Assembly: GCF_000337135.1 (NCBI RefSeq)
Contig: NZ_AOIN01000059.1
Span: 1 to 64,000 of the forward strand
Direction of reading: 5' to 3'
DNA: 64,000 bases
DNA from: Natrialba chahannaoensis JCM 10990
GTDB lineage: Archaea; Halobacteriota; Halobacteria; Halobacteriales; Natrialbaceae
In this document: one piece after another, positions 1-64,000 of the stretch
How the letters are laid out: the number at the start of each line of letters is the position of its first letter
Position numbering within the stretch: position 1 is the stretch's first letter
Made by a program: the position numbers and the translations under genes
Notes under the pieces: generated by a model
What the model saw: the letters and a program-made list of their open reading frames with translations, nothing else
Database searches by the model: none
Told to the model about the DNA's origin: nothing

Positions 1-33
1 GCCAGCCCGCTCAGAGATGTGTATAAGAGACAG
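1..33. other. Residual transposase (Nextera-type) sequencing adapter
   Basis: Bases 15-33 read AGATGTGTATAAGAGACAG, the 19-base mosaic end used in tagmentation libraries. The preceding bases resemble the rest of a read-2 adapter with errors. The coding frame of the next gene begins right after it. This is library-construction sequence left at a contig end, not genomic DNA. Confidence 0.95.
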
Positions 34-35
34 CC

Positions 36-602
36 CCCGGTGCGAACGTGCAGGTCGACGGCCAGCAGGGCTACATCAGCACGATCATTGGTGGCCGCGC
101 GCGTGTGGACTTCAACCACCCGCTCGCCGGCGAGGATGTCGAGTACGAGTTCGAGGTTCTCGATGTCGTCGACGACCGCGAACAGCAGGCTGCCGGCCTC
201 TTCGAGATGTACCTCGGCCTCGAGCCAGAGCTCTGGATCGAGACCGACGAGGTCGAGGAGGAAGTCCCAGTCGAGCCTGACGAGGACGCGGATGAGGACG
301 AAGACGCCGAACCCGAGTTCGAGACCGAGGTCGTCGAGAAGGAGACGCTCTACCTCGAGGCCACGCCACAGATGACCATGAACCAGCAGTGGATGATGGG
401 CAAGCAGCAGATCGGTCAGGACATCATCGACCAGATCGGTGTCGACCGCGTCATCGTCCAGGAAGTCATCGACGGCATGGGCGGCATGGGCATGCCCGGC
501 ATGATGGGCGGCATGGGCGGCGGCGACATCGAGGAGGCACTCGAGGACGCCGACGTCGACGCCGACGAAATCGTCGACGAACTCGAAGGCGCAGAAGAGT
601 AA
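36..602 (+). CDS. FKBP-type peptidyl-prolyl isomerase, long archaeal type (5' truncated)
   Basis: Peptidyl-prolyl cis/trans isomerase and chaperone of the SlyD-like FKBP class, acting in the cytoplasm. The frame is open from just after the adapter. The first visible residues PGANVQVDG and then GRARVDFNHPLAG followed by YEFEVLDVV form the end of the insert-in-flap/FKBP domain. After an Asp/Glu-rich linker comes the C-terminal domain typical of the long archaeal type, ending in a Gly/Met-rich stretch and an acidic tail. About 188 codons remain of a protein that is usually near 300 residues, so the N-terminal half lies outside the window. A GTG at 48 is an internal Val codon, not a start. Confidence 0.9.
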   Translation, partial: PGANVQVDGQQGYISTIIGGRARVDFNHPLAGEDVEYEFEVLDVVDDREQQAAGLFEMYLGLEPELWIETDEVEEEVPVEPDEDADEDEDAEPEFETEVVEKETLYLEATPQMTMNQQWMMGKQQIGQDIIDQIGVDRVIVQEVIDGMGGMGMPGMMGGMGGGDIEEALEDADVDADEIVDELEGAEE

Positions 603-804
603 CCTCTCGCGACGATCAGCGGTGCAGTTCTTGCGTTTTCAGATGGAATAGTCTCAGTTCCGTGTAGTGCGTGGTGCGTCTGCATAGTCGCAAGCGGCGC
701 GCAACGCGGAGAGTGAGAGCTGCGGGACGGAGGCTGAGAACCGGGAAACAAGAAGCGGGGAGCGAGAAGCGAGAAGCGAGAAGCAGAACGCAGAAACAGC
801 GAAC

Positions 805-1428
805 TCAGGCGATATCCCGACTCGTATCGATCGCCACCTCTTCGGTCAACTCGAGTTTGATCGCGTCGGTCGGTTGACTGCCGCCGCGGAACTTGGGGAC
901 AGTGAGGTGGTTCTCGAGTTCGGCACCGGAGATAGCCGTCTGGAGATCAAAAACTGCGTCCGCTGCGTGAAAGGTTCGAGCCCGATTGGCCGTATCGTCG
1001 TCTTTCAGGCAGTGGAGGACGGCAATGCCGTTCTTCTCGAGCATCTGTGTCTTGAGGTCGTTGAGGAACGAGATGAACTCCTCGCGGTCGGTTTGCTCGA
1101 GAACGTCCATGGTGTCGATGATGAGGTTCGCACCCTCGGGGAGTGCGTTGATGAGTTTGCGCGTTTCCGTGATCGGGGCATCACTGCCGACGTGTCGAAT
1201 GGTCGGGTTGCCGACGTCAGAGGGTGAGTTCTCGACGGCGTGTCGAACGGCATCGGTCGACCGTTCGGTCGAGAGATACAGTGTGCCGCGTGCTGCGGTC
1301 AGTTCGTACAACAAGAGTTCCGACTGGCTGGCCGGGGCTGCGGCGTACGCGACGAGACATCCCGGCGGAAGCCCACCGTCGAGTTTGCGATCCAGCACGT
1401 CGATCCCGGTTTCCAGCCGTTCTACCAT
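805..1428 (-). CDS. RAD55-family (HTR-like) RecA-fold protein with degenerate Walker A
   Basis: A 207-residue protein of the RecA/RAD55 superfamily as found in many haloarchaea. It starts MVERLETGIDVLDRKLDGGLP, the usual opening of RAD55/KaiC folds. At the place of the P-loop it reads AAPASQSE, which lacks the GxGKT Lys and Thr, so classic ATP binding is doubtful. A Walker-B-like strand NLIIDTMDVLE follows at about residues 100-110. It is monocistronic and convergent with the upstream isomerase gene. Its role is unknown; regulatory or DNA-related functions are only inferred from the family name. The start ATG at 1428 is the only one that keeps the conserved opening. Confidence 0.8.
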   Translation of the reverse strand: MVERLETGIDVLDRKLDGGLPPGCLVAYAAAPASQSELLLYELTAARGTLYLSTERSTDAVRHAVENSPSDVGNPTIRHVGSDAPITETRKLINALPEGANLIIDTMDVLEQTDREEFISFLNDLKTQMLEKNGIAVLHCLKDDDTANRARTFHAADAVFDLQTAISGAELENHLTVPKFRGGSQPTDAIKLELTEEVAIDTSRDIA

Positions 1429-1559
1429 ACGGATATCGTGTCTTTCTGTAGTCCGTGCATAATTCTTTGCCTTTGTGTTACTGTCACAGCAGTTGCTAAA
1501 TCGAGATGCCGACGCGGAATGGAGGGATTCAAGGGGAATGCAAGAGCCAACACGAACGA

Positions 1560-2486
1560 ATGCGCCACGATCACCTCATCACGAGCAAACAACTCTCACG
1601 GGCGGACATCGAGACTGTCCTCGACCGAGCGGCCGAGATCGCCGATGACCCGGCTGCCGCCGCCGACCGACACACCAACGCGTTGCTCGGCCTGCTCTTT
1701 TTCGAACCGAGTACGAGAACCAAGATGAGCTTCGAAACTGCGATGAAACGCCTCGGCGGCAACGTCGTCGACATGGGCTCGGTCGAGTCCTCGAGCGTCA
1801 AAAAGGGGGAAACGCTCGCCGACACCGTCCGCGTCATCGAGGGCTACGCGGACGCGCTCGTCCTGCGCCACCCCAAACAGGGAGCCGCCGCGATGGCAAG
1901 CGAGTTCGTCGATGTCCCGCTGTTGAACGCCGGTGACGGTGCAGGCCACCACCCAACCCAGACGATGCTCGACCTCTACACTATTCGAGAAAACGCGGGC
2001 CTGGACGACCTCACCATCGGCATTATGGGCGATCTGAAGTACGGCCGCACCGTCCACTCACTGGCCTACGCGCTCACTAACTTCGACACCCGTCAGCACT
2101 TCATCAGCCCCGAGAGCCTCCAACTGCCCCGCGAAGTCGTCTACGACCTCCACCAGCAAGACGACACCCAGATCCGCGAACACGAGGCACTCGAGTCCGT
2201 CCTCTCCTCGCTCGACGTGCTCTACGTGACGCGGATTCAGCGTGAGCGATTCCCGGATGAGAACGAGTACCAGAAGGTCGCCGGCGAGTACCAGATCGAT
2301 CTGGAGACACTCGAGGAGGCGAGCGACGATCTGACGATCATGCACCCGCTGCCGCGGGTCGACGAGATTGCGCCGGAGATTGACGAGACGGAGCACGCGG
2401 CGTACTTCGAGCAGGCGCACAACGGGGTGCCGGTGCGGATGGCGCTGCTTGATCTGTTGCTATCAGGAGGTGAGGCAGATGAGTGA
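1560..2486 (+). CDS. pyrB: Aspartate carbamoyltransferase catalytic chain
   Basis: Joins carbamoyl phosphate to L-aspartate in the second step of pyrimidine synthesis, in the cytoplasm. The 308-residue chain has the carbamoyl-phosphate motif [13 protein letters not shown] at about residues 47-59, the [10 protein letters not shown] loop, and the HPLPRVDEI loop near residue 265. I chose the ATG at 1560 ([14 protein letters not shown]), which matches the family start; an in-frame ATG 54 bases upstream adds an atypical Arg/Gln leader. The stop overlaps the start of the regulatory chain gene by 8 bases, so the two chains are probably translationally coupled for holoenzyme assembly. Confidence 0.97.
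2465..2473 (+). promoter_or_regulatory. Strong Shine-Dalgarno site for pyrI inside pyrB
   Basis: AGGAGGTGA lies 5 bases before the ATG at 2479, within the last codons of pyrB. It fixes the pyrI start and supports internal re-initiation in a two-gene message. Most haloarchaeal genes here lack such a site. Confidence 0.8.
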
Positions 2487-2970
2487 CGATCACGACCACC
2501 ACGACGGCAACGCGGACCACGAACTGCGCGTCAGCAAGATTCAGGATGGGACCGTTATCGACCACGTTCGCGGTGGTCAGGCGCTGAACGTGCTCGCAAT
2601 TTTGGGCATCGACGGCGGCGAGGGTGAGGAGGTCTCTGTCGGGATGAACGTTCCCTCTGATCGCCTCGCGCGCAAGGATATCGTCAAGGTCGAAGACCGC
2701 GAGTTGAGCCAGGACGAGGTCGATGTGCTTTCGCTGATCGCACCCGACGCCTCGATCAACATCGTCCGTGATTACGATGTCGTGGAGAAACACCGCGTCG
2801 AGCGTCCCGATGTCGTCGAGGGCGTGCTCTCTTGTCCCAATGCGGACTGTATCACAACTGACGGTGAGCCGGTGACCTCGCGCTTTGAGGTGCTTCAGGA
2901 TGGGGTTCGCTGTTCGTACTGCGGGACGATCGTGCGAGCAGGAATCGCGGAACTGATCGATACGAACTGA
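2479..2970 (+). CDS. pyrI: Aspartate carbamoyltransferase regulatory chain
   Basis: Nucleotide-binding, zinc-containing regulatory partner of the catalytic chain. The 163-residue protein has the allosteric domain ([15 protein letters not shown], then [12 protein letters not shown]) and a C-terminal zinc domain with CPNADC and CSYC, i.e. the C-x4-C...C-x2-C pattern of the family. Start ATG 2479 follows a strong Shine-Dalgarno site. The N-terminal leader is His/Asp-rich (SDDHDHHDG), longer than in E. coli PyrI. Together with the upstream gene it forms a pyrBI operon. Confidence 0.97.
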
Positions 2971-3178
2971 GTCGCTGAACTAATCGCTACGAACTGAGCT
3001 GACGGCGGACGTGGCACGCCGAGTCGTTCGTCACCGATGTGGGCGGATGATCGGCCTCGTGACTAGCCACTGATCGTCGTTCAAAAGAAGGGGCGAACAC
3101 CATCGGTATGCTATATTTTCACAGGAGGAGAACTGTCCAGAATAGCTAAGTACGAGCCAACCGATTGTTATGGTGTAT

Positions 3179-3295
3179 ATGTCACGCACGATTAAAGTCG
3201 TACTCGCCCTGGTCGTCATCGCCGTCCTCTGGAAGCTCCTCAGCACGAGCGGCACCGAGATCGACGACGAGATCGAGTACGACCCCGTCGAGTAA
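3179..3295 (+). CDS. Small single-pass membrane protein (38 residues)
   Basis: Encodes MSRTIKVVLALVVIAVLWKL followed by a short acidic tail ending EYDPVE. One hydrophobic helix (about residues 6-21) followed by an acidic outside or cytoplasmic tail is all that can be seen. A second ATG 9 bases upstream (3170) could add three residues. A TATA-like ATATTTT lies about 60 bases upstream. Codon use is typical of haloarchaeal genes (C/G third positions), which supports a real gene. Function unknown. Confidence 0.6.
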   Translation: MSRTIKVVLALVVIAVLWKLLSTSGTEIDDEIEYDPVE

Positions 3296-3442
3296 TCGGC
3301 AGACAGCGCACAGTCTTACCAGTAGTCAGTAGCACCCGACCCGTTCGAGTTCACGCACGGCTGCGGACCGGTCGCCCTGCCCTGATCCGGTCCACGGTCC
3401 CCGATCCGAACGGCTTACAGGCACGGCGTCGTACGCTGCAGT

Positions 3443-4273
3443 ATGTACGGCGTCGTCACTCGCAACGCTGAAGAGGTCCGATGGCCGGAGTTCGACCGCG
3501 GATTCTACGAAGTCAAGGACGTGACCGGCCGGTCCGCCGACCCGATCGAGGACGGGGTGAACATGGTCTCCTGTTTCGGCGACAACGCGGCCGCAGACGC
3601 CGACCCGTCGCTCGTCCCCGTCGACGACATGGGTCGCCCCGCAACCCGCGACCGGAAGTACTTCGACTGGGCCTACATCTGCCCATCACGACAGGACTAC
3701 CGTGAGGGCCTCCTGGAAATTATCGACGACTGCGTCGCGGCCAACGAGGACGTTCGACTCGACGACGTTGGCTTCCCTCGCGAGGGGTACTGTCGCTGTG
3801 GCGTCTGCGAACAGGCCTTCGAGGCCAGCGAGTTCGACGACCGCCAGGCCTGGCGTGCCGACGTCATCACTGAGTTCGTCGCTGAAGCCGCAGCGCGCAT
3901 CCCCGGCCGTGTCTACCTGACGCTCTACCCCGATCCGTACCCTGGCCACCTCTATGAACGCGCCGGGCTAGATCTTGCGGCACTCGAGGAACACGTCGAC
4001 GAGTTCGTCATCCCGCTGTACGATATGGCCTACGAGACGACCTACTGGCTCGAGACGATCGCGAAGGGATTCCAGAGTGCACTCGAGACGCCCTTCAGTA
4101 TCGAACTGTACGCGATCGATATCGAGATTGAAAATCTAATTCACGCACTCGAGGTGGCAGAGCACTACGCTGAGGGTGTGTTCTTCGGGTACGAGGCGTC
4201 GAACGCGCGGGCGGCATTGCGTCGGCGGCGTGCCGACGATCGAGATGGTGTTACGCACGGCGAGCCGACGTAG
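3443..4273 (+). CDS. Conserved haloarchaeal protein, putative TIM-barrel glycosidase-like
   Basis: A 276-residue soluble protein. Segments such as YFDWAYICPSRQDYREGLLE, VRLDDVGFPREGYCRC and GRVYLTLYPDPYPGHLY alternate strand and helix in the way of TIM-barrel glycoside-hydrolase-like proteins; the Asp-Asp after VRL and the Asp in YPDPYP are candidate active-site residues. The CRCGVCEQAF segment could hold a metal. No signal peptide is seen. The substrate cannot be read from sequence, and the assignment to a hydrolase fold is an inference from pattern only. It stands alone between the small membrane gene and a convergent PRC-like gene. Confidence 0.55.
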   Translation: MYGVVTRNAEEVRWPEFDRGFYEVKDVTGRSADPIEDGVNMVSCFGDNAAADADPSLVPVDDMGRPATRDRKYFDWAYICPSRQDYREGLLEIIDDCVAANEDVRLDDVGFPREGYCRCGVCEQAFEASEFDDRQAWRADVITEFVAEAAARIPGRVYLTLYPDPYPGHLYERAGLDLAALEEHVDEFVIPLYDMAYETTYWLETIAKGFQSALETPFSIELYAIDIEIENLIHALEVAEHYAEGVFFGYEASNARAALRRRRADDRDGVTHGEPT

Positions 4274-4393
4274 GGTTCGGCTGTTTTGGAGTAGTAGTAA
4301 AGCTTCTCGAGGTCGTGTAACCAACTCGCAATCCAACAAAGCCACAGCGTGCTGTGGGGTGAAGGTAACAGCAACAGCGAGAACGACAGCGAT

Positions 4394-4927
4394 CTACCGT
4401 GTGTCGTCGCCAACAAGGTCGTCGTCATCGTCGTCGTCCAACAAGCTGTCATCATCATCGTCGTCCATGAGGTCGCTGTCGTCGTCGCCAATCAGGTCAT
4501 CATCGTCATCGTCGATGATGCCGTCATCGTCTGATCGGCTGCGGTGGTCGTCGTCCATGATGCCATCGTCGTCAGTTCGATCGCCTCGACCGGTATCTGT
4601 GTCCGTCATTCCGCCCGTTTCTGTCTCTCGTCCTGTACTGGTTTCGGTACCAGCACCAGTACTGGTCCCTGTCCCTGTACCAGTCCCCGACAGATCGCTC
4701 TGAAGGTGGATCTCGTCGTCCGTAATAGTCGAAACCGCCGTCTCCTGCAACGGGTACGCGTCGTCAGTCCCACCCCAGCCGAGTTTGGCTTTGATCGTAT
4801 CCGCGATACCTGGGTTCGGTTCGACGTGTGCCGTTCCGTGTTCGACATCGGCGACGATACCGACGTCGTCACCCTCCGCGTTCACGACCGTCTTCCCGAC
4901 ATCGTCGTCTGTAAATTGTGGAGACAT
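4394..4927 (-). CDS. PRC-barrel-like protein with poly-Asp C-terminal tail
   Basis: A 177-residue protein. The first 80 residues (MSPQFTDDDVGKTVVNAEGD, then VGIVADVEHGTAHVEP) resemble a small beta-barrel of PRC type common in haloarchaea. The next part is a Gly/Thr repeat (GTGTGTGTSTGAGTETSTG), and the last 60 residues are almost only Asp with Leu/Ser/Ile, encoded by GTC/GTCATC-type microsatellite DNA. The start at 4927 is chosen because the barrel begins there; an upstream ATG would add an unlikely basic leader. The disordered tail probably varies in length between strains. Function unknown. Confidence 0.65.
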   Translation of the reverse strand: MSPQFTDDDVGKTVVNAEGDDVGIVADVEHGTAHVEPNPGIADTIKAKLGWGGTDDAYPLQETAVSTITDDEIHLQSDLSGTGTGTGTSTGAGTETSTGRETETGGMTDTDTGRGDRTDDDGIMDDDHRSRSDDDGIIDDDDDDLIGDDDSDLMDDDDDDSLLDDDDDDDLVGDDTR

Positions 4928-5087
4928 TGCACCAACAGGTATGCCAAACACGACCAAGATGGTGGTGCTTGCGCTGGCTTGCGAGTTCGCCGTCAACGCG
5001 TGTCTCGGCTGTTCTCGGCGTTGCCATCCATTCCGACGAGACAAACAGCACCTACGAGAGAGCCCTCACAAAAATACGGTTTCACGA

Positions 5088-5155
5088 CACAGTACAGTAC
5101 AATACAGTACAGGGCAGTACAGTACAGGGCAGTACAGTACAGTACAAGACGAGAC
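5088..5155. repeat. CAGTA-type tandem repeat
   Basis: The pentamer CAGTA is repeated about ten times, with a higher-order unit of 15 bases in which two CAGTA units are followed by CAGGG. The tract sits between the start of the PRC-like gene (4927, minus strand) and the stop of the enoyl-CoA hydratase gene (5222), so it lies in the upstream region of the former. Low-complexity tracts outside genes are rare in this window. Confidence 0.9.
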
Positions 5156-5221
5156 AGGCACTGCGACACGAGACGAGCACTGCAACATACTGAGACACGG
5201 CAGAAAACTGTTGGACGCCAG

Positions 5222-5989
5222 CTACTCGTTGAACTCCGGCTCCCGGCCTTCGAGGAACGCAGCAACTCCCTCTTCATGAGAGTCAGTGGAACGAGCGTGG
5301 ACCTGCAACAGGTTCTCGTAATCCAGTGCTTCATCCCACTGCCGACCCATGTTCTCGTGCATCGCCTGCTTCATCATGCCGATCACGTCCGTCGGGCGGC
5401 GTCCGAGTCGCTCGACCGTCTCGGTCACCCGCTCGTCGAGGTCGGCAGCCGGAACCGACTCGTTGATCAGATCGAGGTCCGCTGCCCGCTCTGCATCGAA
5501 AAACTCGCCAGTAAACGCGAGCTTCTTCGCAGCACGGAGGCCGATTAGCTGCGGGAGCATGAACGTCCCACCAGTGTCTGGAATAAGGCCAACGCGAACG
5601 AACGCACAGGAAAAGGTCGCATCCTCGGCCGCATATGCGATGTCCGAAAGCGCGACAATGGCGAGTCCCGCCCCTACCGCGTCACCGTTCACTTTCGCCA
5701 CGATTGGCACGGGACACTCGAGCATCGCCTCGACGACACGGCCAAACGTCTCGGTGACCTCCTCGTAGGCCTGCCGTGGCGGATCAGGTTCGGCCGCCAT
5801 CGCCTCGATGTCACCACCAGCGCTGAACGCGTCACCCTCGCCAGTGATGACGATCGCGTGATACTCTTCGGGATCGGCATCGCCGATCGTATCTGCGAGG
5901 TCCGACGCGGTCTCGCGGGTGATCGCGTTGAGCACACCGGGGCGGTCGAACGTGAGTCGCAGGACGCCGTCGTCGCTGTCGATCTCCAT
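5222..5989 (-). CDS. Enoyl-CoA hydratase/isomerase family protein (PaaG-like)
   Basis: Crotonase-fold enzyme of 255 residues acting on acyl-CoA thioesters. The oxyanion-hole segments are FSAGGDIEAM (about residues 56-65) and GDAVGAGLAIVALSDIAYA (about 103-121), followed by VGLIPDTGGTFMLP. The usual first catalytic Glu of true hydratases is absent before VGLIPD and an Asp is present, as in PaaG-type isomerases, so an isomerase-like role is as likely as hydration. No beta-oxidation partner gene is adjacent. Start ATG 5989 fits the family length. Confidence 0.85.
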   Translation of the reverse strand: MEIDSDDGVLRLTFDRPGVLNAITRETASDLADTIGDADPEEYHAIVITGEGDAFSAGGDIEAMAAEPDPPRQAYEEVTETFGRVVEAMLECPVPIVAKVNGDAVGAGLAIVALSDIAYAAEDATFSCAFVRVGLIPDTGGTFMLPQLIGLRAAKKLAFTGEFFDAERAADLDLINESVPAADLDERVTETVERLGRRPTDVIGMMKQAMHENMGRQWDEALDYENLLQVHARSTDSHEEGVAAFLEGREPEFNE

Positions 5990-6218
5990 AGCGGAGAGAC
6001 AAAGAGCTCACTATTAATGGTGCTGTTCCGCGAAGCACTGACGCAGGGATGTGTCGGAGTTGGTATCGTCGTCAGTGTCGGTAGCGATTCCGGGTCGGTG
6101 CCGGTAGCTGGGGATACGAGCTACTCGAGTACGAGTCCCGGCAGAAGAGAGTCCGGTACCAGATCGCAACTGGCACTGTCAGCTGCAACGCAGCTCGCAG
6201 GTGGCGATCTCTTGTGTG

Positions 6219-6887
6219 CTAGTCAGATGGCATCGGCGCAGTCACTGCCTCGTCTTCGGCGACGTTGAGCTCGGAGGTGACGAGCGCGCGATAGGCACGA
6301 CGCAGGCGCTCGGACAGCGCCTGGTGTGAGATATCGAGCTCCTCAGACAGCTCCTGCATCGAGACCTCGCGCGGGATTTCGAAGTAGCCGTGATCGATTG
6401 CAGCGACCAGTGTTTCGTACTGTCGGCTTGTCAGGCCACACTGGGAGTGACTCTCCGATTCGAGATCGTAGAGGCGAACGATCGTCGGCGAGACGTCGTT
6501 GTCGACGAGTCGGTCGTACAGTGAGCTGACGTGCTCGCGCTCGAGGACACGAACACTTAGTAGCCAGATGCCGTTCGACGCGGAGGCGCTGAGTACGGTT
6601 CCATCCTCGTCGATGACGGTTTCGAAGACGTCGACCGTGTCCGGGTCGAACTCGATGTCGTACAGCCAGCGGCCGTCATCGCTGTTGATCAGCGAGTATG
6701 CATCGACCGCCGACGAAGCCGCGAGCGCATCGTCGATCATCTCGTTGGACGGTCCCGACAGCCAGAGGCTGTGCCCGTTCGAGGCGATAACACGCTCCAT
6801 CTCGCACGTGAGCGTGGGGACGGCCTCGAAGAGTTCGCCCAGTCCGGTACCCTCGGCCGAGAATTCGATGTCTGCGATCGATGTCAT
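6219..6887 (-). CDS. HTH-10 (bacterio-opsin activator type) transcription regulator
   Basis: A 222-residue DNA-binding protein. The N-terminal 150 residues form the variable sensor-like part common to Bat-type regulators. The C-terminal helix-turn-helix starts at LTSRQYETLVAAIDHGYFE and continues with the motif SMQELSEELDISHQALSERL and RRAYRALV. This is the standard haloarchaeal HTH_10 signature. The gene is divergent from the secreted beta-helix gene at 7257 and could control it, but that is inference from position alone. Confidence 0.88.
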   Translation of the reverse strand: MTSIADIEFSAEGTGLGELFEAVPTLTCEMERVIASNGHSLWLSGPSNEMIDDALAASSAVDAYSLINSDDGRWLYDIEFDPDTVDVFETVIDEDGTVLSASASNGIWLLSVRVLEREHVSSLYDRLVDNDVSPTIVRLYDLESESHSQCGLTSRQYETLVAAIDHGYFEIPREVSMQELSEELDISHQALSERLRRAYRALVTSELNVAEDEAVTAPMPSD

Positions 6888-7256
6888 GGGTTCGATTCAC
6901 TTGTTAAACAGGGACCGCATTAACCGCATTTCCAAAGAGATTAGCAACGACAATAGCGAAAGTCTCCAGGGATGATATATAAACGTGAGTTACTGTTAGT
7001 TGGTCCGAGAGTAGCGTGATAAACGGTGTACTGGGGCGGAACGAGACTGTTTCGAGCGAACAATGGTTATGCAACAGACAGACGAACGGACAGTCAGACC
7101 GTTCTATCTGTCGCAAGTACATTACAGTGGCCGCCGTCGGACCGCAAGCAGGCGTCGGTTCGACTCCTCCATCACAGATACCAACACACTGTGATAGGTC
7201 GGGAGAGTGGCTTACGTCGCATATACGTAAACCCACGGACCCGCCGAACGGAGACT
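6888..7256. promoter_or_regulatory. Divergent intergenic region with TATA boxes and an inverted repeat
   Basis: No gene is seen here. GATATATAAAC at 6974-6984 is a TATA-like element. A perfect 7-base inverted repeat, ATCACAG with an 11-base spacer and CTGTGAT, lies at 7171-7195. CATATAC near 7220 lies about 31 bases before the GTG at 7257, the spacing of a leaderless haloarchaeal promoter. Confidence 0.55.
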
Positions 7257-8771
7257 GTGACGTCAAAGGATACGCACGGACGGAAGTGGAGTCGACGCCA
7301 GTATCTCACCGGAACGGTCGCTGGGGTGGCCGGGGTTGGTGGAATCCTCTCAGTGAGTGGAGCGGGGGCGGCGGCAGACGACGATCCCACAGCGCAGTAC
7401 GAGACGGTCGTCGATATCGTCGATGCCGGCGCAGATCCAACTGGGGGCGAACCGATTACGCCCGTTCTCCGGGACCACGTTGGCGATAACACGCTCATCG
7501 AATTTCCGGAAGGGCGGTACTACATGGACGAACAGCTCCGATTCACCGGGTTCGAGAACGTCGGGTTTGTGGGTGACAGTGCGACACTCGCCCCGGCAGA
7601 CTACCACGGGTTCGACGGTCCACAGTATCGTCTGTTCCGACTTGGAACAAGCGATAGACCCGGTCGTGACCTCCGATTCGAAGGCTTCGATATCGATCAA
7701 AGTGCGTCGAAAACGGGGATTCGTGTCATCAACGCCGAAGTCGAGGACGGACTTCTCGTCCGAAACGTGACGGTACACGGAGTGCACGACAGCGGGACCT
7801 GGGGGCCAGGCTTGTTCAACGTCACCGATCCGGAGGGCAACGGTCTCGTCGACTGTTTCCACGCACCAGATGGTGCCGTCCACGTCGACGAGACGCCGAA
7901 CGCGGGTAACATGTGGCGCGGCGCGACCGGGTTTGGAATCAATCAGCACCATCGTGGCACGCTCGTCTTCGAGAACTGTATCCTCGGGGGGTTCCCGGAC
8001 AACGGCCTGTACGCCTCGAACGAAACTGGGCAGATCGGCGTCGACGGCGGGCACTACCAAAATAGTGGAACTGCCTCGATCCGCCTTAGCGGAACGGCCG
8101 GTGCGATCAGGAACACGACGATCACTGTCGACGACGATCCCCACGACTCGGCGGGTCAGCACGCGATTCGGCTCGACCGCGGCGAAGAGTTCACCATTGA
8201 GGGTGTCGATATCGACGTTCCCGAACCGAACGGCGACGCGATCAGGGTCATGAACCCCGTCGACGAGACGATCATCTCGAACACCGAGATCAGTATCGGT
8301 GCGCGGCCGAACAACGGTATCCGACTCGATCCCGAGACGGGGGCGGCAGTCATCGACGATGTCACCGTCGATATCGACGGCAGCGCGAACGCCCTGCGTC
8401 TTCTCGGCAGCGACGGTGGTGCGGTCGAGGTCTCCGACCTTCGAGTGACAGGTGATGCACCCGGCTCGACGCTGCGACACGCAATCTTCTGTGAACGGCA
8501 CTCCTGTGAGTTCACCGGCCTCGATGTCGAACAGCACGGAACAACCCGCCGTCGCGGAATCGAACTGCGCGGCGCTGACTATCGGCTTGCCGACAGCGAG
8601 TTCGAAACGACGGATACGCCGATCGTCCTCAACGGTGCGAGTGACGTTACCGTCGAAAACTGCTACGCAAACCCGACATCGGACGCGTATTCGCTTCGGA
8701 TCACGAGCGATTCTGGTGCTGTCCAGTTGTCGACCAACGACTTCCCTGCGGGTGTTCGAGACGACCGGTAA
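7257..8771 (+). CDS. Tat-exported right-handed beta-helix (pectate-lyase-like) protein
   Basis: A 504-residue secreted protein. The start is GTG at 7257, giving a Tat signal KWSRRQYLTGTVAGVAG ending near SGAGAAADDD with no lipobox Cys, so it is probably released. The mature part opens with YETVVDIVDAGADPTGGEPI, the classic beginning of pectate-lyase-like superhelices, and continues as short repeated strands such as VENCILGGFPDNGLYAS and LRLLGSDGGAVEVSDLRVTG. Such folds bind or cleave polysaccharides; the catalytic residues cannot be assigned. An upstream in-frame extension to 7026 has no signal-like character and was not used. Confidence 0.75.
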   Translation: MTSKDTHGRKWSRRQYLTGTVAGVAGVGGILSVSGAGAAADDDPTAQYETVVDIVDAGADPTGGEPITPVLRDHVGDNTLIEFPEGRYYMDEQLRFTGFENVGFVGDSATLAPADYHGFDGPQYRLFRLGTSDRPGRDLRFEGFDIDQSASKTGIRVINAEVEDGLLVRNVTVHGVHDSGTWGPGLFNVTDPEGNGLVDCFHAPDGAVHVDETPNAGNMWRGATGFGINQHHRGTLVFENCILGGFPDNGLYASNETGQIGVDGGHYQNSGTASIRLSGTAGAIRNTTITVDDDPHDSAGQHAIRLDRGEEFTIEGVDIDVPEPNGDAIRVMNPVDETIISNTEISIGARPNNGIRLDPETGAAVIDDVTVDIDGSANALRLLGSDGGAVEVSDLRVTGDAPGSTLRHAIFCERHSCEFTGLDVEQHGTTRRRGIELRGADYRLADSEFETTDTPIVLNGASDVTVENCYANPTSDAYSLRITSDSGAVQLSTNDFPAGVRDDR

Positions 8772-8885
8772 GTCACCGAACCGGCTTTTTGAGTGTAATC
8801 CCCCAAATATAATTGTGTAGTCTCCCCTATAATACACAGCGACCGCACCAGTCACTCAGCAACCAGACGCCACGGAGGTGCTAAA

Positions 8886-9011
8886 CTATAGTACCAACTG
8901 CAACTAGTTACACACTGATCGCACGTCCGCGGTTCTCACTCGTTCTACTCGCTCCGAACCGCGCTGCCGTCGTGCGATCAGGTGCGCAGTGACTTGCAGT
9001 GGCTACTATAG
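8886..9011. mobile_element. 126-bp MITE-like palindromic element
   Basis: The two ends are inverted copies: CTATAGTA...CACTGCAA-like arms of about 40 bases, both reaching the identical decamer TGATCGCACG, and a second inner match GCGGTTC. The whole stretch can fold into one long hairpin with a loop near 8945. It has no coding capacity. Such short, nearly full-length palindromes with terminal repeats are typical of non-autonomous transposable elements. No clear target-site duplication was found. Confidence 0.7.
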
Positions 9012-9187
9012 ACAGTGCCCAATCAGAGATGATGTAGTGAATTTGGTAGTCAAGACTGGATACAAGCACAGATAGATCATAACATATTATTGGCACAAAT
9101 GACCTCTACGAACAGTCATAAATGGAAATAAAACACAGCAAAAATACGGTGCTCCTTTCGAGAGTGGGTGGACGCTACGGCAAGGGC

Positions 9188-9211
9188 GCGGGCCAGGCGC
9201 GATTTGAACAC
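9188..9211 (-). repeat. Duplicated 3' end of tRNA-Lys (att-like)
   Basis: Bases 9188-9211 match the T-arm and acceptor 3' strand of the tRNA-Lys gene (9304-9327) in 23 of 24 positions and in the same orientation, 116 bases away. A copy of a tRNA 3' end next to the tRNA is the usual footprint of tyrosine-recombinase integration. No integrase is present nearby, so this would be a scar. Confidence 0.65.
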
Positions 9212-9304
9212 ACGGTCGGATGTGCTCGCTTCGCTGCGCACAACCTCCCTGCGTTCAAATCGCTCTAGCCGCTTTGCTCCTCACGTATTTGTTCGTCGCA
9301 AAAG

Positions 9305-9378
9305 CGGGCCGGGCGCGATTTGAACACGCGACCGTCTGATTAAGAGTCAGACGCTCTGCCGGACTGAGCTACCGGCCC
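9305..9378 (-). tRNA. tRNA-Lys (anticodon CTT)
   Basis: The minus strand folds as a full cloverleaf: acceptor GGGCCGG paired with CCGGCCC, D-arm TAGCTCAGTCCGGCAGAGC, anticodon arm TCTGA-CTCTTAA-TCAGA giving anticodon CTT, and T-arm GCGTG-TTCAAAT-CGCGC with one G-U pair. The discriminator is G at 9305 and CCA is not encoded. No intron is seen. A short T run follows the 3' end and may end transcription. Confidence 0.97.
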
Positions 9379-9546
9379 TTCACTTCTGACTTTTCGTCGA
9401 CTGGTAAAATACGTTTCCCTTGAGTTGCGTTGTGACAGAGAGCGCCACGCTTGCACTCAATCGAGACATCACAATTGAAAGAGACACTCCCGCAACGTCA
9501 CAATCTTCGGGAATGTTAAGTGCGGTCGGTCCGACCACACGTTCAC

Positions 9547-10995
9547 ATGAGCACGGGGGTTACGATTTCGTCGATCTCTAACTACGCTATCTTGGGTTGT
9601 GGCAGCGTCGGCTACGCCGTCACCGAAGAACTCGTCGAACAGGGCAAGGACGTACTGATCGTCGACCGGGACGAAAACCGCGTTGAATCGCTCCGAGACC
9701 AGGACTTAGACGCGCGCAGCGCCGACATCCGCGAAGCCGAGGTCGCCGACCTCGTCGCCGACCGCGACGTCGTCCTTATCCTCGCCTCCGACGTCGAATC
9801 GAACAAACAGGCCGTCGAACACATCCGCGCCGATAACGACAACCAGTTCGTCGTTGCCCGTGCGAGCGACCCCGTCTCCGGCGACGAACTCTCCACCCTC
9901 GGCGCAGACATCGTCATCAACCCCTCCTCCGTCATCGCCGAATCCGCACTCCGCGCACTCGAGTCCGGTGAACTCGAGTACAACGCTGGCAAACTCGCCC
10001 AGTTGGTCGAGGAGACGGGAACGCGGCTGGCGATCATCACGCAGGATAGCCCCGATCCGGACTCGATCGCGAGCGCGGCGGCGTTGCAGGCGATTGCGGA
10101 TCACCTCGGCGTCGAGTCGGATATCATCTATCTGGGCGATGTGGGTCACCAGGAGAATCGGGCGTTCGTCAACCTGCTTGGGATCGACCTCGTGCAGTGG
10201 GACGAGATCGAGGATCAGTCGGTCTATGATAGCGTCGCGTTGGTCGATCGTGAGACATCAGCCGAACTTGATCTCTCGGTGGACGCGGTGATCGATCATC
10301 GCGAGGCGGATCAGGAGTTCGAACCCGAGTTCGTCGACATCCGGCCGAACATGTCCTCGACGTCGACGATCATGACGAAGTACATTCAGGAGTTCGACAT
10401 GAACGTCTCCGAGGAGGTTGCCACTGCCTTGCTCTACGGTATCCGTGCGGAGACGCTGGATTTCAAACGCGACACTACCCCCGCCGATCTCACTGCCGCA
10501 GCCTATCTCTACCCGTTTGCGAACCACGACACCTTAGAACAGGTCGAGTCGCCGTCGATGTCGCCCGAGACGCTCGACGTGCTCGCGGAGGCGATCGCCA
10601 ACCGCGACGTACAGGGGAGTCATCTCGTCTCGAACGCGGGCTTCGTCCGGGACCGCGAGGCGCTCACCCAGGCAGCGAGTCACCTCTTGAATCTGGAGGG
10701 CGTCACGACAACGGCCGTCTTTGGTATCGCGGACGAGACGATTTTCCTCGCAGGCCGCTCGAAGGACATCCGCATCAACATCGGGAAGGTGTTGGCCGAC
10801 GCCTACGGCGAGATGGGTGAGACAGCGGGTCACTCGACACAGGCCAGCGCGGAGATTCCGCTCGGCATCTTCACCGGGATCGAAATCTCGGAGGACACAC
10901 GGGATACGCTGCTCGATCTGACCGAAGAAGCGGTCAAGCGAACGCTGTTCGACGCGATGGGTGTCGACGGAGCAGAAGGATCGAACGGCAGTTAG
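9547..10995 (+). CDS. RCK/TrkA-N NAD-binding domain fused to DHH-DHHA1 phosphoesterase
   Basis: A 482-residue cytoplasmic fusion. Residues 1-120 form a Rossmann RCK domain (YAILGCGSVGYAVTEELV, then VLIVDRDENRVESL). Residues 150-330 carry a DHH-type phosphoesterase with SPDPDSIASAAALQAIAD and VIDHREADQEF. The C-terminus is DHHA1-like (GRSKDIRINIGKVLADAYGE, GHSTQASAEIPLG). In DHH proteins the metal-binding Asp/His residues act on small phosphodiesters such as cyclic dinucleotides or short RNA. The start ATG at 9547 gives a normal RCK N-terminus; an upstream ATG at 9520 only adds a short leader. Second-messenger turnover linked to NAD or ion state is inference. Confidence 0.85.
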   Translation: MSTGVTISSISNYAILGCGSVGYAVTEELVEQGKDVLIVDRDENRVESLRDQDLDARSADIREAEVADLVADRDVVLILASDVESNKQAVEHIRADNDNQFVVARASDPVSGDELSTLGADIVINPSSVIAESALRALESGELEYNAGKLAQLVEETGTRLAIITQDSPDPDSIASAAALQAIADHLGVESDIIYLGDVGHQENRAFVNLLGIDLVQWDEIEDQSVYDSVALVDRETSAELDLSVDAVIDHREADQEFEPEFVDIRPNMSSTSTIMTKYIQEFDMNVSEEVATALLYGIRAETLDFKRDTTPADLTAAAYLYPFANHDTLEQVESPSMSPETLDVLAEAIANRDVQGSHLVSNAGFVRDREALTQAASHLLNLEGVTTTAVFGIADETIFLAGRSKDIRINIGKVLADAYGEMGETAGHSTQASAEIPLGIFTGIEISEDTRDTLLDLTEEAVKRTLFDAMGVDGAEGSNGS

Positions 10996-11016
10996 GGTTA
11001 CCGTTCAGGTTAGCGT

Positions 11017-11310
11017 TCAGGCAACCAGTTCAGTCTCTTCTTCGTCCGGATCGCGAACGCGCTCGACGACGTCGTTGATCAGGATCACGTCACCGACCGC
11101 GCGCACCCAGCGGTAGGGGACGATAACGCCCTGGCCAGTCGCGGACTCTTCTGCGAACAGTTCGGTGTTCAGGTTGCCGAGTGCAAGCCCGGTGACGGCC
11201 TGGCCATCAACGTTCAGTTGGAGGTCCTGGACTTCGCCGACGAAAACGCCGCTGTTCGAGTAGACCTCGCGTCCGACGAGAGAGGTGATCTCCTGGGGAG
11301 TGTCGTCCAT
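11017..11310 (-). CDS. PRC-barrel domain protein
   Basis: A 97-residue protein made of one PRC-barrel: TSLVGREVYSNSGVFVGEVQ, then LQLNVDGQAVTGLALGNLN, and VIVPYRWVRAVGDVILIND. PRC barrels bind RNA or proteins in ribosome maturation and other settings. The start at 11310 (MDDTPQEI) is favoured; an ATG 12 bases upstream would add MCPD. It is convergent with the RCK-DHH gene. The specific partner is unknown. Confidence 0.8.
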   Translation of the reverse strand: MDDTPQEITSLVGREVYSNSGVFVGEVQDLQLNVDGQAVTGLALGNLNTELFAEESATGQGVIVPYRWVRAVGDVILINDVVERVRDPDEEETELVA

Positions 11311-11521
11311 GTCTGGGCACATGCGCGGCTAACTCTTAATTGTTGGTCAGACACGACAGTCGCGAGAGCCGACCGGACACTGATCCGACTGCACAACACG
11401 CAGACGTCTGTTCGGGTATGACAGCCCAAAAATTCACGGCTCGTGGCACACGCCTGCCACTCGTCTGACTCAGCGGGGAGATGATTGTGCTGCTGGCCGT
11501 TCGATGTGTGTCGGGGCCTCG

Positions 11522-12460
11522 TCACTCCGTTGGTGCCGAGAGCCGCTGTGCAGTCTCCGCGATTGACGCGATCCGGGTACGCGCCCACTCACACGCCGCC
11601 TGATCGTCCCCGACGAGTAGCCCACAGGGCTCGTCATCAGCACCACAGACGAGGAGAATCGTCAGCGCTGTCGCCTCCGTCTCGACTGTCTCCTCGGCGA
11701 GCTCAACACAGACGAGGCCGTACGGCGGCGGCTGCGTCGTCTCGCGCAGAACGAGCTGGCCAGCCGAAAGCGCACTCGCCGTTCCATCCCCGAACGCACC
11801 GAGTAGCGACTGGATCGCATCGTCAGGGGCGATCACCGTCACCTCTATCCCCGACTTCGGCTCCCGCTTCGTTTCCCCCGACTCCGCATCACCGAGTGCT
11901 CCACAGTAAGCGCTTGCCAGACAGTGAGTCGCCCCTGGGACCACGACCTGATGGGTCTTCCCCAGCCGAAGCAGGACACTGAGCGTGGCCTCAAGCGTGT
12001 TCGCTTCTGCGTTCGTCCGCTCGGTGCCGACCCCGCCGTCACACTCGGGCAACTCGAGTACCCCGCCGATCGAAAGGGAGTCTGCAACCTGTGCGGGCGG
12101 TGTCGATGGTGTCACCGCCGTGGCTCCGTCGATGATCTGCCAGCTCAGGTCGGCCGACGGCGGTAGTTCGGCGAGCAACTCGCTTCGGCGGGTCACCTGC
12201 GTGAGGCGGTCAGAAAGCTGTTCGAACGACGAGAGCGCGAGGTCGCCGGCGACCGTCAACCGGTACTGGCACTGTCCGTCGACGGTCGTTCGTTCGATCA
12301 GTTCGGCACGCTGGAGCTCCGAGATACCCCTGTCGATCGTCGAGCGAGACAACTCGAGTTCGGCCGTGAGGGTGCATGGGCGAGTCGGTCCCGCGGCGAG
12401 TCGGCGCAGCAGGGACTCGCGACGACGAACAATAGTGAGCAGCTCGGTCTCTCGCACCAT
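11522..12460 (-). CDS. Winged-helix transcriptional regulator, haloarchaeal two-domain type
   Basis: A 312-residue protein. The N-terminal 75 residues form a winged helix: ETELLTIVRRRESLLRRLAA, the recognition region ELSRSTIDRGISELQRAELI, and a wing DGQCQYRLTVAGD. The C-terminal domain contains an unknown fold with strands such as IEVTVIAPDDAIQSLLGAFG and GLVCVELAEETVE, of the kind that senses small ligands in haloarchaeal regulators. The start ATG at 12460 places the helix-turn-helix at the usual distance; further upstream in-frame ATGs code a low-quality leader. Target genes are not evident from the neighbours. Confidence 0.8.
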   Translation of the reverse strand: MVRETELLTIVRRRESLLRRLAAGPTRPCTLTAELELSRSTIDRGISELQRAELIERTTVDGQCQYRLTVAGDLALSSFEQLSDRLTQVTRRSELLAELPPSADLSWQIIDGATAVTPSTPPAQVADSLSIGGVLELPECDGGVGTERTNAEANTLEATLSVLLRLGKTHQVVVPGATHCLASAYCGALGDAESGETKREPKSGIEVTVIAPDDAIQSLLGAFGDGTASALSAGQLVLRETTQPPPYGLVCVELAEETVETEATALTILLVCGADDEPCGLLVGDDQAACEWARTRIASIAETAQRLSAPTE

Positions 12461-13035
12461 GAGCGACAGGTGCGGTCGACAGCGAAATAATGGTACTGAT
12501 GGTGGGTAGGGTTGACGACGGATCGTGGACATGGGGGCGTCAGAGCGGAGGGACGGGTAGTGATAGTAGTAGAAGTAGAAGTAGAAGTAGTAGTAGTGTG
12601 CAGAATTGTTGCCTGTGTGGAAGACGTGTGTGAGTGTGGACTAGATCGTGTGGCTTAGAAGCGGTGTTGTGTCAGTGTTGTCCCAGTAATGTGTTGGTGG
12701 TCTGTTAGTGGTATGTTGGTGGTGTGGAGGAATGAGACATAGTTCAGGAAGATGGAGCTGATAGCACCTGTACGAAATGGTGAAAACGTGTGCCAGGAGC
12801 GGGACTAGTGTGGGATAACGGAGCAATCAGATCATATTGTCACCATTGCACATACTCTTATGAATGGACAACAGGTATTTACGTGTGTGCCGTCGTCTGG
12901 GGAGCACATCGACAAATGAGTGTATAGGAATCCGCTCTGAATAGACGGGTGCCGGGGTGCCTCTGACAAACCGGCAGTGCTCGGTGGGTAGGTTGCCCGA
13001 CTACGCACCGACATTTTCGTTTCGGGTGGATGACG
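12461..13035. other. 575-bp non-coding stretch with AGTAGA repeat and strong strand asymmetry
   Basis: No gene is supported. Bases 12558-12599 are a trinucleotide tract built from GTA/AGT units. From about 12600 to 12830 the plus strand is rich in G and T and poor in C, unlike the coding DNA around it. The stretch lies downstream of the BioD/DRTGG gene (minus strand) and upstream of the regulator gene. Confidence 0.5.
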
Positions 13036-14268
13036 CTAGGTCGACATTGACTCGTAGAGTTCGTCGAGTGCCGCGTGATCTGCGAGCAGCGTTTCCATCT
13101 GTTCGACGGTCGCCACATCCCTCGTTCGTCCGCTTCGGACGACATCTTCGGCGCGTTCGACTGTGGTGAGTGTATCCGTCTGCACCGATATTATCGGGAG
13201 TTCCTTCTCGGCCGCTTGGCCGATGACCGCACCCGACGGACGGTGACCGCCGGTCAGAATGAGACAGCGAACACCAGGGGCCTCGAGTGCCGCCGTCTGA
13301 ATCTCCGCCCGGTCGCCGCCGGTGATGACGGCCGCATCTTTCGTCCGGCGGAAGTACCGCAGCGCGCTGTCGGCACCCATTGCACCGACGGCGAAGCGTT
13401 CGACGTAGGCGTCGACCCCGTCCTCGACGAGTAGCGTGCCGCCGAGTTCGTCCGCGAGGGCTTCGACGGTAACGCCGGCGAGTGACTGCTCGCTCGGGAT
13501 AATGCCAAAGACATTGACGCCGCGGCCCTCGAGGAACGGCACGACATCCGTCTCGAGTTGGTCGTAAGCAGCGTCGGCAACGTTGTTGAAGACGACGCCG
13601 GCAAGTCGGTCGCCGAAGGCGTCGACGCCTGCGAGTACGTCGTCGATGTCCCCTGGGGTTTCGTACGGTGCGACCAGCAGGACGCTGGCGTCGAGCGAGG
13701 CGGCCACGTCTGGGTCGGTGAGGTCGACGATGCCGCCCACCTCGTACCGGCCGCCGCCCTCGACAAACATCCGATCGCAGTCGGTGGCGAGGTCCTCGTA
13801 GGCCTCGACGATCCGGTGGCGGAGCTCGTCGGCGTCCTCGCGGCCGCGGATGGCCTGCTCGATAAACGTCGGCGAGTAAACGATGGGCTCTAAGTCGTGC
13901 ATCTCCGCGTCGAGTTCGAGGAGTTCACGGGCGAGCATGGGGTCCTCGTCGAGGGTCTTGCCGACGTTACTCTGCAGACGCGTCCCCTTGGGTTTCATGT
14001 AGCCGACCTGGTCGCCGCGGTCCTGTGCGAGGCGCGCGAGCGCCATGGTGATCGCGGTTTTCCCGGTGCTCTCCTCGAGCGAGGCGACCAGCAGTGGGTC
14101 GGCGTCCGAATCGGGTGTGGGATTGCTCGTTGGTTCGGTTCCGGTGGCCGTGTTGTCAGTATGGCTGTTGGTGGCGTCAGTGTCTGTGTCAGCGTCAGTG
14201 CCGGTTTCGGTGTCGGTGGTAGCGTCGGTATCTGTGTCAGTATCGGTATCAGTAGTGGTATCGGTCAT
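13036..14268 (-). CDS. BioD-like/DRTGG protein (phosphotransacetylase N-domain homologue)
   Basis: A 410-residue protein matching the N-terminal part of long phosphotransacetylases without the catalytic domain. Residues 1-57 are a Thr/Asp/Glu repeat. The BioD-like P-loop domain follows (LLVASLEESTGKTAITMALA, where the P-loop Lys-Thr are present), with VGYMKPKG and MFVEGGGRYEVGG as in dethiobiotin synthetases, and then a DRTGG domain (LTGGHRPSGAVIGQAAEKEL). Its ATG overlaps the stop of the acetyl-CoA synthetase gene by one base (TAATG), so it is the second gene of a coupled pair. A regulatory role in acetyl-CoA metabolism is likely but unproven. Confidence 0.85.
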   Translation of the reverse strand: MTDTTTDTDTDTDTDATTDTETGTDADTDTDATNSHTDNTATGTEPTSNPTPDSDADPLLVASLEESTGKTAITMALARLAQDRGDQVGYMKPKGTRLQSNVGKTLDEDPMLARELLELDAEMHDLEPIVYSPTFIEQAIRGREDADELRHRIVEAYEDLATDCDRMFVEGGGRYEVGGIVDLTDPDVAASLDASVLLVAPYETPGDIDDVLAGVDAFGDRLAGVVFNNVADAAYDQLETDVVPFLEGRGVNVFGIIPSEQSLAGVTVEALADELGGTLLVEDGVDAYVERFAVGAMGADSALRYFRRTKDAAVITGGDRAEIQTAALEAPGVRCLILTGGHRPSGAVIGQAAEKELPIISVQTDTLTTVERAEDVVRSGRTRDVATVEQMETLLADHAALDELYESMST

Positions 14269-16364
14269 TACAGTTCCTCCGTATCGACGGTCAGTCGCAG
14301 GTCGATCGCCTGTACTCCATCAGGTCCCGCAACGAGCGGGTTCACGTCGAGTTCCAGAATCGCCGGGAAGTCAGTGACCAGTTGTGAGAGTCGCTGAATC
14401 GTCTCGACGATTGCGTCAACGTCTGCTGGCTCCCGCCCGCGAGCGCCGCGCAACAGTGGCGCAGCTCGAATCTCGTTGACCATCTCGCGGGCAGCACTCT
14501 CACCGATCGGCGAAACGCGAACCGACGTATCCTCCAGAATTTCGACGAAGATTCCGCCGAGACCGAACAGCAAGAGCGGGCCGAACTGCGGATCGCGGTT
14601 CATCCCGACGATGGTCTCGGTCGTCCCCTCCAGGTCGAGCATCGCCTGTACTTGCACGCCGAGAATGGTCGCGTCGGGCTGGTAGTTGCGCGCCCGGGCG
14701 ACCACGTCCTCGTAGGCGTCGTACACCTCGTCGTCGCTCACACCGACTTTCACGCCACCGATGTCCGACTTGTGGGTAATATCCGGGCTCACGATCTTCA
14801 TTACGACGTCGCCCTCGATCGCTTCGGCAACCTCGCGAGCACGAGCCGGGTCGTCGACGATTTCGCCCGGCGGCGTCGGAATGCCATAGGTCTCAAGGAG
14901 TTCCATCGACTCGATACCGAGCCGATTGTCGTCGCGGCGCTCGACTCGCTCGAGGATCTCACGTGCCCGCTCACGATCGACATCGAACGCTGCGGGGTCG
15001 TCACTTGTCCGCTGACGAACGTCACGATAGCGCGCAAGCGCATCGAGTCCCGCGACCGCTCGAGCCGGATCGAAGTAGTTGGGGATGCCGAACTCACGGA
15101 GCACCGTCTCGGCCGCTCTAGCCCGATCACCACCCATCAGGCAGGTGACGACCGGTTTCTCGAACTCCTGGCGCTTCTCGATGACGACCTCTGCGAGTTT
15201 GTCGTACTGGATCACGGCCGTCGGCGCGCTGACGACGACCGCCGACCCGACGTTTGGATCAGCGAGGGCAATCTCGAGTGCCCGGCCGAACCGATCGATG
15301 TCTGCGTCGCCGATGGCATCAATCGGGTTGTAGACGTTCGCCTCGTCGGGCATCGCCTCGTGTAATTTGTCGATCGTCTCGTCGGTGAAGTCGGCCATCC
15401 GTAGCGTCGAGTCACCGACCGCGTCGGTCGTGAGCACGCCGGGGCCGCCCGCGTTCGTCACGACGGCGACGCCGTCCGAGTCGGGCGCGGGCAGCCCGGA
15501 CAACGCCCGCGCAGCGTCAAACAGCTCCTGGACGGAACTTGCACGAATGACGCCGGCCTGCTCCAGCCCGGCCTCGTAGGCACGTTCACTACCCGCGATT
15601 GCGCCGGTATGCGAGGAGGCAGCCTGCGCGCCGGCGTCAGTCCGGCCCGACTTGACCAACACGATCGGCGTCTCCTCGGTGACCTCCCGGGCCGTCCGGA
15701 TGAACTCGTCGCCGGCGTCGATATCCTCGAGATAGCCGATGATCACGTCGGTCTCCGGATCAGCACCCCACTCGCGGACGAAGTCCGTCTCATCCAAGAT
15801 CGTCTTGTTGCCGAGCGAGACCACGTCCTGGAAACCGATCCCCTGCTCGTTCGCCCAGTCGAGGACCGCCGTGATGAACGCCCCCGACTGACTCATGAAG
15901 GAAATCGACCCGTCACGGGCGCTCTCCGGGCCGAACGTCGCGTTCATGCTCACCGGTGTCGACATGACACCCAGACTGTTCGGTCCGACGACGTTGAGGT
16001 CGTACTCCGCTGCAATCTCGCGCAACGCTGCCTCTCGTCGTGCCCCCTCGCCGCCGCTCTCGGCGAACCCGGCTGTAATGACGACCACGTGTTGTGTGCC
16101 TGCCTCGCCGATTTCGCGGATCGTCTCGAGTACGACCGGCGGCGGCACGACCACGACGGCCAGATCAAGCGGCGGTGCACTGGCGACGTCCGGATACGCC
16201 TCGAGTCCGAGAACGGTCTCGTGGCTCGGATTGATCGGCACGACCTCGCCGACGAACTCCTGGTGGAGGTTTTCGAGGATCGCGCGGCCAACCGCGCCCT
16301 CGCGCTCGGTTGCACCGATCACGCCGACAGTCTCGGGGGCGAACAGCTCGGATAACCGTCCCAT
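14268..16364 (-). CDS. acd: Acetate--CoA ligase (ADP-forming), fused alpha and beta parts
   Basis: Converts acetyl-CoA, ADP and phosphate to acetate, CoA and ATP, the usual archaeal route for ATP from acetyl-CoA. The 698-residue chain has the CoA-binding domain (ETVGVIGATEREGAVGRAIL), the succinyl-CoA-ligase-like domain with the phosphorylated-His motif SSHTGAIAGSERAYEAGLEQ, and a C-terminal ATP-grasp domain (GDVVMKIVSPDITHKSDIGG, LLLFGLGGIFVEILED). Start ATG 16364 (MGRLSELFAP) fits the family; an ATG 21 bases upstream is also open. It is the first gene of a two-gene operon with the BioD/DRTGG protein. Confidence 0.93.
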   Translation of the reverse strand: MGRLSELFAPETVGVIGATEREGAVGRAILENLHQEFVGEVVPINPSHETVLGLEAYPDVASAPPLDLAVVVVPPPVVLETIREIGEAGTQHVVVITAGFAESGGEGARREAALREIAAEYDLNVVGPNSLGVMSTPVSMNATFGPESARDGSISFMSQSGAFITAVLDWANEQGIGFQDVVSLGNKTILDETDFVREWGADPETDVIIGYLEDIDAGDEFIRTAREVTEETPIVLVKSGRTDAGAQAASSHTGAIAGSERAYEAGLEQAGVIRASSVQELFDAARALSGLPAPDSDGVAVVTNAGGPGVLTTDAVGDSTLRMADFTDETIDKLHEAMPDEANVYNPIDAIGDADIDRFGRALEIALADPNVGSAVVVSAPTAVIQYDKLAEVVIEKRQEFEKPVVTCLMGGDRARAAETVLREFGIPNYFDPARAVAGLDALARYRDVRQRTSDDPAAFDVDRERAREILERVERRDDNRLGIESMELLETYGIPTPPGEIVDDPARAREVAEAIEGDVVMKIVSPDITHKSDIGGVKVGVSDDEVYDAYEDVVARARNYQPDATILGVQVQAMLDLEGTTETIVGMNRDPQFGPLLLFGLGGIFVEILEDTSVRVSPIGESAAREMVNEIRAAPLLRGARGREPADVDAIVETIQRLSQLVTDFPAILELDVNPLVAGPDGVQAIDLRLTVDTEEL

Positions 16365-16475
16365 CAGTCGATGTGTCGACGGCAAGGGAGGTAAAACTGC
16401 ACCCGACTTCCCACGGGATGGGAGTCGGGGTGAATGAGAGACGAAAAATGAGGTAAAACGGAGTGGACATCCGCG

Positions 16476-17675
16476 TCAGTGCATCGAAATCGCAGCCCCC
16501 GGCCGGTCGGAGACGAGGACCGCAAGTAGATAGATCCCGATAGCGGCGACAATGATCGAACCACCGGCCGGGAGGCCCTGACTGAACGCGAAGGCAAAGC
16601 CGGCGATGATCGAGAGTTCGCCGAACAGGATCGAGAGGTACAGCGTCTCGCGGAAGCTCTGTGCGACCTGCGAGGCCGCGGCAACGGGAATGACGAGCAT
16701 GCCGGCGACGAGGATCACGCCAAGGACCTGCATCGCGCCGACGACGACCACGGCGGTCATCACGACGAGCAGGGTGTTGTACCGCGTCACGTCGAGCTGG
16801 GCGACGCGTGCCGCCTGTTCGTCGAACGTGATGAACAGCAGTTGTTTGTACGTGACCGCGACGACCACGACGACGGCCACGGTGAGCACGGCCATCAGCC
16901 GAGCGCCCCCGGCAGTGACGACACCGAGGCTTCCAAAGAGGAAGCCCTCAATTTCGACGGCGATAGCGACGAAGCCACGACTCCAGCTAATCAGTAACGT
17001 CCCAACTGCGAAGCTCCCGGTGAGCATGATCGCGATCGGAACGTCACCGTACGTGCTCGTGTGCTCCGTGAGCCACTGGACCGCGAGCGCGCCGAGCACG
17101 CTCACGACGAGTGCGACGAGCAACAGCGACCCGTCCCAGCCAGTCAGTCCCGAGAACAGGATGCCAACTGCGATGCCGGCGAACGCGGTGTGTGCAAGTG
17201 TCTCTCCGATGAGTGCCATCTGCCGGTGGACGAGGTAGGTGCCGACCAGCGGCGCGACGATTCCGACCAGGATACCCGTCGTGATCTGTCGCCAGACGAA
17301 CGCGTACTGGAAGAGATTTGACCCGAGCACATAGTCCATCCACATGCCGACAATCAGCACCTGCTCGAAGAGCAACTGCGCCCCTGGACCGATTCCCGTC
17401 ACCGTGTACGCCGACTCGAGTGACGGGTGGAGATCCGCGAGCGGGTAGTGGCGGAGCCAATCGATGAACAGAAATCCGATCAGAAGCACCGTAACTGCAC
17501 CAACGAGTGCGATACCAGTGAGTTCGACGCGCCGACGGAGGGACCGGGCCCTGTAGTCTCGTCGGGTCTCCTCCTCGCGTGACACTGATTGTGCTGTGGA
17601 CGGTGAGTCATCGCCCGAAGCCGAAGCCAAATCCGAGTCCGAGTCCGAGTCCGTCGGCGTCTCTGTCCCGCTCAT
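16476..17675 (-). CDS. znuB: Zinc/manganese-type ABC transporter permease
   Basis: Integral membrane subunit of an ABC-3 family importer, 399 residues. A 50-residue Ser/Asp-rich cytoplasmic N-terminal extension precedes about eight to nine membrane helices, including VLIVGMWMDYVLGSNLFQYA and the family-specific segment GTYLVHRQMALIGETLAHTA, and MQVLGVILVAGMLVIPVAAA. Its ATG overlaps the stop of the ATPase gene by one base (TAATG), which supports coupling. The metal is most likely zinc because of the His-rich neighbours; manganese cannot be excluded. Confidence 0.9.
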   Translation of the reverse strand: MSGTETPTDSDSDSDLASASGDDSPSTAQSVSREEETRRDYRARSLRRRVELTGIALVGAVTVLLIGFLFIDWLRHYPLADLHPSLESAYTVTGIGPGAQLLFEQVLIVGMWMDYVLGSNLFQYAFVWRQITTGILVGIVAPLVGTYLVHRQMALIGETLAHTAFAGIAVGILFSGLTGWDGSLLLVALVVSVLGALAVQWLTEHTSTYGDVPIAIMLTGSFAVGTLLISWSRGFVAIAVEIEGFLFGSLGVVTAGGARLMAVLTVAVVVVVAVTYKQLLFITFDEQAARVAQLDVTRYNTLLVVMTAVVVVGAMQVLGVILVAGMLVIPVAAASQVAQSFRETLYLSILFGELSIIAGFAFAFSQGLPAGGSIIVAAIGIYLLAVLVSDRPGAAISMH

Positions 17676-18415
17676 TAGTGATGATGATGCACGACGGTTC
17701 CAGTCGCACCGTACGCTTCACTCAGCGCATCACTCTCGACGAATGACTCCGTGTCGCCGTGGTGATACAACTCTGTATTAATGCAGGCGATACGATCCGC
17801 GCGGTCCGTGACGACGCCGATGTCATGCTCGATCAAAATGATCGCAATGCCGTCGTTGTTCAGCGATTCAAGTAACTGGTAGAACGCGTCCCGCGATTCG
17901 GCGTCGACGCCCACGGTCGGTTCGTCGAGCGCGAGCAGGTCCGCCTCCGAGGCGAGCGCGCGCGCAATGTAGGCCCGCTGGCGCTGGCCACCCGAGAGTT
18001 CGTTGACCCGCTGTTCTGCGAGGTCCGTAATGCCGACCGTCTCGAGTGCCTCCTCGGCGATGGCCTCGTCGTCGGCCGAGAGCCGAGCGTGGCCGGCGTG
18101 GGCGAACCGACCCATGCGGACGCACTCGCGGACGGTGACGGGCATCGTCCCGCCGCGGCTGGTTGCCTGCTGTGAGACGTAACCGATGCGGTTGCCCTGG
18201 TCGATGTCGTCGACAGGCTGACCGAATAGCTCGATCGAACCCTCGTCGGGTGAGAGTAAGCCGAGCATAAGGTGCAACAGCGTCGTCTTCCCCGAGCCGT
18301 TCGGACCGATCAGGCCCAGAAAGTCCCCCTGTTCGACGGTCAGACTAACGTCTGAGACGGCGGGCTGTTCGCCGTAGGCAAACGATACACCATGGCAGTC
18401 GACGACCGAACTCAC
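17675..18415 (-). CDS. znuC: Zinc-type ABC transporter ATP-binding protein
   Basis: ATPase subunit of 246 residues. It has Walker A GPNGSGKTT (about residues 37-45), the signature LSGGQRQR, Walker B LLALDEPTVGVD and the switch His in ILIEHDIG. The last residues are GTVVHHHH, a short His tail that could contact zinc. It lies between the binding protein and the permease genes. The binding-protein gene is separated by a 142-base gap. Confidence 0.93.
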   Translation of the reverse strand: MSSVVDCHGVSFAYGEQPAVSDVSLTVEQGDFLGLIGPNGSGKTTLLHLMLGLLSPDEGSIELFGQPVDDIDQGNRIGYVSQQATSRGGTMPVTVRECVRMGRFAHAGHARLSADDEAIAEEALETVGITDLAEQRVNELSGGQRQRAYIARALASEADLLALDEPTVGVDAESRDAFYQLLESLNNDGIAIILIEHDIGVVTDRADRIACINTELYHHGDTESFVESDALSEAYGATGTVVHHHH

Positions 18416-18557
18416 TGTAGTCTCACTTCCTGCTGAGTTGTGCGTGCGTTTAGTTCTTCCAGTTCGCGATTTGGGGTCCGGATACCAGCGTACAGTTCTG
18501 AGAGGGGGATCGATGTCGGAACGACAGTGGGGAGGGGTCGATTCGTGCCCACTGCGA

Positions 18558-19946
18558 TCACTCCGCCTCGAGTGCCTGCCGAAGCGCGGGCAGGTTTAGG
18601 TCTTCCATCTGCTCGATCCAGCCCCAGTCCTGTTCGTTCCACTCGTCGGTCGTCCCTTCAGCCGGGCTAATCGCCTCGGCATCGGTCGCCTGGCTGTTCT
18701 CGAGGAGGTGATCAACCTCCCGAGGCACGTCGCCGTCCGTGGCGTCGAACGGATCGTAGAGGATCGTCTCGATGCCCTGCTCGTCGATCAGGTCGATCGT
18801 ATCCGCCAGATCGCCCGTCGTAATCTCTGCATCGGGCGAGATCGTTGCTGGCGTGTGAATCTCGAAGCCGTACCGCGTTTCGAGGTATTGGAACGAGTCG
18901 TGGCCGGCGAGAACAGCAATCTCTCTCGTCGCTTCATCGGAAAGGGACTCGAACTGGTCATCGACTGCTTCGAGGCGATCGATGTAGTCCGCGGCATTGT
19001 CCTCGTACAGCGACGCATTCTCCGGGTCCATCTCCGCGAGGCCGTCCGCGATCGTTTCGACCATCTGCTGGGCAATTACCGGATCAACCCAGACATGTGG
19101 GTCGTAAAACTCCGGCACTGAGTCGTCGTCGACGGTCAGTTCCTCGACGACATCGGCGGTCATATTGTCTGCACTCGTATCCCAGATCACCTCACCATCT
19201 GCGACGAGTTCGAAGATGACGCGCGTGCGGCCGGTATCGAGCCCGTGGAAAACGATATGGTCTCCCTGTGACTCGATCTCAACCACGTCGTCTGCTGCAC
19301 CCTCGGTGACTCGTGCGTCGATTCGGAACGGTTCGTCCTCGCCGAGTGGGAGGACACGACCTTCGTCGTCAGTAAAGACGCCGTCGACCGTCGCGTAGTC
19401 GTCAACGGGAATCTCGGGGAGGTTTCCGTGCCAGTGATCACCGTGCCAGTAGGCGACTTCGGCGTCCGTTCGTCGGTTGTAGACGTCGAACTCCGCGATC
19501 GTGATGTCACTCGGATCGTACTCCGCGTCGGTATCCGGTTCTCGGTTGCCGTTCTCGCTTTGGGCCGGAATGAGGCTGGACTCGAGTCCATCCATGGCGT
19601 CGATCAGCGTCACGTCACTGCCGTCGGCTTCGATATCGGCGGCGACGTTTTGCGCCCACGAGAACTCGGCAGTGTCGAGATAGATGAAGACGTTCGAACT
19701 GACGATATCGCGGCGCAGATCTGCGGGCGGTTCCCAGCCGTGGCCCATCTCACCGGTCCGGATCGGATTCTCGATCTCGAGTGCGTCCCCGCCGACGTGC
19801 TGTGCCCAGTCCCAGAGCGCGAAGAACGCAGCGTAACCGCCTTCAGACTGTGGCCCACCGTCTGGTTCACTCAGACAGCCAGCCCCCGCAGCGAGTGTGG
19901 CGGCCCCCGCTCCGGTGGCGAGTACCGAACGACGTGAGAGCTTCAT
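18558..19946 (-). CDS. znuA: ZnuA-type metal-binding lipoprotein with an inserted HGDHWHG domain
   Basis: Substrate-binding lipoprotein of 462 residues. The Tat lipoprotein signal SRRSVLATGAGAATLAAGAGC puts it on the outer face of the membrane. The two ZnuA lobes have the expected ligands: His69 in MGHGWEPPADL, His284 in DPHVWVDP and a His in LAGHDSFQYLETRYG, and an acidic residue in LYDPFDATDG. Between the lobes, at about residues 145-275, is an extra domain with YWHGDHWHGNLPEIPVDD, LGEDEPFRIDARV and GDHIVFHGLDTGRTRVIFEL. Standard ZnuA proteins are near 300 residues and have at most a short His loop there. The same domain forms the core of the lipoprotein at 20196-20810. Confidence 0.9.
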   Translation of the reverse strand: MKLSRRSVLATGAGAATLAAGAGCLSEPDGGPQSEGGYAAFFALWDWAQHVGGDALEIENPIRTGEMGHGWEPPADLRRDIVSSNVFIYLDTAEFSWAQNVAADIEADGSDVTLIDAMDGLESSLIPAQSENGNREPDTDAEYDPSDITIAEFDVYNRRTDAEVAYWHGDHWHGNLPEIPVDDYATVDGVFTDDEGRVLPLGEDEPFRIDARVTEGAADDVVEIESQGDHIVFHGLDTGRTRVIFELVADGEVIWDTSADNMTADVVEELTVDDDSVPEFYDPHVWVDPVIAQQMVETIADGLAEMDPENASLYEDNAADYIDRLEAVDDQFESLSDEATREIAVLAGHDSFQYLETRYGFEIHTPATISPDAEITTGDLADTIDLIDEQGIETILYDPFDATDGDVPREVDHLLENSQATDAEAISPAEGTTDEWNEQDWGWIEQMEDLNLPALRQALEAE

Positions 19947-19989
19947 AGCTGTGAGTACGCCCGGTCGAATAAAAGGATTGTTATGGAGG

Positions 19990-20010
19990 ATGCTTATCTT
20001 AATAACTCGG
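19990..20010 (-). promoter_or_regulatory. TATA-like promoter of the znu operon
   Basis: On the minus strand GAGTTATTAAGATAAGC lies about 50-60 bases upstream of the znuA ATG. The AT-rich core TTATTAAGATA is a TATA candidate. A second AT-rich element TTTTATTC is nearer the gene. No zinc-regulator site can be named from sequence. Confidence 0.35.
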
Positions 20011-20195
20011 CGGCATCAGAGAGGGTGTGGTTAGTAACGATGGCATAGACGAGACATCCTCTGTACAGGCTGGGTGCGATAAAACAAGCGTGCAACGGGT
20101 ATCCAACAATGACCCCACCGGCCGTCATCAGTTAGTTTCGCTGCATTCGCAGCCGTCTCCGGGAGGTCGTCGGAAATGCGGGTCAGCGAACTGGC

Positions 20196-20810
20196 TCAGT
20201 GGTCGTCGTGATCGTGATCATGGTCGTCATCATGATCGTGGTCATCGTCATCGTGGTCGTCAATATCCTCGACAACTTCGACTTCGAGCGCAGGCGATTC
20301 CCAGTCGGCGTGGTCGTCGTGCCAGAGCTGGAAGACGATATCGGTAATACCCGTTTCCTCGCCCGTGATGTGGAGGTGGTCGCCGTGTGACTCGAGGTCG
20401 ACAATCCCCTGTGCACCATCTGCAAGTCGCGCGTTGAGCGTGTATTCCTCGTCGTCACCGAGGGCAACCTCATCACCGTGGTCGTCTTCGACGTGGGCTT
20501 CGACCGAGAGGTTGTCGTCCTTTGGCACGAGCAGCGGGTCACCGTGCCAGTGGTCGCCGTGGACGTACACCGCAACGTCGTCAGTATCGCGGTCGATTAC
20601 CTCGAACGTCTCGATGTCCATGTGGCCATGGTCATGATCATGATCATCGTCGTGATCGTGATCGTCGTCGTGGTCGTCGTCGTCGTGACCATTTCCACCC
20701 TCGTCCTCTTCATCGTCGTCGCTCAGGCACCCGGCGAGGCCGAGGACACCGAGCGAACCAGTCGTTGCAAGTAGCGAGCGGCGTGTCGTATCGCGTGGAT
20801 CGATCGTCAT
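20196..20810 (-). CDS. His/Asp-rich zinc-binding lipoprotein
   Basis: A 204-residue lipoprotein. Signal: TRRSLLATTGSLGVLGLAGC. Two His/Asp repeat segments flank a central domain: HDDDDHDDDHDHDDDHDHDH at about residues 42-61 and a similar tail at 185-204. The core (about residues 65-183) has VYVHGDHWHGDPLLVPKDD, LGDDEEYTLNARLADGA and SHGDHLHITGEETGITDIVF, the same order of motifs as the insert in the znuA product. It is upstream of and co-directional with znuA, 249 bases away. A role in capturing zinc and handing it to the ABC importer is strongly suggested but inferred. Confidence 0.85.
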   Translation of the reverse strand: MTIDPRDTTRRSLLATTGSLGVLGLAGCLSDDDEEDEGGNGHDDDDHDDDHDHDDDHDHDHGHMDIETFEVIDRDTDDVAVYVHGDHWHGDPLLVPKDDNLSVEAHVEDDHGDEVALGDDEEYTLNARLADGAQGIVDLESHGDHLHITGEETGITDIVFQLWHDDHADWESPALEVEVVEDIDDHDDDDHDHDDDHDHDHDDH

Positions 20811-20885
20811 TGTTACTGTCTGCTAGTCCAATACCACTCATTAGTAATCAAGGCACTGGTTTTGTTAATGGTGGTGAACGGTTTC

Positions 20886-21362
20886 CTATTCAGCCACGGA
20901 TGCCGGCAAGGCGTCCGCATACCGCCGTAACCGGTCCGGGTCAATCGGGAACACCGCCTCCGGTGTCCCGGCCGCTGCCCAAACAGTGTCGTACTCGAGT
21001 AGTGTCTCGTCGATGACGACGGGTGCCGACCGTTCGTGACAGAACGGTGGAACGCCACCGATAGACCAGCCGATCTCCTCACGGATTCGATCGGCGTCGG
21101 CCATCGCGACGTCGCCAGTCGCTGCGTCGAACGTATCCGCGAGGGCGGCCTCCCTGACACGGTTCGCGCCGCTGGTAACGGAGACAACGAGCGAGCCGTT
21201 GATGTCGAAGACGAGCGAGCTCGCGATCTGACCGACCTCACAGCCGACGGCGTCGGCCGCGTCGGCTGCCGTTTTCGTGCCCTCAGGGAACTCCTCGATC
21301 GCGGGGTCGAAGTCGAATTCGGTGCGTGCCTGCTCTGCGAACGACTGTGCGCGTGGGTGCAT
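20886..21362 (-). CDS. YbaK/EbsC-type aminoacyl-tRNA deacylase-like protein
   Basis: A 158-residue protein of the YbaK/ProX editing family, which hydrolyses mischarged tRNA in trans. It carries EVGQIASSLVFDINGSLVVS with the conserved substrate-pocket region, the strand-helix pair SGANRVREAALADTF, and the glycine-rich segment IGWSIGGVPPFCHE. Start ATG 21362 (MHPRAQSFAEQA) fits the family; an open frame upstream codes unrelated residues. The gene is isolated from the znu operon by 76 bases on the same strand, so it could be upstream in the same message. Confidence 0.85.
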   Translation of the reverse strand: MHPRAQSFAEQARTEFDFDPAIEEFPEGTKTAADAADAVGCEVGQIASSLVFDINGSLVVSVTSGANRVREAALADTFDAATGDVAMADADRIREEIGWSIGGVPPFCHERSAPVVIDETLLEYDTVWAAAGTPEAVFPIDPDRLRRYADALPASVAE

Positions 21363-21465
21363 CGCTCGTTGGATCGATTTCCGGGAAATTGCAAAAGTAT
21401 TGCCCTGTGCTGACGCTCGGCACGCATGTCGTGTCAACACTGTGTACCCGGCCAGTAGCAGAATA

Positions 21466-21921
21466 TCAGGTCTCGAGTCCAATTTCCAGCCGGACGCCAT
21501 CGAGCCGATGGTACTCCGCCCGTTGCTCCGGTTCGTCGGTGCGAACCACCTCGAACACGTCGAAGCGGATAACGAGCCGTCCCGGGTCGATCGTCGCCCG
21601 AAGAACCGGCCCACGGCTCGTGATCACAACGTACGGCGGCGAAGCGACCGGCTGTGCCTGTAGCCCGTATCCGGTCGCATCCACCGCCGACGAGAGGACC
21701 ATTGGGAGAGTTTCGAGGACACCGGTCGACTCGAGTTCAGTTTGGAGAGAATCCACGAGGGTCTCGGGGTTCGTCGTTCGAGCAGTGTCCCAGTCGCGTG
21801 TAACGCGCGCTGCGCAGTCGTCGATGGCGGTGATTGTCTCGGTATGGTCCGCGCGAATGCGGCGTCTAGCGGCCCGGACTGGGTAGGACACGGTGTGATA
21901 GCGTGTGGTGAAGGGATGCAC
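21466..21921 (-). CDS. Conserved haloarchaeal hypothetical protein
   Basis: A 151-residue protein of unknown function. The likely start is GTG at 21921 (VHPFTTRYHTVSYPVRAARR); no ATG lies at a better position. The C-terminal half forms alternating strands, including PYVVITSRGPVLRATIDPG and RLVIRFDVFEVVR, giving an alpha/beta or beta-rich domain without membrane segments. No catalytic motif is seen. The gene lies between the tRNA deacylase gene and brkB on the same strand, 49 bases after the latter. Coding is supported by haloarchaeal codon use. Confidence 0.6.
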   Translation of the reverse strand: MHPFTTRYHTVSYPVRAARRRIRADHTETITAIDDCAARVTRDWDTARTTNPETLVDSLQTELESTGVLETLPMVLSSAVDATGYGLQAQPVASPPYVVITSRGPVLRATIDPGRLVIRFDVFEVVRTDEPEQRAEYHRLDGVRLEIGLET

Positions 21922-21970
21922 TAAGCTCTCTCGATTTGAGCGCCTGCCAGCAAAGAGACGGTGGGCTGGT

Positions 21971-23104
21971 TCAGTCGCTTCGCCGTTCGACGACACCGAT
22001 TCGGATCGAATCGACGTTCGAGAACACCACATCGAGGGGTCGTTTCCACGGCGGGTCGTCAACCGAGTCGACCTCGCGCTGTAGCTTCGAGTTCTCCGTC
22101 TCGAGGTCGCGCGTGAGTGCCTCCAGGTGGTTGACCCGATCTTCCAGTCGGTAGCGCCGGGATCGCTGTGCCGCGAGATCGTTTCGAAGCTGTGCGCGCT
22201 CGCGCTTGAGGCGCTCGATGCGTTCGGTGAGGCGCGCTTGCTCACGCTGGATGTCGTCAACGAACGGATCGCGATCCGTGGCGGCAATCGACGTCTGTGA
22301 GATCGAGTTGTCTTTGGTCTCGAGCCGGCCCGTTCCAGCCGCGTTGATCACCCCTCCGACGAGCAGAATGAGGCCGCCGAAGTAGAGCCACGCCAGGAGG
22401 AGCAAAACGGCCCCAATGGGGTCTGCAGCCTCGGATTCACCCGCAAAGGTGACGTAGACCTGAAAGAGCGACTGAAGGGCGGTCCAGCCGACCGCAGCGA
22501 CGACGACACCTGGAAGCACCTCACGAGCGGTAACGTCAACGTTGGGGAAGTAGTAGTACATCGGCAGGAACGCAGCCGTAAGAACGACGACGAGAATCAG
22601 GGGACTGACCAACTCGAGAAACGGAATATCTGGGAAGAACGTCAGCAGCAGGCTCGCTGCACTCGCAGCGATGAGTGCGCCACCGAGTGCACCGAGAACG
22701 ATACCGGCATCACGCAGTTGCTGGACAAACGAGCCCGCACCACCAGAGTTGTAAATTTCGGAGAACGCGGTATCGAGCCCTCGAAAAATTTTGAGCGCAC
22801 CCCAGACAAGGATGACGACACCAATGAGCGTCGATCCCGCAGTTGCGGGCGACTCTACGATGGCGTTCTCGATCATCATCTGCCCACTTTCGGGCAGAAA
22901 CCCTTCCGTCGATGTCGCAACCTGACTCGCAAACTGTTCGTCGCCGATGATCGTGACGACGAAGAAGATGAGTACGAGCAGCGGAAGTAACGAGATGAAC
23001 GCCTGGTAAGCGATCCCCGCGGCCATGAACGGCACGTTCTTCTCCTGAATCCCGGCTACGACAGTTTTGCCAAACGAGACCGCGTCCCCGAAGTCAGTTG
23101 CCAT
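21971..23104 (-). CDS. YihY/BrkB-family membrane protein with C-terminal coiled coil
   Basis: A 377-residue inner-membrane protein. About six membrane helices occupy residues 25-260, including the family start VVAGIQEKNVPFMAAGIAYQ, PLLVLIFFVVTIIG and LLLLAWLYFGGLILLVGG. The last 100 residues are a soluble coiled coil with REQARLTERIERLKRERAQL and RLEDRVNHLEALTRDLETEN, which most bacterial BrkB proteins lack. The family has no settled biochemical role; transport or tRNA-linked functions have been proposed. Start ATG 23104 matches the domain. Confidence 0.85.
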   Translation of the reverse strand: MATDFGDAVSFGKTVVAGIQEKNVPFMAAGIAYQAFISLLPLLVLIFFVVTIIGDEQFASQVATSTEGFLPESGQMMIENAIVESPATAGSTLIGVVILVWGALKIFRGLDTAFSEIYNSGGAGSFVQQLRDAGIVLGALGGALIAASAASLLLTFFPDIPFLELVSPLILVVVLTAAFLPMYYYFPNVDVTAREVLPGVVVAAVGWTALQSLFQVYVTFAGESEAADPIGAVLLLLAWLYFGGLILLVGGVINAAGTGRLETKDNSISQTSIAATDRDPFVDDIQREQARLTERIERLKRERAQLRNDLAAQRSRRYRLEDRVNHLEALTRDLETENSKLQREVDSVDDPPWKRPLDVVFSNVDSIRIGVVERRSD

Positions 23105-23190
23105 ACCCGCGGTACAACAGCACCGCCAATAGGTGGTGTGCCTGGGTTCGCACGGCGCGAGCGGTTCGCGTCGAGAGTCTTGCGTTGGCC

Positions 23191-24234
23191 TCAGTCGCTG
23201 TTCGAACGCTCCTCACGGAAGCGTATGATCACTTCACGATCCGGCATTGCCGTCATCGCACCCCGTCCGGCCGTCGTTATCGCAGCGACAGAACAGGCAA
23301 ATTCGAGCGTTTCAGTGACCGAGTCGCCATCACGAAGCGCCGAAATCGCTCCCGCCGTGAACGCATCACCCGCCCCAGTTGTATCCACCGTGTCGACCTC
23401 GACTCCAGCGTTCTCGACCACGAGTGGGGCCAAACCTGACTCTCGGTCTGTGTCGGTTTCCAGCCACGGCAACTCGTCGAGACCCGCTCCATCTGCCTCC
23501 TCCCCGCTGCTTACAACCGCGACGGCACCCCCGCTCCCGCGCGTGACGAACACTATCTTCGGACCCGCAGTCTGGGCGAGCACGTCCTTCCCGAGCGCCG
23601 CCGGCGTTTCCCCATCGAAGCCGAGCAACTCGAGTTCCCCCGCCGTCGCCTTGCAGACATCAGTCGCTGCGAGCGCCTCCCGACAAATCCGCCTGAACGT
23701 TTCTGGCGACTCCCAGAGCTCCAGCCGTGCGTTCGGATCGAACGACACGGTACAGCCGGCGCTGGCGGCTCGTTCGATCAGATCAAGCGTTGCCGACCTC
23801 GCGGGCTCGCTCGAAAGCGTGACCCCGCCGACGTGGACCCACTCGAGTGCCGCGAGCGTTTCGTCGTCGATCCGGCCGGGTTCGAAGCGGGTGTCTGCGG
23901 CCTCGTCGCGGTAGAAGGTGAACTTGCGATCGCCGGCGTCATCGTGGGTGACGAACGCGAGTGTTGTCTTTGCGTCCGGGTCGAACTCGATGTAGCGGTT
24001 GGGGAGGCCGTGATTCGTGAGTGTCGTGGCGAGAAAGCGACCGAACGGGTCGTCGCCGACGCGGGTCCAGAACAGCGGCGGCGAGCCGAGACGTGCGAGG
24101 CCGACGGCGACGTTCGCGGGTGCGCCGCCAGGCCGGCGGTCGAACTGGTCGACATCGTCGAGCGGGCCGCGCTGTGTCGGCAGAAAGTCGACGAGCGTTT
24201 CGCCGGCGACGAGAACGGCGGGAACAGTCCGCAT
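23191..24234 (-). CDS. PfkB-family sugar kinase (fructokinase-like)
   Basis: A 347-residue ATP-dependent sugar kinase. Signature 1 is RRPGGAPANVAVGLARLG at about residues 34-51 and signature 2 is VDTTGAGDAFTAGAISALRD, with the catalytic Asp in GAGD. FWTRVGDDPFGRFL is the typical substrate lid region. The exact sugar is not clear from sequence; fructokinase and 2-keto-3-deoxygluconate kinase are the usual choices in haloarchaea. It has no sugar transporter neighbour. The 87-base gap to brkB on the same strand allows co-transcription. Confidence 0.88.
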   Translation of the reverse strand: MRTVPAVLVAGETLVDFLPTQRGPLDDVDQFDRRPGGAPANVAVGLARLGSPPLFWTRVGDDPFGRFLATTLTNHGLPNRYIEFDPDAKTTLAFVTHDDAGDRKFTFYRDEAADTRFEPGRIDDETLAALEWVHVGGVTLSSEPARSATLDLIERAASAGCTVSFDPNARLELWESPETFRRICREALAATDVCKATAGELELLGFDGETPAALGKDVLAQTAGPKIVFVTRGSGGAVAVVSSGEEADGAGLDELPWLETDTDRESGLAPLVVENAGVEVDTVDTTGAGDAFTAGAISALRDGDSVTETLEFACSVAAITTAGRGAMTAMPDREVIIRFREERSNSD

Positions 24235-24369
24235 GTGGGTACCGAGTTCGACGTGCGTGATTGTCGTTCCGGTCTCGGTCTCGGTCTCGGTCTCGATCCG
24301 CAGTGGCCCTATGCCGTGCTGTCAACCGGGTAGTATATTATTCTGTGATTGTAACCTGTGGAGACAGAC

Positions 24370-25566
24370 ATGCGTAATTCGCTCCCGCGTCGTCGGTTGC
24401 TCACGACCACCGGCGCAATCAGTGCCCTCGCTATCAGTGCTGGCTGTCTCGACGATTCGGATTCGGATTCAAACCCCGATTCAGAAGAGCCAGCCGAGTC
24501 CGAAACGGGGTCGAACGGCACCGACGACGATGACGCGACCAGCACCGTGTCGACAGAAACCGACTTGAGCGCGCAGCTCCAGTGGGTCCCGGCCGAAGCC
24601 AACGCCGACGGAGAAATAACCCTCCACTACGCCGATCTCGAGGCAATCCGCACCCACGAATCTGATCTTAGCGACGACTTCCGCGAGTCAACACAACTCG
24701 AGCTGGCCGACCTCGATATCGGCGACATCAACCAGTTTGGCGATGCAGAGGCGATCGAAACCAGCCTCTCGTTCGGCATCGACAGCAGCGCAGCGGACTT
24801 CGCGTTCGCTGGCACCTTCACGCCGGACGCTGCCGACGCGGAGCCGACGGAAACCGTCGACGAGTTCAGCGTCTTCGAATACGAGAACGGAACCATCGCC
24901 GTCTCCGAAGAGTGGCTCCTCGGCAGCCATCCCGACGGACTCGGTGTCGAGACGCTCCTTGAGGCCGGCCGCGGGGGGACGGAACTGCTGGTCGAGACGG
25001 ACGAGGCGACCGCGACACTGAGTGGTGAACTCGAGTCCACCTCCATCGCGATTGGACGCATCACAGGAGCCGACGCGGTTGACGCCGAACTGGCGGGGGT
25101 CGGCCACGGCGCAACGCTCGACAGTGAGACGTCGGCTGTCACGTTCGTTGGGGTTACTGCCGACGGTAACGACCCTGACGCGTTCGTCGACGAACTCGAA
25201 CGCTCGGGTGGCGGACTCGACGACTTCACGTTCGAAACGACGGAGTCGACTGCGGTGGGGGAGGGGACCGTTCCGACGGACGAGGTCCAACTGCCCTCAC
25301 TCGGGCGGTCAGTCGGGCAGGAAGCGCGAGCAAGTGTCACGATCAGCGTCGACGAGACGGAACGGACGGCCGATGTGGGACTTACCTCGCTGAGCAACGC
25401 CGACAAAGTCAACGTCATCGACGGACTCGACCAGAACGAGACCATCGAAGAGGTCGGCGGCATGGTGACACTGACATACGACGAGGGCGATGAGACGACC
25501 ATTCAGGTGATCGCTGTCGCTGGCAGTACGAAAACGGTCGTCGCGAGCGAAGAGATCGCCTTCTGA
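24370..25566 (+). CDS. Haloarchaeal secreted lipoprotein of unknown function
   Basis: A 398-residue lipoprotein. The Tat lipoprotein signal is LPRRRLLTTTGAISALAISAGC followed by a 50-residue Asp/Ser/Glu linker that is common in surface lipoproteins of halophiles. The mature part has a repeated strand-rich layout with two comparable halves, e.g. ISLSFGIDSSAADFAFAGTF-like and TLDSETSAVTFVGVTADGND. No enzyme motif was recognised. Start ATG at 24370 gives the signal; the frame is open from 24358 but codes a few extra residues only. Confidence 0.75.
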   Translation: MRNSLPRRRLLTTTGAISALAISAGCLDDSDSDSNPDSEEPAESETGSNGTDDDDATSTVSTETDLSAQLQWVPAEANADGEITLHYADLEAIRTHESDLSDDFRESTQLELADLDIGDINQFGDAEAIETSLSFGIDSSAADFAFAGTFTPDAADAEPTETVDEFSVFEYENGTIAVSEEWLLGSHPDGLGVETLLEAGRGGTELLVETDEATATLSGELESTSIAIGRITGADAVDAELAGVGHGATLDSETSAVTFVGVTADGNDPDAFVDELERSGGGLDDFTFETTESTAVGEGTVPTDEVQLPSLGRSVGQEARASVTISVDETERTADVGLTSLSNADKVNVIDGLDQNETIEEVGGMVTLTYDEGDETTIQVIAVAGSTKTVVASEEIAF

Positions 25567-25744
25567 GCTGGGTCGGGCGACATACCCGATCAGAAACGAA
25601 GTAGGCCAAAAGGGAGATAACTCAATTCTCCTCGCCGAAGCTATTCGCCAGTCGGCACGTCCCCGAATCTGGGACGCACTCGTAATCACCTTGCTGTATC
25701 GTGGAAGACAAGAGAAACCGACGACAGCGACGCAGACTGCGCGA

Positions 25745-27214
25745 TCAGAGGATGATACTCTTCTTGCGCAGCATCTCGTGAATCGAGGCGTCGAGTCCTT
25801 CGCGGCCGATACCCGAGTCCTTGTTGCCGCCGAAGGGGATGTCACCGAGGCCGTGAGACGGCGCGCCGTTGAGGCGAACCGCACCTGCGTCGACGAGGTC
25901 GGCGAGACGCATCGCACGGTCGTAGTCCGCGGTGAAGACAGCGGCATCGAGCGCGAGATCGGAGCCGTTGGCGAGGTCGATGGCCTCGTCTTCATCCGCG
26001 AAGGTCGTGACGGCGGCGACGGGGCCGAACTGTTCTTCGTCGACGATGCGGGCGTCGTGGGGAACGTTCGCCAGCAGTGTCGGCTCGAAGAACTGGTCGG
26101 CGAGTTCGTCTGGTACGCCTTCCGGGGCGTGGCGCTCCCCGCCGCGGACGAGGTCGGCACCCTTTGCGACGGCGTCGTCGACGAGTTCCTGCACCCACTC
26201 GGCCTGTGATTCGCTGATGAGCGGGCCGAAGGCAGTGTCCTCGTCGAAGAGGTTGCCTGCGGTCCAGGAATCCATTGTCCGGTCGATCCGTTCGACCAGT
26301 TCGTCGTGGACCGACTCGTGTGCAAGCACGCGCGAGACGGCCGAGCAGCGCTGGCCGGCGTACTTCAGCGATCCCTTCACGCAGTTGCCTGCGACATCGT
26401 CCAGATCGGCATCGTCGAAGACGATCGCGGGCGCGTTGCCGCCCAGTTCCATGTGGAGATTGACCATCCCGCTCTCGCGGGCGACGTGCTTGCCGGCCCC
26501 CGAGGAGCCAGTCATCGCGATGGCGTTGATCCGGTCGTCGCCGGACATGAGGTCGCCAATCTCGCTGACGTTCCCGGGGACGAAGTTGAACGCGCCGTCC
26601 GGAATGCCGTCGACGTCGGCGATGACATCGGCAAGGATCGCCGCCGAAATCGGCGTCTTGCTCGCCGGCTTGAGCAGAACGCTGTTCCCCGCGGCGAGTG
26701 CGGGAGCGACCTGCAGCGCCGTCGTCGCGAGCGGATAGTTGTACGGCGTAATACACAGCACCGCGCCGATCGGTTCGTGCTTGACGATTGCCTGCCAGCC
26801 CTCGTGGCCCGCAGTCGATCCCTCGCGGAACTCGCCCTTGCTAACGATGTTGCGCGCCTCCTCGGCCGCGCGGTCGAATCGCGTGGCCGCCTGTTCAACC
26901 TCACCGCGCGCCGAGGAGATCGGCTTGCCTGCCTCGCGGACGATCACTTCGGCGAGATCCTCCTCGCGCTCGCGGAGCCCGACCGCGATCTGTTCGCACC
27001 ACTCGGCGCGCTCGACGACCGTCGTCTGGCGCAGTTCCGGTTTGATCTCGTGGGCCGACTCGAGTGCAGTTCGTACCTCTGCAGGACCAGCGGTGGCGAC
27101 CTGTGCAAAGGTCCCGCCGTCGGCGAGGTCCGAGACAGACAGGGTGTCGTCGGTCTCGAGCCACTCGCCGTCGACGTAGATTCGCTCCCGTCGGTGTGCG
27201 GCTCTCGTTGCCAT
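25745..27214 (-). CDS. NAD(P)-dependent aldehyde dehydrogenase (GapN/lactaldehyde dehydrogenase-like)
   Basis: A 489-residue aldehyde dehydrogenase. It has ITPYNYPLATTALQVAPALA, the coenzyme motif AMTGSSGAGKHVA, the catalytic Glu in MELGGNAPAIVFDDADL, and the nucleophile Cys in KYAGQRCSAVSRVLA. The C-terminal IPFGGNKDSGIGREGLDASI is close to non-phosphorylating glyceraldehyde-3-phosphate dehydrogenases and lactaldehyde dehydrogenases. The exact aldehyde is not certain. The gene is divergent from dpsA, with a shared 204-base upstream region. Confidence 0.85.
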   Translation of the reverse strand: MATRAAHRRERIYVDGEWLETDDTLSVSDLADGGTFAQVATAGPAEVRTALESAHEIKPELRQTTVVERAEWCEQIAVGLREREEDLAEVIVREAGKPISSARGEVEQAATRFDRAAEEARNIVSKGEFREGSTAGHEGWQAIVKHEPIGAVLCITPYNYPLATTALQVAPALAAGNSVLLKPASKTPISAAILADVIADVDGIPDGAFNFVPGNVSEIGDLMSGDDRINAIAMTGSSGAGKHVARESGMVNLHMELGGNAPAIVFDDADLDDVAGNCVKGSLKYAGQRCSAVSRVLAHESVHDELVERIDRTMDSWTAGNLFDEDTAFGPLISESQAEWVQELVDDAVAKGADLVRGGERHAPEGVPDELADQFFEPTLLANVPHDARIVDEEQFGPVAAVTTFADEDEAIDLANGSDLALDAAVFTADYDRAMRLADLVDAGAVRLNGAPSHGLGDIPFGGNKDSGIGREGLDASIHEMLRKKSIIL

Positions 27215-27321
27215 AGGGACACCTTAGACCGCCACACTGAAAATGTTTACTCAGTCCCGAAAAAACGGCACAATTTTTGACCGTCGGATCGGACGATACG
27301 TCTGATATGGTTGTGCGAGGT

Positions 27322-27335
27322 TTTGGCCCGCCTAA
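27322..27335. promoter_or_regulatory. Iron-box-like palindrome upstream of dpsA
   Basis: TTTGGCCCGCCTAA is a near-palindrome that matches the boxes at 30648 and 30674 at almost every position outside the centre. It lies about 55 bases before the TATA-like TTTAAG of dpsA. The consensus TTwGGC-nn-GCCTAA resembles DtxR/IdeR-type iron boxes. Confidence 0.6.
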
Positions 27336-27380
27336 CAAAATTATATTTTTCTATCCGGGAAGAATTGTTTTGTGTTGGGG

Positions 27381-27392
27381 AAACCTTTAAGT
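27381..27392 (+). promoter_or_regulatory. TATA box of dpsA
   Basis: GAAACCTTTAAG resembles a BRE followed by a TTTAAG TATA box, about 30 bases before the ATG at 27419, as expected for a leaderless or near-leaderless message. A second AT-rich element TTATAT at 27341 lies next to the iron-box-like site. Confidence 0.6.
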
Positions 27393-27418
27393 GGAATGCC
27401 GGCGTATCACTGAGTGTA

Positions 27419-27964
27419 ATGAGCACCCAGAAAACCGTCCGTCAGTCGGCAGACACTGTCGAGGAGAACGAGCTCCGCCTCGAGCAGGAGAAGGCCGAAC
27501 AGATCGTCGACGCGCTGAACACCGAACTGGCAAACTCATACGTGCTGTACCACCAGCTCAAAAAGCACCACTGGGTCGTCGAGGGTGCCGAGTTCCTCCC
27601 ACTGCACGAGTTCTTAGAGGAGGCCTACGAGCACGTCGAGGAAGGCGCAGACATCATCGCCGAACGCGCCCAGGCGCTTGGTGGTGTCCCTGTCTCCGGG
27701 CCAACGAACCAGGAACAGCGCGCGACCGTCGAGTTCGAGGGCGAAGACGTCTACGACGTCCGAACGATGTTCCAGAACGACCTCGAGATGTACGGTGACA
27801 TCATCGAGTCGATGCGCAACAGCATCGAACTCGCCGAGAACCTCGGCGACTATGCGAGCGCCGAAATCCTCCGCGAGGTCCTCGTCACGCTAGAGGAAGA
27901 CGGTCACCACTTCGAGCACTACCTCGAAGACGACACGCTAGTGCTCGAAGAGGCGACGAAGTAA
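27419..27964 (+). CDS. dpsA: DpsA ferritin-like protein
   Basis: Dodecameric iron-storing ferritin of the Dps family, 181 residues. It has the ferroxidase region HHWVVEGAEFLPLHEFLEEA and HVEEGADIIAERAQALGGVP, with the conserved His, Asp and Glu residues, and helix HHFEHYLEDD at the C-terminus. DpsA oxidises ferrous iron with peroxide and protects DNA. It is close to the characterised halobacterial DpsA in length and motifs. Start ATG 27419 (MSTQKTVRQ) is clear. Expression is likely iron-linked through the upstream box. Confidence 0.95.
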   Translation: MSTQKTVRQSADTVEENELRLEQEKAEQIVDALNTELANSYVLYHQLKKHHWVVEGAEFLPLHEFLEEAYEHVEEGADIIAERAQALGGVPVSGPTNQEQRATVEFEGEDVYDVRTMFQNDLEMYGDIIESMRNSIELAENLGDYASAEILREVLVTLEEDGHHFEHYLEDDTLVLEEATK

Positions 27965-28155
27965 GCAGGCGACCGCGTCGACGACAAAGGCGGACTTATT
28001 TTGCGCCACGGAACCGGAGCGCACCGGTCATCACAACGAGTGGCCTGTGAAGCGGCGACGCCCAGGTCAACGCGTTCGAGACGATTGTGTTTGCCATCAG
28101 CAGTTCGCTGTCCCGCCCCATTTGCCACCTGTGTTGTCCACTGGTCACACAGTTG

Positions 28156-28189
28156 TCGCGCGATCAGGTGTGCACTGACTTGTAGTGAC
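28156..28189. mobile_element. Degenerate fragment related to the 8886-9011 MITE-like element
   Basis: The stretch containing CGATCAGGTGTGCACTGACTT aligns with one arm of the element at 8970-9003 with about 28 of 33 matching positions. The other arm is reduced or missing. It lies in the non-coding gap between dpsA and acr3 (27965-28241), which holds nothing else recognisable. Confidence 0.5.
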
Positions 28190-28241
28190 GAGAGTTGTAG
28201 TGACGACGGTGGTTGGAGTCGAGTCTTGGGACCCGGTATCT

Positions 28242-29402
28242 TCAGTCGTCTTCGGATGGCCGTCCCGCTGGTGAGCCAACGAGACCTCCAACGTCAAATC
28301 CGTCCCAGTCGAATCGTCGCTGGAAGTACAGCGCGACGTGGACGAGTGCGAGCAAGACGGGAACCTCGATCAGTGGGCCGATCACGGTCGCGAACGCGAC
28401 GCCGGAACCGATACCGAAGACGGCGATCGCGACTGCGATGGCGAGTTCGAAGTTGTTCGATGCGGCGGTGAAACCGATCGCCGTCGTCGTCGAGTAATCA
28501 GCCCCGATTCCACGCCCCATGCCGAAGCTCACGAGGAACATGAGTACGAAGTAGATCGTGAGCGGGATCGCGATCCAGACGACATCCATCGGCGCAGCGA
28601 TGATGTTCTCCCCCTGTGTCGAGAACATGATGACCACGGTGAGCAAGAGCGCAATCAATGTCACCGGACTGATCGCAGGGATAAATCGCTCCTCGTACCA
28701 CTCCTTCCCCTTGCGGGACACACCGATGTACCGCGTGAGAATCCCTGCGGCAAACGGCACGCCAAGGAAGATTGCGATCGCTTCGAACACCTGCATCGTC
28801 GTGATCGAGAACTCAGCGACGAGCGACTCCATACCGAGGAGTGGTGGGAGAAACATCGCAAAGAACCAGATATACACCCCGTAGGTGAGAATCTGGAAGA
28901 CGCTGTTGAACGCGACCAGCCCAGCGGCGTACTCGTTCGATCCCTCTGCCAGCTCGTTCCAGACGAGAACCATAGCGATACAGCGCGCCATCCCAATGAA
29001 GATCAAGCCAAGGAAGAACTCGGGACGGGCGGGAAGGCCGAAAAACGCGCCGCTGAAGAATACGATTGCAAGGACGAACATGAGCGTTGGGCCGATGAGC
29101 CAGTTCTGAATCAGGCTCAAGCCGAGCACGCGCCAGTTTCGAAACACCATCGGGAGCTGGCTGTACTCCACCTTTGCGAGCGGTGGGTACATCATCACGA
29201 TCAGTCCGAGTTCGACGAGCGGCAGTTCGTTCACCGTCTCGGCGGTTCCCGGCGCGACGTAGCCAAAGCCAATCCCGATCGCCATCGCTGCAAAAATCCA
29301 GACAGTGAGATACTTGTCCAAAACGGACATCGTCCGCGGGTCGCCACAGCTCTCGCAGGAACAGTCGGATCCGTGCTGGTGCGTGGGTCCGCCCGTACTC
29401 AT
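28242..29402 (-). CDS. acr3: Arsenite efflux carrier, ACR3 family
   Basis: A 386-residue membrane protein that exports arsenite. It has about ten membrane helices; the conserved Cys lies in [20 protein letters not shown] and the conserved Glu in [16 protein letters not shown], both typical of ACR3. The N-terminal 20 residues are rich in His and Cys ([14 protein letters not shown]), a possible metalloid-binding extension. The ATG overlaps the stop of arsR by 4 bases (ATGA), so the two genes form an arsR-acr3 operon. Confidence 0.94.
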
Positions 29403-29791
29403 TTGATCGTCCCCTCAACCAGCGTGACGATCGCGACAGCCCGATTCGTCGCACGATACTTCTTCCAGCGGCCGTCTTTTCGACTTTCGACAACTCCGGC
29501 GTCGACCAGATTCGAAAGCGCGTGGCTGAGCCCACTTTCCGTAATATCGACGACTGCGTGCAGTTCGCACACGCAGAGTTCGTCTCTGGCGGCGACAAGC
29601 ACGCGAACCAGCCTGTAGCGCGTCTCGTTTGCAAGTGCCGAGAGGAAGTCGAGTTCGGCATCGACCTGCGCTGACCCGAGCGTCTCGTCCAGCGTTTCGA
29701 GCTCAGCAAGTCGCTGTTCCAGATCGTCACTTCGACACTCTCCAAGTTCGTCTTCCAGGTAGCGCTCGAGCCGGTCGGTCGTGTTCACCAT
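29399..29791 (-). CDS. arsR: ArsR-family arsenite-responsive repressor
   Basis: A 130-residue winged-helix repressor. The metal-binding motif [11 protein letters not shown] is the classical ArsR arsenite site, placed in the helix before the recognition helix [19 protein letters not shown], and the wing is [12 protein letters not shown]. It has a longer N-terminal acidic part ([18 protein letters not shown]) than E. coli ArsR; the Cys there may take part in binding. First gene of the operon, divergent from ridA across 127 bases. Confidence 0.93.
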
Positions 29792-29897
29792 CGTAACCCA
29801 CTTGAGAGACCATTCAATTATAGATTGTGGTATTCCAAGTGATATCCAATAAAGTGGCCACAGTAGGCCTCCATGGGTGTCGTAGCACCTATATAGA

Positions 29898-29913
29898 TTG
29901 AGTAGCTATTCAA
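29898..29913. promoter_or_regulatory. Palindrome in the arsR-ridA intergenic region
   Basis: TTGAGTAGCTATTCAA is a near-perfect 16-base palindrome ending 5 bases before the ridA start. A looser inverted repeat CAAT-5-ATTG near 29816 lies on the arsR side. Either may be an ArsR operator; this is an inference from position. Confidence 0.45.
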
Positions 29914-29918
29914 CTATC

Positions 29919-30356
29919 ATGCCTAACGAATCAACCAGTCAATCAGCGTCGAGTGATCCCGTGACTGTCCCCCGCGCGAGTAATCCAACGCGACGACAAC
30001 GCGACGGGACAGCATTCGTCGGCGGCTTCGGCAAGACGACCGGCGACTCAGATCTCCTCTTCGTCGAAGGCCAACTTCCGAAACGAGACGGCGAGATACA
30101 ACGCCACCTCACTGCCCCGGAACAGATGGAACTGTGTCTCACCACTCTCGAATCAACGCTCGCCGCTCACGGGAGAGAACTCGATGCCGTCCTCCAGGTC
30201 ACGATTTACATCACCGACATGGATTCGTACGACGAGATCAACGCAGTCTACGAGCAACACTTTCAGGACACCTATCCTGCGCGGACGACTGTTGGTGTCT
30301 GTGACCTCCTCGGCGGTGCATCGGCAACGCTCGATGCCGTCGTTGCACTCGAGTAG
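29919..30356 (+). CDS. RidA-family reactive intermediate deaminase
   Basis: Trimeric imine deaminase of the RidA/YjgF family, 145 residues. It has LLFVEGQLPKRDGEIQRHLT, the helix region TTLESTLAAHGRELDAVLQV and YITDMDSYDEINAVYEQHF, and the conserved substrate Arg in YPARTTVGVCDLL. The N-terminus of about 20 residues is an unusual polar leader before the usual opening. Start ATG 29919. It is divergent from arsR; arsenic has no established link to RidA. Confidence 0.9.
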   Translation: MPNESTSQSASSDPVTVPRASNPTRRQRDGTAFVGGFGKTTGDSDLLFVEGQLPKRDGEIQRHLTAPEQMELCLTTLESTLAAHGRELDAVLQVTIYITDMDSYDEINAVYEQHFQDTYPARTTVGVCDLLGGASATLDAVVALE

Positions 30357-30470
30357 CGTTCCGAATCAGTACTCACTGGCTCGAGACAAGTTGGCACTGA
30401 AATCGAGACAAACACCCAGTGGAAACTCACCGTAGCAGCAGTGGCCACCGAACACGAGTGCGATCCAGAA

Positions 30471-30638
30471 TCAGGGTTCGAGATCGACGGTTAGATCGGT
30501 CGCGATCCAGCCGTCACTGTTGTCGCGCTCGGTGAACACAGTCTTTCCGGGGCGCGTTTCGTGACAGGAGACGATTGCAGTTGGCTGCTCGAGTTCCGCG
30601 TCGGTATCAGCATCCGCGTTACGGGCGGGCACGTCCAT
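30471..30638 (-). CDS. Small conserved haloarchaeal protein (55 residues)
   Basis: Encodes a 55-residue protein: an acidic leader, then ATAIVSCHETRPG-like core (TAIVSCHETRPGKTVFTERD) ending GWIATDLTVDLEP. The core resembles the small haloarchaeal family called DUF7331, in which a short domain ends with a Trp-rich strand; I recall this from general knowledge and could not verify it. It sits directly downstream of two iron-box-like palindromes, so it may be iron-regulated. No transmembrane segment is seen. Function unknown. Confidence 0.6.
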   Translation of the reverse strand: MDVPARNADADTDAELEQPTAIVSCHETRPGKTVFTERDNSDGWIATDLTVDLEP

Positions 30639-30647
30639 TAGGGGAAG

Positions 30648-30661
30648 TTAGGCGAGCCTAA
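30648..30661. promoter_or_regulatory. Iron-box-like palindrome 1 upstream of the 55-residue gene
   Basis: TTAGGCGAGCCTAA is an almost perfect palindrome of the DtxR-type iron-box form. It lies 10 bases before the start codon at 30638 (minus strand), a position fit for blocking transcription start. Confidence 0.65.
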
Positions 30662-30673
30662 TTCTAAAAAGGT

Positions 30674-30687
30674 TTTGGTCGGCCTAA
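30674..30687. promoter_or_regulatory. Iron-box-like palindrome 2 in tandem with the first
   Basis: TTTGGTCGGCCTAA matches the dpsA box in 12 of 14 positions. Its centre is 26 bases from that of the box at 30648, about two and a half DNA turns, and the AT-rich TTCTAAAAA between them is the likely TATA box. Confidence 0.6.
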
Positions 30688-30786
30688 ACAGTAGCGAGCT
30701 GGAGACTCACTCGAACCAACGTGTCGAGGGCACACAACGCACTGTCAGGGATAGCATCAAAACGGTTGTCTGCCAAACATGCAGAT

Positions 30787-31326
30787 ATGGAGTTCGACGT
30801 CATTCAGGGCGACATTGCCGCACAGTCCACAGACGCACTCGTCAATGCCGCCGGCACCAGCCTCGAGATGGGCTCTGGCGTCGCCGGCGCGCTCCGCCGA
30901 CGCGCCGGTGACGAACTCAACGACGAGGCAGTGGAGAAGGGACCTATCGACCTCGGCGAGGTAGCGGTCACGGATGCCTACGACTTAGACGCCGAGTACG
31001 TCATCCACGCCGCCGCGATGCCCCACTACGGAGACGGCGAGGCCACCGAAGAGAGCATCCGCAACGCGACGCAGAACACACTCGAGCGCGCGGACGAACT
31101 CGAGTGTGAGTCGCTCGTCCTGCCAGCGCTTGGCTGTGGCGTTGCGGGGTTCGAACTGGAAACGGGAGCGTCGATTATTGGCGAGGAGCTGGCGGCGTAT
31201 AACCCGGAGACGCTCGATGACGTTCGATTCATCGCGTACAGCGACGAGGAGTACGAGACGATTCGGGCGGCGACGGGGAAGGCGGAGCAGTCGGAGACGA
31301 GCAAAGAGAGTGAAGCAGATCGTTAA
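30787..31326 (+). CDS. Macrodomain protein (ADP-ribose binding/hydrolysing)
   Basis: A 179-residue macrodomain. It opens with VIQGDIAAQSTDALVNAAGT and continues with GSGVAGALRRRAGDELNDEA, the GDIT-like and NAAN-like elements of the ADP-ribose pocket, and the second loop LPALGCGVAGFELETGASII. Macrodomains remove ADP-ribose or O-acetyl-ADP-ribose from substrates; the enzyme substrate is unknown. Start ATG 30787 (MEFDVIQGD) is the natural one. The last 25 residues are a charged Ser/Glu tail. Confidence 0.88.
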   Translation: MEFDVIQGDIAAQSTDALVNAAGTSLEMGSGVAGALRRRAGDELNDEAVEKGPIDLGEVAVTDAYDLDAEYVIHAAAMPHYGDGEATEESIRNATQNTLERADELECESLVLPALGCGVAGFELETGASIIGEELAAYNPETLDDVRFIAYSDEEYETIRAATGKAEQSETSKESEADR

Positions 31327-31352
31327 AACCGCGACTCGGAAGCCGAACAGAA

Positions 31353-32357
31353 TCAGGACAGCGACAACCCGCGAACCTCGACCGACTCGCCCGCTTCGAC
31401 GCGGCCAATGAGTTGCCCGTCAGTCTCCGCGACGAGTGCCTCGGCTCGCTCCTCGGGGAGCGCGACGACGAACCCGGTGCCCATGTTGAACGTCCGGTGC
31501 ATCTCCTCGTCGGTCACGTTGCCCTCCGCCTGCACGAACTCGAAAATCGGCTGTGCCGGAAGCGGGTCGTCGACCACGTACTTCCGGTCACCCATGCGCA
31601 GCAGATTCGTCCAGCCCCCGCCGGTCACGTGGGCCGCGGCGTGGACGCCGTGTTCGTGCATGGACTCGAGTAGGTCGGTGTAGATGCGGGTGGGGCGCAG
31701 GAGTTCCTCGCCGATGGTTCGGTCGGTGTCGTGTGGGAACGGATCGTCGTAGTCGTGGGTCCGGGTGACGGCCTCGCGGGCGAGCGTGAGTCCATTCGAG
31801 TGGATGCCGTTCGAGGCGAAGCCGACGAGTGCGTCACCAACCTGTGCGTCGCCGTCGAAGACGTCGTCCTTGTCGGCGAGGCCGACGCAGGTTCCCGCGA
31901 GGTCGAAGCCCTCGACCACGTCAGGCATAACGGCGGTTTCGCCGCCGAGCATGGTGAGGTCAGCCTGTTCGAGGCCGACGGCAAGTCCCTCGCCGATCTC
32001 GTTGGTGAGCGTCTCGTCGGGGTCGTCGATTGCGAGGTAGTCGACGAAGCCGACGGGGGTGACGCCGGCGGCGACGAGGTCGTTGACGTTCATCGCGATG
32101 CAGTCGATGCCGATCGAGGAGGCGTCGTCGACGGCTTCGGCGACGAGGAGTTTCGTGCCGACGCCGTCGGTGGCGAGCGCGAGGTAGCGGTCGCCGATGT
32201 CGAGCAGGCCGGCGTACTCGGTCGTGAGATCACTGCCGAAGGCCTCGAGGAGCGCGGCGGTTGCGTCCTCGCTGGCCTCGATGTCGACGCCGGTGTCGGC
32301 GTAGGTGAGTTGATCCGAATTGTCGTCGCTGCTCCCGTCGTCCGCAGGCGCTGTCAT
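31353..32357 (-). CDS. purM: Phosphoribosylformylglycinamidine cyclo-ligase
   Basis: Fifth step of purine synthesis, forming AIR with ATP. The 334-residue protein has the family segments LTYADTGVDIEASEDATAAL, LALATDGVGTKLLVAEAVDD, VNDLVAAGVTPVGFVDYLAI and the metal/ATP region TMLGGETAVMPDVV. The C-terminal part has NMGTGFVVALPEERAEAL. Start ATG 32357 (MTAPADDG) gives a short acidic leader; an ATG 27 bases upstream is also open. No other pur gene is adjacent. Confidence 0.95.
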   Translation of the reverse strand: MTAPADDGSSDDNSDQLTYADTGVDIEASEDATAALLEAFGSDLTTEYAGLLDIGDRYLALATDGVGTKLLVAEAVDDASSIGIDCIAMNVNDLVAAGVTPVGFVDYLAIDDPDETLTNEIGEGLAVGLEQADLTMLGGETAVMPDVVEGFDLAGTCVGLADKDDVFDGDAQVGDALVGFASNGIHSNGLTLAREAVTRTHDYDDPFPHDTDRTIGEELLRPTRIYTDLLESMHEHGVHAAAHVTGGGWTNLLRMGDRKYVVDDPLPAQPIFEFVQAEGNVTDEEMHRTFNMGTGFVVALPEERAEALVAETDGQLIGRVEAGESVEVRGLSLS

Positions 32358-32435
32358 GTGGGAACGACCGCGCGGGGTGAGCAAAAGGTCACCGGTCCGT
32401 CGAGAGCGACGGCGAGAATCAAAGCTGGTCGCCGA

Positions 32436-33065
32436 TCAGAACAGCCCGACGAACAACACGACGTAGGCCGCAAGCAGGACGCTCGGCACGAAGACGAGCG
32501 CGAAGACGCCCCTGTGCCAATCGTAGACCGACTTGCCGTCGAGCGGCCCGAACGGGATCATGTTGAACGCGGCTAAGAAGAGGTTAATCCAGACACCCAT
32601 CTGGCCGATCGTTCCGAGAATCCCGGGGAAGAGCATCAGCGGGAGGAACATGAGCGCGAGCAGGTGGTTGGTGATCGGTCCAGCCAACGCGATCATCGCG
32701 TTCTCCCGTTCGGTAATACGACCGCGGTGGTAGACGGCTCCCGGCGCGGCGAAGATGAAGCCGATGAGGGCGCTCATAATCGCCAAGAAAAGCATCTGGT
32801 AGTCCGCGCGGAACTCTGCGAGCTGCCCGTACTCGATCGCGACCACCTTGTGTGCCAGTTCGTGCAAGAGGAAGGCAACGCCGACGGTGACGAAACACAG
32901 CCCGACCATCAGCGCGAAGTAGCCGACCGAGAGCTCGAACCGGTGAATCGGCGCGAACAACAGTGCGAAGGCGACGCTCAGCGTCAGCCAGGCGAGCGCG
33001 AGATCAAACAGCTCCTTGTCGCTAAAAGACAGAGAAGGCTCGGGATGATGGGTTCGGACGCTCAC
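32436..33065 (-). CDS. M50-type (site-2) membrane metalloprotease
   Basis: A 209-residue intramembrane zinc protease. The zinc motif HELAHK lies in FLLHELAHKVVAIEYGQLAE on the second or third helix, and the second ligand motif is NMIPFGPLDGKSV. About six membrane helices are visible. Proteases of this family cut membrane proteins in the bilayer. Its start overlaps the stop of the TraB-type gene by 4 bases, so it follows it in one operon. Substrates are unknown, and the coupling to TraB is the interesting context. Confidence 0.9.
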   Translation of the reverse strand: MSVRTHHPEPSLSFSDKELFDLALAWLTLSVAFALLFAPIHRFELSVGYFALMVGLCFVTVGVAFLLHELAHKVVAIEYGQLAEFRADYQMLFLAIMSALIGFIFAAPGAVYHRGRITERENAMIALAGPITNHLLALMFLPLMLFPGILGTIGQMGVWINLFLAAFNMIPFGPLDGKSVYDWHRGVFALVFVPSVLLAAYVVLFVGLF

Positions 33066-34867
33066 GAAAGGGCCTCCAGAATCAGCTCGAGACTGTTTTC
33101 AGCACCCTGTAACAGTTCACCCATCAACGCATCGACGCCACCGAACTCGGGCCCCGCAAGCCACGGGAGGACGATCAGCACGAACAACACAGTCGCGATC
33201 AGGCTCCCAATGTTCGTCAGCGCGACGATCATGATGAGCCGAAACAGCGGCACGTCGAACATGTCCTCGAGTGCGTCGCTAATCGGGCGCTCGGTGTCGC
33301 CGGCGATTTCGTTCAGCGTCTGGATGTCACGGACGTTGACCGGGCGGTGTTTGAGTTCGACGTAGCCGGCGAACCAGCCGGGTGCGAGCAGCGGATTGAT
33401 GCTCGTCAGCCAGGCGACCGCGCCGCCGACACCGGCGCTGGTCCAGCGTGCGCCGGCGAGTCGTGCCAGTGTAAACGCGAAGATACCATTAAAGAGGAAC
33501 CAGGCAGCGAACAGCTGTAACAGGAAGGTGTTCTGGACGCCGGCCATGATCAGCAGGAAGAAGAAGCCGAAGAAGCCGATCATGATTAGGTAGCCAAACA
33601 CCTTCAGCGGCGAGAAGCGGCGACTGGAGGCGGTTCCCGTCAGCGAGTCCATCGCAGGAAGCTCGGAGGGGTTCTCGAGATAGCGTTCGATGCCGGCTTT
33701 GTGGCCCGCACCGACGACGGCCACAACATCATAGCCGCGTGAGCGAAGTTCGTGGAGGTTGTGGGCGATGTAGGCGTCACGTTCGTCGATCAGCGCGTTC
33801 GCACCGCGCGGGCTGAAGCGGCGAAACTCCTCCATCATCGCAGCGACGACGTCGCCGTCGGTCATCTCCTCGATATCCACTTCGTCGATATCTTCGACAT
33901 CGCCGCCAAGCGAGTCGAGGACGAGTCCGAGAAGGGCACCGATGGCGACGCCGATTCCGAGCCCGGCGAACATGCCAACGCCGCCGCGAATCGAGTAGAT
34001 GCCGGCGTTTTCGAACGTCGTCGCGGAGGCCGGTCCGACGAACGTCTCGGTTGTGACGAGCGCGAGCGCACCGGCGATACCGACGACGATTCCGGCGAGG
34101 ACACGGGCCGAAAAGCCGTTTACCAGGTCGCCGCCGTAGCGGTCTGCAGCCTGAATGGATGGAATGAACAGCAGTCCGATGAACGCTCCGGCGACCGCAC
34201 CAAGTCCGACCGCGCCGACGTACTGAAGCGTCGCCGTCCCGCTGACGCCGAGCAAGAACAGGTCGCCGAGTCCGAGAAGCGGTGCGATGAACGCAGCGAA
34301 GACGAGACCGAGGAAGATCCCGGCGACGGCACCGAAGGTGAGACCGATCGTTCGGGGATCGGTGATTCCGAGGGCGAGCCCGCCGACCATCTTGAGCTTT
34401 TCCAAGAACGAGAGGCGACTCCAGAAACGCTGGATCGTTATCTGAATGTCGCGGTCGACCAGCGAAACGCCACTCTCGTTTCGTTCAGCGGCCTCGATCG
34501 CGGCGCGCATGTCGGCACCGGGTTCGATATCGAACTGGTCGCCGAGTCGCGACTGGACGTAGGAGAGCATCCAGTAAGCGAGAAACTGCAAGACGGTGTT
34601 TCCGGAGAGGAGATCTTTCGCTTCGATGTCGTCGGGCGTACCACCCTGCATCTGACGGTAGCGCCCTTCGTCGAGTTCGACGGCAACCACGTCGGGCTGT
34701 TCCCGATCGACGGTTTCGTGAACGTCGTCGACGCTCGCCTGGGAGACGTGAGCCGTCCCAAGCACGTGAACAGAGCCGTCTGCGTCCCCGTCGGGATTCG
34801 GGTTTGCAGCCGTCTCCGTGACGGGATCGGGTGGCTCCGGCACGTCGGCGTCGCCTGCATCACTCAT
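33062..34867 (-). CDS. TraB-family protein with membrane segments
   Basis: A 601-residue protein. The N-terminal TraB domain has GSVHVLGTAHVSQASVDDVH at about residues 35-54, the acidic VVAVELDEGRYRQMQGG, and FRRFSPRGANALIDERDAYI with the late motif VVAVVGAGHKAGIERYLENP, the conserved set of TraB/PrgY/TIKI-like enzymes. Two groups of membrane helices follow the domain halves (e.g. LGLTFGAVAGIFLGLVFAAF-like and LIMIGFFGFFFLLIMAGVQN). Start ATG 34867. TIKI relatives cut secreted peptides; PrgY acts on pheromones. The gene is the first of a two-gene operon with the M50 protease. Confidence 0.85.
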   Translation of the reverse strand: MSDAGDADVPEPPDPVTETAANPNPDGDADGSVHVLGTAHVSQASVDDVHETVDREQPDVVAVELDEGRYRQMQGGTPDDIEAKDLLSGNTVLQFLAYWMLSYVQSRLGDQFDIEPGADMRAAIEAAERNESGVSLVDRDIQITIQRFWSRLSFLEKLKMVGGLALGITDPRTIGLTFGAVAGIFLGLVFAAFIAPLLGLGDLFLLGVSGTATLQYVGAVGLGAVAGAFIGLLFIPSIQAADRYGGDLVNGFSARVLAGIVVGIAGALALVTTETFVGPASATTFENAGIYSIRGGVGMFAGLGIGVAIGALLGLVLDSLGGDVEDIDEVDIEEMTDGDVVAAMMEEFRRFSPRGANALIDERDAYIAHNLHELRSRGYDVVAVVGAGHKAGIERYLENPSELPAMDSLTGTASSRRFSPLKVFGYLIMIGFFGFFFLLIMAGVQNTFLLQLFAAWFLFNGIFAFTLARLAGARWTSAGVGGAVAWLTSINPLLAPGWFAGYVELKHRPVNVRDIQTLNEIAGDTERPISDALEDMFDVPLFRLIMIVALTNIGSLIATVLFVLIVLPWLAGPEFGGVDALMGELLQGAENSLELILEALS

Positions 34868-35066
34868 TACCGGGTGTAACTCGGCCGCGACTTTTACCAG
34901 TATCGAACTGCGTGGTGGTAGCGAGTCACAGCGGGGTGGTGCGTACACGCGGTCGGCCCAGCGGAACAACGTCCAACTCAGTGAGAGTCAGCAGCATGAT
35001 TGGAACCACCACACACAGGCTCCGACGACGGCAAGACTGATTGCGCTCGTACGGAAAGAACGGGCA

Positions 35067-35507
35067 ATGACCGACCTCATGGAAACTCTCGTCGAGAACC
35101 GGGAGATGGTGCAGCCGAATCACGCCAATATGCTCGACTCCGCCCACGGTGGCAACGTGATGAAGTGGATGGACGAAGTCGGCGCGATGTCGGCGATGCG
35201 CTTTTCCGGGGAGACCTGCGTTACGGCTCGCGTCAACCAGATGAACTTTGAACGACCGATCTCCGTCGGCGATACGGCCTACATTACGGCCTACGTCTAC
35301 GATTCCGGCAAGTCCAGCGTCCGCGTTCGACTCGTGACCGAGCGCGAGGACCTCCGAACACGTGAACGCGAGAAGACGACCGAATCCTACTTCGTCTACG
35401 TCGCAATCGACGAGAACAACAAACCGACGAGCGTTCCCGAACTCACCGTCAGCACCGACGAGGGCGAGCGACTCCGGAAGAAGGCACTCGACGGCGAACG
35501 CGACTAA
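35067..35507 (+). CDS. Acyl-CoA thioesterase, hot-dog fold
   Basis: A 146-residue thioesterase. The start ATG 35067 gives MTDLMETLVENREMVQPNHA and the family motif DSAHGGNVMKWMDEVGAMSA with the active-site acid and the helix, then VNQMNFERPISVGDTAYI. This is the YciA/BACH-type single hot-dog protein that hydrolyses acyl-CoA. It is divergent from the TraB gene. Its acyl specificity is not clear. Confidence 0.88.
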   Translation: MTDLMETLVENREMVQPNHANMLDSAHGGNVMKWMDEVGAMSAMRFSGETCVTARVNQMNFERPISVGDTAYITAYVYDSGKSSVRVRLVTEREDLRTREREKTTESYFVYVAIDENNKPTSVPELTVSTDEGERLRKKALDGERD

Positions 35508-35521
35508 GACGCTCCACCCAC

Positions 35522-36604
35522 CTATTCGAACTGAACCGTCTCTTCTTGCGGATCGATCTCAACGCGGCCCCCAATCGGAATCGGCGTCGTCGGCCACGTG
35601 TGACCAAAGTCGACGTTGGTGACAACCGGTGCATCCGGATTGTACCGCGCGAGCACGTCTTCAATCACCTGCCGCTGCTGACGGCGATACGCCTCGCGTT
35701 CGTCGGTCGACCGGTCCTCGAAGGGCGTTCGTGCCGGTGGCCGCCCGACGAGCACGCCGGCGAAGCGCTCGAGTACCCCGCGCTCGCCGAGCGCCCGAAG
35801 GACGCCCGCAACCCACTCAGCATCCGGCAGTTCCTCGGACGTCTCGAGTGCGAGCACGGTGCCATCCAGGGCGGCCTCGGCTGGGAGGTACCGGTCGGCG
35901 AGGAACTGTTGATCGAGAATTTCGAGACAGCCGCCCCAGAGCCGCCCCGAGACAGGGTCGTCACCGCCGGCCCACTGCCAGCCCGGATTCGGTTCGGTTC
36001 CGCGAGATTCCTCGAGTTGGTCTGGCGTTGCCCAGTCACCGGGTTCGTCCGTGAATTCCGCGGCGGAGTGGAGTTCACCGAACGTCTCGTCGAAGAACGC
36101 GCGCTCGCTGAACTTGATGGTGTGTTCGAACATGTGGCCGTCCATTCCGAGTTCGACCATCACTGTCGGCCCATAGTAGGAGACGATGCCGAGATTCCAC
36201 AGGTAGAGCGCGAGGTTCGTGTTGTCACTGTAGCCGTAGAACCGAGTCGGATTCTCGCGGAGCACAGCCGGATCGAGGTGTTTCAGCATCCGGATCTGGT
36301 CGTTGCCGCCAATGATGGTGATGACACCCTTGATGTCTGGATCTTCGAACGCATCCATCACGTCTTTGGCCCGCTGTTCGAGATTCTCGAGCAGATACTC
36401 GGCGTCGCGTGTCGCCGTCGGATACTCGACGGGTTCGAGGTCGAACACCTCACGCAGGCGTTCGAGACCGAGGTCGTACACCTCGCCGAAGTCAGTGCGC
36501 CGGTTCGACGCTGGCGCGATAACTGCGATCCGATCGCCGCGCTCGAGTGGTGGCGGCGTGACGAACGTGTCTGGCCGTCCGTTCTGTTCCGTCTGCGAGT
36601 CCAT
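35522..36604 (-). CDS. S66-family (LD-carboxypeptidase/MccF-like) peptidase
   Basis: A 360-residue serine peptidase of family S66. The opening PLERGDRIAVIAPASNRRTD and the nucleophile segment RFYGYSDNTNLALYLWN, with Ser in GYSDN, and the late Glu/His elements LALETSEELPD and NVDFGHTWPTTPIPIG are all present. Bacterial members trim murein or detoxify microcin C; this organism has no murein, so a MccF-like or other peptide role is more likely. Start ATG 36604 (MDSQTEQNG); an ATG 27 bases upstream is open. Confidence 0.85.
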   Translation of the reverse strand: MDSQTEQNGRPDTFVTPPPLERGDRIAVIAPASNRRTDFGEVYDLGLERLREVFDLEPVEYPTATRDAEYLLENLEQRAKDVMDAFEDPDIKGVITIIGGNDQIRMLKHLDPAVLRENPTRFYGYSDNTNLALYLWNLGIVSYYGPTVMVELGMDGHMFEHTIKFSERAFFDETFGELHSAAEFTDEPGDWATPDQLEESRGTEPNPGWQWAGGDDPVSGRLWGGCLEILDQQFLADRYLPAEAALDGTVLALETSEELPDAEWVAGVLRALGERGVLERFAGVLVGRPPARTPFEDRSTDEREAYRRQQRQVIEDVLARYNPDAPVVTNVDFGHTWPTTPIPIGGRVEIDPQEETVQFE

Positions 36605-36786
36605 ACCACGTGCCTGACTGTCAGGTCGCAAAACTCTTTCCCAGGTGTGAGACAGCTAGTCAGTCAGCCAGCTGTCTGCCAGTCACTCTCCGTTCTGTTC
36701 CGTTCTCACCTTGCCTACGTCTCACCACACAGCGACACCAGCGGTCGCAGAGAAGCGGTTTCAGAACAGCGTCCTCAGAGCAGCGG

Positions 36787-37572
36787 CTAGAGCAGTGACT
36801 CGACATCACCGAGCGACTCGAGTACGTGATCCGGCGCGAAGTCACCCGTCGCGTCCTCGACATCCGTCCGATCCGTAACCCCAGTCAGCACTGCGGCGGT
36901 CGTCATGCCAGCCCGGTTCCCGAGCGCGATGTCGGTGTCGAGTCTGTCGCCGACGACGAGCGTTCGCCTGGGATCGCTCTCGAGTCGCTCGAGTGCGGTC
37001 TCCGCAGCGACCGCGGAGGGCTTGCCGAGAATCGCATCGGGTTCGCGGCCGGCGACGGCCTCCATCGCGGCCAGAATCGAGCCCGAACCGGGCATCGAAC
37101 CGCCGTCGACGGGAATCGTCACGTCGGGATCAGTGCCGTAGAACGGTGTCCCGTTCTCGAGTGCCTGTAGGGACTCCCACAGCGTCCCGAAGGAGAACGA
37201 CTCGTCGAACGAACCGAGGACAACGTCGGCTTCGTCGGGGTCCGTCGTTACGGTCACCCCCGCCGCTGTCAGGATGGACTCGAGTGCATCCGAGCCGACG
37301 AGATACACCGTTTCGTCGGGATGAGTGTCGGCGAGGTAGGAGGCGGAGAGAGTTGCGGACGTGAGGATCCTGGTGGTATCGACATCGATGCCGTGTGATT
37401 CGAGGCGGTCGCCGTAGTGGTTGGTGCCGGACGTGGGGTTGTTTGAGACGAGGAGTCGGTCACAGCCGGCGCGATCGAGGGAACGAATGCCCTGTTCTGC
37501 GCCAGGAATGAGCGCCCCACCACGAACGATCGTGCCGTCGACGTCGAGAATCGCGGCCTCGTAGTCGGTCAT
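36787..37572 (-). CDS. HAD-IIA (NagD-type) phosphatase
   Basis: A 261-residue haloacid-dehalogenase-fold phosphatase. The nucleophile motif is AILDVDGTIVRGG, motif II is LLVSNNPTSGTNHY and the late motifs are GKPSAVAAETALERL and LVVGDRLDTDIALGNRAGM. The class C2 cap lies between them. NagD-type enzymes hydrolyse nucleotides or sugar phosphates. No partner gene is adjacent. Confidence 0.9.
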   Translation of the reverse strand: MTDYEAAILDVDGTIVRGGALIPGAEQGIRSLDRAGCDRLLVSNNPTSGTNHYGDRLESHGIDVDTTRILTSATLSASYLADTHPDETVYLVGSDALESILTAAGVTVTTDPDEADVVLGSFDESFSFGTLWESLQALENGTPFYGTDPDVTIPVDGGSMPGSGSILAAMEAVAGREPDAILGKPSAVAAETALERLESDPRRTLVVGDRLDTDIALGNRAGMTTAAVLTGVTDRTDVEDATGDFAPDHVLESLGDVESLL

Positions 37573-37665
37573 TGACCGGAGAGAGGAGCGAAGCGTGGTT
37601 CAGTGTTTGGATCGGGAGAGAAACGGTGAACGCGCCGGAGAGTTCGCTGGCGGTAAGTCAGCCGA

Positions 37666-38076
37666 CTACGAACGCTCGAGTGAGAGTTCAGAAGTTTCGA
37701 CGTCTGCTTCGTCGGCGCGTTCGTTGGCGTCGATCAACTGGTCGAGTCGGCGTTCGAACTCCGCTTCAGTGAGTTCGCCGGCAGCGTAGCGTTGCTGGAG
37801 TGTCGTTACCGGATCAGTTTCGGCCTCGTCTGCTGCAGTTGCTGTTGCTGTGTCGCGTTTGGCGGCTTCCTGCTCGCGTTTGCGCTCTTTTTCTTTCGAG
37901 CGCTCCATGAGATACCAGACGAGCACGACGCTGAGCACCAGCAGCGCCGTGATGGCGAGCGCGTATAGCGGTCCGGCGAACAGTAGCGCTGCGATGATGA
38001 TGATATCGGCCAGCACAAACTTGATCGCGAAGATCTCAGTGAGGCTATAGTCCCGTCCCCCGTCGTCGCTGCCCAT
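37666..38076 (-). CDS. SHOCT-domain membrane protein
   Basis: A 136-residue protein with two membrane helices (about residues 15-60: TEIFAIKFVLADIIIIAALL and ALLVLSVVLVWYLMERSKEK) and a C-terminal SHOCT domain, DPVTTLQQRYAAGELTEAEF, ending with an acidic tail. SHOCT domains are short oligomerisation motifs. The ATG at 38076 (MGSDDGGRDYS) gives the common start; the frame is open to 38127. Function unknown. Confidence 0.75.
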   Translation of the reverse strand: MGSDDGGRDYSLTEIFAIKFVLADIIIIAALLFAGPLYALAITALLVLSVVLVWYLMERSKEKERKREQEAAKRDTATATAADEAETDPVTTLQQRYAAGELTEAEFERRLDQLIDANERADEADVETSELSLERS

Positions 38077-38246
38077 ATTCGTGTGTCCGTCCCGGCCGGA
38101 ATAACTGTACGGGTACGACTGCGCCAAGCCGAAACGCCAGTGCTTCGGGCTGGAACCCGACTGCGACGCGCCGAACAGCCACCGCGTGCGTAGTCACCCA
38201 CCGTTCGACCGATGGTATTTACCCCCCAGCGGCCCGAGCATCCTCC

Positions 38247-38717
38247 ATGACACTCGAGGTCGACACGCCAGCACCGCCGACACTCGACTTCGTCGATCCG
38301 AACGAGTACGAGGATGCGACGATCAGTGCGAGCGGCACGGAAGAAATCGACTATCGCCGGGAAGAGCTACAGGACTTCCTCGAAACCGGCGCGTGGGAAG
38401 AGGCCTTCGAGGAGTGGCGGGCCGACACTGACCTCAACGAGCGCGAGTTCAGTATCGCACGCGACCTCGATCTCTTCGCCGACTTCGACTTCTTCTGGGA
38501 CGATTTCGCGGACCGCGTGGGGTATCACGCTCCCGGAATCCCGGAGGACTGGCAGGCGCGAGAGTATCACCCCGAACTCGACACGTGGGGAACGGTCTCG
38601 GCGATCAACGCCGAACTGACGGAGTTTGGCCAGATCGTTTCGGTGATTCTGAAAGAAGAGTACATCGACTGGGAAGCAGAGTACGAGCCGCCAGAGGATC
38701 TCCCGGATTTCGACTGA
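38247..38717 (+). CDS. Conserved haloarchaeal acidic protein
   Basis: A 156-residue soluble and very acidic protein. No recognised domain. Segments LDLFADFDFFWDDFADRVGY and the Trp-rich GIPEDWQAREYHPELDTWGT stand out and would be informative in a family search. Start ATG 38247 follows typical spacing. It is divergent from the SHOCT gene and convergent with the small zinc finger gene at 38738. Confidence 0.65.
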   Translation: MTLEVDTPAPPTLDFVDPNEYEDATISASGTEEIDYRREELQDFLETGAWEEAFEEWRADTDLNEREFSIARDLDLFADFDFFWDDFADRVGYHAPGIPEDWQAREYHPELDTWGTVSAINAELTEFGQIVSVILKEEYIDWEAEYEPPEDLPDFD

Positions 38718-38737
38718 AAGAGGTCAGTACAACGCAC

Positions 38738-38917
38738 CTAGCCTGCCCACCCACCCGCCACGTCGCCGCTGATATTCTCGCGCCAGAACTCGAACTCCGC
38801 CTCGCAAGTCTCGCTCTCGTGGATATGGTCGACGAACCCAGCGCCAGGAGAGGCGAGTTCGTCGCCACAGAACGGACACGCGATGGGATCGGTCCAGTCG
38901 GTCGTGTTCACTGCCAT
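38738..38917 (-). CDS. Small zinc-finger protein (59 residues)
   Basis: Encodes 59 residues with CPFCGDELASPGAGFVDHIH, a second pair formed by His and the Cys in ESETCEAEFEFW, and the ending GDVAGGWAG. The Cys-x2-Cys...His...Cys pattern makes one zinc site. Many such one-domain CPxCG proteins exist in haloarchaea and several are small regulators. A strong TATA box TTTATATAAA lies upstream at 38940-38949, about 27 bases before the ATG. Function unknown. Confidence 0.8.
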   Translation of the reverse strand: MAVNTTDWTDPIACPFCGDELASPGAGFVDHIHESETCEAEFEFWRENISGDVAGGWAG

Positions 38918-38939
38918 GTGCTACCAAACATATCGGGAA

Positions 38940-38949
38940 TTTATATAAA
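38940..38949 (-). promoter_or_regulatory. TATA box for the 59-residue zinc-finger gene
   Basis: TTTATATAAA reads the same on both strands; on the minus strand it is spaced about 27 bases from the ATG at 38917, the distance of a leaderless promoter. It is one of the clearest TATA boxes in the window. Confidence 0.65.
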
Positions 38950-39083
38950 GTCTTCCTGCTAGGGCACCAAACTGGTCGCAAGAATACTAGTCCCTTATAC
39001 GGATTTCTCCCAGACTGGACTGGATCGCTGCCGCGACCGGTGCATTCTCGTCGCCGGCCCGACCTACAGCGAGTACGCACTGT

Positions 39084-40313
39084 ATGTCGGTTATGAAGAG
39101 GGTCCGGCGGCTCACACACTTTGACGTGCTCCTGATGACCGCCGGAATCTGGTTTCTGGCGAAGTTCCTGCGGTACGTCTTCCCGCCGCTCTTCGGCTCG
39201 TTCCAGGAAACCTACGCCGTCTCGAACGCCGCCCTCGGCGCTGCATTCACCGGCTTCATGCTGGTCTACGCCGCGATGCAGTTCCCTTCCGGCATGCTCG
39301 CCGACCGCCTCGGATCGGTCACCGTCATCACGGCGGGCGTCACCGTCGCCGCGGTCGCCTCCTTCGCGCTCGTCGTCGACTCGCCGTTCGCGGTGCTCGT
39401 AGTCGCGATGCTTGTCATGGGCGCGGGAACCGGCGCGCACAAGACCGTCGCAGTTCGGCTGCTGGCTCACGCCTACCCCGCCCGGACGGGACGCGCACTC
39501 GGCATTCTGGACACCTTCGGAACCTTCGGCGGCGTCGTCGCTCCCTGGGCCGTCGTGCTCGCGGCAGGGGTCCCGTTCGCGCTCGGTGCGAGCTGGCGCG
39601 TGATCTTCCTCGCTGCCGGCGTCGTCGGCCTCGCGCTCGCTGTCCTGTTCTGGGTGCGTGTTCCACAGCGAGTCCCAACTGAGACGGAGGGCGACGGAAC
39701 CAGCGGCGTCAACCTCGACGAACTCCGCCGGTACGCCGCGCTCTTTCGTGACTGGCGATTTTCGGCGTTCGCGCTCCTGACGGTGCTGTTCGCGTTCACC
39801 TACAACGGACTCGTCGCGTTCGCACCGCTGTACCTCACCGACGAGGCTGGACTCACGGCGGCGACCGCAAGCGTCCTCTACAGCGGGCTCTTCCTCGCGA
39901 GTCTGGTCCAGCTGGTCACCGGCGACCTGAGCGACCGGATCGGCCGGCTCCCGATCATCACCGCGATGCTCGGTCTCGCAGCCCTCTCGCTCGTCGCGTT
40001 CGTCTCGCTGACCGACATCGCCGGCCCGGTCGTGCTCGGCATCGCTCTCATCGCGGCCGGTATCGGCTCCCACGGCTTTCGCCCCGTCAGGGGCGCGTAC
40101 CTGATGTCCGCGATTCCTGACGACCTGGCTGCCGGCGGGCTCGGTGTTGTCCGCACGCTCCTGATGGGCGCGGGAGCGATCGCACCCGTGATCATCGGCG
40201 CGATGTCCGAAACCGTCGGTTTTCGCCCCGCCTTCTGGCTGCTCGCCGCCTCCGTGTCCGGTGCGACGCTCCTCGCAACCCTCCTCTGGGTCACCGCCGA
40301 AGGCGGATCATGA
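39084..40313 (+). CDS. Major facilitator superfamily transporter
   Basis: A 409-residue carrier with twelve expected membrane helices. The loop motif between helices 2 and 3 is FPSGMLADRLGSVTVITAGV, the MFS signature, and a related one in the second half is TGDLSDRIGRLPIITAMLG. FGTFGGVVAPWAVVLAAGVP and GVVRTLLMGAGAIAPVIIG are typical pore helices. The substrate is unknown. Transcription is from its own promoter; the small rubrerythrin-like gene follows. Confidence 0.88.
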   Translation: MSVMKRVRRLTHFDVLLMTAGIWFLAKFLRYVFPPLFGSFQETYAVSNAALGAAFTGFMLVYAAMQFPSGMLADRLGSVTVITAGVTVAAVASFALVVDSPFAVLVVAMLVMGAGTGAHKTVAVRLLAHAYPARTGRALGILDTFGTFGGVVAPWAVVLAAGVPFALGASWRVIFLAAGVVGLALAVLFWVRVPQRVPTETEGDGTSGVNLDELRRYAALFRDWRFSAFALLTVLFAFTYNGLVAFAPLYLTDEAGLTAATASVLYSGLFLASLVQLVTGDLSDRIGRLPIITAMLGLAALSLVAFVSLTDIAGPVVLGIALIAAGIGSHGFRPVRGAYLMSAIPDDLAAGGLGVVRTLLMGAGAIAPVIIGAMSETVGFRPAFWLLAASVSGATLLATLLWVTAEGGS

Positions 40314-40367
40314 TGTGAGCTACCACACTGTGGAAAGAGTTAACATAGACCAATACCTAGGCCAGCC

Positions 40368-40499
40368 ATGGTACTCGCCGAGCCACTCGAGTACGTGTGC
40401 GTCCAGTGTCGTCGCCACGAGGCGGTCGACGACGCACTCGTGAGTACCTGCCGGCAGTGCGGGGGCGAGATGCGAAACGTCGAGTTAGTGACCGACTGA
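40368..40499 (+). CDS. Small rubrerythrin-like zinc-ribbon protein (43 residues)
   Basis: Encodes 43 residues with two knuckles, CVQCRR (C11, C14) and CRQCGG (C28, C31), a zinc-ribbon of the haloarchaeal rubrerythrin-like small-protein type. Start ATG 40368. It is 54 bases after the MFS gene. Function unknown; zinc or iron may be bound. Confidence 0.7.
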   Translation: MVLAEPLEYVCVQCRRHEAVDDALVSTCRQCGGEMRNVELVTD

Positions 40500-40675
40500 T
40501 CCCGCGTGGCGGCGGTACTCGTCGGGTTGTGTGCGGACTGAGCTATTGCTGTCGTGGCCGCCAGTGGGCAGCAATCGGTAGTCGGAATCGATACCAGCGA
40601 TCAAAATCAACACGAGCGACAGCCAATGGCATCGCCGGCCACAGCTTTTTGCGCGCAATCGTTGGACACCTCCGC

Positions 40676-41065
40676 ATGTCACTGTACTCGCTGGCCGACC
40701 TCGACTCGATCGAGCCCCGGGACATCGAGGGCATCGCGCCGACGCTGCTCCCGATCGGACCCGCACTCGAGTCCGAACAGCTACACCCGAGCGTCTGGCA
40801 CTACGAGCGCGGCGAGGAGAACACGTACCATCGGCAGGAGCAACAGGAGGTGTTCTTCCTCGTTCTGGAAGGCACCGTCGACGTCACGGTCGAGCGCGAC
40901 GACGAACGCGATGTCGTCACGCTCACGAAACACGAGTGTATGGTCGTGCCGCCGGAATCCTGGCGACAGATCGAGGCGGTTGAGGAGAGTCGTGTGCTCG
41001 TCGTCGGCGCACCGAACGTCGCGGACGACGCCGTGCTGAGGGATGCGTCAGAACCGCGGAGTTGA
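40676..41065 (+). CDS. Cupin-domain protein
   Basis: A 129-residue single cupin. Conserved strands are ERGEENTYHRQEQQEVFFLV with the metal-type His and Glu, and EGTVDVTVERDD, MVVPPESWRQIEAV. The second His of classic cupin motif 2 is replaced, so metal binding may be partial. Start ATG 40676. The family has sensory and enzyme members; this one cannot be assigned. Confidence 0.82.
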   Translation: MSLYSLADLDSIEPRDIEGIAPTLLPIGPALESEQLHPSVWHYERGEENTYHRQEQQEVFFLVLEGTVDVTVERDDERDVVTLTKHECMVVPPESWRQIEAVEESRVLVVGAPNVADDAVLRDASEPRS

Positions 41066-41094
41066 GCAGGCCGTTGCGTTGATCCGTCTGTGCG

Positions 41095-44000
41095 TTAGCG
41101 TGTGAGCGCCACTGCCATGCTGACCAGCACGAGACCGAGCACCGCAATCACTGCGCCGATCGTTCCCGCGCCGGCCACAGAGAGGCCGACGGTGGCACCC
41201 GCAACGATGCCGGCACCGCCACCGCCGGCGAGTAGCGGGCCAAGAAGAGTTTCCAGCGAGCGACCCGTTTCTTCGTCTTGCTCGTCAGCCTCAGTCGTCT
41301 CGTCGGCTACGTTCAACTCCTCAGCCACGTTGGCCACCTCGTCTACCTCGCGCTGCAGTTCCGACTGCAGCGACTCCAACTCGTCCGCCGTCACCAGCGG
41401 CTCCAGTTCCTCCTGGGTTACCCCACCCTGCTCGTCCTCAAGTTCCCCGACCCGCTCCGTCAACTGTTCGTAGTCGGACTCGAGTGCGGTCTGCTCAGTC
41501 GCGACGGATTCAACCTGCTCGCCGATACCGTCGAGGCGCTTGGTGAGGTTCGCGACCGCCTCGGACTCTTCGAGGTCGTCGAGTTGTTCCGAAAGCGAGT
41601 CGACTTGCGCAGCCAGCGAGGAGACGGTTTCATCGTCTGGCACGTCTTCGTGGTCCGGCACCTCTTCGAGGGCGTCCGAAAGGGACTCGAGTTCGGTGCC
41701 GAGCCTGTCCACCGTAGCCGAGACGCTCGCTGTGTCGTCGGCCAACGTCTCGATCGCTGCTGCCTGTTCGTCGACAGTCACACCCTGCTCGTCGATCGTC
41801 GACTCCTGTGCAGAGAGGCGCGTCTCGAGTTCGTCCGTGGTGTCGTCGACTGCGGTGACCTCGGATTCGACGTGTGTGAGCGCGTCCTCGAGTTCGGCCA
41901 CGTCGCTACTCGCCGTCTCAGCGGTTTCCTCGACATCCGCAGTGTGGCTCTCGACGGCGGCAACGTCGGCGGCGACGGCATCTAGCCGGTCGCCAGCGTC
42001 ACCGATCCGGTTGTCGAGCGCGTCGATGCTGGCACGCAGGTCGTCGCGTTCGTTCTCGAGTGCCGCCTCGGTTTCGTCGATACGCTCCTCGAAGGTCGTT
42101 TCCACTTCATCGAGCCGATTCTCGACCGCTGTCTCCGTCTCGTCGAGCCGACCCTCAAGTGTCGTTTCTGTCTCGTCGAGTTGCTCCTCGAGTGATGTCT
42201 CTGTTTCGTCGAGGCGGTTCTCAAGTGACGTTTCCGTTGACTCGAGCTGCGTTTCGAACGACGATTCCGCCGACTCAATTCTCGAATCGAAGTCCGACGC
42301 CGTGTCGTCGAGACGGCTCTCGAGTGCATCGACTTCCGCAGCCTGCGTCGACACTGCTGTCTCTGCCTCGTCGAGTCGCGACGCGAGTGTCTCCTCGGTT
42401 GCATCGAGTGCGTCCTCGATCGAGTCGACTGTCTCGGCCGTCTCCACAGCGTGTGCGTCGAGGTCCGCTTCCACGTCCGCGACGGCTGACTCGGTCGATT
42501 CGACGCGTTCTCTAACCGACTCGAGTTCGTCGTCGATCGTCTCGTCCACGACATCGACACGGGACTCGAGTGCGTCCAGTTCGGCCGTCGTCGCGGACTC
42601 GTCTGCAAGGTCGGTGACGGTGTCCTCGAGTCCCGCCAATGTCTCGCGGTCGGCCTCCAGTTCGGTCACCATCTCGTCGAGGTCGGATGCGAACTCCTCG
42701 AGCGTCGTCCGGAGATCTGAAACCTCGTCGTCGACCTCGTCGAATCGGGCGGTCGTGTGTGTCGAGTGTTCCTCGAGTTGGCCCGCAAGTCCGTCGAGTC
42801 GAGTGGCTTGCGTCTCGAGTTGGGGTTCGAGTTCGTCGACCCGTGCGTCGATCTCCGCAACAGTGGTAATCGTGTCCGAGCGGTCCGAAACGGTCTCCGA
42901 AAGCTCGTCGAGCGTGGCTTCAGCCTGTTCGAGTTTCTGCTCCATCCGCGCGAGGTCGTCCGTCCGGGCTGTTTCCTCGCGGACTGTGTCGAGAGTGGAC
43001 TCGAGTGCGTCGAGGTCGTCGGCGAGCGCCTGGATCTCCTCGTCGCGGTTGGCGAGGCGGTCGAACAGGTGATCAATAGCGTCGTTCGCGCGGTCATCTG
43101 TGGCTGGCTGTGCCTGTGCGTCGAGGTCGGCGGCGATGGCTGCGGCACTGTCACCGCCATCGTTGCCACTTGGACTGTTGGCGTCACCGTTCGCTGGCTC
43201 CGATGCCGCCGCCGAACCACCGTCGAGATTTCCGTCGAACGAGAGCGTGTCCGCCTCCTCGCTGCTCGTTCCTGATGCAGTCTCGTCCCAGACGATCTCC
43301 TCGTAGGCATCGACATCGTCTTCGGCAGCAGCGAGTGCACCTCTCGCGGCGCTCGCCTCGGGTTCTGCCGCACGTCGGACGCCCCGAATCGAGATCGGGA
43401 GCCCCGCCGAATCGAACCGTCCGCCGAGGAGGTACTCGAGTCCCTCGATCGCGCCGGGGCCGGCGACTGCGATTGGGACAGCGACGCCGCGCTGAAGGTC
43501 CGCAGCTGCGGCCTGCTCGCCGAGAGCAGCGGCCAACTCGGCGATGAGGTCGTCGTACGCTGCGGCGAGGGCGCGTTCGATCGGTCCCGTTGCGGCGTCA
43601 GGATCGAGTTCAAAGTCTGTGAGAACGCTGCGGACCTGTGTGCGCTCGTGGCCAGTCTCGCCCGCCGCCTGGGCAACGATCCAGTCGGTGCCGCGAGCAA
43701 TGGAGAACGCGAGAACCGGGACGCCGTAGTAGGCGAGTGCGACGCTCGTCGTCTGTGCTCCGAGGCAGATGCCGACACCGGTGTAGTTGTCGCCGGCGAA
43801 CTGATCGTAGACGACAGCAAATCCCTGGCTAACTGGTGTTGGGGACTGCGAGTTGTCATCCTCGGTTTTCCCGGCAGCCGTCAACTCGTCGAGCACCGAC
43901 GCGACCGTCTCGCGGTGGGTGCCAGTTGGCGCGTCGGCGTCGACGACTGTACCTGGCGTCGTGTAGGAGAGCGCCACCGGCGAGACGTCGTCAAGGAGGA

Positions 44001-44373
44001 CGAGGTCGACGAGTGCCGAAAGCACTGCCTCCTCGTATTCTGCGGCGGCGAAGACGCCCTGCTGAAACGGGGTGCCGTGCTCGGCGACAGTCGCGTCGCC
44101 ACTGACTTCAGCTGCGATTTCTGCTGCCTCCGGCCCAACGAGCAGTGTCTCGTCGTCAGTCTCGACGAGCGCCACCGCATCGGTGTCGGCTGCAGCGATC
44201 GCGTCCTCGAGTGCATCGTTCGTTACACACGTTTCGTTTTCAGAGTCTGTCTCCGTCTCCCCCGCTATCGACACCGACACAACCCGCGTCGGCGTCGAAC
44301 GAAGCGCGACCTCCCCCGAGCCGTCGCTCGCGAGCCGAATCGCCTCCGCCCCAATATCGAGACCGTATGCCAT
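41095..44373 (-). CDS. Membrane-anchored actin/Hsp70-fold protein with a very long coiled coil
   Basis: A 1092-residue protein with three parts. Residues 1-352 form an Hsp70/MreB-like ATPase domain: phosphate-1 motif YGLDIGAEAIRLA, phosphate-2 region GVGICLGAQTTSVALAYYG, and the adenosine-site region VPIAVAGPGAIEGLEYLLGG followed by AAEPEASAARGALAAAE, like the Hsp70 ending. Residues 353-430 are a disordered linker. Residues about 445-1020 are a near-continuous coiled coil with repeats of about 12-14 residues such as ETSLENRLDETETSLEEQLD. The last 45 residues are Gly/Ala-rich and hold two membrane helices ending SMAVALTR. In the phosphate-2 motif the usual Asp is Cys, so ATP hydrolysis may be lost. 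No close named family is recognised. Confidence 0.75.
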   Translation of the reverse strand: MAYGLDIGAEAIRLASDGSGEVALRSTPTRVVSVSIAGETETDSENETCVTNDALEDAIAAADTDAVALVETDDETLLVGPEAAEIAAEVSGDATVAEHGTPFQQGVFAAAEYEEAVLSALVDLVLLDDVSPVALSYTTPGTVVDADAPTGTHRETVASVLDELTAAGKTEDDNSQSPTPVSQGFAVVYDQFAGDNYTGVGICLGAQTTSVALAYYGVPVLAFSIARGTDWIVAQAAGETGHERTQVRSVLTDFELDPDAATGPIERALAAAYDDLIAELAAALGEQAAAADLQRGVAVPIAVAGPGAIEGLEYLLGGRFDSAGLPISIRGVRRAAEPEASAARGALAAAEDDVDAYEEIVWDETASGTSSEEADTLSFDGNLDGGSAAASEPANGDANSPSGNDGGDSAAAIAADLDAQAQPATDDRANDAIDHLFDRLANRDEEIQALADDLDALESTLDTVREETARTDDLARMEQKLEQAEATLDELSETVSDRSDTITTVAEIDARVDELEPQLETQATRLDGLAGQLEEHSTHTTARFDEVDDEVSDLRTTLEEFASDLDEMVTELEADRETLAGLEDTVTDLADESATTAELDALESRVDVVDETIDDELESVRERVESTESAVADVEADLDAHAVETAETVDSIEDALDATEETLASRLDEAETAVSTQAAEVDALESRLDDTASDFDSRIESAESSFETQLESTETSLENRLDETETSLEEQLDETETTLEGRLDETETAVENRLDEVETTFEERIDETEAALENERDDLRASIDALDNRIGDAGDRLDAVAADVAAVESHTADVEETAETASSDVAELEDALTHVESEVTAVDDTTDELETRLSAQESTIDEQGVTVDEQAAAIETLADDTASVSATVDRLGTELESLSDALEEVPDHEDVPDDETVSSLAAQVDSLSEQLDDLEESEAVANLTKRLDGIGEQVESVATEQTALESDYEQLTERVGELEDEQGGVTQEELEPLVTADELESLQSELQREVDEVANVAEELNVADETTEADEQDEETGRSLETLLGPLLAGGGGAGIVAGATVGLSVAGAGTIGAVIAVLGLVLVSMAVALTR

Positions 44374-44476
44374 GCCGAGGAGAACCGAGAGCCACCCCTT
44401 GGTACTTCGCCCGTGAGTACCAGATGTGAAAATTAGCGGGCTGGAGGCTGTGTCGGTGTACCGGTGTGCTCCCTGC

Positions 44477-45421
44477 CTACTGTACGAGTTCGTAGGACTC
44501 GCCGATCGAAACCGCCGCTCCCGCCTCGAGTGTCTCGCCCCACGACGACTCGGGGACTGTCGTATTCACCATCAGGCGGAAGTAGTGGTCGAACCACGAC
44601 TCTCCGGCCCACTCCGGAAGCGTTCGCTCGCGCTGCTCGACGAACGTCTCCCGAAAGCCGACCGTCTCCTCGCCGGTATCCGGATCGCGCGTCGGCACGA
44701 CGCAGCGCTGGCATGGGTTGATCCCCGACAGTTCAACTCCACCAATGTCGAACGCGACGGCGTGGCCCGGCGTCTCGTAGAGGCGGTCCTCCCAGAACGC
44801 GGGCGCGTCGCTAAGCACGAGATTCGGACGAAGCCGCCGACACATCTCCGCCGTGTCGATCTCGGGGTACCAGGACGCGACGGACTCGAGTGTCGCCTGT
44901 GAGATGACGGTCGGTCCGGAGGCGTCGGTGTCGTCCGGGAAGCCGCCAGCGTCGTTGCGCACGAGTTCGACGGGGTAGCCGAAGTACTCGGAGAGCCACT
45001 CGGAGAGGTGCTCGCGGTCGAGTTCGAGGTGAAAGGTCTGGCCGTCGGTGGTCGAGTTGGTTTCAGCCCGGTCGGATTGAAGTGACCCAGACCGCTCAGG
45101 CTGCGCTGATTCGGTATCGCTGAGCGTTACCGTTTCGCGTTCGAGATCGTAGGTTGCACGTAACTGGTGAATCGCAGGTTCGCGTTTGCCGTTGACGTAG
45201 TTGCCGACCGTCTCTGGGGTACCGTTTGGCCGACCGGTCGCGCTCGTGGTGGTTGCGCCGGTCCCGTCGGAGCGATTACTCGATGGTTCATCCGTCCGTT
45301 CGACGATGGCGTACCGACGATCCCAGGAGAGGCCTCCGTTCTGTTCGATCGTCACCGTCTGTACCGCCGCTGCGTCGAGAGATTTGATCGGATGAACGAG
45401 GATACGTTCCAGCGAGACCAT
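44477..45421 (-). CDS. MOSC-domain protein
   Basis: A 314-residue protein with an N-terminal MOSC beta-barrel (LERILVHPIKSLDAAAVQTV, GGLSWDRRYAIVERTDE) and a C-terminal MOSC domain with RLRPNLVLSDAPAFWEDRL and the Cys in GINPCQRCVVPTRDPDTGE. MOSC proteins handle molybdenum-cofactor sulfur or N-hydroxylated substrates. A 40-residue Ser/Thr-rich insertion sits between the parts. The start ATG 45421 is clear. Confidence 0.88.
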   Translation of the reverse strand: MVSLERILVHPIKSLDAAAVQTVTIEQNGGLSWDRRYAIVERTDEPSSNRSDGTGATTTSATGRPNGTPETVGNYVNGKREPAIHQLRATYDLERETVTLSDTESAQPERSGSLQSDRAETNSTTDGQTFHLELDREHLSEWLSEYFGYPVELVRNDAGGFPDDTDASGPTVISQATLESVASWYPEIDTAEMCRRLRPNLVLSDAPAFWEDRLYETPGHAVAFDIGGVELSGINPCQRCVVPTRDPDTGEETVGFRETFVEQRERTLPEWAGESWFDHYFRLMVNTTVPESSWGETLEAGAAVSIGESYELVQ

Positions 45422-45672
45422 CGATGCTGCCGACGTGGTGCTGATGCTTATGTGTGCTCATTCCACACACGACACGAACACGAACAACGGCGAGCCTTGT
45501 CCTGCGAGTTAGAATTATTTCTGATGTGAGTACCCATCAACACATATGTGATTTCAGATATATTTGTTTCGGAGAAAGATACCGTTACGAAGTGGGAGTA
45601 GAGACGTATGAGATGCCAAACATGAGATTCGGGTTGGGGAAGTCATGACACACACAGATCAAAATCCTCCAC

Positions 45673-45679
45673 GTTTATA
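45673..45679 (+). promoter_or_regulatory. TATA box of pckA
   Basis: GTTTATAC lies about 25-30 bases before the ATG codons at 45700 and 45706, consistent with a leaderless message. Confidence 0.6.
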
Positions 45680-45699
45680 CATCAGGATGATGGTGGGTT

Positions 45700-47217
45700 A
45701 TGTATATGTCTGAAACCGGGACGGAGCCCCGTCCGCTGGTCCGACAGCTTCCCGATCCAGTGACAGCGTCGAACGTCCGGCACAACCCCTCACTCGAGGA
45801 ACTTCGCGAACTCGCGGCCCACGAGGAGACCACGACCGAGTTCGGCTCTCCTGCCTATGTCAGCGAGTACCGCTCGCGGAGCTCAGACCGGACGAAGAAC
45901 AACATCGACGACGAGTTCGACGCAGACGACCACGCGCTCGTCGACGAGGCGGTCGATCTCGCGAGCGAGCGCGAACTGCTCTGTGTTGACCGCCTGATGG
46001 GCCGTCACCCGGAAGCGACGTTCTGCTGCCGGCTGTTCGTCCCCGTCGAGCACGCCCGGATCGCACTCGCCTGGGCGAACCTGTTCGAGCCGTCTGACGG
46101 ACGCGAGCCAGACCTCTACACGGTTCAGATACCCGACTACGACGAGACGGCAATCCGCGTGCTGCCTGAGGAGGGGTTCACCGCCGTCCTCGGCAGCGAC
46201 TACACCGGCGAAGCCAAGAAGTCATTCCTTCGGCTGTTCATGTTCCGAACCAAACAGCAGGGCGGGCTCGGTCTTCACGCCGGCAGCAAGCGCGTTCGCG
46301 TCGAAGACGAGGACGGCGACCTGAATACCGTCGGCCAGGTGTTCATGGGCCTCTCCGCAACCGGCAAGTCCACGCTGACCTCCCACGGCTGCTGGCTTGA
46401 GGAGCCAGAAGACGCCTCCATGCGTCAGGACGATGTCTGTGCGCTCCTGCCGGACGGCTCCGTCGCCGGCAGCGAAGGAAAGGGACTGTTCATCAAAACC
46501 ATCGGCCTCGACGAGGACGAACAGCCTTGCCTCTACCACGCCGCGACCGACGAGACTGCAATCCTCGAAAACGTCGACGTCGACGACGATGGGACCGTTG
46601 ACTTCAACTCCGACCGCCACACCGCCAACTCGCGCGCGATCATCCGCCGAGACGAACTCGAGAGCGCCGACGACGAGATCGACCTGAACGAGATGGATCA
46701 GGTGTTCTTCATCACGCGCAATCCGCTGATGCCACCGGTCGCGAAGCTCCGCGACGAGCAGGCCGCTGCTGCGTTCATGCTCGGTGAGTCGATCGAGACC
46801 AGCGCGGGCGATCCCTCGCGCGCCGGCGAGTCGATCCGCGTCGTCGGGACGAACCCGTTCATCGTCGGCTCCGAGGGCGAGGAGGGCAACATCTTCTACG
46901 ATCTGATGGGCGCGCTCGACGTCGACTGTTACGTCATCAACACCGGCTACCTCGGCGAGAAGTCCAAGGATATCGGCGTCACAGAGTCTGTAACCATCCT
47001 CACCGAGGCTGCCCGCGGGACGATCGAGTGGACCGAGGACGACCGAACTGGCCTGACAATTCCCGACTCGATTCCGGAACTCGACATCGAGGAGTACTAC
47101 GTCCCGGACCACGTCGAAGACCACGACGAGGCCGTCTCGGAACTCCGCGCGGAGCGCCGAGCGTATCTCGAGCAGTTTGGCGATCTTCGCGAGGAAATCA
47201 TCGACGCCGTCTACTAA
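45700..47217 (+). CDS. pckA: Phosphoenolpyruvate carboxykinase (ATP)
   Basis: Forms PEP from oxaloacetate for gluconeogenesis, 505 residues. It has the P-loop GLSATGKSTLTSHG, preceded by the metal/substrate region KRVRVEDEDGD, and the family segments HAGSKRVRVEDE and FFITRNPLMPPVAKLRDEQA; TNPFIVGSEGEEGNIFYDLM is near the end. The start could be the ATG at 45700 or 45706 (MSETGTEP); the TATA box fits both. It is a single-gene unit. Confidence 0.95.
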   Translation: MYMSETGTEPRPLVRQLPDPVTASNVRHNPSLEELRELAAHEETTTEFGSPAYVSEYRSRSSDRTKNNIDDEFDADDHALVDEAVDLASERELLCVDRLMGRHPEATFCCRLFVPVEHARIALAWANLFEPSDGREPDLYTVQIPDYDETAIRVLPEEGFTAVLGSDYTGEAKKSFLRLFMFRTKQQGGLGLHAGSKRVRVEDEDGDLNTVGQVFMGLSATGKSTLTSHGCWLEEPEDASMRQDDVCALLPDGSVAGSEGKGLFIKTIGLDEDEQPCLYHAATDETAILENVDVDDDGTVDFNSDRHTANSRAIIRRDELESADDEIDLNEMDQVFFITRNPLMPPVAKLRDEQAAAAFMLGESIETSAGDPSRAGESIRVVGTNPFIVGSEGEEGNIFYDLMGALDVDCYVINTGYLGEKSKDIGVTESVTILTEAARGTIEWTEDDRTGLTIPDSIPELDIEEYYVPDHVEDHDEAVSELRAERRAYLEQFGDLREEIIDAVY

Positions 47218-47576
47218 CCGCTGCCGACCGGGCGATCTGACGATCGACGCTGTCACTCAGTTCGTTTTTGTCGCGGTTTTCGGGAGCGGATAGCGTGTGC
47301 GACACGTTTTGCGTGTACTGCAGCGTGTACTGTACGTTCTGGGTATGTTGCATAGATATTGTATGCCACCCGTCGCTCGCGACCAGCGTAGTCGACGGAG
47401 AGAGCGGCCTTACGGTGTCGCGATCGGAACCCACCGTGTCGCTCGAAGGATGGCAGGCCTTACCGTCACGAAAAATGAAACAATCACAGAATATCAGCCG
47501 ATTTCGGACGAACGTCGATGGCAGAGCTTGCCGGACACGCGTACTGTTATATGCGTCCAGTTCTCATCTGTGAGCA
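47218..47576. other. 359-bp gap without a supported gene
   Basis: No coding sequence is seen. TGTACTG-type repeats occur near 47318-47342, and GTTATATG at 47546 is the TATA-like element of the HEWD gene. Confidence 0.5.
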
Positions 47577-47765
47577 ATGAGCGCACAGTTACGAAAACCA
47601 ACCGCGCGAGTATGCGAATCGTGCGGGCGTGCGGAGCACTGGGACAACGACCTCGGAGCCTGGCAGATTGCACGTACAGACGGCACAAAACAGGTCGGTA
47701 GCCCGCACTGTCTCCATGAGTGGGACATCAACGGGACGTTCAACCCAGTCGCGACGGACCACTAA
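47577..47765 (+). CDS. HEWD-family small protein
   Basis: A 62-residue protein with the family motif CLHEWDINGTFNPV and a Cys-x2-Cys pair (CESCGR), a small metal-binding fold found across haloarchaea. A TATA-like GTTATATG sits about 30 bases before the ATG. Function unknown; its size and Cys/His residues suggest a zinc site. Confidence 0.85.
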   Translation: MSAQLRKPTARVCESCGRAEHWDNDLGAWQIARTDGTKQVGSPHCLHEWDINGTFNPVATDH

Positions 47766-48018
47766 CGTCGACCGCCACGCGCGTGTTTCTCCTCTGACCT
47801 TCGTGAGGCCCGCCTGAGGCACGACTGTTTCATACTGTCGGACAGCAGTCAGTGAGAAGTCGGTCGCGAATTCGGGGCCGTCCCCGAAGATGACGGCACA
47901 GTAGCGCGACCGATCTTCGAATAGTTCTGTCCAACAGTATCAATTAACGTCGTGTCCACCAGATACCCTCGAGACCCCATATTCTCTTTGCGGCTCGGTC
48001 CGCTACCACCACACACCG

Positions 48019-48324
48019 ATGCCAACCGTCTACATCACCGCCCCACCAGACGCAGCCGACGCGCTCGCCGAAACCCTCATCGACGAGCAACTTGCCGCCT
48101 GCGTCAACCGACTCTCGACCACTTCGACGTACCGCTGGGAGGGTAAGATACACCACGACGACGAGGCCGTCCTGTTCGCGAAAACGACCGACGATGCCTA
48201 CGATGACCTCGTTGACCGCGTCCAGCAGGAGCATCCCTACGACGTGCCCTGTATCGAACGGTTCGACGAAGCCGACGTACTCGAATCCTTTGCGCAGTGG
48301 CGTGCGGAGAGCGTCCAGGAATGA
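48019..48324 (+). CDS. cutA: CutA divalent-cation tolerance protein
   Basis: A 101-residue trimeric CutA1 protein. It opens PTVYITAPPDAADALAETLI and has LAACVNRLSTTSTYRWEGKI and the conserved VLFAKTTDDAYDDLVDRVQQ and HPYDVPCIERF. CutA is tied to copper and metal tolerance, although its direct chemistry is unclear. It stands 124 bases before the uL11 gene on the same strand. Confidence 0.93.
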   Translation: MPTVYITAPPDAADALAETLIDEQLAACVNRLSTTSTYRWEGKIHHDDEAVLFAKTTDDAYDDLVDRVQQEHPYDVPCIERFDEADVLESFAQWRAESVQE

Positions 48325-48447
48325 CTCTCGAGTGCAGGACGGTGAGTCGAACCGAACTGGTTGAACGCGACACAGTGCGTCAGTGCGTCACAGACGCCAC
48401 TGCGCGAAAAAGCAACCCTTAAAACTCGCGCACGGGTTGTGACGGGT

Positions 48448-48921
48448 ATGGCTGGAACCATCGAAGTGCTCGTTCCGGGTGGCCAGGCCAACCCTGGCCC
48501 ACCGCTCGGTCCCGAGCTCGGACCGACCCCCGTCGACGTGCAGGCGGTCGTACAGCAGATCAACGATCAGACAGAAGCCTTCGACGGCACGGAAGTGCCC
48601 GTCACCGTCGACTACGATGACGATGGCTCGTTCGAAATCGACGTCGGTGTCCCACCGACGGCGGCACTCGTCAAGGACGAGGCTGGCTTCGAGACCGGCA
48701 GCGGCGAGCCGCAGGAGGACTTCGTCGCTGACCTCTCGGTCGAACAGGTCAAGACGATCGCAGAGCAGAAACACCCCGACCTGCTCGCCTACGATACGAA
48801 GAACGCCGCAAAGGAAGTCGTCGGCACCTGCGCCTCGATGGGCGTCACCATCGAAGGCGACGATGCCCGCGAGTTCAAGCAGAAGGTCGACGACGGCGAG
48901 TACGACGACACACTCGCGTAA
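48448..48921 (+). CDS. rpl11: Ribosomal protein uL11
   Basis: A 157-residue L11 that binds the GTPase centre of 23S rRNA. It has GTIEVLVPGGQANPGPPLGP, the hallmark glycine-proline rich stretch, and TVDYDDDGSFEIDVGVPPTA. The C-terminal domain has TCASMGVTIEGDDAREFKQK and an acidic tail. Start ATG 48448. In other haloarchaea the uL1 gene follows directly, but here uL1 is 6 kb away and a reverse cluster lies between. Confidence 0.97.
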   Translation: MAGTIEVLVPGGQANPGPPLGPELGPTPVDVQAVVQQINDQTEAFDGTEVPVTVDYDDDGSFEIDVGVPPTAALVKDEAGFETGSGEPQEDFVADLSVEQVKTIAEQKHPDLLAYDTKNAAKEVVGTCASMGVTIEGDDAREFKQKVDDGEYDDTLA

Positions 48922-49136
48922 GCGAAGCCGTCGACTCCGTTCACTACGTTCATCGGCGTTTTCTGCGACTGCACACACGGTTTCGATCACAATCGCAATC
49001 GCAACCGCAGCCGCAAACGTCGGCGTACGACCAACTGACCGTCACGAACGGTCCACCAGTTCTGTCGGATCAACCGATCCGTCACACTTTCACCGCTCTC
49101 CCAGCGCCGCCAGCGGGTGTGCCGCCTACCAACTCA

Positions 49137-49186
49137 CTACGACTGGCCATTCACGACCGATCTACGACTGGCCATTCACGACCGAT
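49137..49186. repeat. 25-bp tandem duplication across the methyltransferase stop codon
   Basis: Two adjacent identical copies of a 25-base unit starting CTACGACTGGCCATTC lie at 49137-49161 and 49162-49186. The stop codon of the methyltransferase gene (minus strand) is inside the second copy, so the first copy is downstream of the gene. Confidence 0.85.
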
Positions 49187-50214
49187 TCACGACGAGCGAG
49201 CACGTCCAGATTATGCGCGACGAACTCCAGCGTTCCGGACTCGAGTGCCGCCTGTCGCCGATCGAGCCACTGTTGCTGTTCGACGGTTGAAAACGGGGTC
49301 GTTGCGGCGGGGATTTCTGTGAGAGCGTCGTCGATAGTGTGGAGAACGTATTCGAGGACGAGTCGTTCGGATGCGGAGTCGTGGGTATCGCCAGGGTTGA
49401 CGGTCTCGTCATCACCAGTGTTATCCGCGCATGCCGGACGAACGACCCAGTCCGACCCGCCGGCTGCAAGCGTCTCCCAGTCCCGTTGTCGCAGTATCGC
49501 CAGCAGTTCCCGACCCGCGCGGCTGCTGCCGCCGTCTCGAATCTCGTCCATGTGATGGTGGTAGCAGCGCTCTATGTCTCGATCGAGCGGGTCTGTTGGG
49601 ACGAACCCGGTTCCGCCGTCGAAGGTGATCGGTGCGTAGAGCACCCCGTCCGGGTCGAGTACTGACTCGAGAGACTCGAGTGCAGTCGGCAGGTCGACGA
49701 GATCTAGAAAGGCGGCTGCGATGACGGCGTCGGCCTGTTCCTCGATTTCGAACGCGTCCGAGATGGTGAAGGTGACGGTGATGGTGGTAGTAGTAGTAGT
49801 GGTAGTAGCAGGGCCCGTGTACTCGAGTAGTCTTGGACGCTCGTTTTGCGCGCGACCATCGTCCCCAGTGAATTCGCGCGTTGCGACGAGCGTAGGCGAC
49901 TCGGCGTCGTGATCGTCACGCCAGTGGACGCTGTATCCTGCGTCCTCGAGTTGGTCGGGAACCAGATCGCGTGCACGGGCGATATTCTCTTCGTCGTGGT
50001 CGACGAGTCGGTAGCTGACGCGTGCGGGAAAGCAGTCCCACGCCGCGAGTCGGACGAGCATCGTTCCGACGCCGGCCCCGAGTTCGACGACGCTGACCGG
50101 GCCGTCACGTGCTGTGAGCGCTGCCTCGAACTCGTCGAGCACGCGCCGATTCAGCGCGCGGTCGTCGACAGTGTGCTTCGCCTCTAGATAGGCTTGCATA
50201 GACAGACCGTTCAC
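49162..50214 (-). CDS. SAM-dependent class I methyltransferase
   Basis: A 350-residue Rossmann methyltransferase. The SAM motif I is VSVVELGAGVGTMLVRLA at about residues 40-57 and the acidic loop is LVDHDEENIARARD. A run of eight Thr residues (ATTTTTTTTI region) comes from an ACT trinucleotide tract at about 49777-49808 and is likely variable between strains. The start is GTG 50214, which overlaps the stop of the glycosyltransferase by GTGA; an ATG at 50199 is the alternative. Last gene of the reverse cluster, substrate unknown. Confidence 0.8.
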   Translation of the reverse strand: MNGLSMQAYLEAKHTVDDRALNRRVLDEFEAALTARDGPVSVVELGAGVGTMLVRLAAWDCFPARVSYRLVDHDEENIARARDLVPDQLEDAGYSVHWRDDHDAESPTLVATREFTGDDGRAQNERPRLLEYTGPATTTTTTTTITVTFTISDAFEIEEQADAVIAAAFLDLVDLPTALESLESVLDPDGVLYAPITFDGGTGFVPTDPLDRDIERCYHHHMDEIRDGGSSRAGRELLAILRQRDWETLAAGGSDWVVRPACADNTGDDETVNPGDTHDSASERLVLEYVLHTIDDALTEIPAATTPFSTVEQQQWLDRRQAALESGTLEFVAHNLDVLARRESVVNGQS

Positions 50215-51272
50215 GGCTGCTCACTGCCCGTAGATGGGGGCGACTCGACTCCGTCCGAAACCTCAGTGAGAAACGTCCGTAGTTTCGCAAACGTTGTCTC
50301 CCACGAGGGATGCGCGTCGGCCGTCTGAAGCCCATTCAGTACGAGTGAGACCAGCCGTTCACGGTCGCGTGCAAGGTCGGTGACGATGGACGTGATTCGC
50401 TCGGTGTCAGTCGGATCGACGACGAAGCCGTTGGTGTCGTCGACGACGAGCTCGCTTGCCCCACCGACGGCGCTTGCAATTGGGACGACACCAGCCTCCA
50501 TCGCTTCGAGGTAGACCATTCCGAAGCTCTCGTAATGAGACGGCATCGCGAGCACGTGCGATCGCGCGAGGACGGACTCGAGTACGTCATCGGTGACTGG
50601 ACCGTAGAACGAGAGACGGTCGGCGATCCCCGTGGTGGTGATTCGCTCGTGGATCCGGCAGGTGTAGTCGGGTGCTGCCCTGGTATCGCCAACGATGGTC
50701 AGCGTCCAGTCGATCGTCTGATCAACCTGCGCGAGGGCGTCGAGTAGTGTCTCGACGTTCTTGCGTGGGACGACGTTTCCGACGAAGACGAGCCGGAGCG
50801 GGCCTGTTCTCGCCTGCGTTGTAGCGTCCTCGAGCGTCGGTGGCAGTGACGGTTGCCGGCCAGCCGGCGGTGCGACGTGCGTCTGAATCGCTTCTGTGAC
50901 GATATCACACACCAGCTCTCGAGTAAACTCGCTTGTACAGATCGCCGCGTCGACAGACTCGAGATAGCGTCGGTGGTGGTCGCGATCGTAGTCCGTGAGG
51001 ACCTTCGAGACAGGGCCTTCGAGAAGATGAATCAACGCGACGATGGCCGCCGGTTTGTCGAGTGCAGTGTTGCGGTCGACCAGCGTTGGGGAGCAAAGTT
51101 CGTCCTGGAGAAGGACATCGAACGGCTGGTTCAGAGCGGGCTCCCCATCGGAGAGCGAGCAGACAGTAACGTCGTCGCCACAAGACTCAAGATAGGAGAC
51201 GAGCTTGCGATCGTACCGATAGCCGCCCGAACGCTGATTGAGGTCGTCGGGAACGACGAGGCCAATATGCAT
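50211..51272 (-). CDS. Glycosyltransferase family 4
   Basis: A 353-residue GT-B glycosyltransferase that transfers a sugar from a nucleotide-activated donor. It has LRLVFVGNVVPRKNVETLLD for the donor-half opening and the family E-x7-E region SHYESFGMVYLEAMEAGVV. Start ATG 51272, three bases after the PTPS gene stop; it overlaps the methyltransferase start by 4 bases. The acceptor is unknown; the CDP-alcohol and PTPS neighbours hint at a lipid or pterin target. Confidence 0.9.
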   Translation of the reverse strand: MHIGLVVPDDLNQRSGGYRYDRKLVSYLESCGDDVTVCSLSDGEPALNQPFDVLLQDELCSPTLVDRNTALDKPAAIVALIHLLEGPVSKVLTDYDRDHHRRYLESVDAAICTSEFTRELVCDIVTEAIQTHVAPPAGRQPSLPPTLEDATTQARTGPLRLVFVGNVVPRKNVETLLDALAQVDQTIDWTLTIVGDTRAAPDYTCRIHERITTTGIADRLSFYGPVTDDVLESVLARSHVLAMPSHYESFGMVYLEAMEAGVVPIASAVGGASELVVDDTNGFVVDPTDTERITSIVTDLARDRERLVSLVLNGLQTADAHPSWETTFAKLRTFLTEVSDGVESPPSTGSEQP

Positions 51273-51275
51273 TGT

Positions 51276-51656
51276 TCAGAGCGCCCGCTCGTGTGCAACG
51301 CGCGCGATGTCGTCTTCTTGAACTTCGATTCTGAGTTCGGTCACCGTCTCCGGGTGTGAGAGGGACTCGAGTAGCCGGTCGCCGAAGACGCGGGCGAATC
51401 GCTCGGCGCTTGGGTTTGTGTCCTCGAATGTGGGGAGGTCGTTGAGCGTCTGGTCGCTGTAGAACGCGGCGGTGCGGTCCATCGCGGCGGCGAGGTCGTC
51501 GATGTCGACGAGGTACTCGTGTGCGTCGAGTTCGGAGCCTCGAAGCGTCGCCTCAACGGTGAAGTGGTGAGAGTGTAGTTCACCCTCGGGGCCGGGGTCT
51601 GGGACCGTCAGAGCGTGCTGGGCGATCACCGGCCGGGAAACCGAGACGGCGTACAT
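51276..51656 (-). CDS. 6-pyruvoyl-tetrahydropterin synthase/QueD-like protein
   Basis: A 126-residue T-fold enzyme of the PTPS/QueD family. The zinc-ligand region has IAQHALTVPDPGPEGELHSH, i.e. His after the first strand and the HSHHF pair, and then DLAAAMDRTAAFYSDQTLND with the conserved Asp and Asn, and PSAERFARVFGDRLL. The catalytic Cys used by true QueD/PTPS is not seen at the usual site, so the reaction may differ. Start ATG 51656. Confidence 0.82.
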   Translation of the reverse strand: MYAVSVSRPVIAQHALTVPDPGPEGELHSHHFTVEATLRGSELDAHEYLVDIDDLAAAMDRTAAFYSDQTLNDLPTFEDTNPSAERFARVFGDRLLESLSHPETVTELRIEVQEDDIARVAHERAL

Positions 51657-51793
51657 AGTATGCCCTATCACGAACGGTAATAAATTTCCTCGCCCAAATT
51701 GCACGCGACTGGGCGAGTTGTGATGTGGCAGTCGACACTGAATCGGCGACAGATTGAGGTGAGGTTGAGGCGAGAACGCGGACGTACCCGCTA

Positions 51794-52828
51794 TCACTCG
51801 TAGGTAAACAGCACCTGTACGACCCCGTCGGCACGCTCCTCGAGTAACTCGTACGCCGTGGCCGCGTCTTCAAGCGGGAACTCGTGTGTAAACAGCTGCT
51901 CGAGGTCAAGTCGGCAGAGCCAGGACCAGGTGAGTTCGTGGCGGCGCTCGCGCGACCACCGCCCGGAGAGGCGGGGGTCGATGGTACTCACCTGGGTGCT
52001 TCGGATGTCGATGCGGTCGCGATGAAACCGGCCGCCGAGATCCACTGTGGTTGGTTTGGTCCCGTACCAGGAACCGACGAGGAGTCGGCCATCGAATCCC
52101 GTTACGGCGAGCGCGTCGTCAAGCGCGTCGGGGTTGCCGGAGAGTTCGTAGGTGAGGTCCGCCCGCGAGCCACGAGCCCCGAAGCCGTTGGCAGCACCGT
52201 CCGCGAACGCCTCCTCGACCGCACACGCCGTCGGATCGAGCGCGCGATCCGCACCAACGGCCGTGGAGTGTCGCCGACGATCACCGTCAGGATCGAACGT
52301 TACTAGCGCCTCAGTCGGCGTTTGGGCAAGCAGTGCGGTCGTCAACAGTCCGACGACACCCTGCCCGAAGACGGCAACGCGTTCGCCGAGCAATGGCTCA
52401 CCATCGAGCAGGAGCGTGACTGCCGTCTCGAGATTGGCGAAGAGAGCAGCCTCACGTGGGGAGACCTCGTCCGGAACCTGGAGAAGGTCATCCGGATTCG
52501 CAAGGAAGTGGCTCTCGTGGGCGTTGTACGCAAAGACCTGCCGTCCGAGCCAGTCGTCGTCGACATCGCTTCCGACCGCGTCCACCTCGCCGACTGCCGC
52601 GTAGCCGTACGAAAGTGGGAAAGAGAGGTCACCCTCGAATGTCTCGAGTTCACTGTCGGCGGGGAGGGAAGCGGGTGCCTCGCCGCGGTAGATCAGGCCC
52701 TCGGTGCCGGCGCTGACGGCCGAGACGCGCGTTCGAACGCATACGTCTGTCGGCCCCGGGTCTGGGATTGGCCGCGATCGAACCGCCACGGTTCGCGGGC
52801 GAGTGAAAGAGAGAGTACGGGCAGTCAC
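51794..52828 (-). CDS. MDR-family (BchC/zinc-type) alcohol dehydrogenase
   Basis: A 344-residue medium-chain dehydrogenase. The opening VSAVSAGTEGLIYRGEAPAS resembles BchC-type oxidoreductases, where the usual catalytic-zinc Cys is missing, and the Rossmann part is ERVAVFGQGVVGLLTTALLA. GSWYGTKPTTVDLGGRFHRD is a late family feature. The start is GTG at 52828. It lies 137 bases upstream of the PTPS gene on the same strand. The substrate is unknown. Confidence 0.82.
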   Translation of the reverse strand: MTARTLSFTRPRTVAVRSRPIPDPGPTDVCVRTRVSAVSAGTEGLIYRGEAPASLPADSELETFEGDLSFPLSYGYAAVGEVDAVGSDVDDDWLGRQVFAYNAHESHFLANPDDLLQVPDEVSPREAALFANLETAVTLLLDGEPLLGERVAVFGQGVVGLLTTALLAQTPTEALVTFDPDGDRRRHSTAVGADRALDPTACAVEEAFADGAANGFGARGSRADLTYELSGNPDALDDALAVTGFDGRLLVGSWYGTKPTTVDLGGRFHRDRIDIRSTQVSTIDPRLSGRWSRERRHELTWSWLCRLDLEQLFTHEFPLEDAATAYELLEERADGVVQVLFTYE

Positions 52829-52967
52829 ATTGTGCGGGCGTTCTACGGGACCCCACTTGGGCGTTTGTACGGAAGGGGGTGCCTACCTGCCGAGGCGGGT
52901 CGACGAAACCGGATACGGACGCGGACACAGTCCCAGACACGGACCGAACTCGAGGTCGAGTACGTCG

Positions 52968-53789
52968 CTACTCGTCTCCCTGCAGATGACCAGTGGCAAC
53001 GAGCCAGTCCCGACCGAAGTTCGCGAGGAACGGCACTGCAACGACCGTCGCGAACGCGCGAGAGATTGCTGGGTCGACGGCGGGAACGAGTGCGACGAAA
53101 ATCGCGAGCATCGCCAGGGCACCCAGCGCACGCCGGGTATGGCTCGGAGGTAATTCGGCAGTAAAGTGGCCGCGTCGGTTGCGCCACCAGAGACCGGCGA
53201 CGAAGACGTATCGCGCGCTCGCGACCGCGAGAAAGAGACGCGGGAGCATGCCGGCGAGCACGCCCACGGCTGCGCCGACGAGGACAACGAGGCCGTCGAT
53301 CTCGACATCGAGGCGCGCACCGAGGTCGGTGACGCTGTCGGTTCGCCTGGCGAGCCAGCCGTCGACAGCGTCGAGTAGAGCTGCGATGGCGAACAGCAAG
53401 GCGGGTGCCCACCTGAGGCCAGCGTCAGTGCCGGTAACGGTCGTCCAAGAGGTGGTCTCGAGTCCGCCCATAGCCGCGACTGCGAGTCCCGCGAACCCCC
53501 CGATCCCAGCCACTGCTGCACCGCGTGCCACGGTCACCCACGTCGCGGATGTAAACAACGGTTCTGACGGCCCAGCGTGCGCTGAAACAACATAATAGAT
53601 TATCGTTGACGTGAGCGAAAAGACCAGAAGCACCCCCGCGAGAAACGCTGCTGGAACGTCCCCCGACCACAGCACCACGAACACGAGAACGAGCAGGCCA
53701 CTCAGCGCCCCGAGACCAAGCGTCGCGCGACGCCACTGGGTGTGTGGGTGGAGGGGACTCGAGTACCCCGGCCGATGGTCGTCAGTCAC
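52968..53789 (-). CDS. CDP-alcohol phosphatidyltransferase family protein
   Basis: A 273-residue membrane enzyme with the complete signature D-x2-DG-x2-AR-x8-G-x3-D-x3-D in LLDAVDGWLARRTDSVTDLG and ARLDVEIDG, which holds the metal and CDP-alcohol. About six to seven membrane helices surround it. It moves a phospho-alcohol onto a CDP-activated lipid or vice versa. GTG start at 53789, overlapping the stop of the previous gene by 8 bases. Confidence 0.9.
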   Translation of the reverse strand: MTDDHRPGYSSPLHPHTQWRRATLGLGALSGLLVLVFVVLWSGDVPAAFLAGVLLVFSLTSTIIYYVVSAHAGPSEPLFTSATWVTVARGAAVAGIGGFAGLAVAAMGGLETTSWTTVTGTDAGLRWAPALLFAIAALLDAVDGWLARRTDSVTDLGARLDVEIDGLVVLVGAAVGVLAGMLPRLFLAVASARYVFVAGLWWRNRRGHFTAELPPSHTRRALGALAMLAIFVALVPAVDPAISRAFATVVAVPFLANFGRDWLVATGHLQGDE

Positions 53790-54138
53790 GGCGAGTGAGG
53801 AGGACGAGAAGGAGTGCGATCAACAGGACCTGTGCGACTTTGTCGACGGTTTCGGCTGCTGAGAGGTCAGCGAGTGTGGTTGGTTCGTTGACGGCGTACC
53901 AGAGGATGATCTGGCCAGCGGTGAAGGGAATACCGAGGAGGTAGACGAGCCGTCGCCGATAGTTTCGGACGACGAGTGCGATACCGAGGAGAAAGCCGGC
54001 GGTCGCGCCGAGAAACGCGACGCCCATCCAGTGGGGGAGAAACGAAACGCCGAGCACGAGGTGGACGAGCGCGCTGACGGCTGCGAGAGCGATCGCCAGC
54101 CAGTGGATTGGCGAGAGGGAACTGGCAGAGCGAGACAC
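53782..54138 (-). CDS. Small membrane protein with four helices
   Basis: A 118-residue protein with about four membrane helices: WLAIALAAVSALVHLVLGVS, FLGATAGFLLGIALVV, RLVYLLGIPFTAGQIILWYA and KVAQVLLIALLLVLLTRRD. It resembles a small haloarchaeal DUF7475-type family, by memory only. GTG start at 54138. It overlaps the CDP-alcohol phosphotransferase gene by 8 bases, so the two are probably made together. Confidence 0.7.
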   Translation of the reverse strand: MSRSASSLSPIHWLAIALAAVSALVHLVLGVSFLPHWMGVAFLGATAGFLLGIALVVRNYRRRLVYLLGIPFTAGQIILWYAVNEPTTLADLSAAETVDKVAQVLLIALLLVLLTRRD

Positions 54139-54216
54139 GGTATCGACCTCTCAACGGGCGGGTAAAAACAGCTTTCGCCGGAGCAGGTGTTGTCAGAACG
54201 GGCCAGGAATACAGAG

Positions 54217-54822
54217 TCAAATCTTGTTCGCAGGCGGAACTGTGCGCTCGTCCGGCGCTGTCGTGGTGCCGGCATGTAACAACACGCGGACGAACGCCCC
54301 AATACCGAGCGACGCAGCGAGGGAAGCAACGAATACAGTAAGCGGAAGCGAAAATCCAACGAGTCCACAAAGGAAACTCCCTGCCAGAACCCCCGAACCA
54401 AGTCCGTCACGACCCAGTCGCGCTGCGAGCGTGCGTCCGATAGCGACGAATCCGAGTGTGACGAGTGGGAAAAGAACCGTTGTACCGAGTATGACGAGCG
54501 GGAGACCGAAGAACGTCCCGACACCGCGCCCGATCAGTACGTAGCCCGTGCCCGTTAGCCCGCTAGCGATTAAGAGCCCTGGGAATCCGATACAGACCGA
54601 GATGATCGGACTCCGCCGCACGGTCGTCACCGTTCGAGAGCCGTGCCCCTGGAGCAATCCAAGGATAACGAAGCCGAGCAGCAACGTCGCCGCGAACTGC
54701 ATGCCGACGCGACCGAGCGGTTCGAGTGCATGGTAGGCTTCGAACGCCCCGCTTGCGGCGAGGCTCTCGAGTACCTCGTACCCGGTGTCGCCGTTTCCAG
54801 TATATAATTCTGCTGGCCGCAT
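54217..54822 (-). CDS. Haloarchaeal membrane protein of unknown function
   Basis: A 201-residue protein with about four to five membrane helices after a soluble N-terminal part, e.g. GMQFAATLLLGFVILGLLQG and VLIGRGVGTFFGLPLVILGT and SLPLTVFVASLAASLGIGAF. Start ATG at 54822 (MRPAELYTGN); an ATG at 54894 gives an odd leader. First gene of the reverse cluster; it faces the uL1 promoter. Confidence 0.65.
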   Translation of the reverse strand: MRPAELYTGNGDTGYEVLESLAASGAFEAYHALEPLGRVGMQFAATLLLGFVILGLLQGHGSRTVTTVRRSPIISVCIGFPGLLIASGLTGTGYVLIGRGVGTFFGLPLVILGTTVLFPLVTLGFVAIGRTLAARLGRDGLGSGVLAGSFLCGLVGFSLPLTVFVASLAASLGIGAFVRVLLHAGTTTAPDERTVPPANKI

Positions 54823-54996
54823 AGGACAATAGACGCGAGGGCGGACACATAGTGTTTCTGATTGGTCACGGAGTTCGAACGGAAGGCTGTGCATTAATGT
54901 TATCGCGAGACTGTGTCACCCGTCATCGCGCTTCGAGACGCGTCCTGCAGTTAGTTCGACGGGTTTAAGTTCGGCATGGCACTTCTCTTAACAGAG

Positions 54997-55047
54997 ACAG
55001 GCGTAGCCTGTTTCACTGACCCGTAGGAGCACTCCTGCGTACTACGG
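54997..55047 (+). promoter_or_regulatory. uL1 leader hairpins, candidate autoregulatory site
   Basis: A short hairpin ACAGGC-GTA-GCCTGT lies at 54997-55011. A longer one at 55021-55047 has the outer stem CCGTAG/CTACGG, the inner stem AGGAG/CTCCT and an asymmetric inner loop. The Shine-Dalgarno GGAGGTGA overlaps the end of the outer stem. L1 binding sites have this helix-loop-helix form, and L1 of archaea is known to repress its own operon. Confidence 0.6.
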
Positions 55048-55056
55048 AGGTGAACG

Positions 55057-55689
55057 ATGGCAGATTCGGATATCGAAACCGCAGTGGCTCGCGCACTCGA
55101 GGACGCACCCGATCGGAACTTCACCGAGACGGTCGACCTTGCGATTAACTTGCGCGACCTTGACCTGAACGAACCGTCGAATCGTGTTGACGAGTCCGTC
55201 GTCCTCCCGTCCGGCACCGGACAGGAGACGCGCATCGTCGTCATTGCCGAAGGAGAGACTGGAGTCCGCGCCGAAGAGGCGGCGGATGAGGTCCTTTCGG
55301 TTGACGATGTCGCAGATCTGGACGACGACGACGCCAAAGATATGGCGGACGAGACGGACTTCTTCATCGCCGAAGAGGCGATGATGCAAGATATCGCCCG
55401 GCACCTGGGTACCATTCTCGGTCCCCGCGGGAAAATGCCGGACCCGCTCTCGCCCGACGACGACGTCGTCGAGACCGTCAACAGACTCAAGAATACCGTG
55501 CAGCTTCGCTCCGGCGACCGACGAACGTTCCACACGCTCGTTGGCTCCGAAGCAATGGATGCAGAAGACGTCGCCGACAACATCGACGTCATCCTGCGAC
55601 GCCTGCACGCTGACCTCGAGAAGGGCCCCCAGAACATCGACGCCGTCTTCGTAAAGACGACGATGGGCCCGTCCGTGGAGGTGGCCTAA
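55057..55689 (+). CDS. rpl1: Ribosomal protein uL1
   Basis: A 210-residue L1 protein of the 50S stalk. It has [40 protein letters not shown] with the conserved GPRGKMP loop, and [20 protein letters not shown] and MGPSVEV at the end. It binds 23S rRNA and its own leader. First gene of the uL1-uL10-L12 operon. Confidence 0.97.
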
Positions 55690-55690
55690 G

Positions 55691-56728
55691 ATGAGCGCAC
55701 AGGCAGACCGCAAGACCGAGAACCTTCCACAGTGGAAGCAAGAGGAAGTCGATGACCTCGAAGCACTCATCGAGAGCTACGAGAGCGTCGGCATCGTCGG
55801 CATCGCCGGCATTCCCTCGAAGCAGCTGCAGGACATGCGGCGTGACCTGCACGGCACCGCCGAACTGCGTGTCAGCCGCAACACTCTGCAGGTTCGTGCG
55901 CTCGAAGCCGCTGGCCTCGGCGATCTCGTCGACGAGATCGAAGGCCAGGTCGGCCTGATCGGCACGAACGACAACCCGTTCGCACTCTACAAGGAACTCG
56001 AGGCCTCGAAGACGCCCGCCCCGATCAACGAGGGCGAGGTCGCCCCGAACGACATCGTCATCCCAGAGGGTGACACCGGTGTCGACCCGGGGCCGTTCGT
56101 CGGCGAACTCCAGAGTATCGGCGCGAACGCACGCATCGAGGACGGTTCGATCCAGGTCATGGAGGACTCGACGGTCCTTTCGGCTGGCGAGGAAGTCTCT
56201 GCGGACCTGGCGAACGTGCTCAACGAACTCGGCATCGAGCCCAAGGAAGTCGGGCTCGACCTTCGCGCAGTCGTCGCCGAGGGCGTGCTCTTCGACCCAG
56301 AGGACCTCGATATCGACATCGGGGCCTACGAGAGCGACGTGCAGACGGCCGCCGCTCGCGCTCGGAACCTCTCGCTCAACGCACCGTTCCCGACCGCGAC
56401 GACGGCACCGACGCTCATCGCCAAGGCAACGGGCGAGGCCAAGAGCCTCGGCCTGCAGGCCGCCATCGAGGACGAAGAACTCATGCCCGACCTCGTCTCC
56501 AAGGCCGACGCACAGCTGCGTGCGCTTGCGGCCCAGATCGACGACGAGGAAGCCCTGCCCGAGGAACTGCAGGGTGTCGAAGCGCCCGCTGTTGAAGCGG
56601 CCGCCGACGAGGGCGAAGACGAATCGGAAGCCGACGAGGACGCAGAGTCCGACGCTGACGACGACACCGACGACGATGACGAAGACGACGGTGACGGCGC
56701 AGAAGGACTCGGCGCAATGTTCGGCTAA
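55691..56728 (+). CDS. rpl10: Ribosomal protein uL10 (P0)
   Basis: A 345-residue archaeal/eukaryotic-type stalk base. It has [39 protein letters not shown] and ends with a long acidic tail and [10 protein letters not shown], the P-protein C-terminus that binds factors. It starts one base after uL1 stop region (spacing 1), which suggests coupling. It anchors L12 dimers through its C-terminal helices. Confidence 0.97.
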
Positions 56729-56752
56729 CTAACACTACTGGAGGATACAACA

Positions 56753-57094
56753 ATGGAATACGTTTACGCTGCACTCATCCTGAACGAATCGGACGAAGAG
56801 ATCAACGAAGACAACCTCACCGACGTGCTCGACGCCGCTGGCGTCGACGTCGAAGAGTCCCGTGTCAAGGCGCTCGTCGCCGCACTCGAGGACGTCGACA
56901 TCGACGACGCCGTCTCCGAGGCCGCAGCCGTCCCAGCCGCCGGTGCCGCCGCAGGCGGCGCTGCCGCAGCTGACGAGGCTGCTGACGACGGTGCCGACGA
57001 GGAAGAGACCAGCGACGTCCCGGACACGACGGACGACGACGATGACGAGGACGACGAGGCAGACGGCGAAGGCCTCGGCGAACTCTTCGGCTAA
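56753..57094 (+). CDS. rpl12: Ribosomal protein L12 (P1-type)
   Basis: A 113-residue acidic stalk protein, [20 protein letters not shown] at the start and an Ala-rich hinge ([18 protein letters not shown]) and the tail GLGELFG. It recruits elongation factors. It lies 24 bases after uL10. Confidence 0.97.
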
Positions 57095-57207
57095 GTCGCT
57101 TCGCAACTCGCACACACGCGACTGCGACCACGACGACACAGTCACTTTTGTTTTCTTCGACGCTCACCACCGATAGTTACTTCTTCGTTCTCCGTGCCAA
57201 CTCATTC

Positions 57208-57900
57208 GTGACAACCGCCGTGTACTTCGACCTCGACGGAACACTCTGTACGTACGACAAATCGTTCGAGTCGCTGTTTCGGCAGACTGTCTCCCCCTAC
57301 GACATACCGACTGCCACGGCATATGACGCCTACGTCGAGCACCTGTTAGACGCACTCGATCGCTGCGAGCCCGACCCGTACCGCCGTGCGTTTGTAACCA
57401 TCGTGACGAAACACGATCTCGAGGCCGACGTGACGCCGGCCACACTCGCCGCCGACCACTGCGAGCGCGAAGTCGACGCGACAGTTACCACGACCGGCGC
57501 GACGGAAGTACTCGAGTCCGTCGCCGCCACGAACCCGACTGGCATCATCACCAACGGCGACGGCGACCAGCAGCGCGCGAAACTCGAGTGCCACGGACTC
57601 GACGACCGGGTTGACGAGGTGCTCGTTTCGAACGAGCAGGGGGTCCGGAAGCCCGACCGGGAACTGTTCGCGACCGCGAAAGCGCGCCTCCCGGCGGACG
57701 ACTACGTCTACGTCGGCGACAGCTACGAGGAGGACATCGTCGGAGCCCGCGACGCCGGCTTCCGGACAGTGTACGTCACCGGTGCCGGTGAGACCGATGT
57801 CGAAGAGCCCACTGCTGCGGACGCCGTCGTCGAGAAAGTTGGCGAGTTACGCGACCCCGGTTCGCTCCCAGGGGTACTTGAGGACGCGTTCGGATCGTAA
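57208..57900 (+). CDS. HAD-family phosphatase
   Basis: A 230-residue HAD hydrolase. GTG start 57208 gives VTTAVYFDLDGTLCTYDKSF, with the nucleophile Asp in DLDGT. Motif II is GIITNGDGDQQ and the late motifs are VRKPDRELFATA and YVYVGDSYEEDIVGARDAG. A frame open to 57148 exists but its leader is poorly coding. Substrate unknown. Confidence 0.88.
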   Translation: MTTAVYFDLDGTLCTYDKSFESLFRQTVSPYDIPTATAYDAYVEHLLDALDRCEPDPYRRAFVTIVTKHDLEADVTPATLAADHCEREVDATVTTTGATEVLESVAATNPTGIITNGDGDQQRAKLECHGLDDRVDEVLVSNEQGVRKPDRELFATAKARLPADDYVYVGDSYEEDIVGARDAGFRTVYVTGAGETDVEEPTAADAVVEKVGELRDPGSLPGVLEDAFGS

Positions 57901-58021
57901 CCGAATCGGAACGCGTACCGGTCGGCGCAGGTGCGTTGTTGGACCTCATCACCAGGGTGGACGAGAGCGAGTCCACCTCACGGGCGCGAGTTTAAATTCG
58001 AAGCCGAAACCAGATGGAGCG

Positions 58022-59263
58022 ATGGCTGTCGCCCCGGTCGAGCTCGTCACCGATCCAGCACTGACCCTCCAGCTGCTGGCCTGGACGCTAGCTGGTGCGT
58101 CGCTAGGGAGTCTGAGCGGGCTTGTACCTGGCCTCCACGCGAACAACTTCGCGCTCTTGCTCGCCGGCATCGCGGCGTCGGTTCCGGGTCCGCCGCTGTT
58201 CGTCGGCTGTGCGATGCTTGCGGCGGGCGTCGTCCACACCTTTCTCAACGCTGTGCCGGCGATGGCACTCGGCGTTCCTGACGCCGAGATGGCAGTGACA
58301 GCGCTGCCGGGCCACCGGCTGGTGCTCGATGGTCGGGGCTACGAGGCGATCCGGCTCTCGGCGCTGGGCAGTATCCTCGCCGTGCTCGTCGCGGTTCCGC
58401 TTGCAATCCCCGTGACTAGCGCCGTGACGGCGGTATACCCGACGCTTCGGTCGAATCTACCGCTCGTGCTGGCGATGGTCGTCGTCGCGCTCGTCGCCTC
58501 CGAGTACACCTGGCGTGCCCGCCTCGGCGGGCTGCTTTCCTTCTCGCTGGCGGCCGCGCTCGGTGTGCTGACGCTCGACCTCTCGCCGGATGCACCGCTC
58601 GAGGCCGGCGGGATGCTCGCGCCGCTGTTCGCTGGCCTGTTCGGCGCACCCGTGTTGATCGACGCGATTTTCGGGTCGGGAATCCCGCCACAGCGCGATG
58701 GGACGATCGAACTCCCGCGCTGGCTCGTGGGTGCAACGGCACTCGCCGGTGCACTTGCGGGCGCGGTCGTCGGCTATATTCCTGGCATTTCGGCCGCGAT
58801 TGCAGCCGTTGCGGTGCTCGTGCTGGTCCCGGGAAATGCCGGCGACCGCGGCTACATCGTCGCGACGAGCGGCGTCGATACGGCGAATACGATTTTCGCG
58901 CTGTTCGCGCTCGTCGCGATCGGCCAACCCAGAACCGGCGTGATGGTCGCCTTCGAGAACGTGAACGCGCCGCTCGAACTCCCGATCCTGCTCGGTGCCG
59001 TGCTCCTCGCGGGTGTCTGTGGCTTCGTCCTCGTAATCGTCGTCGGCGAGCGCTACCTCGAACTCGTCGGGCGTATGGCGTACTGGAAGATTTCAACCGC
59101 CGTGCTGGGCCTGTTGCTCGTCCTCTCGTACCTGTTCACTGGTCCACTCGGCATCGTCGTCTTCGGCGTCGCCGCCGCAATTGGTATGGTGCCGGTCCGC
59201 CTGCGAGCACGACGAGTCCACCTGATGGGCGTGCTGATCGGCCCGCTCATTCTCGGTGGCTGA
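58022..59263 (+). CDS. TctA-like tripartite tricarboxylate transporter permease (archaeal type)
   Basis: A 413-residue membrane protein with ten or so helices and the family segments LSGLVPGLHANNFALLLAGI, LNAVPAMALGVPDAEMAVTA, GALAGAVVGYIPGISAAIAA. Proteins of this family take up carboxylates with a periplasmic partner in bacteria, but archaeal ones stand alone. Start ATG 58022; the frame is open from 57611 but overlaps the HAD gene in another frame. Substrate unknown. Confidence 0.82.
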   Translation: MAVAPVELVTDPALTLQLLAWTLAGASLGSLSGLVPGLHANNFALLLAGIAASVPGPPLFVGCAMLAAGVVHTFLNAVPAMALGVPDAEMAVTALPGHRLVLDGRGYEAIRLSALGSILAVLVAVPLAIPVTSAVTAVYPTLRSNLPLVLAMVVVALVASEYTWRARLGGLLSFSLAAALGVLTLDLSPDAPLEAGGMLAPLFAGLFGAPVLIDAIFGSGIPPQRDGTIELPRWLVGATALAGALAGAVVGYIPGISAAIAAVAVLVLVPGNAGDRGYIVATSGVDTANTIFALFALVAIGQPRTGVMVAFENVNAPLELPILLGAVLLAGVCGFVLVIVVGERYLELVGRMAYWKISTAVLGLLLVLSYLFTGPLGIVVFGVAAAIGMVPVRLRARRVHLMGVLIGPLILGG

Positions 59264-59376
59264 CTCCGTCCAGCGAATGGTCGACACCCAATGTAAGTCA
59301 CGAATACGAGGCAGGTCGTGGTGTTTCAGGACGGCATATGATTGCTAATTAATACTACGAGGATGTAATATATCCT

Positions 59377-59568
59377 ATGACCAACACTCATCTCAGTCTC
59401 GTCGGAATACATCTCTCGCTGGTTGGCAGCGTCCTGATTATCGAAGCACGGTTGGCTGGGTTCGACCCCGGAGCTCTCTCCTACATCATGCTTATCGGCG
59501 GATTGTTTATCACGCTCTTTTCGCTCTTCAACCGACTGTCACCCGCTCCAACCAGCAGCGACACGTGA
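59377..59568 (+). CDS. Small two-helix membrane protein (63 residues)
   Basis: Encodes MTNTHLSLVGIHLSLVGSVL then a second helix SYIMLIGGLFITLFSLFNRL. A TATA-like AATTAATAC lies about 30 bases before the ATG. Function unknown; two membrane segments and good codon use support a gene. Confidence 0.55.
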   Translation: MTNTHLSLVGIHLSLVGSVLIIEARLAGFDPGALSYIMLIGGLFITLFSLFNRLSPAPTSSDT

Positions 59569-59608
59569 TTACTCGTCGCAGTTGCTCAGGTCGCGCAGTA
59601 CTCAGGTA

Positions 59609-60445
59609 TCACTCGAGTACGCGCTGCGCTGCCGTCACAACGGACTCCACTCGACTCGAGTCGACCGGGTTCGTCGTCACACCATCCTCCTTGAGTGCCG
59701 TCCCGACGATAGCGCCGTCAGCACCGGCAGCGAAGCAGTCGCCGACCGTGTCTGCGGTGACGCCACTACCGACGAAGACCGGGGCCTGGACGCCGTGAGC
59801 AGAGAGCCCAGAGACAACGCGTTCGACGTCCTCGAGTGCAGCCTCGTTCCCGGTTCCACTCCCGGAAACGATCACGCCGTCCGCCTTCCCGCGCTCGACC
59901 GTCTCGAGTGCCGCTCGCTCGATGGCTGTCTCGCCGACCGGTGTGGCGTGTTTGACGTGCACGTCCGCAAGAATCGCCACGTCGGGTGCGATCCGCTCTC
60001 GGCGGCGGACCGTCTCGTGGGCCCGGCCCTCGAGTACCCCCTGATCAGTTGCGGCCGTGCCGACGTGGACGTTGGTGCGAATGAAGTCGGCGTCGACGGC
60101 GGCTGCGATCGAAAGGGCGGCGTCGGCGTCGTTTCTGAGGACGTTGATCCCGAGCGGCACGTCGACAGCGTCTGCGACGGTGCTGGCGATGGCGGTCATG
60201 TCGGCGACGACGTGGGATGGAACAGTCTCGGGGTAGAAGGGCGCGTCGCCGAAGTTCTCGAGCATGATCGCGTCGATGTCACCGGACTCGAGTCGAGTTG
60301 CATCCGTACGTGCTCGCTCGTGCAGAGTGTCGCGGTCACCGTCAAACTCGGGCGCGCCGGGGAGTGCAGGGAGGTGAACCATACCGATGAGCGGCCGCTC
60401 GCGGTCGAACCTGTCGAGGAATGAGTTCTGGTGTGCTGTGGTCAT
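59609..60445 (-). CDS. BtpA/SgcQ-family protein
   Basis: A 278-residue TIM-barrel protein: RFDRERPLIGMVHLPALPGA at the start, DAIMLENFGDAPFYPETVPS, VPLGINVLRNDADAALSIAA, and GVIVSGSGTGNEAALEDVER and VFVGSGVTADTVGDCFAAGA at the end. The BtpA family is related to photosystem I assembly in cyanobacteria and to sugar metabolism in bacteria (SgcQ); archaeal roles are unknown. Start ATG 60445; divergent from the Old Yellow Enzyme gene. Confidence 0.88.
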   Translation of the reverse strand: MTTAHQNSFLDRFDRERPLIGMVHLPALPGAPEFDGDRDTLHERARTDATRLESGDIDAIMLENFGDAPFYPETVPSHVVADMTAIASTVADAVDVPLGINVLRNDADAALSIAAAVDADFIRTNVHVGTAATDQGVLEGRAHETVRRRERIAPDVAILADVHVKHATPVGETAIERAALETVERGKADGVIVSGSGTGNEAALEDVERVVSGLSAHGVQAPVFVGSGVTADTVGDCFAAGADGAIVGTALKEDGVTTNPVDSSRVESVVTAAQRVLE

Positions 60446-60604
60446 ACGTGGTGTGACGGCGAGCGACGGTAAGTGCGGTTCCATCGATCCGGCCCGCGTG
60501 TTGTCGGCATTTCACCCCACCATGCGCCATGCCGACGTACTCGCAAGTCGGCAAGCACGTCGCCGTCCACGGGCGTTTTTGCTCCGCCGTCACTAGTCCG
60601 CTCG

Positions 60605-61705
60605 ATGGGAGACACCGACCTGTTCTCGCCGCTCACGCTTCGGGACCTCGAGATTCCAAACCGGATCGCCGTCTCGCCGATGTGCCAGTACTCCTGTGAC
60701 ACCGACGGCCTGCCAACCGAGTGGCACCGCGTCCACCTCGGCAGCCGCGCTGTCGGCGGTGCCGGCATCGTCATGACCGAGGCCACCGCCGTCGAACCGC
60801 GCGGGCGGATCACACGCCACGACCTCGGCATCTGGGACGACGAGCAAGCGAGTGCACTCGAGCCGACCACCGAGTTCATCCGCGACCAGGGTTCGGTGCC
60901 GGCGATTCAGCTCGCGCATGCGGGCCACAAAGCAAGCAAGCGAAAGCCCTGGGAGGGGAACGACCCGATCACGCCCAAAGAGGGCGGTTGGGAGGTTCTC
61001 TCACCATCGCCCGAGGCGTACCCGCCGTTCGGCGAGGAACGTCCAGAAATGCGGAAGGCGACGGGAGAGGACATCCAGGACGTTGTCGATGCCTACCGCG
61101 AGGCCGCCGAACGATCGCTTTCGGCCGGGTTCGAGATTGCAGAGGTTCACGCCGCTCACGGCTACCTGCTTCACGAGTTCCTCTCGCCCGTGACGAACCA
61201 GCGCGAGGACGACTACGGCGGGAGCTTCGAGAATCGGACGCGATTCGTCCGCGAAGTGACGGCAGCCGTTCGTGAGGTCTGGCCCGACGACAAGCCAGTC
61301 TTCGTTCGCATTTCGGGCACTGACTGGCTGGACGACGGGCCGGAATCGTGGGATGTCGAACAATCCGCACGGCTTGCAGCCGATCTCGCCGAACTCGGTG
61401 CAGACCTGATCGACGTTAGTTCCGGCGGGCTCCACCCCGACCAGGACGCCACTGGCGGCCCGAACTTCCAGGTCCCGCTGGCCGAGCGCGTGGACGAGGG
61501 TGGCGATATCGCTGTGGGGGCCGTCGGCGGCATCACCGAACCCAAGCAGGCCGATGCCATCGTGAGAAACGGCCGCGCGGATCTCGTGCTAGTCGGTCGC
61601 GAGTTCCTGCGCGATCCGTACTTCGGACTGCGCGCTGCGGACGAACTCGCGGGTGAGGAGGCCCCAGCAAAGTGGCCGATTCAGTACCGACGAGGAGTTC
61701 GGTGA
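60605..61705 (+). CDS. NADH:flavin oxidoreductase/Old Yellow Enzyme
   Basis: A 366-residue FMN enzyme of the YqjM-like group that reduces activated alkenes. It has NRIAVSPMCQYSCDTDGLPT with the redox-tuning Cys, LAHAGHKASKRKPWEGNDP with the His pair, and EVHAAHGYLLHEFLSPVTNQ followed by YGGSFENRTRF. Start ATG 60605 (MGDTDLFSPLTL). Substrate unknown. Confidence 0.93.
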   Translation: MGDTDLFSPLTLRDLEIPNRIAVSPMCQYSCDTDGLPTEWHRVHLGSRAVGGAGIVMTEATAVEPRGRITRHDLGIWDDEQASALEPTTEFIRDQGSVPAIQLAHAGHKASKRKPWEGNDPITPKEGGWEVLSPSPEAYPPFGEERPEMRKATGEDIQDVVDAYREAAERSLSAGFEIAEVHAAHGYLLHEFLSPVTNQREDDYGGSFENRTRFVREVTAAVREVWPDDKPVFVRISGTDWLDDGPESWDVEQSARLAADLAELGADLIDVSSGGLHPDQDATGGPNFQVPLAERVDEGGDIAVGAVGGITEPKQADAIVRNGRADLVLVGREFLRDPYFGLRAADELAGEEAPAKWPIQYRRGVR

Positions 61706-61840
61706 GCGACTGGTTCGGAAAACAGAGAGATAAGGGAATGCGAACTTATTCGCGCGAATATGTTCGTCACACTCCCACCTGTTGGGAACAACTACCTGTT
61801 TTCAACCCTTGCAAGTGCCAAGCGGAAAGTGACGACAACG

Positions 61841-62320
61841 ATGACCGACCAGACCCACACTCGACGAACCGTCCTGCAGGCTGCAGGCGCGACATCCGTC
61901 GTCGCTCTCGCTGCCGGTTGTTTGAGCGACGATGAGGATGAGAACGGTGGCGGAAACGGCGACGATGACGACGACGAGATCGACCCATCGGAGTGGGAAG
62001 ACGTCGACACGATCGAACTCGACGGCGCGGTCGGCGGCTGGGAAGGCGTCGCTCCCGACATGATCGCCGGCGAGCAGAACCCGACGATCGTCCTCTTTGA
62101 GGGTCAGGAGTACGACTTCACCTGGTACAACGCGGACAACGGTACCCACAACATCGAGATCTGGGACGAGGACGAAGAGGTTGTCGACGACTACGCGACT
62201 GACCAGGTTAACGACGACGAGCAGACACTCGAGGGTGTCGTTGCCTCCGAAGAGATGGCCTACTACCGTTGTTACCCACACGACCAGATGCAGGCACCAA
62301 TTCAGGTCGAAAGCGAATAA
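61841..62320 (+). CDS. Halocyanin-like blue copper lipoprotein
   Basis: A 159-residue cupredoxin. The Tat lipoprotein signal is HTRRTVLQAAGATSVVALAA and then GC, followed by an Asp-rich linker. The copper ligands are His in NGTHNIEIWDED and Cys, His, Met in RCYPHDQMQAP. Halocyanins carry electrons on the outer membrane face. Start ATG 61841. No partner oxidase is adjacent. Confidence 0.9.
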   Translation: MTDQTHTRRTVLQAAGATSVVALAAGCLSDDEDENGGGNGDDDDDEIDPSEWEDVDTIELDGAVGGWEGVAPDMIAGEQNPTIVLFEGQEYDFTWYNADNGTHNIEIWDEDEEVVDDYATDQVNDDEQTLEGVVASEEMAYYRCYPHDQMQAPIQVESE

Positions 62321-62724
62321 GTGGGCCAATTCAACGCCCCTTCCACCACAGCCGACCCTGTGTGTTCCTGGGACATACGCGAACACACAGTCCGGATTCG
62401 ATAGCGACGAGAGCACGGTTCCAGTAGGCACCCAGTGTCCATCCACACCAAATCACACCTGCACCCACCCAACACTACCATCCAACCGCGCATCTCGTAC
62501 CCGCTATCGTCTTCCTGTCTGCATACCTGCAACCACAGCACACCCACCCTGTACCTTCTTCCCGAATCACACCGCGTAGACAGTCCTCTATCCTGTTAGC
62601 CGCCAGTCTTCCGCATATTGGAACCGAATACTTCTCACGAAGCCAAACACACGGCACAATCACCACACCACGCCTGGACAGACCGAACAGACCGAACAGC
62701 CATCACACCACCTCTCCAATACCC
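62321..62724. other. 404-bp gap with a plus strand rich in A and C
   Basis: No gene is supported. The plus strand is rich in A and C and poor in G between the convergent halocyanin and redoxin genes. It resembles the 12600-13035 stretch, where the minus strand shows the same bias. Confidence 0.5.
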
Positions 62725-63291
62725 CTACGTCTCCACCCACTTGATCGAACAGCCACGCGACGGCTCCCACTCGAGTGCAACCTCCTCACCTGCGAGCACT
62801 GACTCGATGGCCTCCCGGATGTGGAACCGGCTCGGATCTTCGTCGGGATTGAGCGCGTCGTCGAGGCGGCCCTGATAGGCGAGAGTGAACTCGCCTGTCT
62901 CATCGTTGCGCCGGAACAGGAACGGGTCCGGTGTACAGACCGCGTCGTAGGCCTCGGCGACATCCTGTGACTCGTCCCGAAGATAGGCGTCGTACTGGAT
63001 CGTCCCGTCGTCGACAAGTTCCTGCATCCGCTCGAACGAATCGTCCGGATACTGCTCGGCGTCGTTTGGATTGATCCCGATGACAGCAACGTCGTCGTAC
63101 TCGGCTGCGAGGTCGTTCAGCAGATCGAACTTCGCCTTCGCGTACGGGCAGTGGTTGCACGTAAAGACCAACAGCAGCGCCTCGTTGTCAGCGAACGACG
63201 CAAGTGAGTAGGTTTCGCCGTCGGTGCCCTGGAGTTCGAACGCCGGTGCCGCGTCGCCTGCCGCAAGCTCGGTTTCGGATTCTTTGGCCAT
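62725..63291 (-). CDS. Thioredoxin-fold redoxin protein
   Basis: A 188-residue AhpC/TSA-type redoxin. The active-site segment is LLVFTCNHCPYAKAKFDLLN with the C-x2-C pair, preceded by GDAAPAFELQGTDGETYSLA. The family is an atypical peroxiredoxin-like group of unknown substrate. Start ATG 63291; ATG 63318 would add nine residues. It is convergent with the halocyanin gene. Confidence 0.85.
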   Translation of the reverse strand: MAKESETELAAGDAAPAFELQGTDGETYSLASFADNEALLLVFTCNHCPYAKAKFDLLNDLAAEYDDVAVIGINPNDAEQYPDDSFERMQELVDDGTIQYDAYLRDESQDVAEAYDAVCTPDPFLFRRNDETGEFTLAYQGRLDDALNPDEDPSRFHIREAIESVLAGEEVALEWEPSRGCSIKWVET

Positions 63292-63465
63292 ACGAACCGT
63301 TTTGTGGAGTGTCATCATATAGCTCTCGCTCCCATCACCTGTTTTCTGGGTCAGAATACCACGATGCAGGGAGGATTGACGGACGGTTCGAACGTCGCGA
63401 CAGTTCGGCGAGCGAGTGTCACACGACGGCCTACATATTTGTACCCACCGGCGTATCGATGTGGT

Positions 63466-64000
63466 ATGAAGACGCTCGAGGTCACCGACGAACAGTACGA
63501 GTTCATCCAGCGCCTGCGGGAAGAAATTTCGAAGGACGTCGTCGGCCGCTACGGCTTTGTCCGCGAACAGGACGCCCTCCAGTTCCTGCTCGACAACATC
63601 GATGAGGAGGTCGCGAACGCGATCGATCTCGAGGCTGAGTTCTCCGCGACCGACGACGTGGCGGCCTCCGTCGGCGCGGCAATCGAGGGCGAAGCAGATC
63701 CGCATGCACTCAAGGAAATCACGTACGACGAAGCCGGCGATGTGGACGGGGCGACGGACAAGAAGGCAGCGAGCGAGTCGAGCCTCGATAAATCAGCGGG
63801 TGACTCGAGTAACGTCGGAACCGAGACGGAAGCAGACGGGGACGCTGACGACAAAAGTGGCGACGACAGCGACGGTGACGACGACAACAACAGTGACAGT
63901 GACACCACCAGCGGTGAGGCCGACGATGACGACATGCTGGACGAGATGATGAGCCTCCTCGAAACCCACGACGACAAGTGGGAGGAATCCTCCTCAGCGG
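63466..64000 (+). CDS. Conserved haloarchaeal acidic protein (3' end outside window)
   Basis: The frame starts at ATG 63466 and runs off the right edge without a stop (about 178 codons). The N-terminus MKTLEVTDEQYEFIQRLREE with VVGRYGFVREQDALQFLLDN looks like a small helical domain near the ribbon-helix-helix class. A long acidic Asp/Ser/Thr linker then leads to a charged helix DDMLDEMMSLLETHDDKWEE. No enzyme motif is seen. Confidence 0.65.
   Translation, partial: MKTLEVTDEQYEFIQRLREEISKDVVGRYGFVREQDALQFLLDNIDEEVANAIDLEAEFSATDDVAASVGAAIEGEADPHALKEITYDEAGDVDGATDKKAASESSLDKSAGDSSNVGTETEADGDADDKSGDDSDGDDDNNSDSDTTSGEADDDDMLDEMMSLLETHDDKWEESSSA

Follow-up and report, generated by a model that had tools for sequence, protein, structure and literature searches.

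A putative membrane-tethered volactin paralogue of haloarchaea with a worn nucleotide pocket

The window analysed here, a stretch of 64,000 nucleotides from Natrialba chahannaoensis JCM 10990 (contig NZ_AOIN01000059.1), carries on its minus strand, at 41095–44373, a single uninterrupted open reading frame that runs from ATG to stop and encodes a protein of 1092 amino acids. The parts of this protein follow one another in the order actin/Hsp70-fold head, acidic linker, short helix, coiled coil and membrane hairpin. Because the same architecture recurs across dozens of genomes, 41095–44373 is a real gene; contigs related to the window come from Natrialba hulunbeirensis, with 83% identity over the best segment, and from Natrarchaeobius chitinivorans, with 45%. 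Judged by its sequence, the gene encodes a paralogue of volactin, the haloarchaeal actin; the paralogue is anchored in the membrane and its nucleotide pocket is worn. We refer to it and its counterparts as long forms, as distinct from ordinary volactin. The features of the locus are as follows.

41095..44373, minus strand: complete open reading frame of the long volactin paralogue, 1092 amino acids (open reading frame, PF25216 match, recurrence in relatives)
43324..44373, minus strand: volactin (actin-fold) head, residues 1–350 (PF25216, E 8.5e-93; hhalign to ordinary volactin)
44329..44373, minus strand: phosphate-1 loop, MAYGLDIGAEAIRLA, with Ala where ordinary volactin has Thr9 (alignment column counts)
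43738..43782, minus strand: phosphate-2 region, TGVGICLGAQTTSVA (TGLGISFGAGMTNVC in ordinary volactin), with Cys203 aligned to Ser172 (alignment)
43429..43479, minus strand: adenosine motif, VPIAVAGPGAIEGLEYL, with one residue fewer than the ordinary VPVVVTGGTSSPxGFEAL (alignment)
43099..43317, minus strand: acidic linker, presumably flexible, residues 353–425 (composition)
43006..43101, minus strand: conserved head–coil junction helix, DDRANDAIDHLFDRLANRDEEIQALADDLDAL, residues 425–456 (alignment, motif search)
41284..43083, minus strand: coiled coil, residues about 431–1030 (heptad power z=31; weak SMC/Rad50/Apolipoprotein coil matches)
42019..42348, minus strand: ten consecutive hendecad (11-residue) repeats, RLDETETSLEE-like, residues 676–785 (repeat inspection)
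41098..41256, minus strand: C-terminal Gly/Ala-rich membrane hairpin, LLAGGGGAGIVAGATVGLSVAGAGTIGAVIAVLGLVLVSMAVALTR, reaching the C-terminus (hydrophobicity, motif search)

A head followed by a long coil and C-terminal membrane helices is what the original prediction had described, and this layout is borne out by the PF25216 match, the periodicity of the coil and the hydrophobicity of the tail. Volactin itself was reported in 2024 as an actin homologue of Haloferax volcanii that forms dynamic filaments and supports the change from rod to disk (PMC10869688). Residues 1–350 of the long protein match the Pfam Volactin model (PF25216) from end to end (model positions 1–321 of 321) with an E-value of 8.5e-93 and 311.8 bits, where the curated gathering cut-off is 35 bits; other long forms score 218–360 bits against the same model, and a profile of the long heads aligns to a profile of ordinary volactins by hhalign with 100% probability (E 2.3e-57). 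Given the PF25216 match, the hhalign result and the presence of an ordinary volactin in the same genome, we assign the head to the volactin family rather than to an unplaced Hsp70-like protein. Calling the head 'Hsp70-like', as had been done at first, was thus too loose, the closest named relative being an actin. Family-profile searches gave no match between Hsp70 models and the 1092-residue protein, and a Hsp70/DnaK identity was rejected, hhalign against archaeal DnaK being collinear but of 1% probability and built on narrow alignments. Searches of solved structures with the long protein by phmmer and by profile returned nothing meaningful. Ordinary volactin matches the MamK model at E 1.2e-10, which is below the curated cut-off, and the Actin model at E 0.0015.

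The structure prediction of the head that had been proposed gave a poor model, yet one whose best matches are mostly actin-fold. Two AlphaFold runs, made with an alignment of three sequences (the window's, L001 and L002), reached mean pLDDT values of 46 and 38, and the models were rejected as a basis for residue-level claims. When the better model was compared with the PDB using Foldseek, the top chains were mostly actin-fold ones (FtsA, PilM, MreB, EutJ and ParM), the best E-value being 2.9e-3 and none falling below 1e-3. Together with the published assignment of volactin, these weak model matches tend to support an actin fold for the head in outline, at less than residue-level detail. The most diverged part of the head is region 16–113, which is 8–23% identical to ordinary volactin as against 29–47% elsewhere; by analogy this region is expected to be subdomain IB, and its divergence would fit the loss of one filament contact.

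The nucleotide pocket sets long forms apart from ordinary volactins: the 1092-residue protein reads GLDIGAEA, GICLGAQTTS and AGPGAIEG where ordinary volactins have, invariantly, GLDVGTMN, GISFGAGMTN and TGGTSSPxG. The cysteine at phosphate 2, in place of the expected Asp, had been singled out as the key oddity. We rejected this: the position is Ser (Ser172) in all 32 ordinary volactins, which means that the volactin family in general lacks the Asp, and the cysteine is not the anomaly. The wear lies at other positions, each intact in 32 of 32 ordinary volactins: T9 is kept in 14 of 39 long forms, G174 in 20 and G176 in only 3, and GGT275-277 has suffered a one-residue deletion in all 39. The phosphate-1 Asp6 is retained in 38 of the 39, and long forms from outside the family are worn at overlapping positions. 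Mean pairwise identity among genera is 48% for the long heads versus 97% for ordinary volactins, a figure somewhat inflated because the ordinary set (n=32) was drawn from the best-scoring matches. From the worn pocket residues and the low identity among the heads we infer that long-form heads cycle ATP poorly; the residual motifs could still bind it.

Beyond the head and its linker, the junction helix (AIDQLFDRLANRDEEI) occurs in most long forms of the family clade, and a search of the family genomes with its motif found the long gene as the sole strong match and no other clear carrier. One weak match (E 9.6e-4) lies in a 636-residue frame at G243:C1:817211-817264; the long form of that genome is a divergent one. 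The coil that follows is 33% Asp/Glu with four prolines, and its hydrophobic periodicity at 3.5 residues exceeds that of 20 composition shuffles by 31 standard deviations, which argues that the periodicity is not due to chance. It extends over about 600 residues (about 431–1039), close to the 580 estimated earlier. Matches of the coil to SMC, Rad50, apolipoprotein and SpiroCoCo models were rejected as low-complexity coil similarity. Part of the hendecad run is encoded by a 33-bp DNA tandem repeat (window positions 42110–42228), a likely route by which coil length changes. Of the two C-terminal helices that had been predicted, which together make up the hairpin, one is strong (19-residue hydrophobicity mean of 2.77 from residue 1072) and the other, Gly/Ala-rich, is weak (1.59 from residue 1054); the hydrophobic stretch stops one to two residues short of the C-terminus. 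A search of the family genomes for the tail motif AGGGGAGxVAGG found no clear carrier besides the long gene. No signal peptide was seen and the hairpin sits at the tail end, so head and coil should be cytoplasmic. The claim that no family of this kind has been described does not stand, since the head is that of a volactin (PF25216; PMC10869688). The full arrangement of head, long coil and membrane hairpin is undescribed in the main texts of the freely readable journal papers found. The volactin family is already known; the long membrane-tethered architecture appears to be the new part.

Of the 121 Natrialbaceae genomes sampled, 86 carry a long form, 34 carry ordinary volactin only and one carries neither. 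The long forms in this sample score 169–720 bits, and their frames are mostly of 650–1560 residues, shorter only in fragmented assemblies. All 86 long-form genomes have at least two volactin matches each, and the second matches, among those listed, are ordinary genes of 340–410 residues. A further 80 genomes, nearly all from outside the family and chosen partly for an existing volactin match, so that absence of the long form elsewhere is not established, yielded divergent long forms in five (families f7 and f10; frames of 780–909 residues), all five of which carry ordinary volactin too. The long forms measure between 575 and 1295 residues in all. In the 39 aligned family members and the five outer ones the head spans 283–362 residues (283–289 in the three shortened heads, L085, L096 and L103) and the middle part 213–933, with coiled-coil periodicity of 3.4–3.6 residues, and a hydrophobic segment lies near the C-terminus. 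A quick, unrooted tree, not a careful search, separates family long forms (support 100), the five outer long forms (81) and ordinary volactins (99); the family's long forms thus fall outside the VolA group in a clade of their own, and the long form may have arisen only once. Viral contigs held no relatives of the long form, and plasmids gave only weak partial matches, of which the one inspected is a hypothetical protein of 345 residues and not a long form. Volactin-like frames annotated as hypothetical are found on Natrinema thermotolerans plasmid CP031304.1 (L222) and on Haloarcula plasmids NC_006395.1, NZ_CP039137.1 and NZ_CP073369.1.

The ordinary volactin (VolA) of the same genome, 340 residues long, lies 80 kb from the long gene, at C59:124330-125292 (L101:6271-7293), and is not in an operon with it. 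Across many genera the two genes usually share a chromosome at a distance of 50–200 kb (median 144 kb, 54 pairs), a spacing that, the genomes being related, may be inherited gene order. The long gene is flanked by MOSC, PEPCK, cupin and MFS genes in an order partly common to several genera and broken in others. As these are unrelated housekeeping genes that stand separately in other genomes, we rejected them as a functional operon, and they suggest no shared task. In one genome (L140; G364 C54:55000-70000) ordinary volactin is split into residues 1–98 and 95–319, 8.8 kb apart (at 3015–11868), by an insert with integrase-like and primase-like frames, as read from their translations, and apparently a mobile element has entered the actin gene. 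Partial or broken volactin copies occur in L141 (G060) and L142 (G106 C4) as well; that on G106 C4 lies in two frames and adds to intact copies at other places in the same genome. The volactin gene is reported to be probably essential in H. volcanii.

As our leading but tentative reading, we propose that the long form is a pseudo-actin, carried on a long tether that oligomerises, and that it anchors volactin filaments at the membrane or nucleates them there. The coil would oligomerise the heads and hold them as far as about 90 nm from the membrane, a length that assumes a continuous coil of 609 residues rising 0.15 nm per residue. The pseudo-actin heads, no longer cycling nucleotide well, would offer the end of an ordinary volactin filament a fixed template or cap; binding of the end would either nucleate the filament or tie its tip to the membrane. 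The wear of the pocket favours such a role, as do published observations in H. volcanii, where volactin filaments reportedly contact the membrane with their tips and the binding factors are said to be unknown (PMC10869688). An architecture that stays fixed while coil length varies freely is as expected of a tether. The earlier idea of a tethered protein related to the cytoskeleton stands. The interaction of the long head with volactin is nonetheless one that we infer from sequence. An ordinary volactin accompanies the long form in its own genome and in all long-form genomes sampled, which is weak evidence because it is near-universal in the family; H. volcanii anchors filament tips with no known long form; the long form, missing from about 30% of sampled family genomes, is not the universal anchor; and its gene shares no operon with volactin. 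The long paralogue is a direct candidate in Natrialbaceae for the factor that keeps volactin tips on the membrane.

The main rival, which we regard as doubtful but worth weighing, casts the long form as an FtsA-like adaptor, with an actin-fold docking head, with the coil and hairpin as its tether, and with a partner other than volactin, for example FtsZ/CetZ, the chromosome, the S-layer or the motility machinery. The weak structural matches are headed by FtsA and PilM, both of them actin-fold adaptors linked to the membrane, the head diverges freely among genera (48% identity), as adaptors do, and no operon links the long gene to volactin; yet the head is nearest to volactin and not to FtsA, and among the genomes sampled it occurs only where volactin does. 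Improbable, to our minds, is that the coil is the working part, akin to intermediate filaments or to SMC and arcadin-4, with the head a regulatory or dimer-capping relic: the coil is the largest part of the protein, has hendecad repeats and weak SMC/Rad50/Rkd4-like matches, and some heads (L085, L096 and L103) are shortened, but the coil is free to change in sequence and length, whereas head, junction helix and tail are retained. Less probable still are heads that polymerise into their own submembrane filaments as a cortex, with the coil as spacer or cross-linker, since the full actin-type head with its phosphate-1 Asp and the long oligomerising coil would suit this, but the worn pocket and fast divergence contrast with the 97% identity of filament-forming volactin, and a filament would be crowded if every subunit bore an acidic rod of 600 residues.

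Several known systems share parts of the proposed anchor. Sph (SMC-like), arcadin-4 (Rkd4) and Rad50 have long acidic coiled coils, some of them linked to archaeal cytoskeletons or cell shape, but their similarity to the long form is at the level of the coil, far below curated cut-offs, and the long form has no ABC ATPase head. FtsA, PilM and MreB attach to the membrane through short amphipathic segments or partners. They resemble the long form in placing an actin fold beside the membrane and are top structural matches of the weak model; they lack its coil of hundreds of residues and its C-terminal hairpin, and none gave a significant sequence match. Salactin of Halobacterium salinarum, a haloarchaeal actin-fold protein that forms dynamic filaments (PMC10746226), belongs to a separate family (PF25229), whose model matched none of the long heads tested and ordinary volactin weakly (E 0.07). 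Volactin (VolA, HVO_2015; PF25216) is 27–38% identical to the long paralogue and shares with its head the GLDxG phosphate-1 motif, the TGxG hairpin, YY.VP, G..W and the C-terminal EP..S.ARG; it is, however, a single domain of 340–370 residues that lacks coil and membrane segment, and its pocket is invariant where that of the long paralogue is worn. A broader parallel, which we offer as an unlikely but instructive one, is with the actin-related nucleators, of which the long form would be the archaeal counterpart: a catalytically degenerate, oligomerised actin paralogue on a long membrane tether that seeds or caps the ordinary actin filaments of the same cell. No membrane nucleator or anchor dedicated to an archaeal actin would, to our knowledge, have been described before it, and archaea would have built accessory factors from spare actin copies, as eukaryotes did with actin-related proteins.
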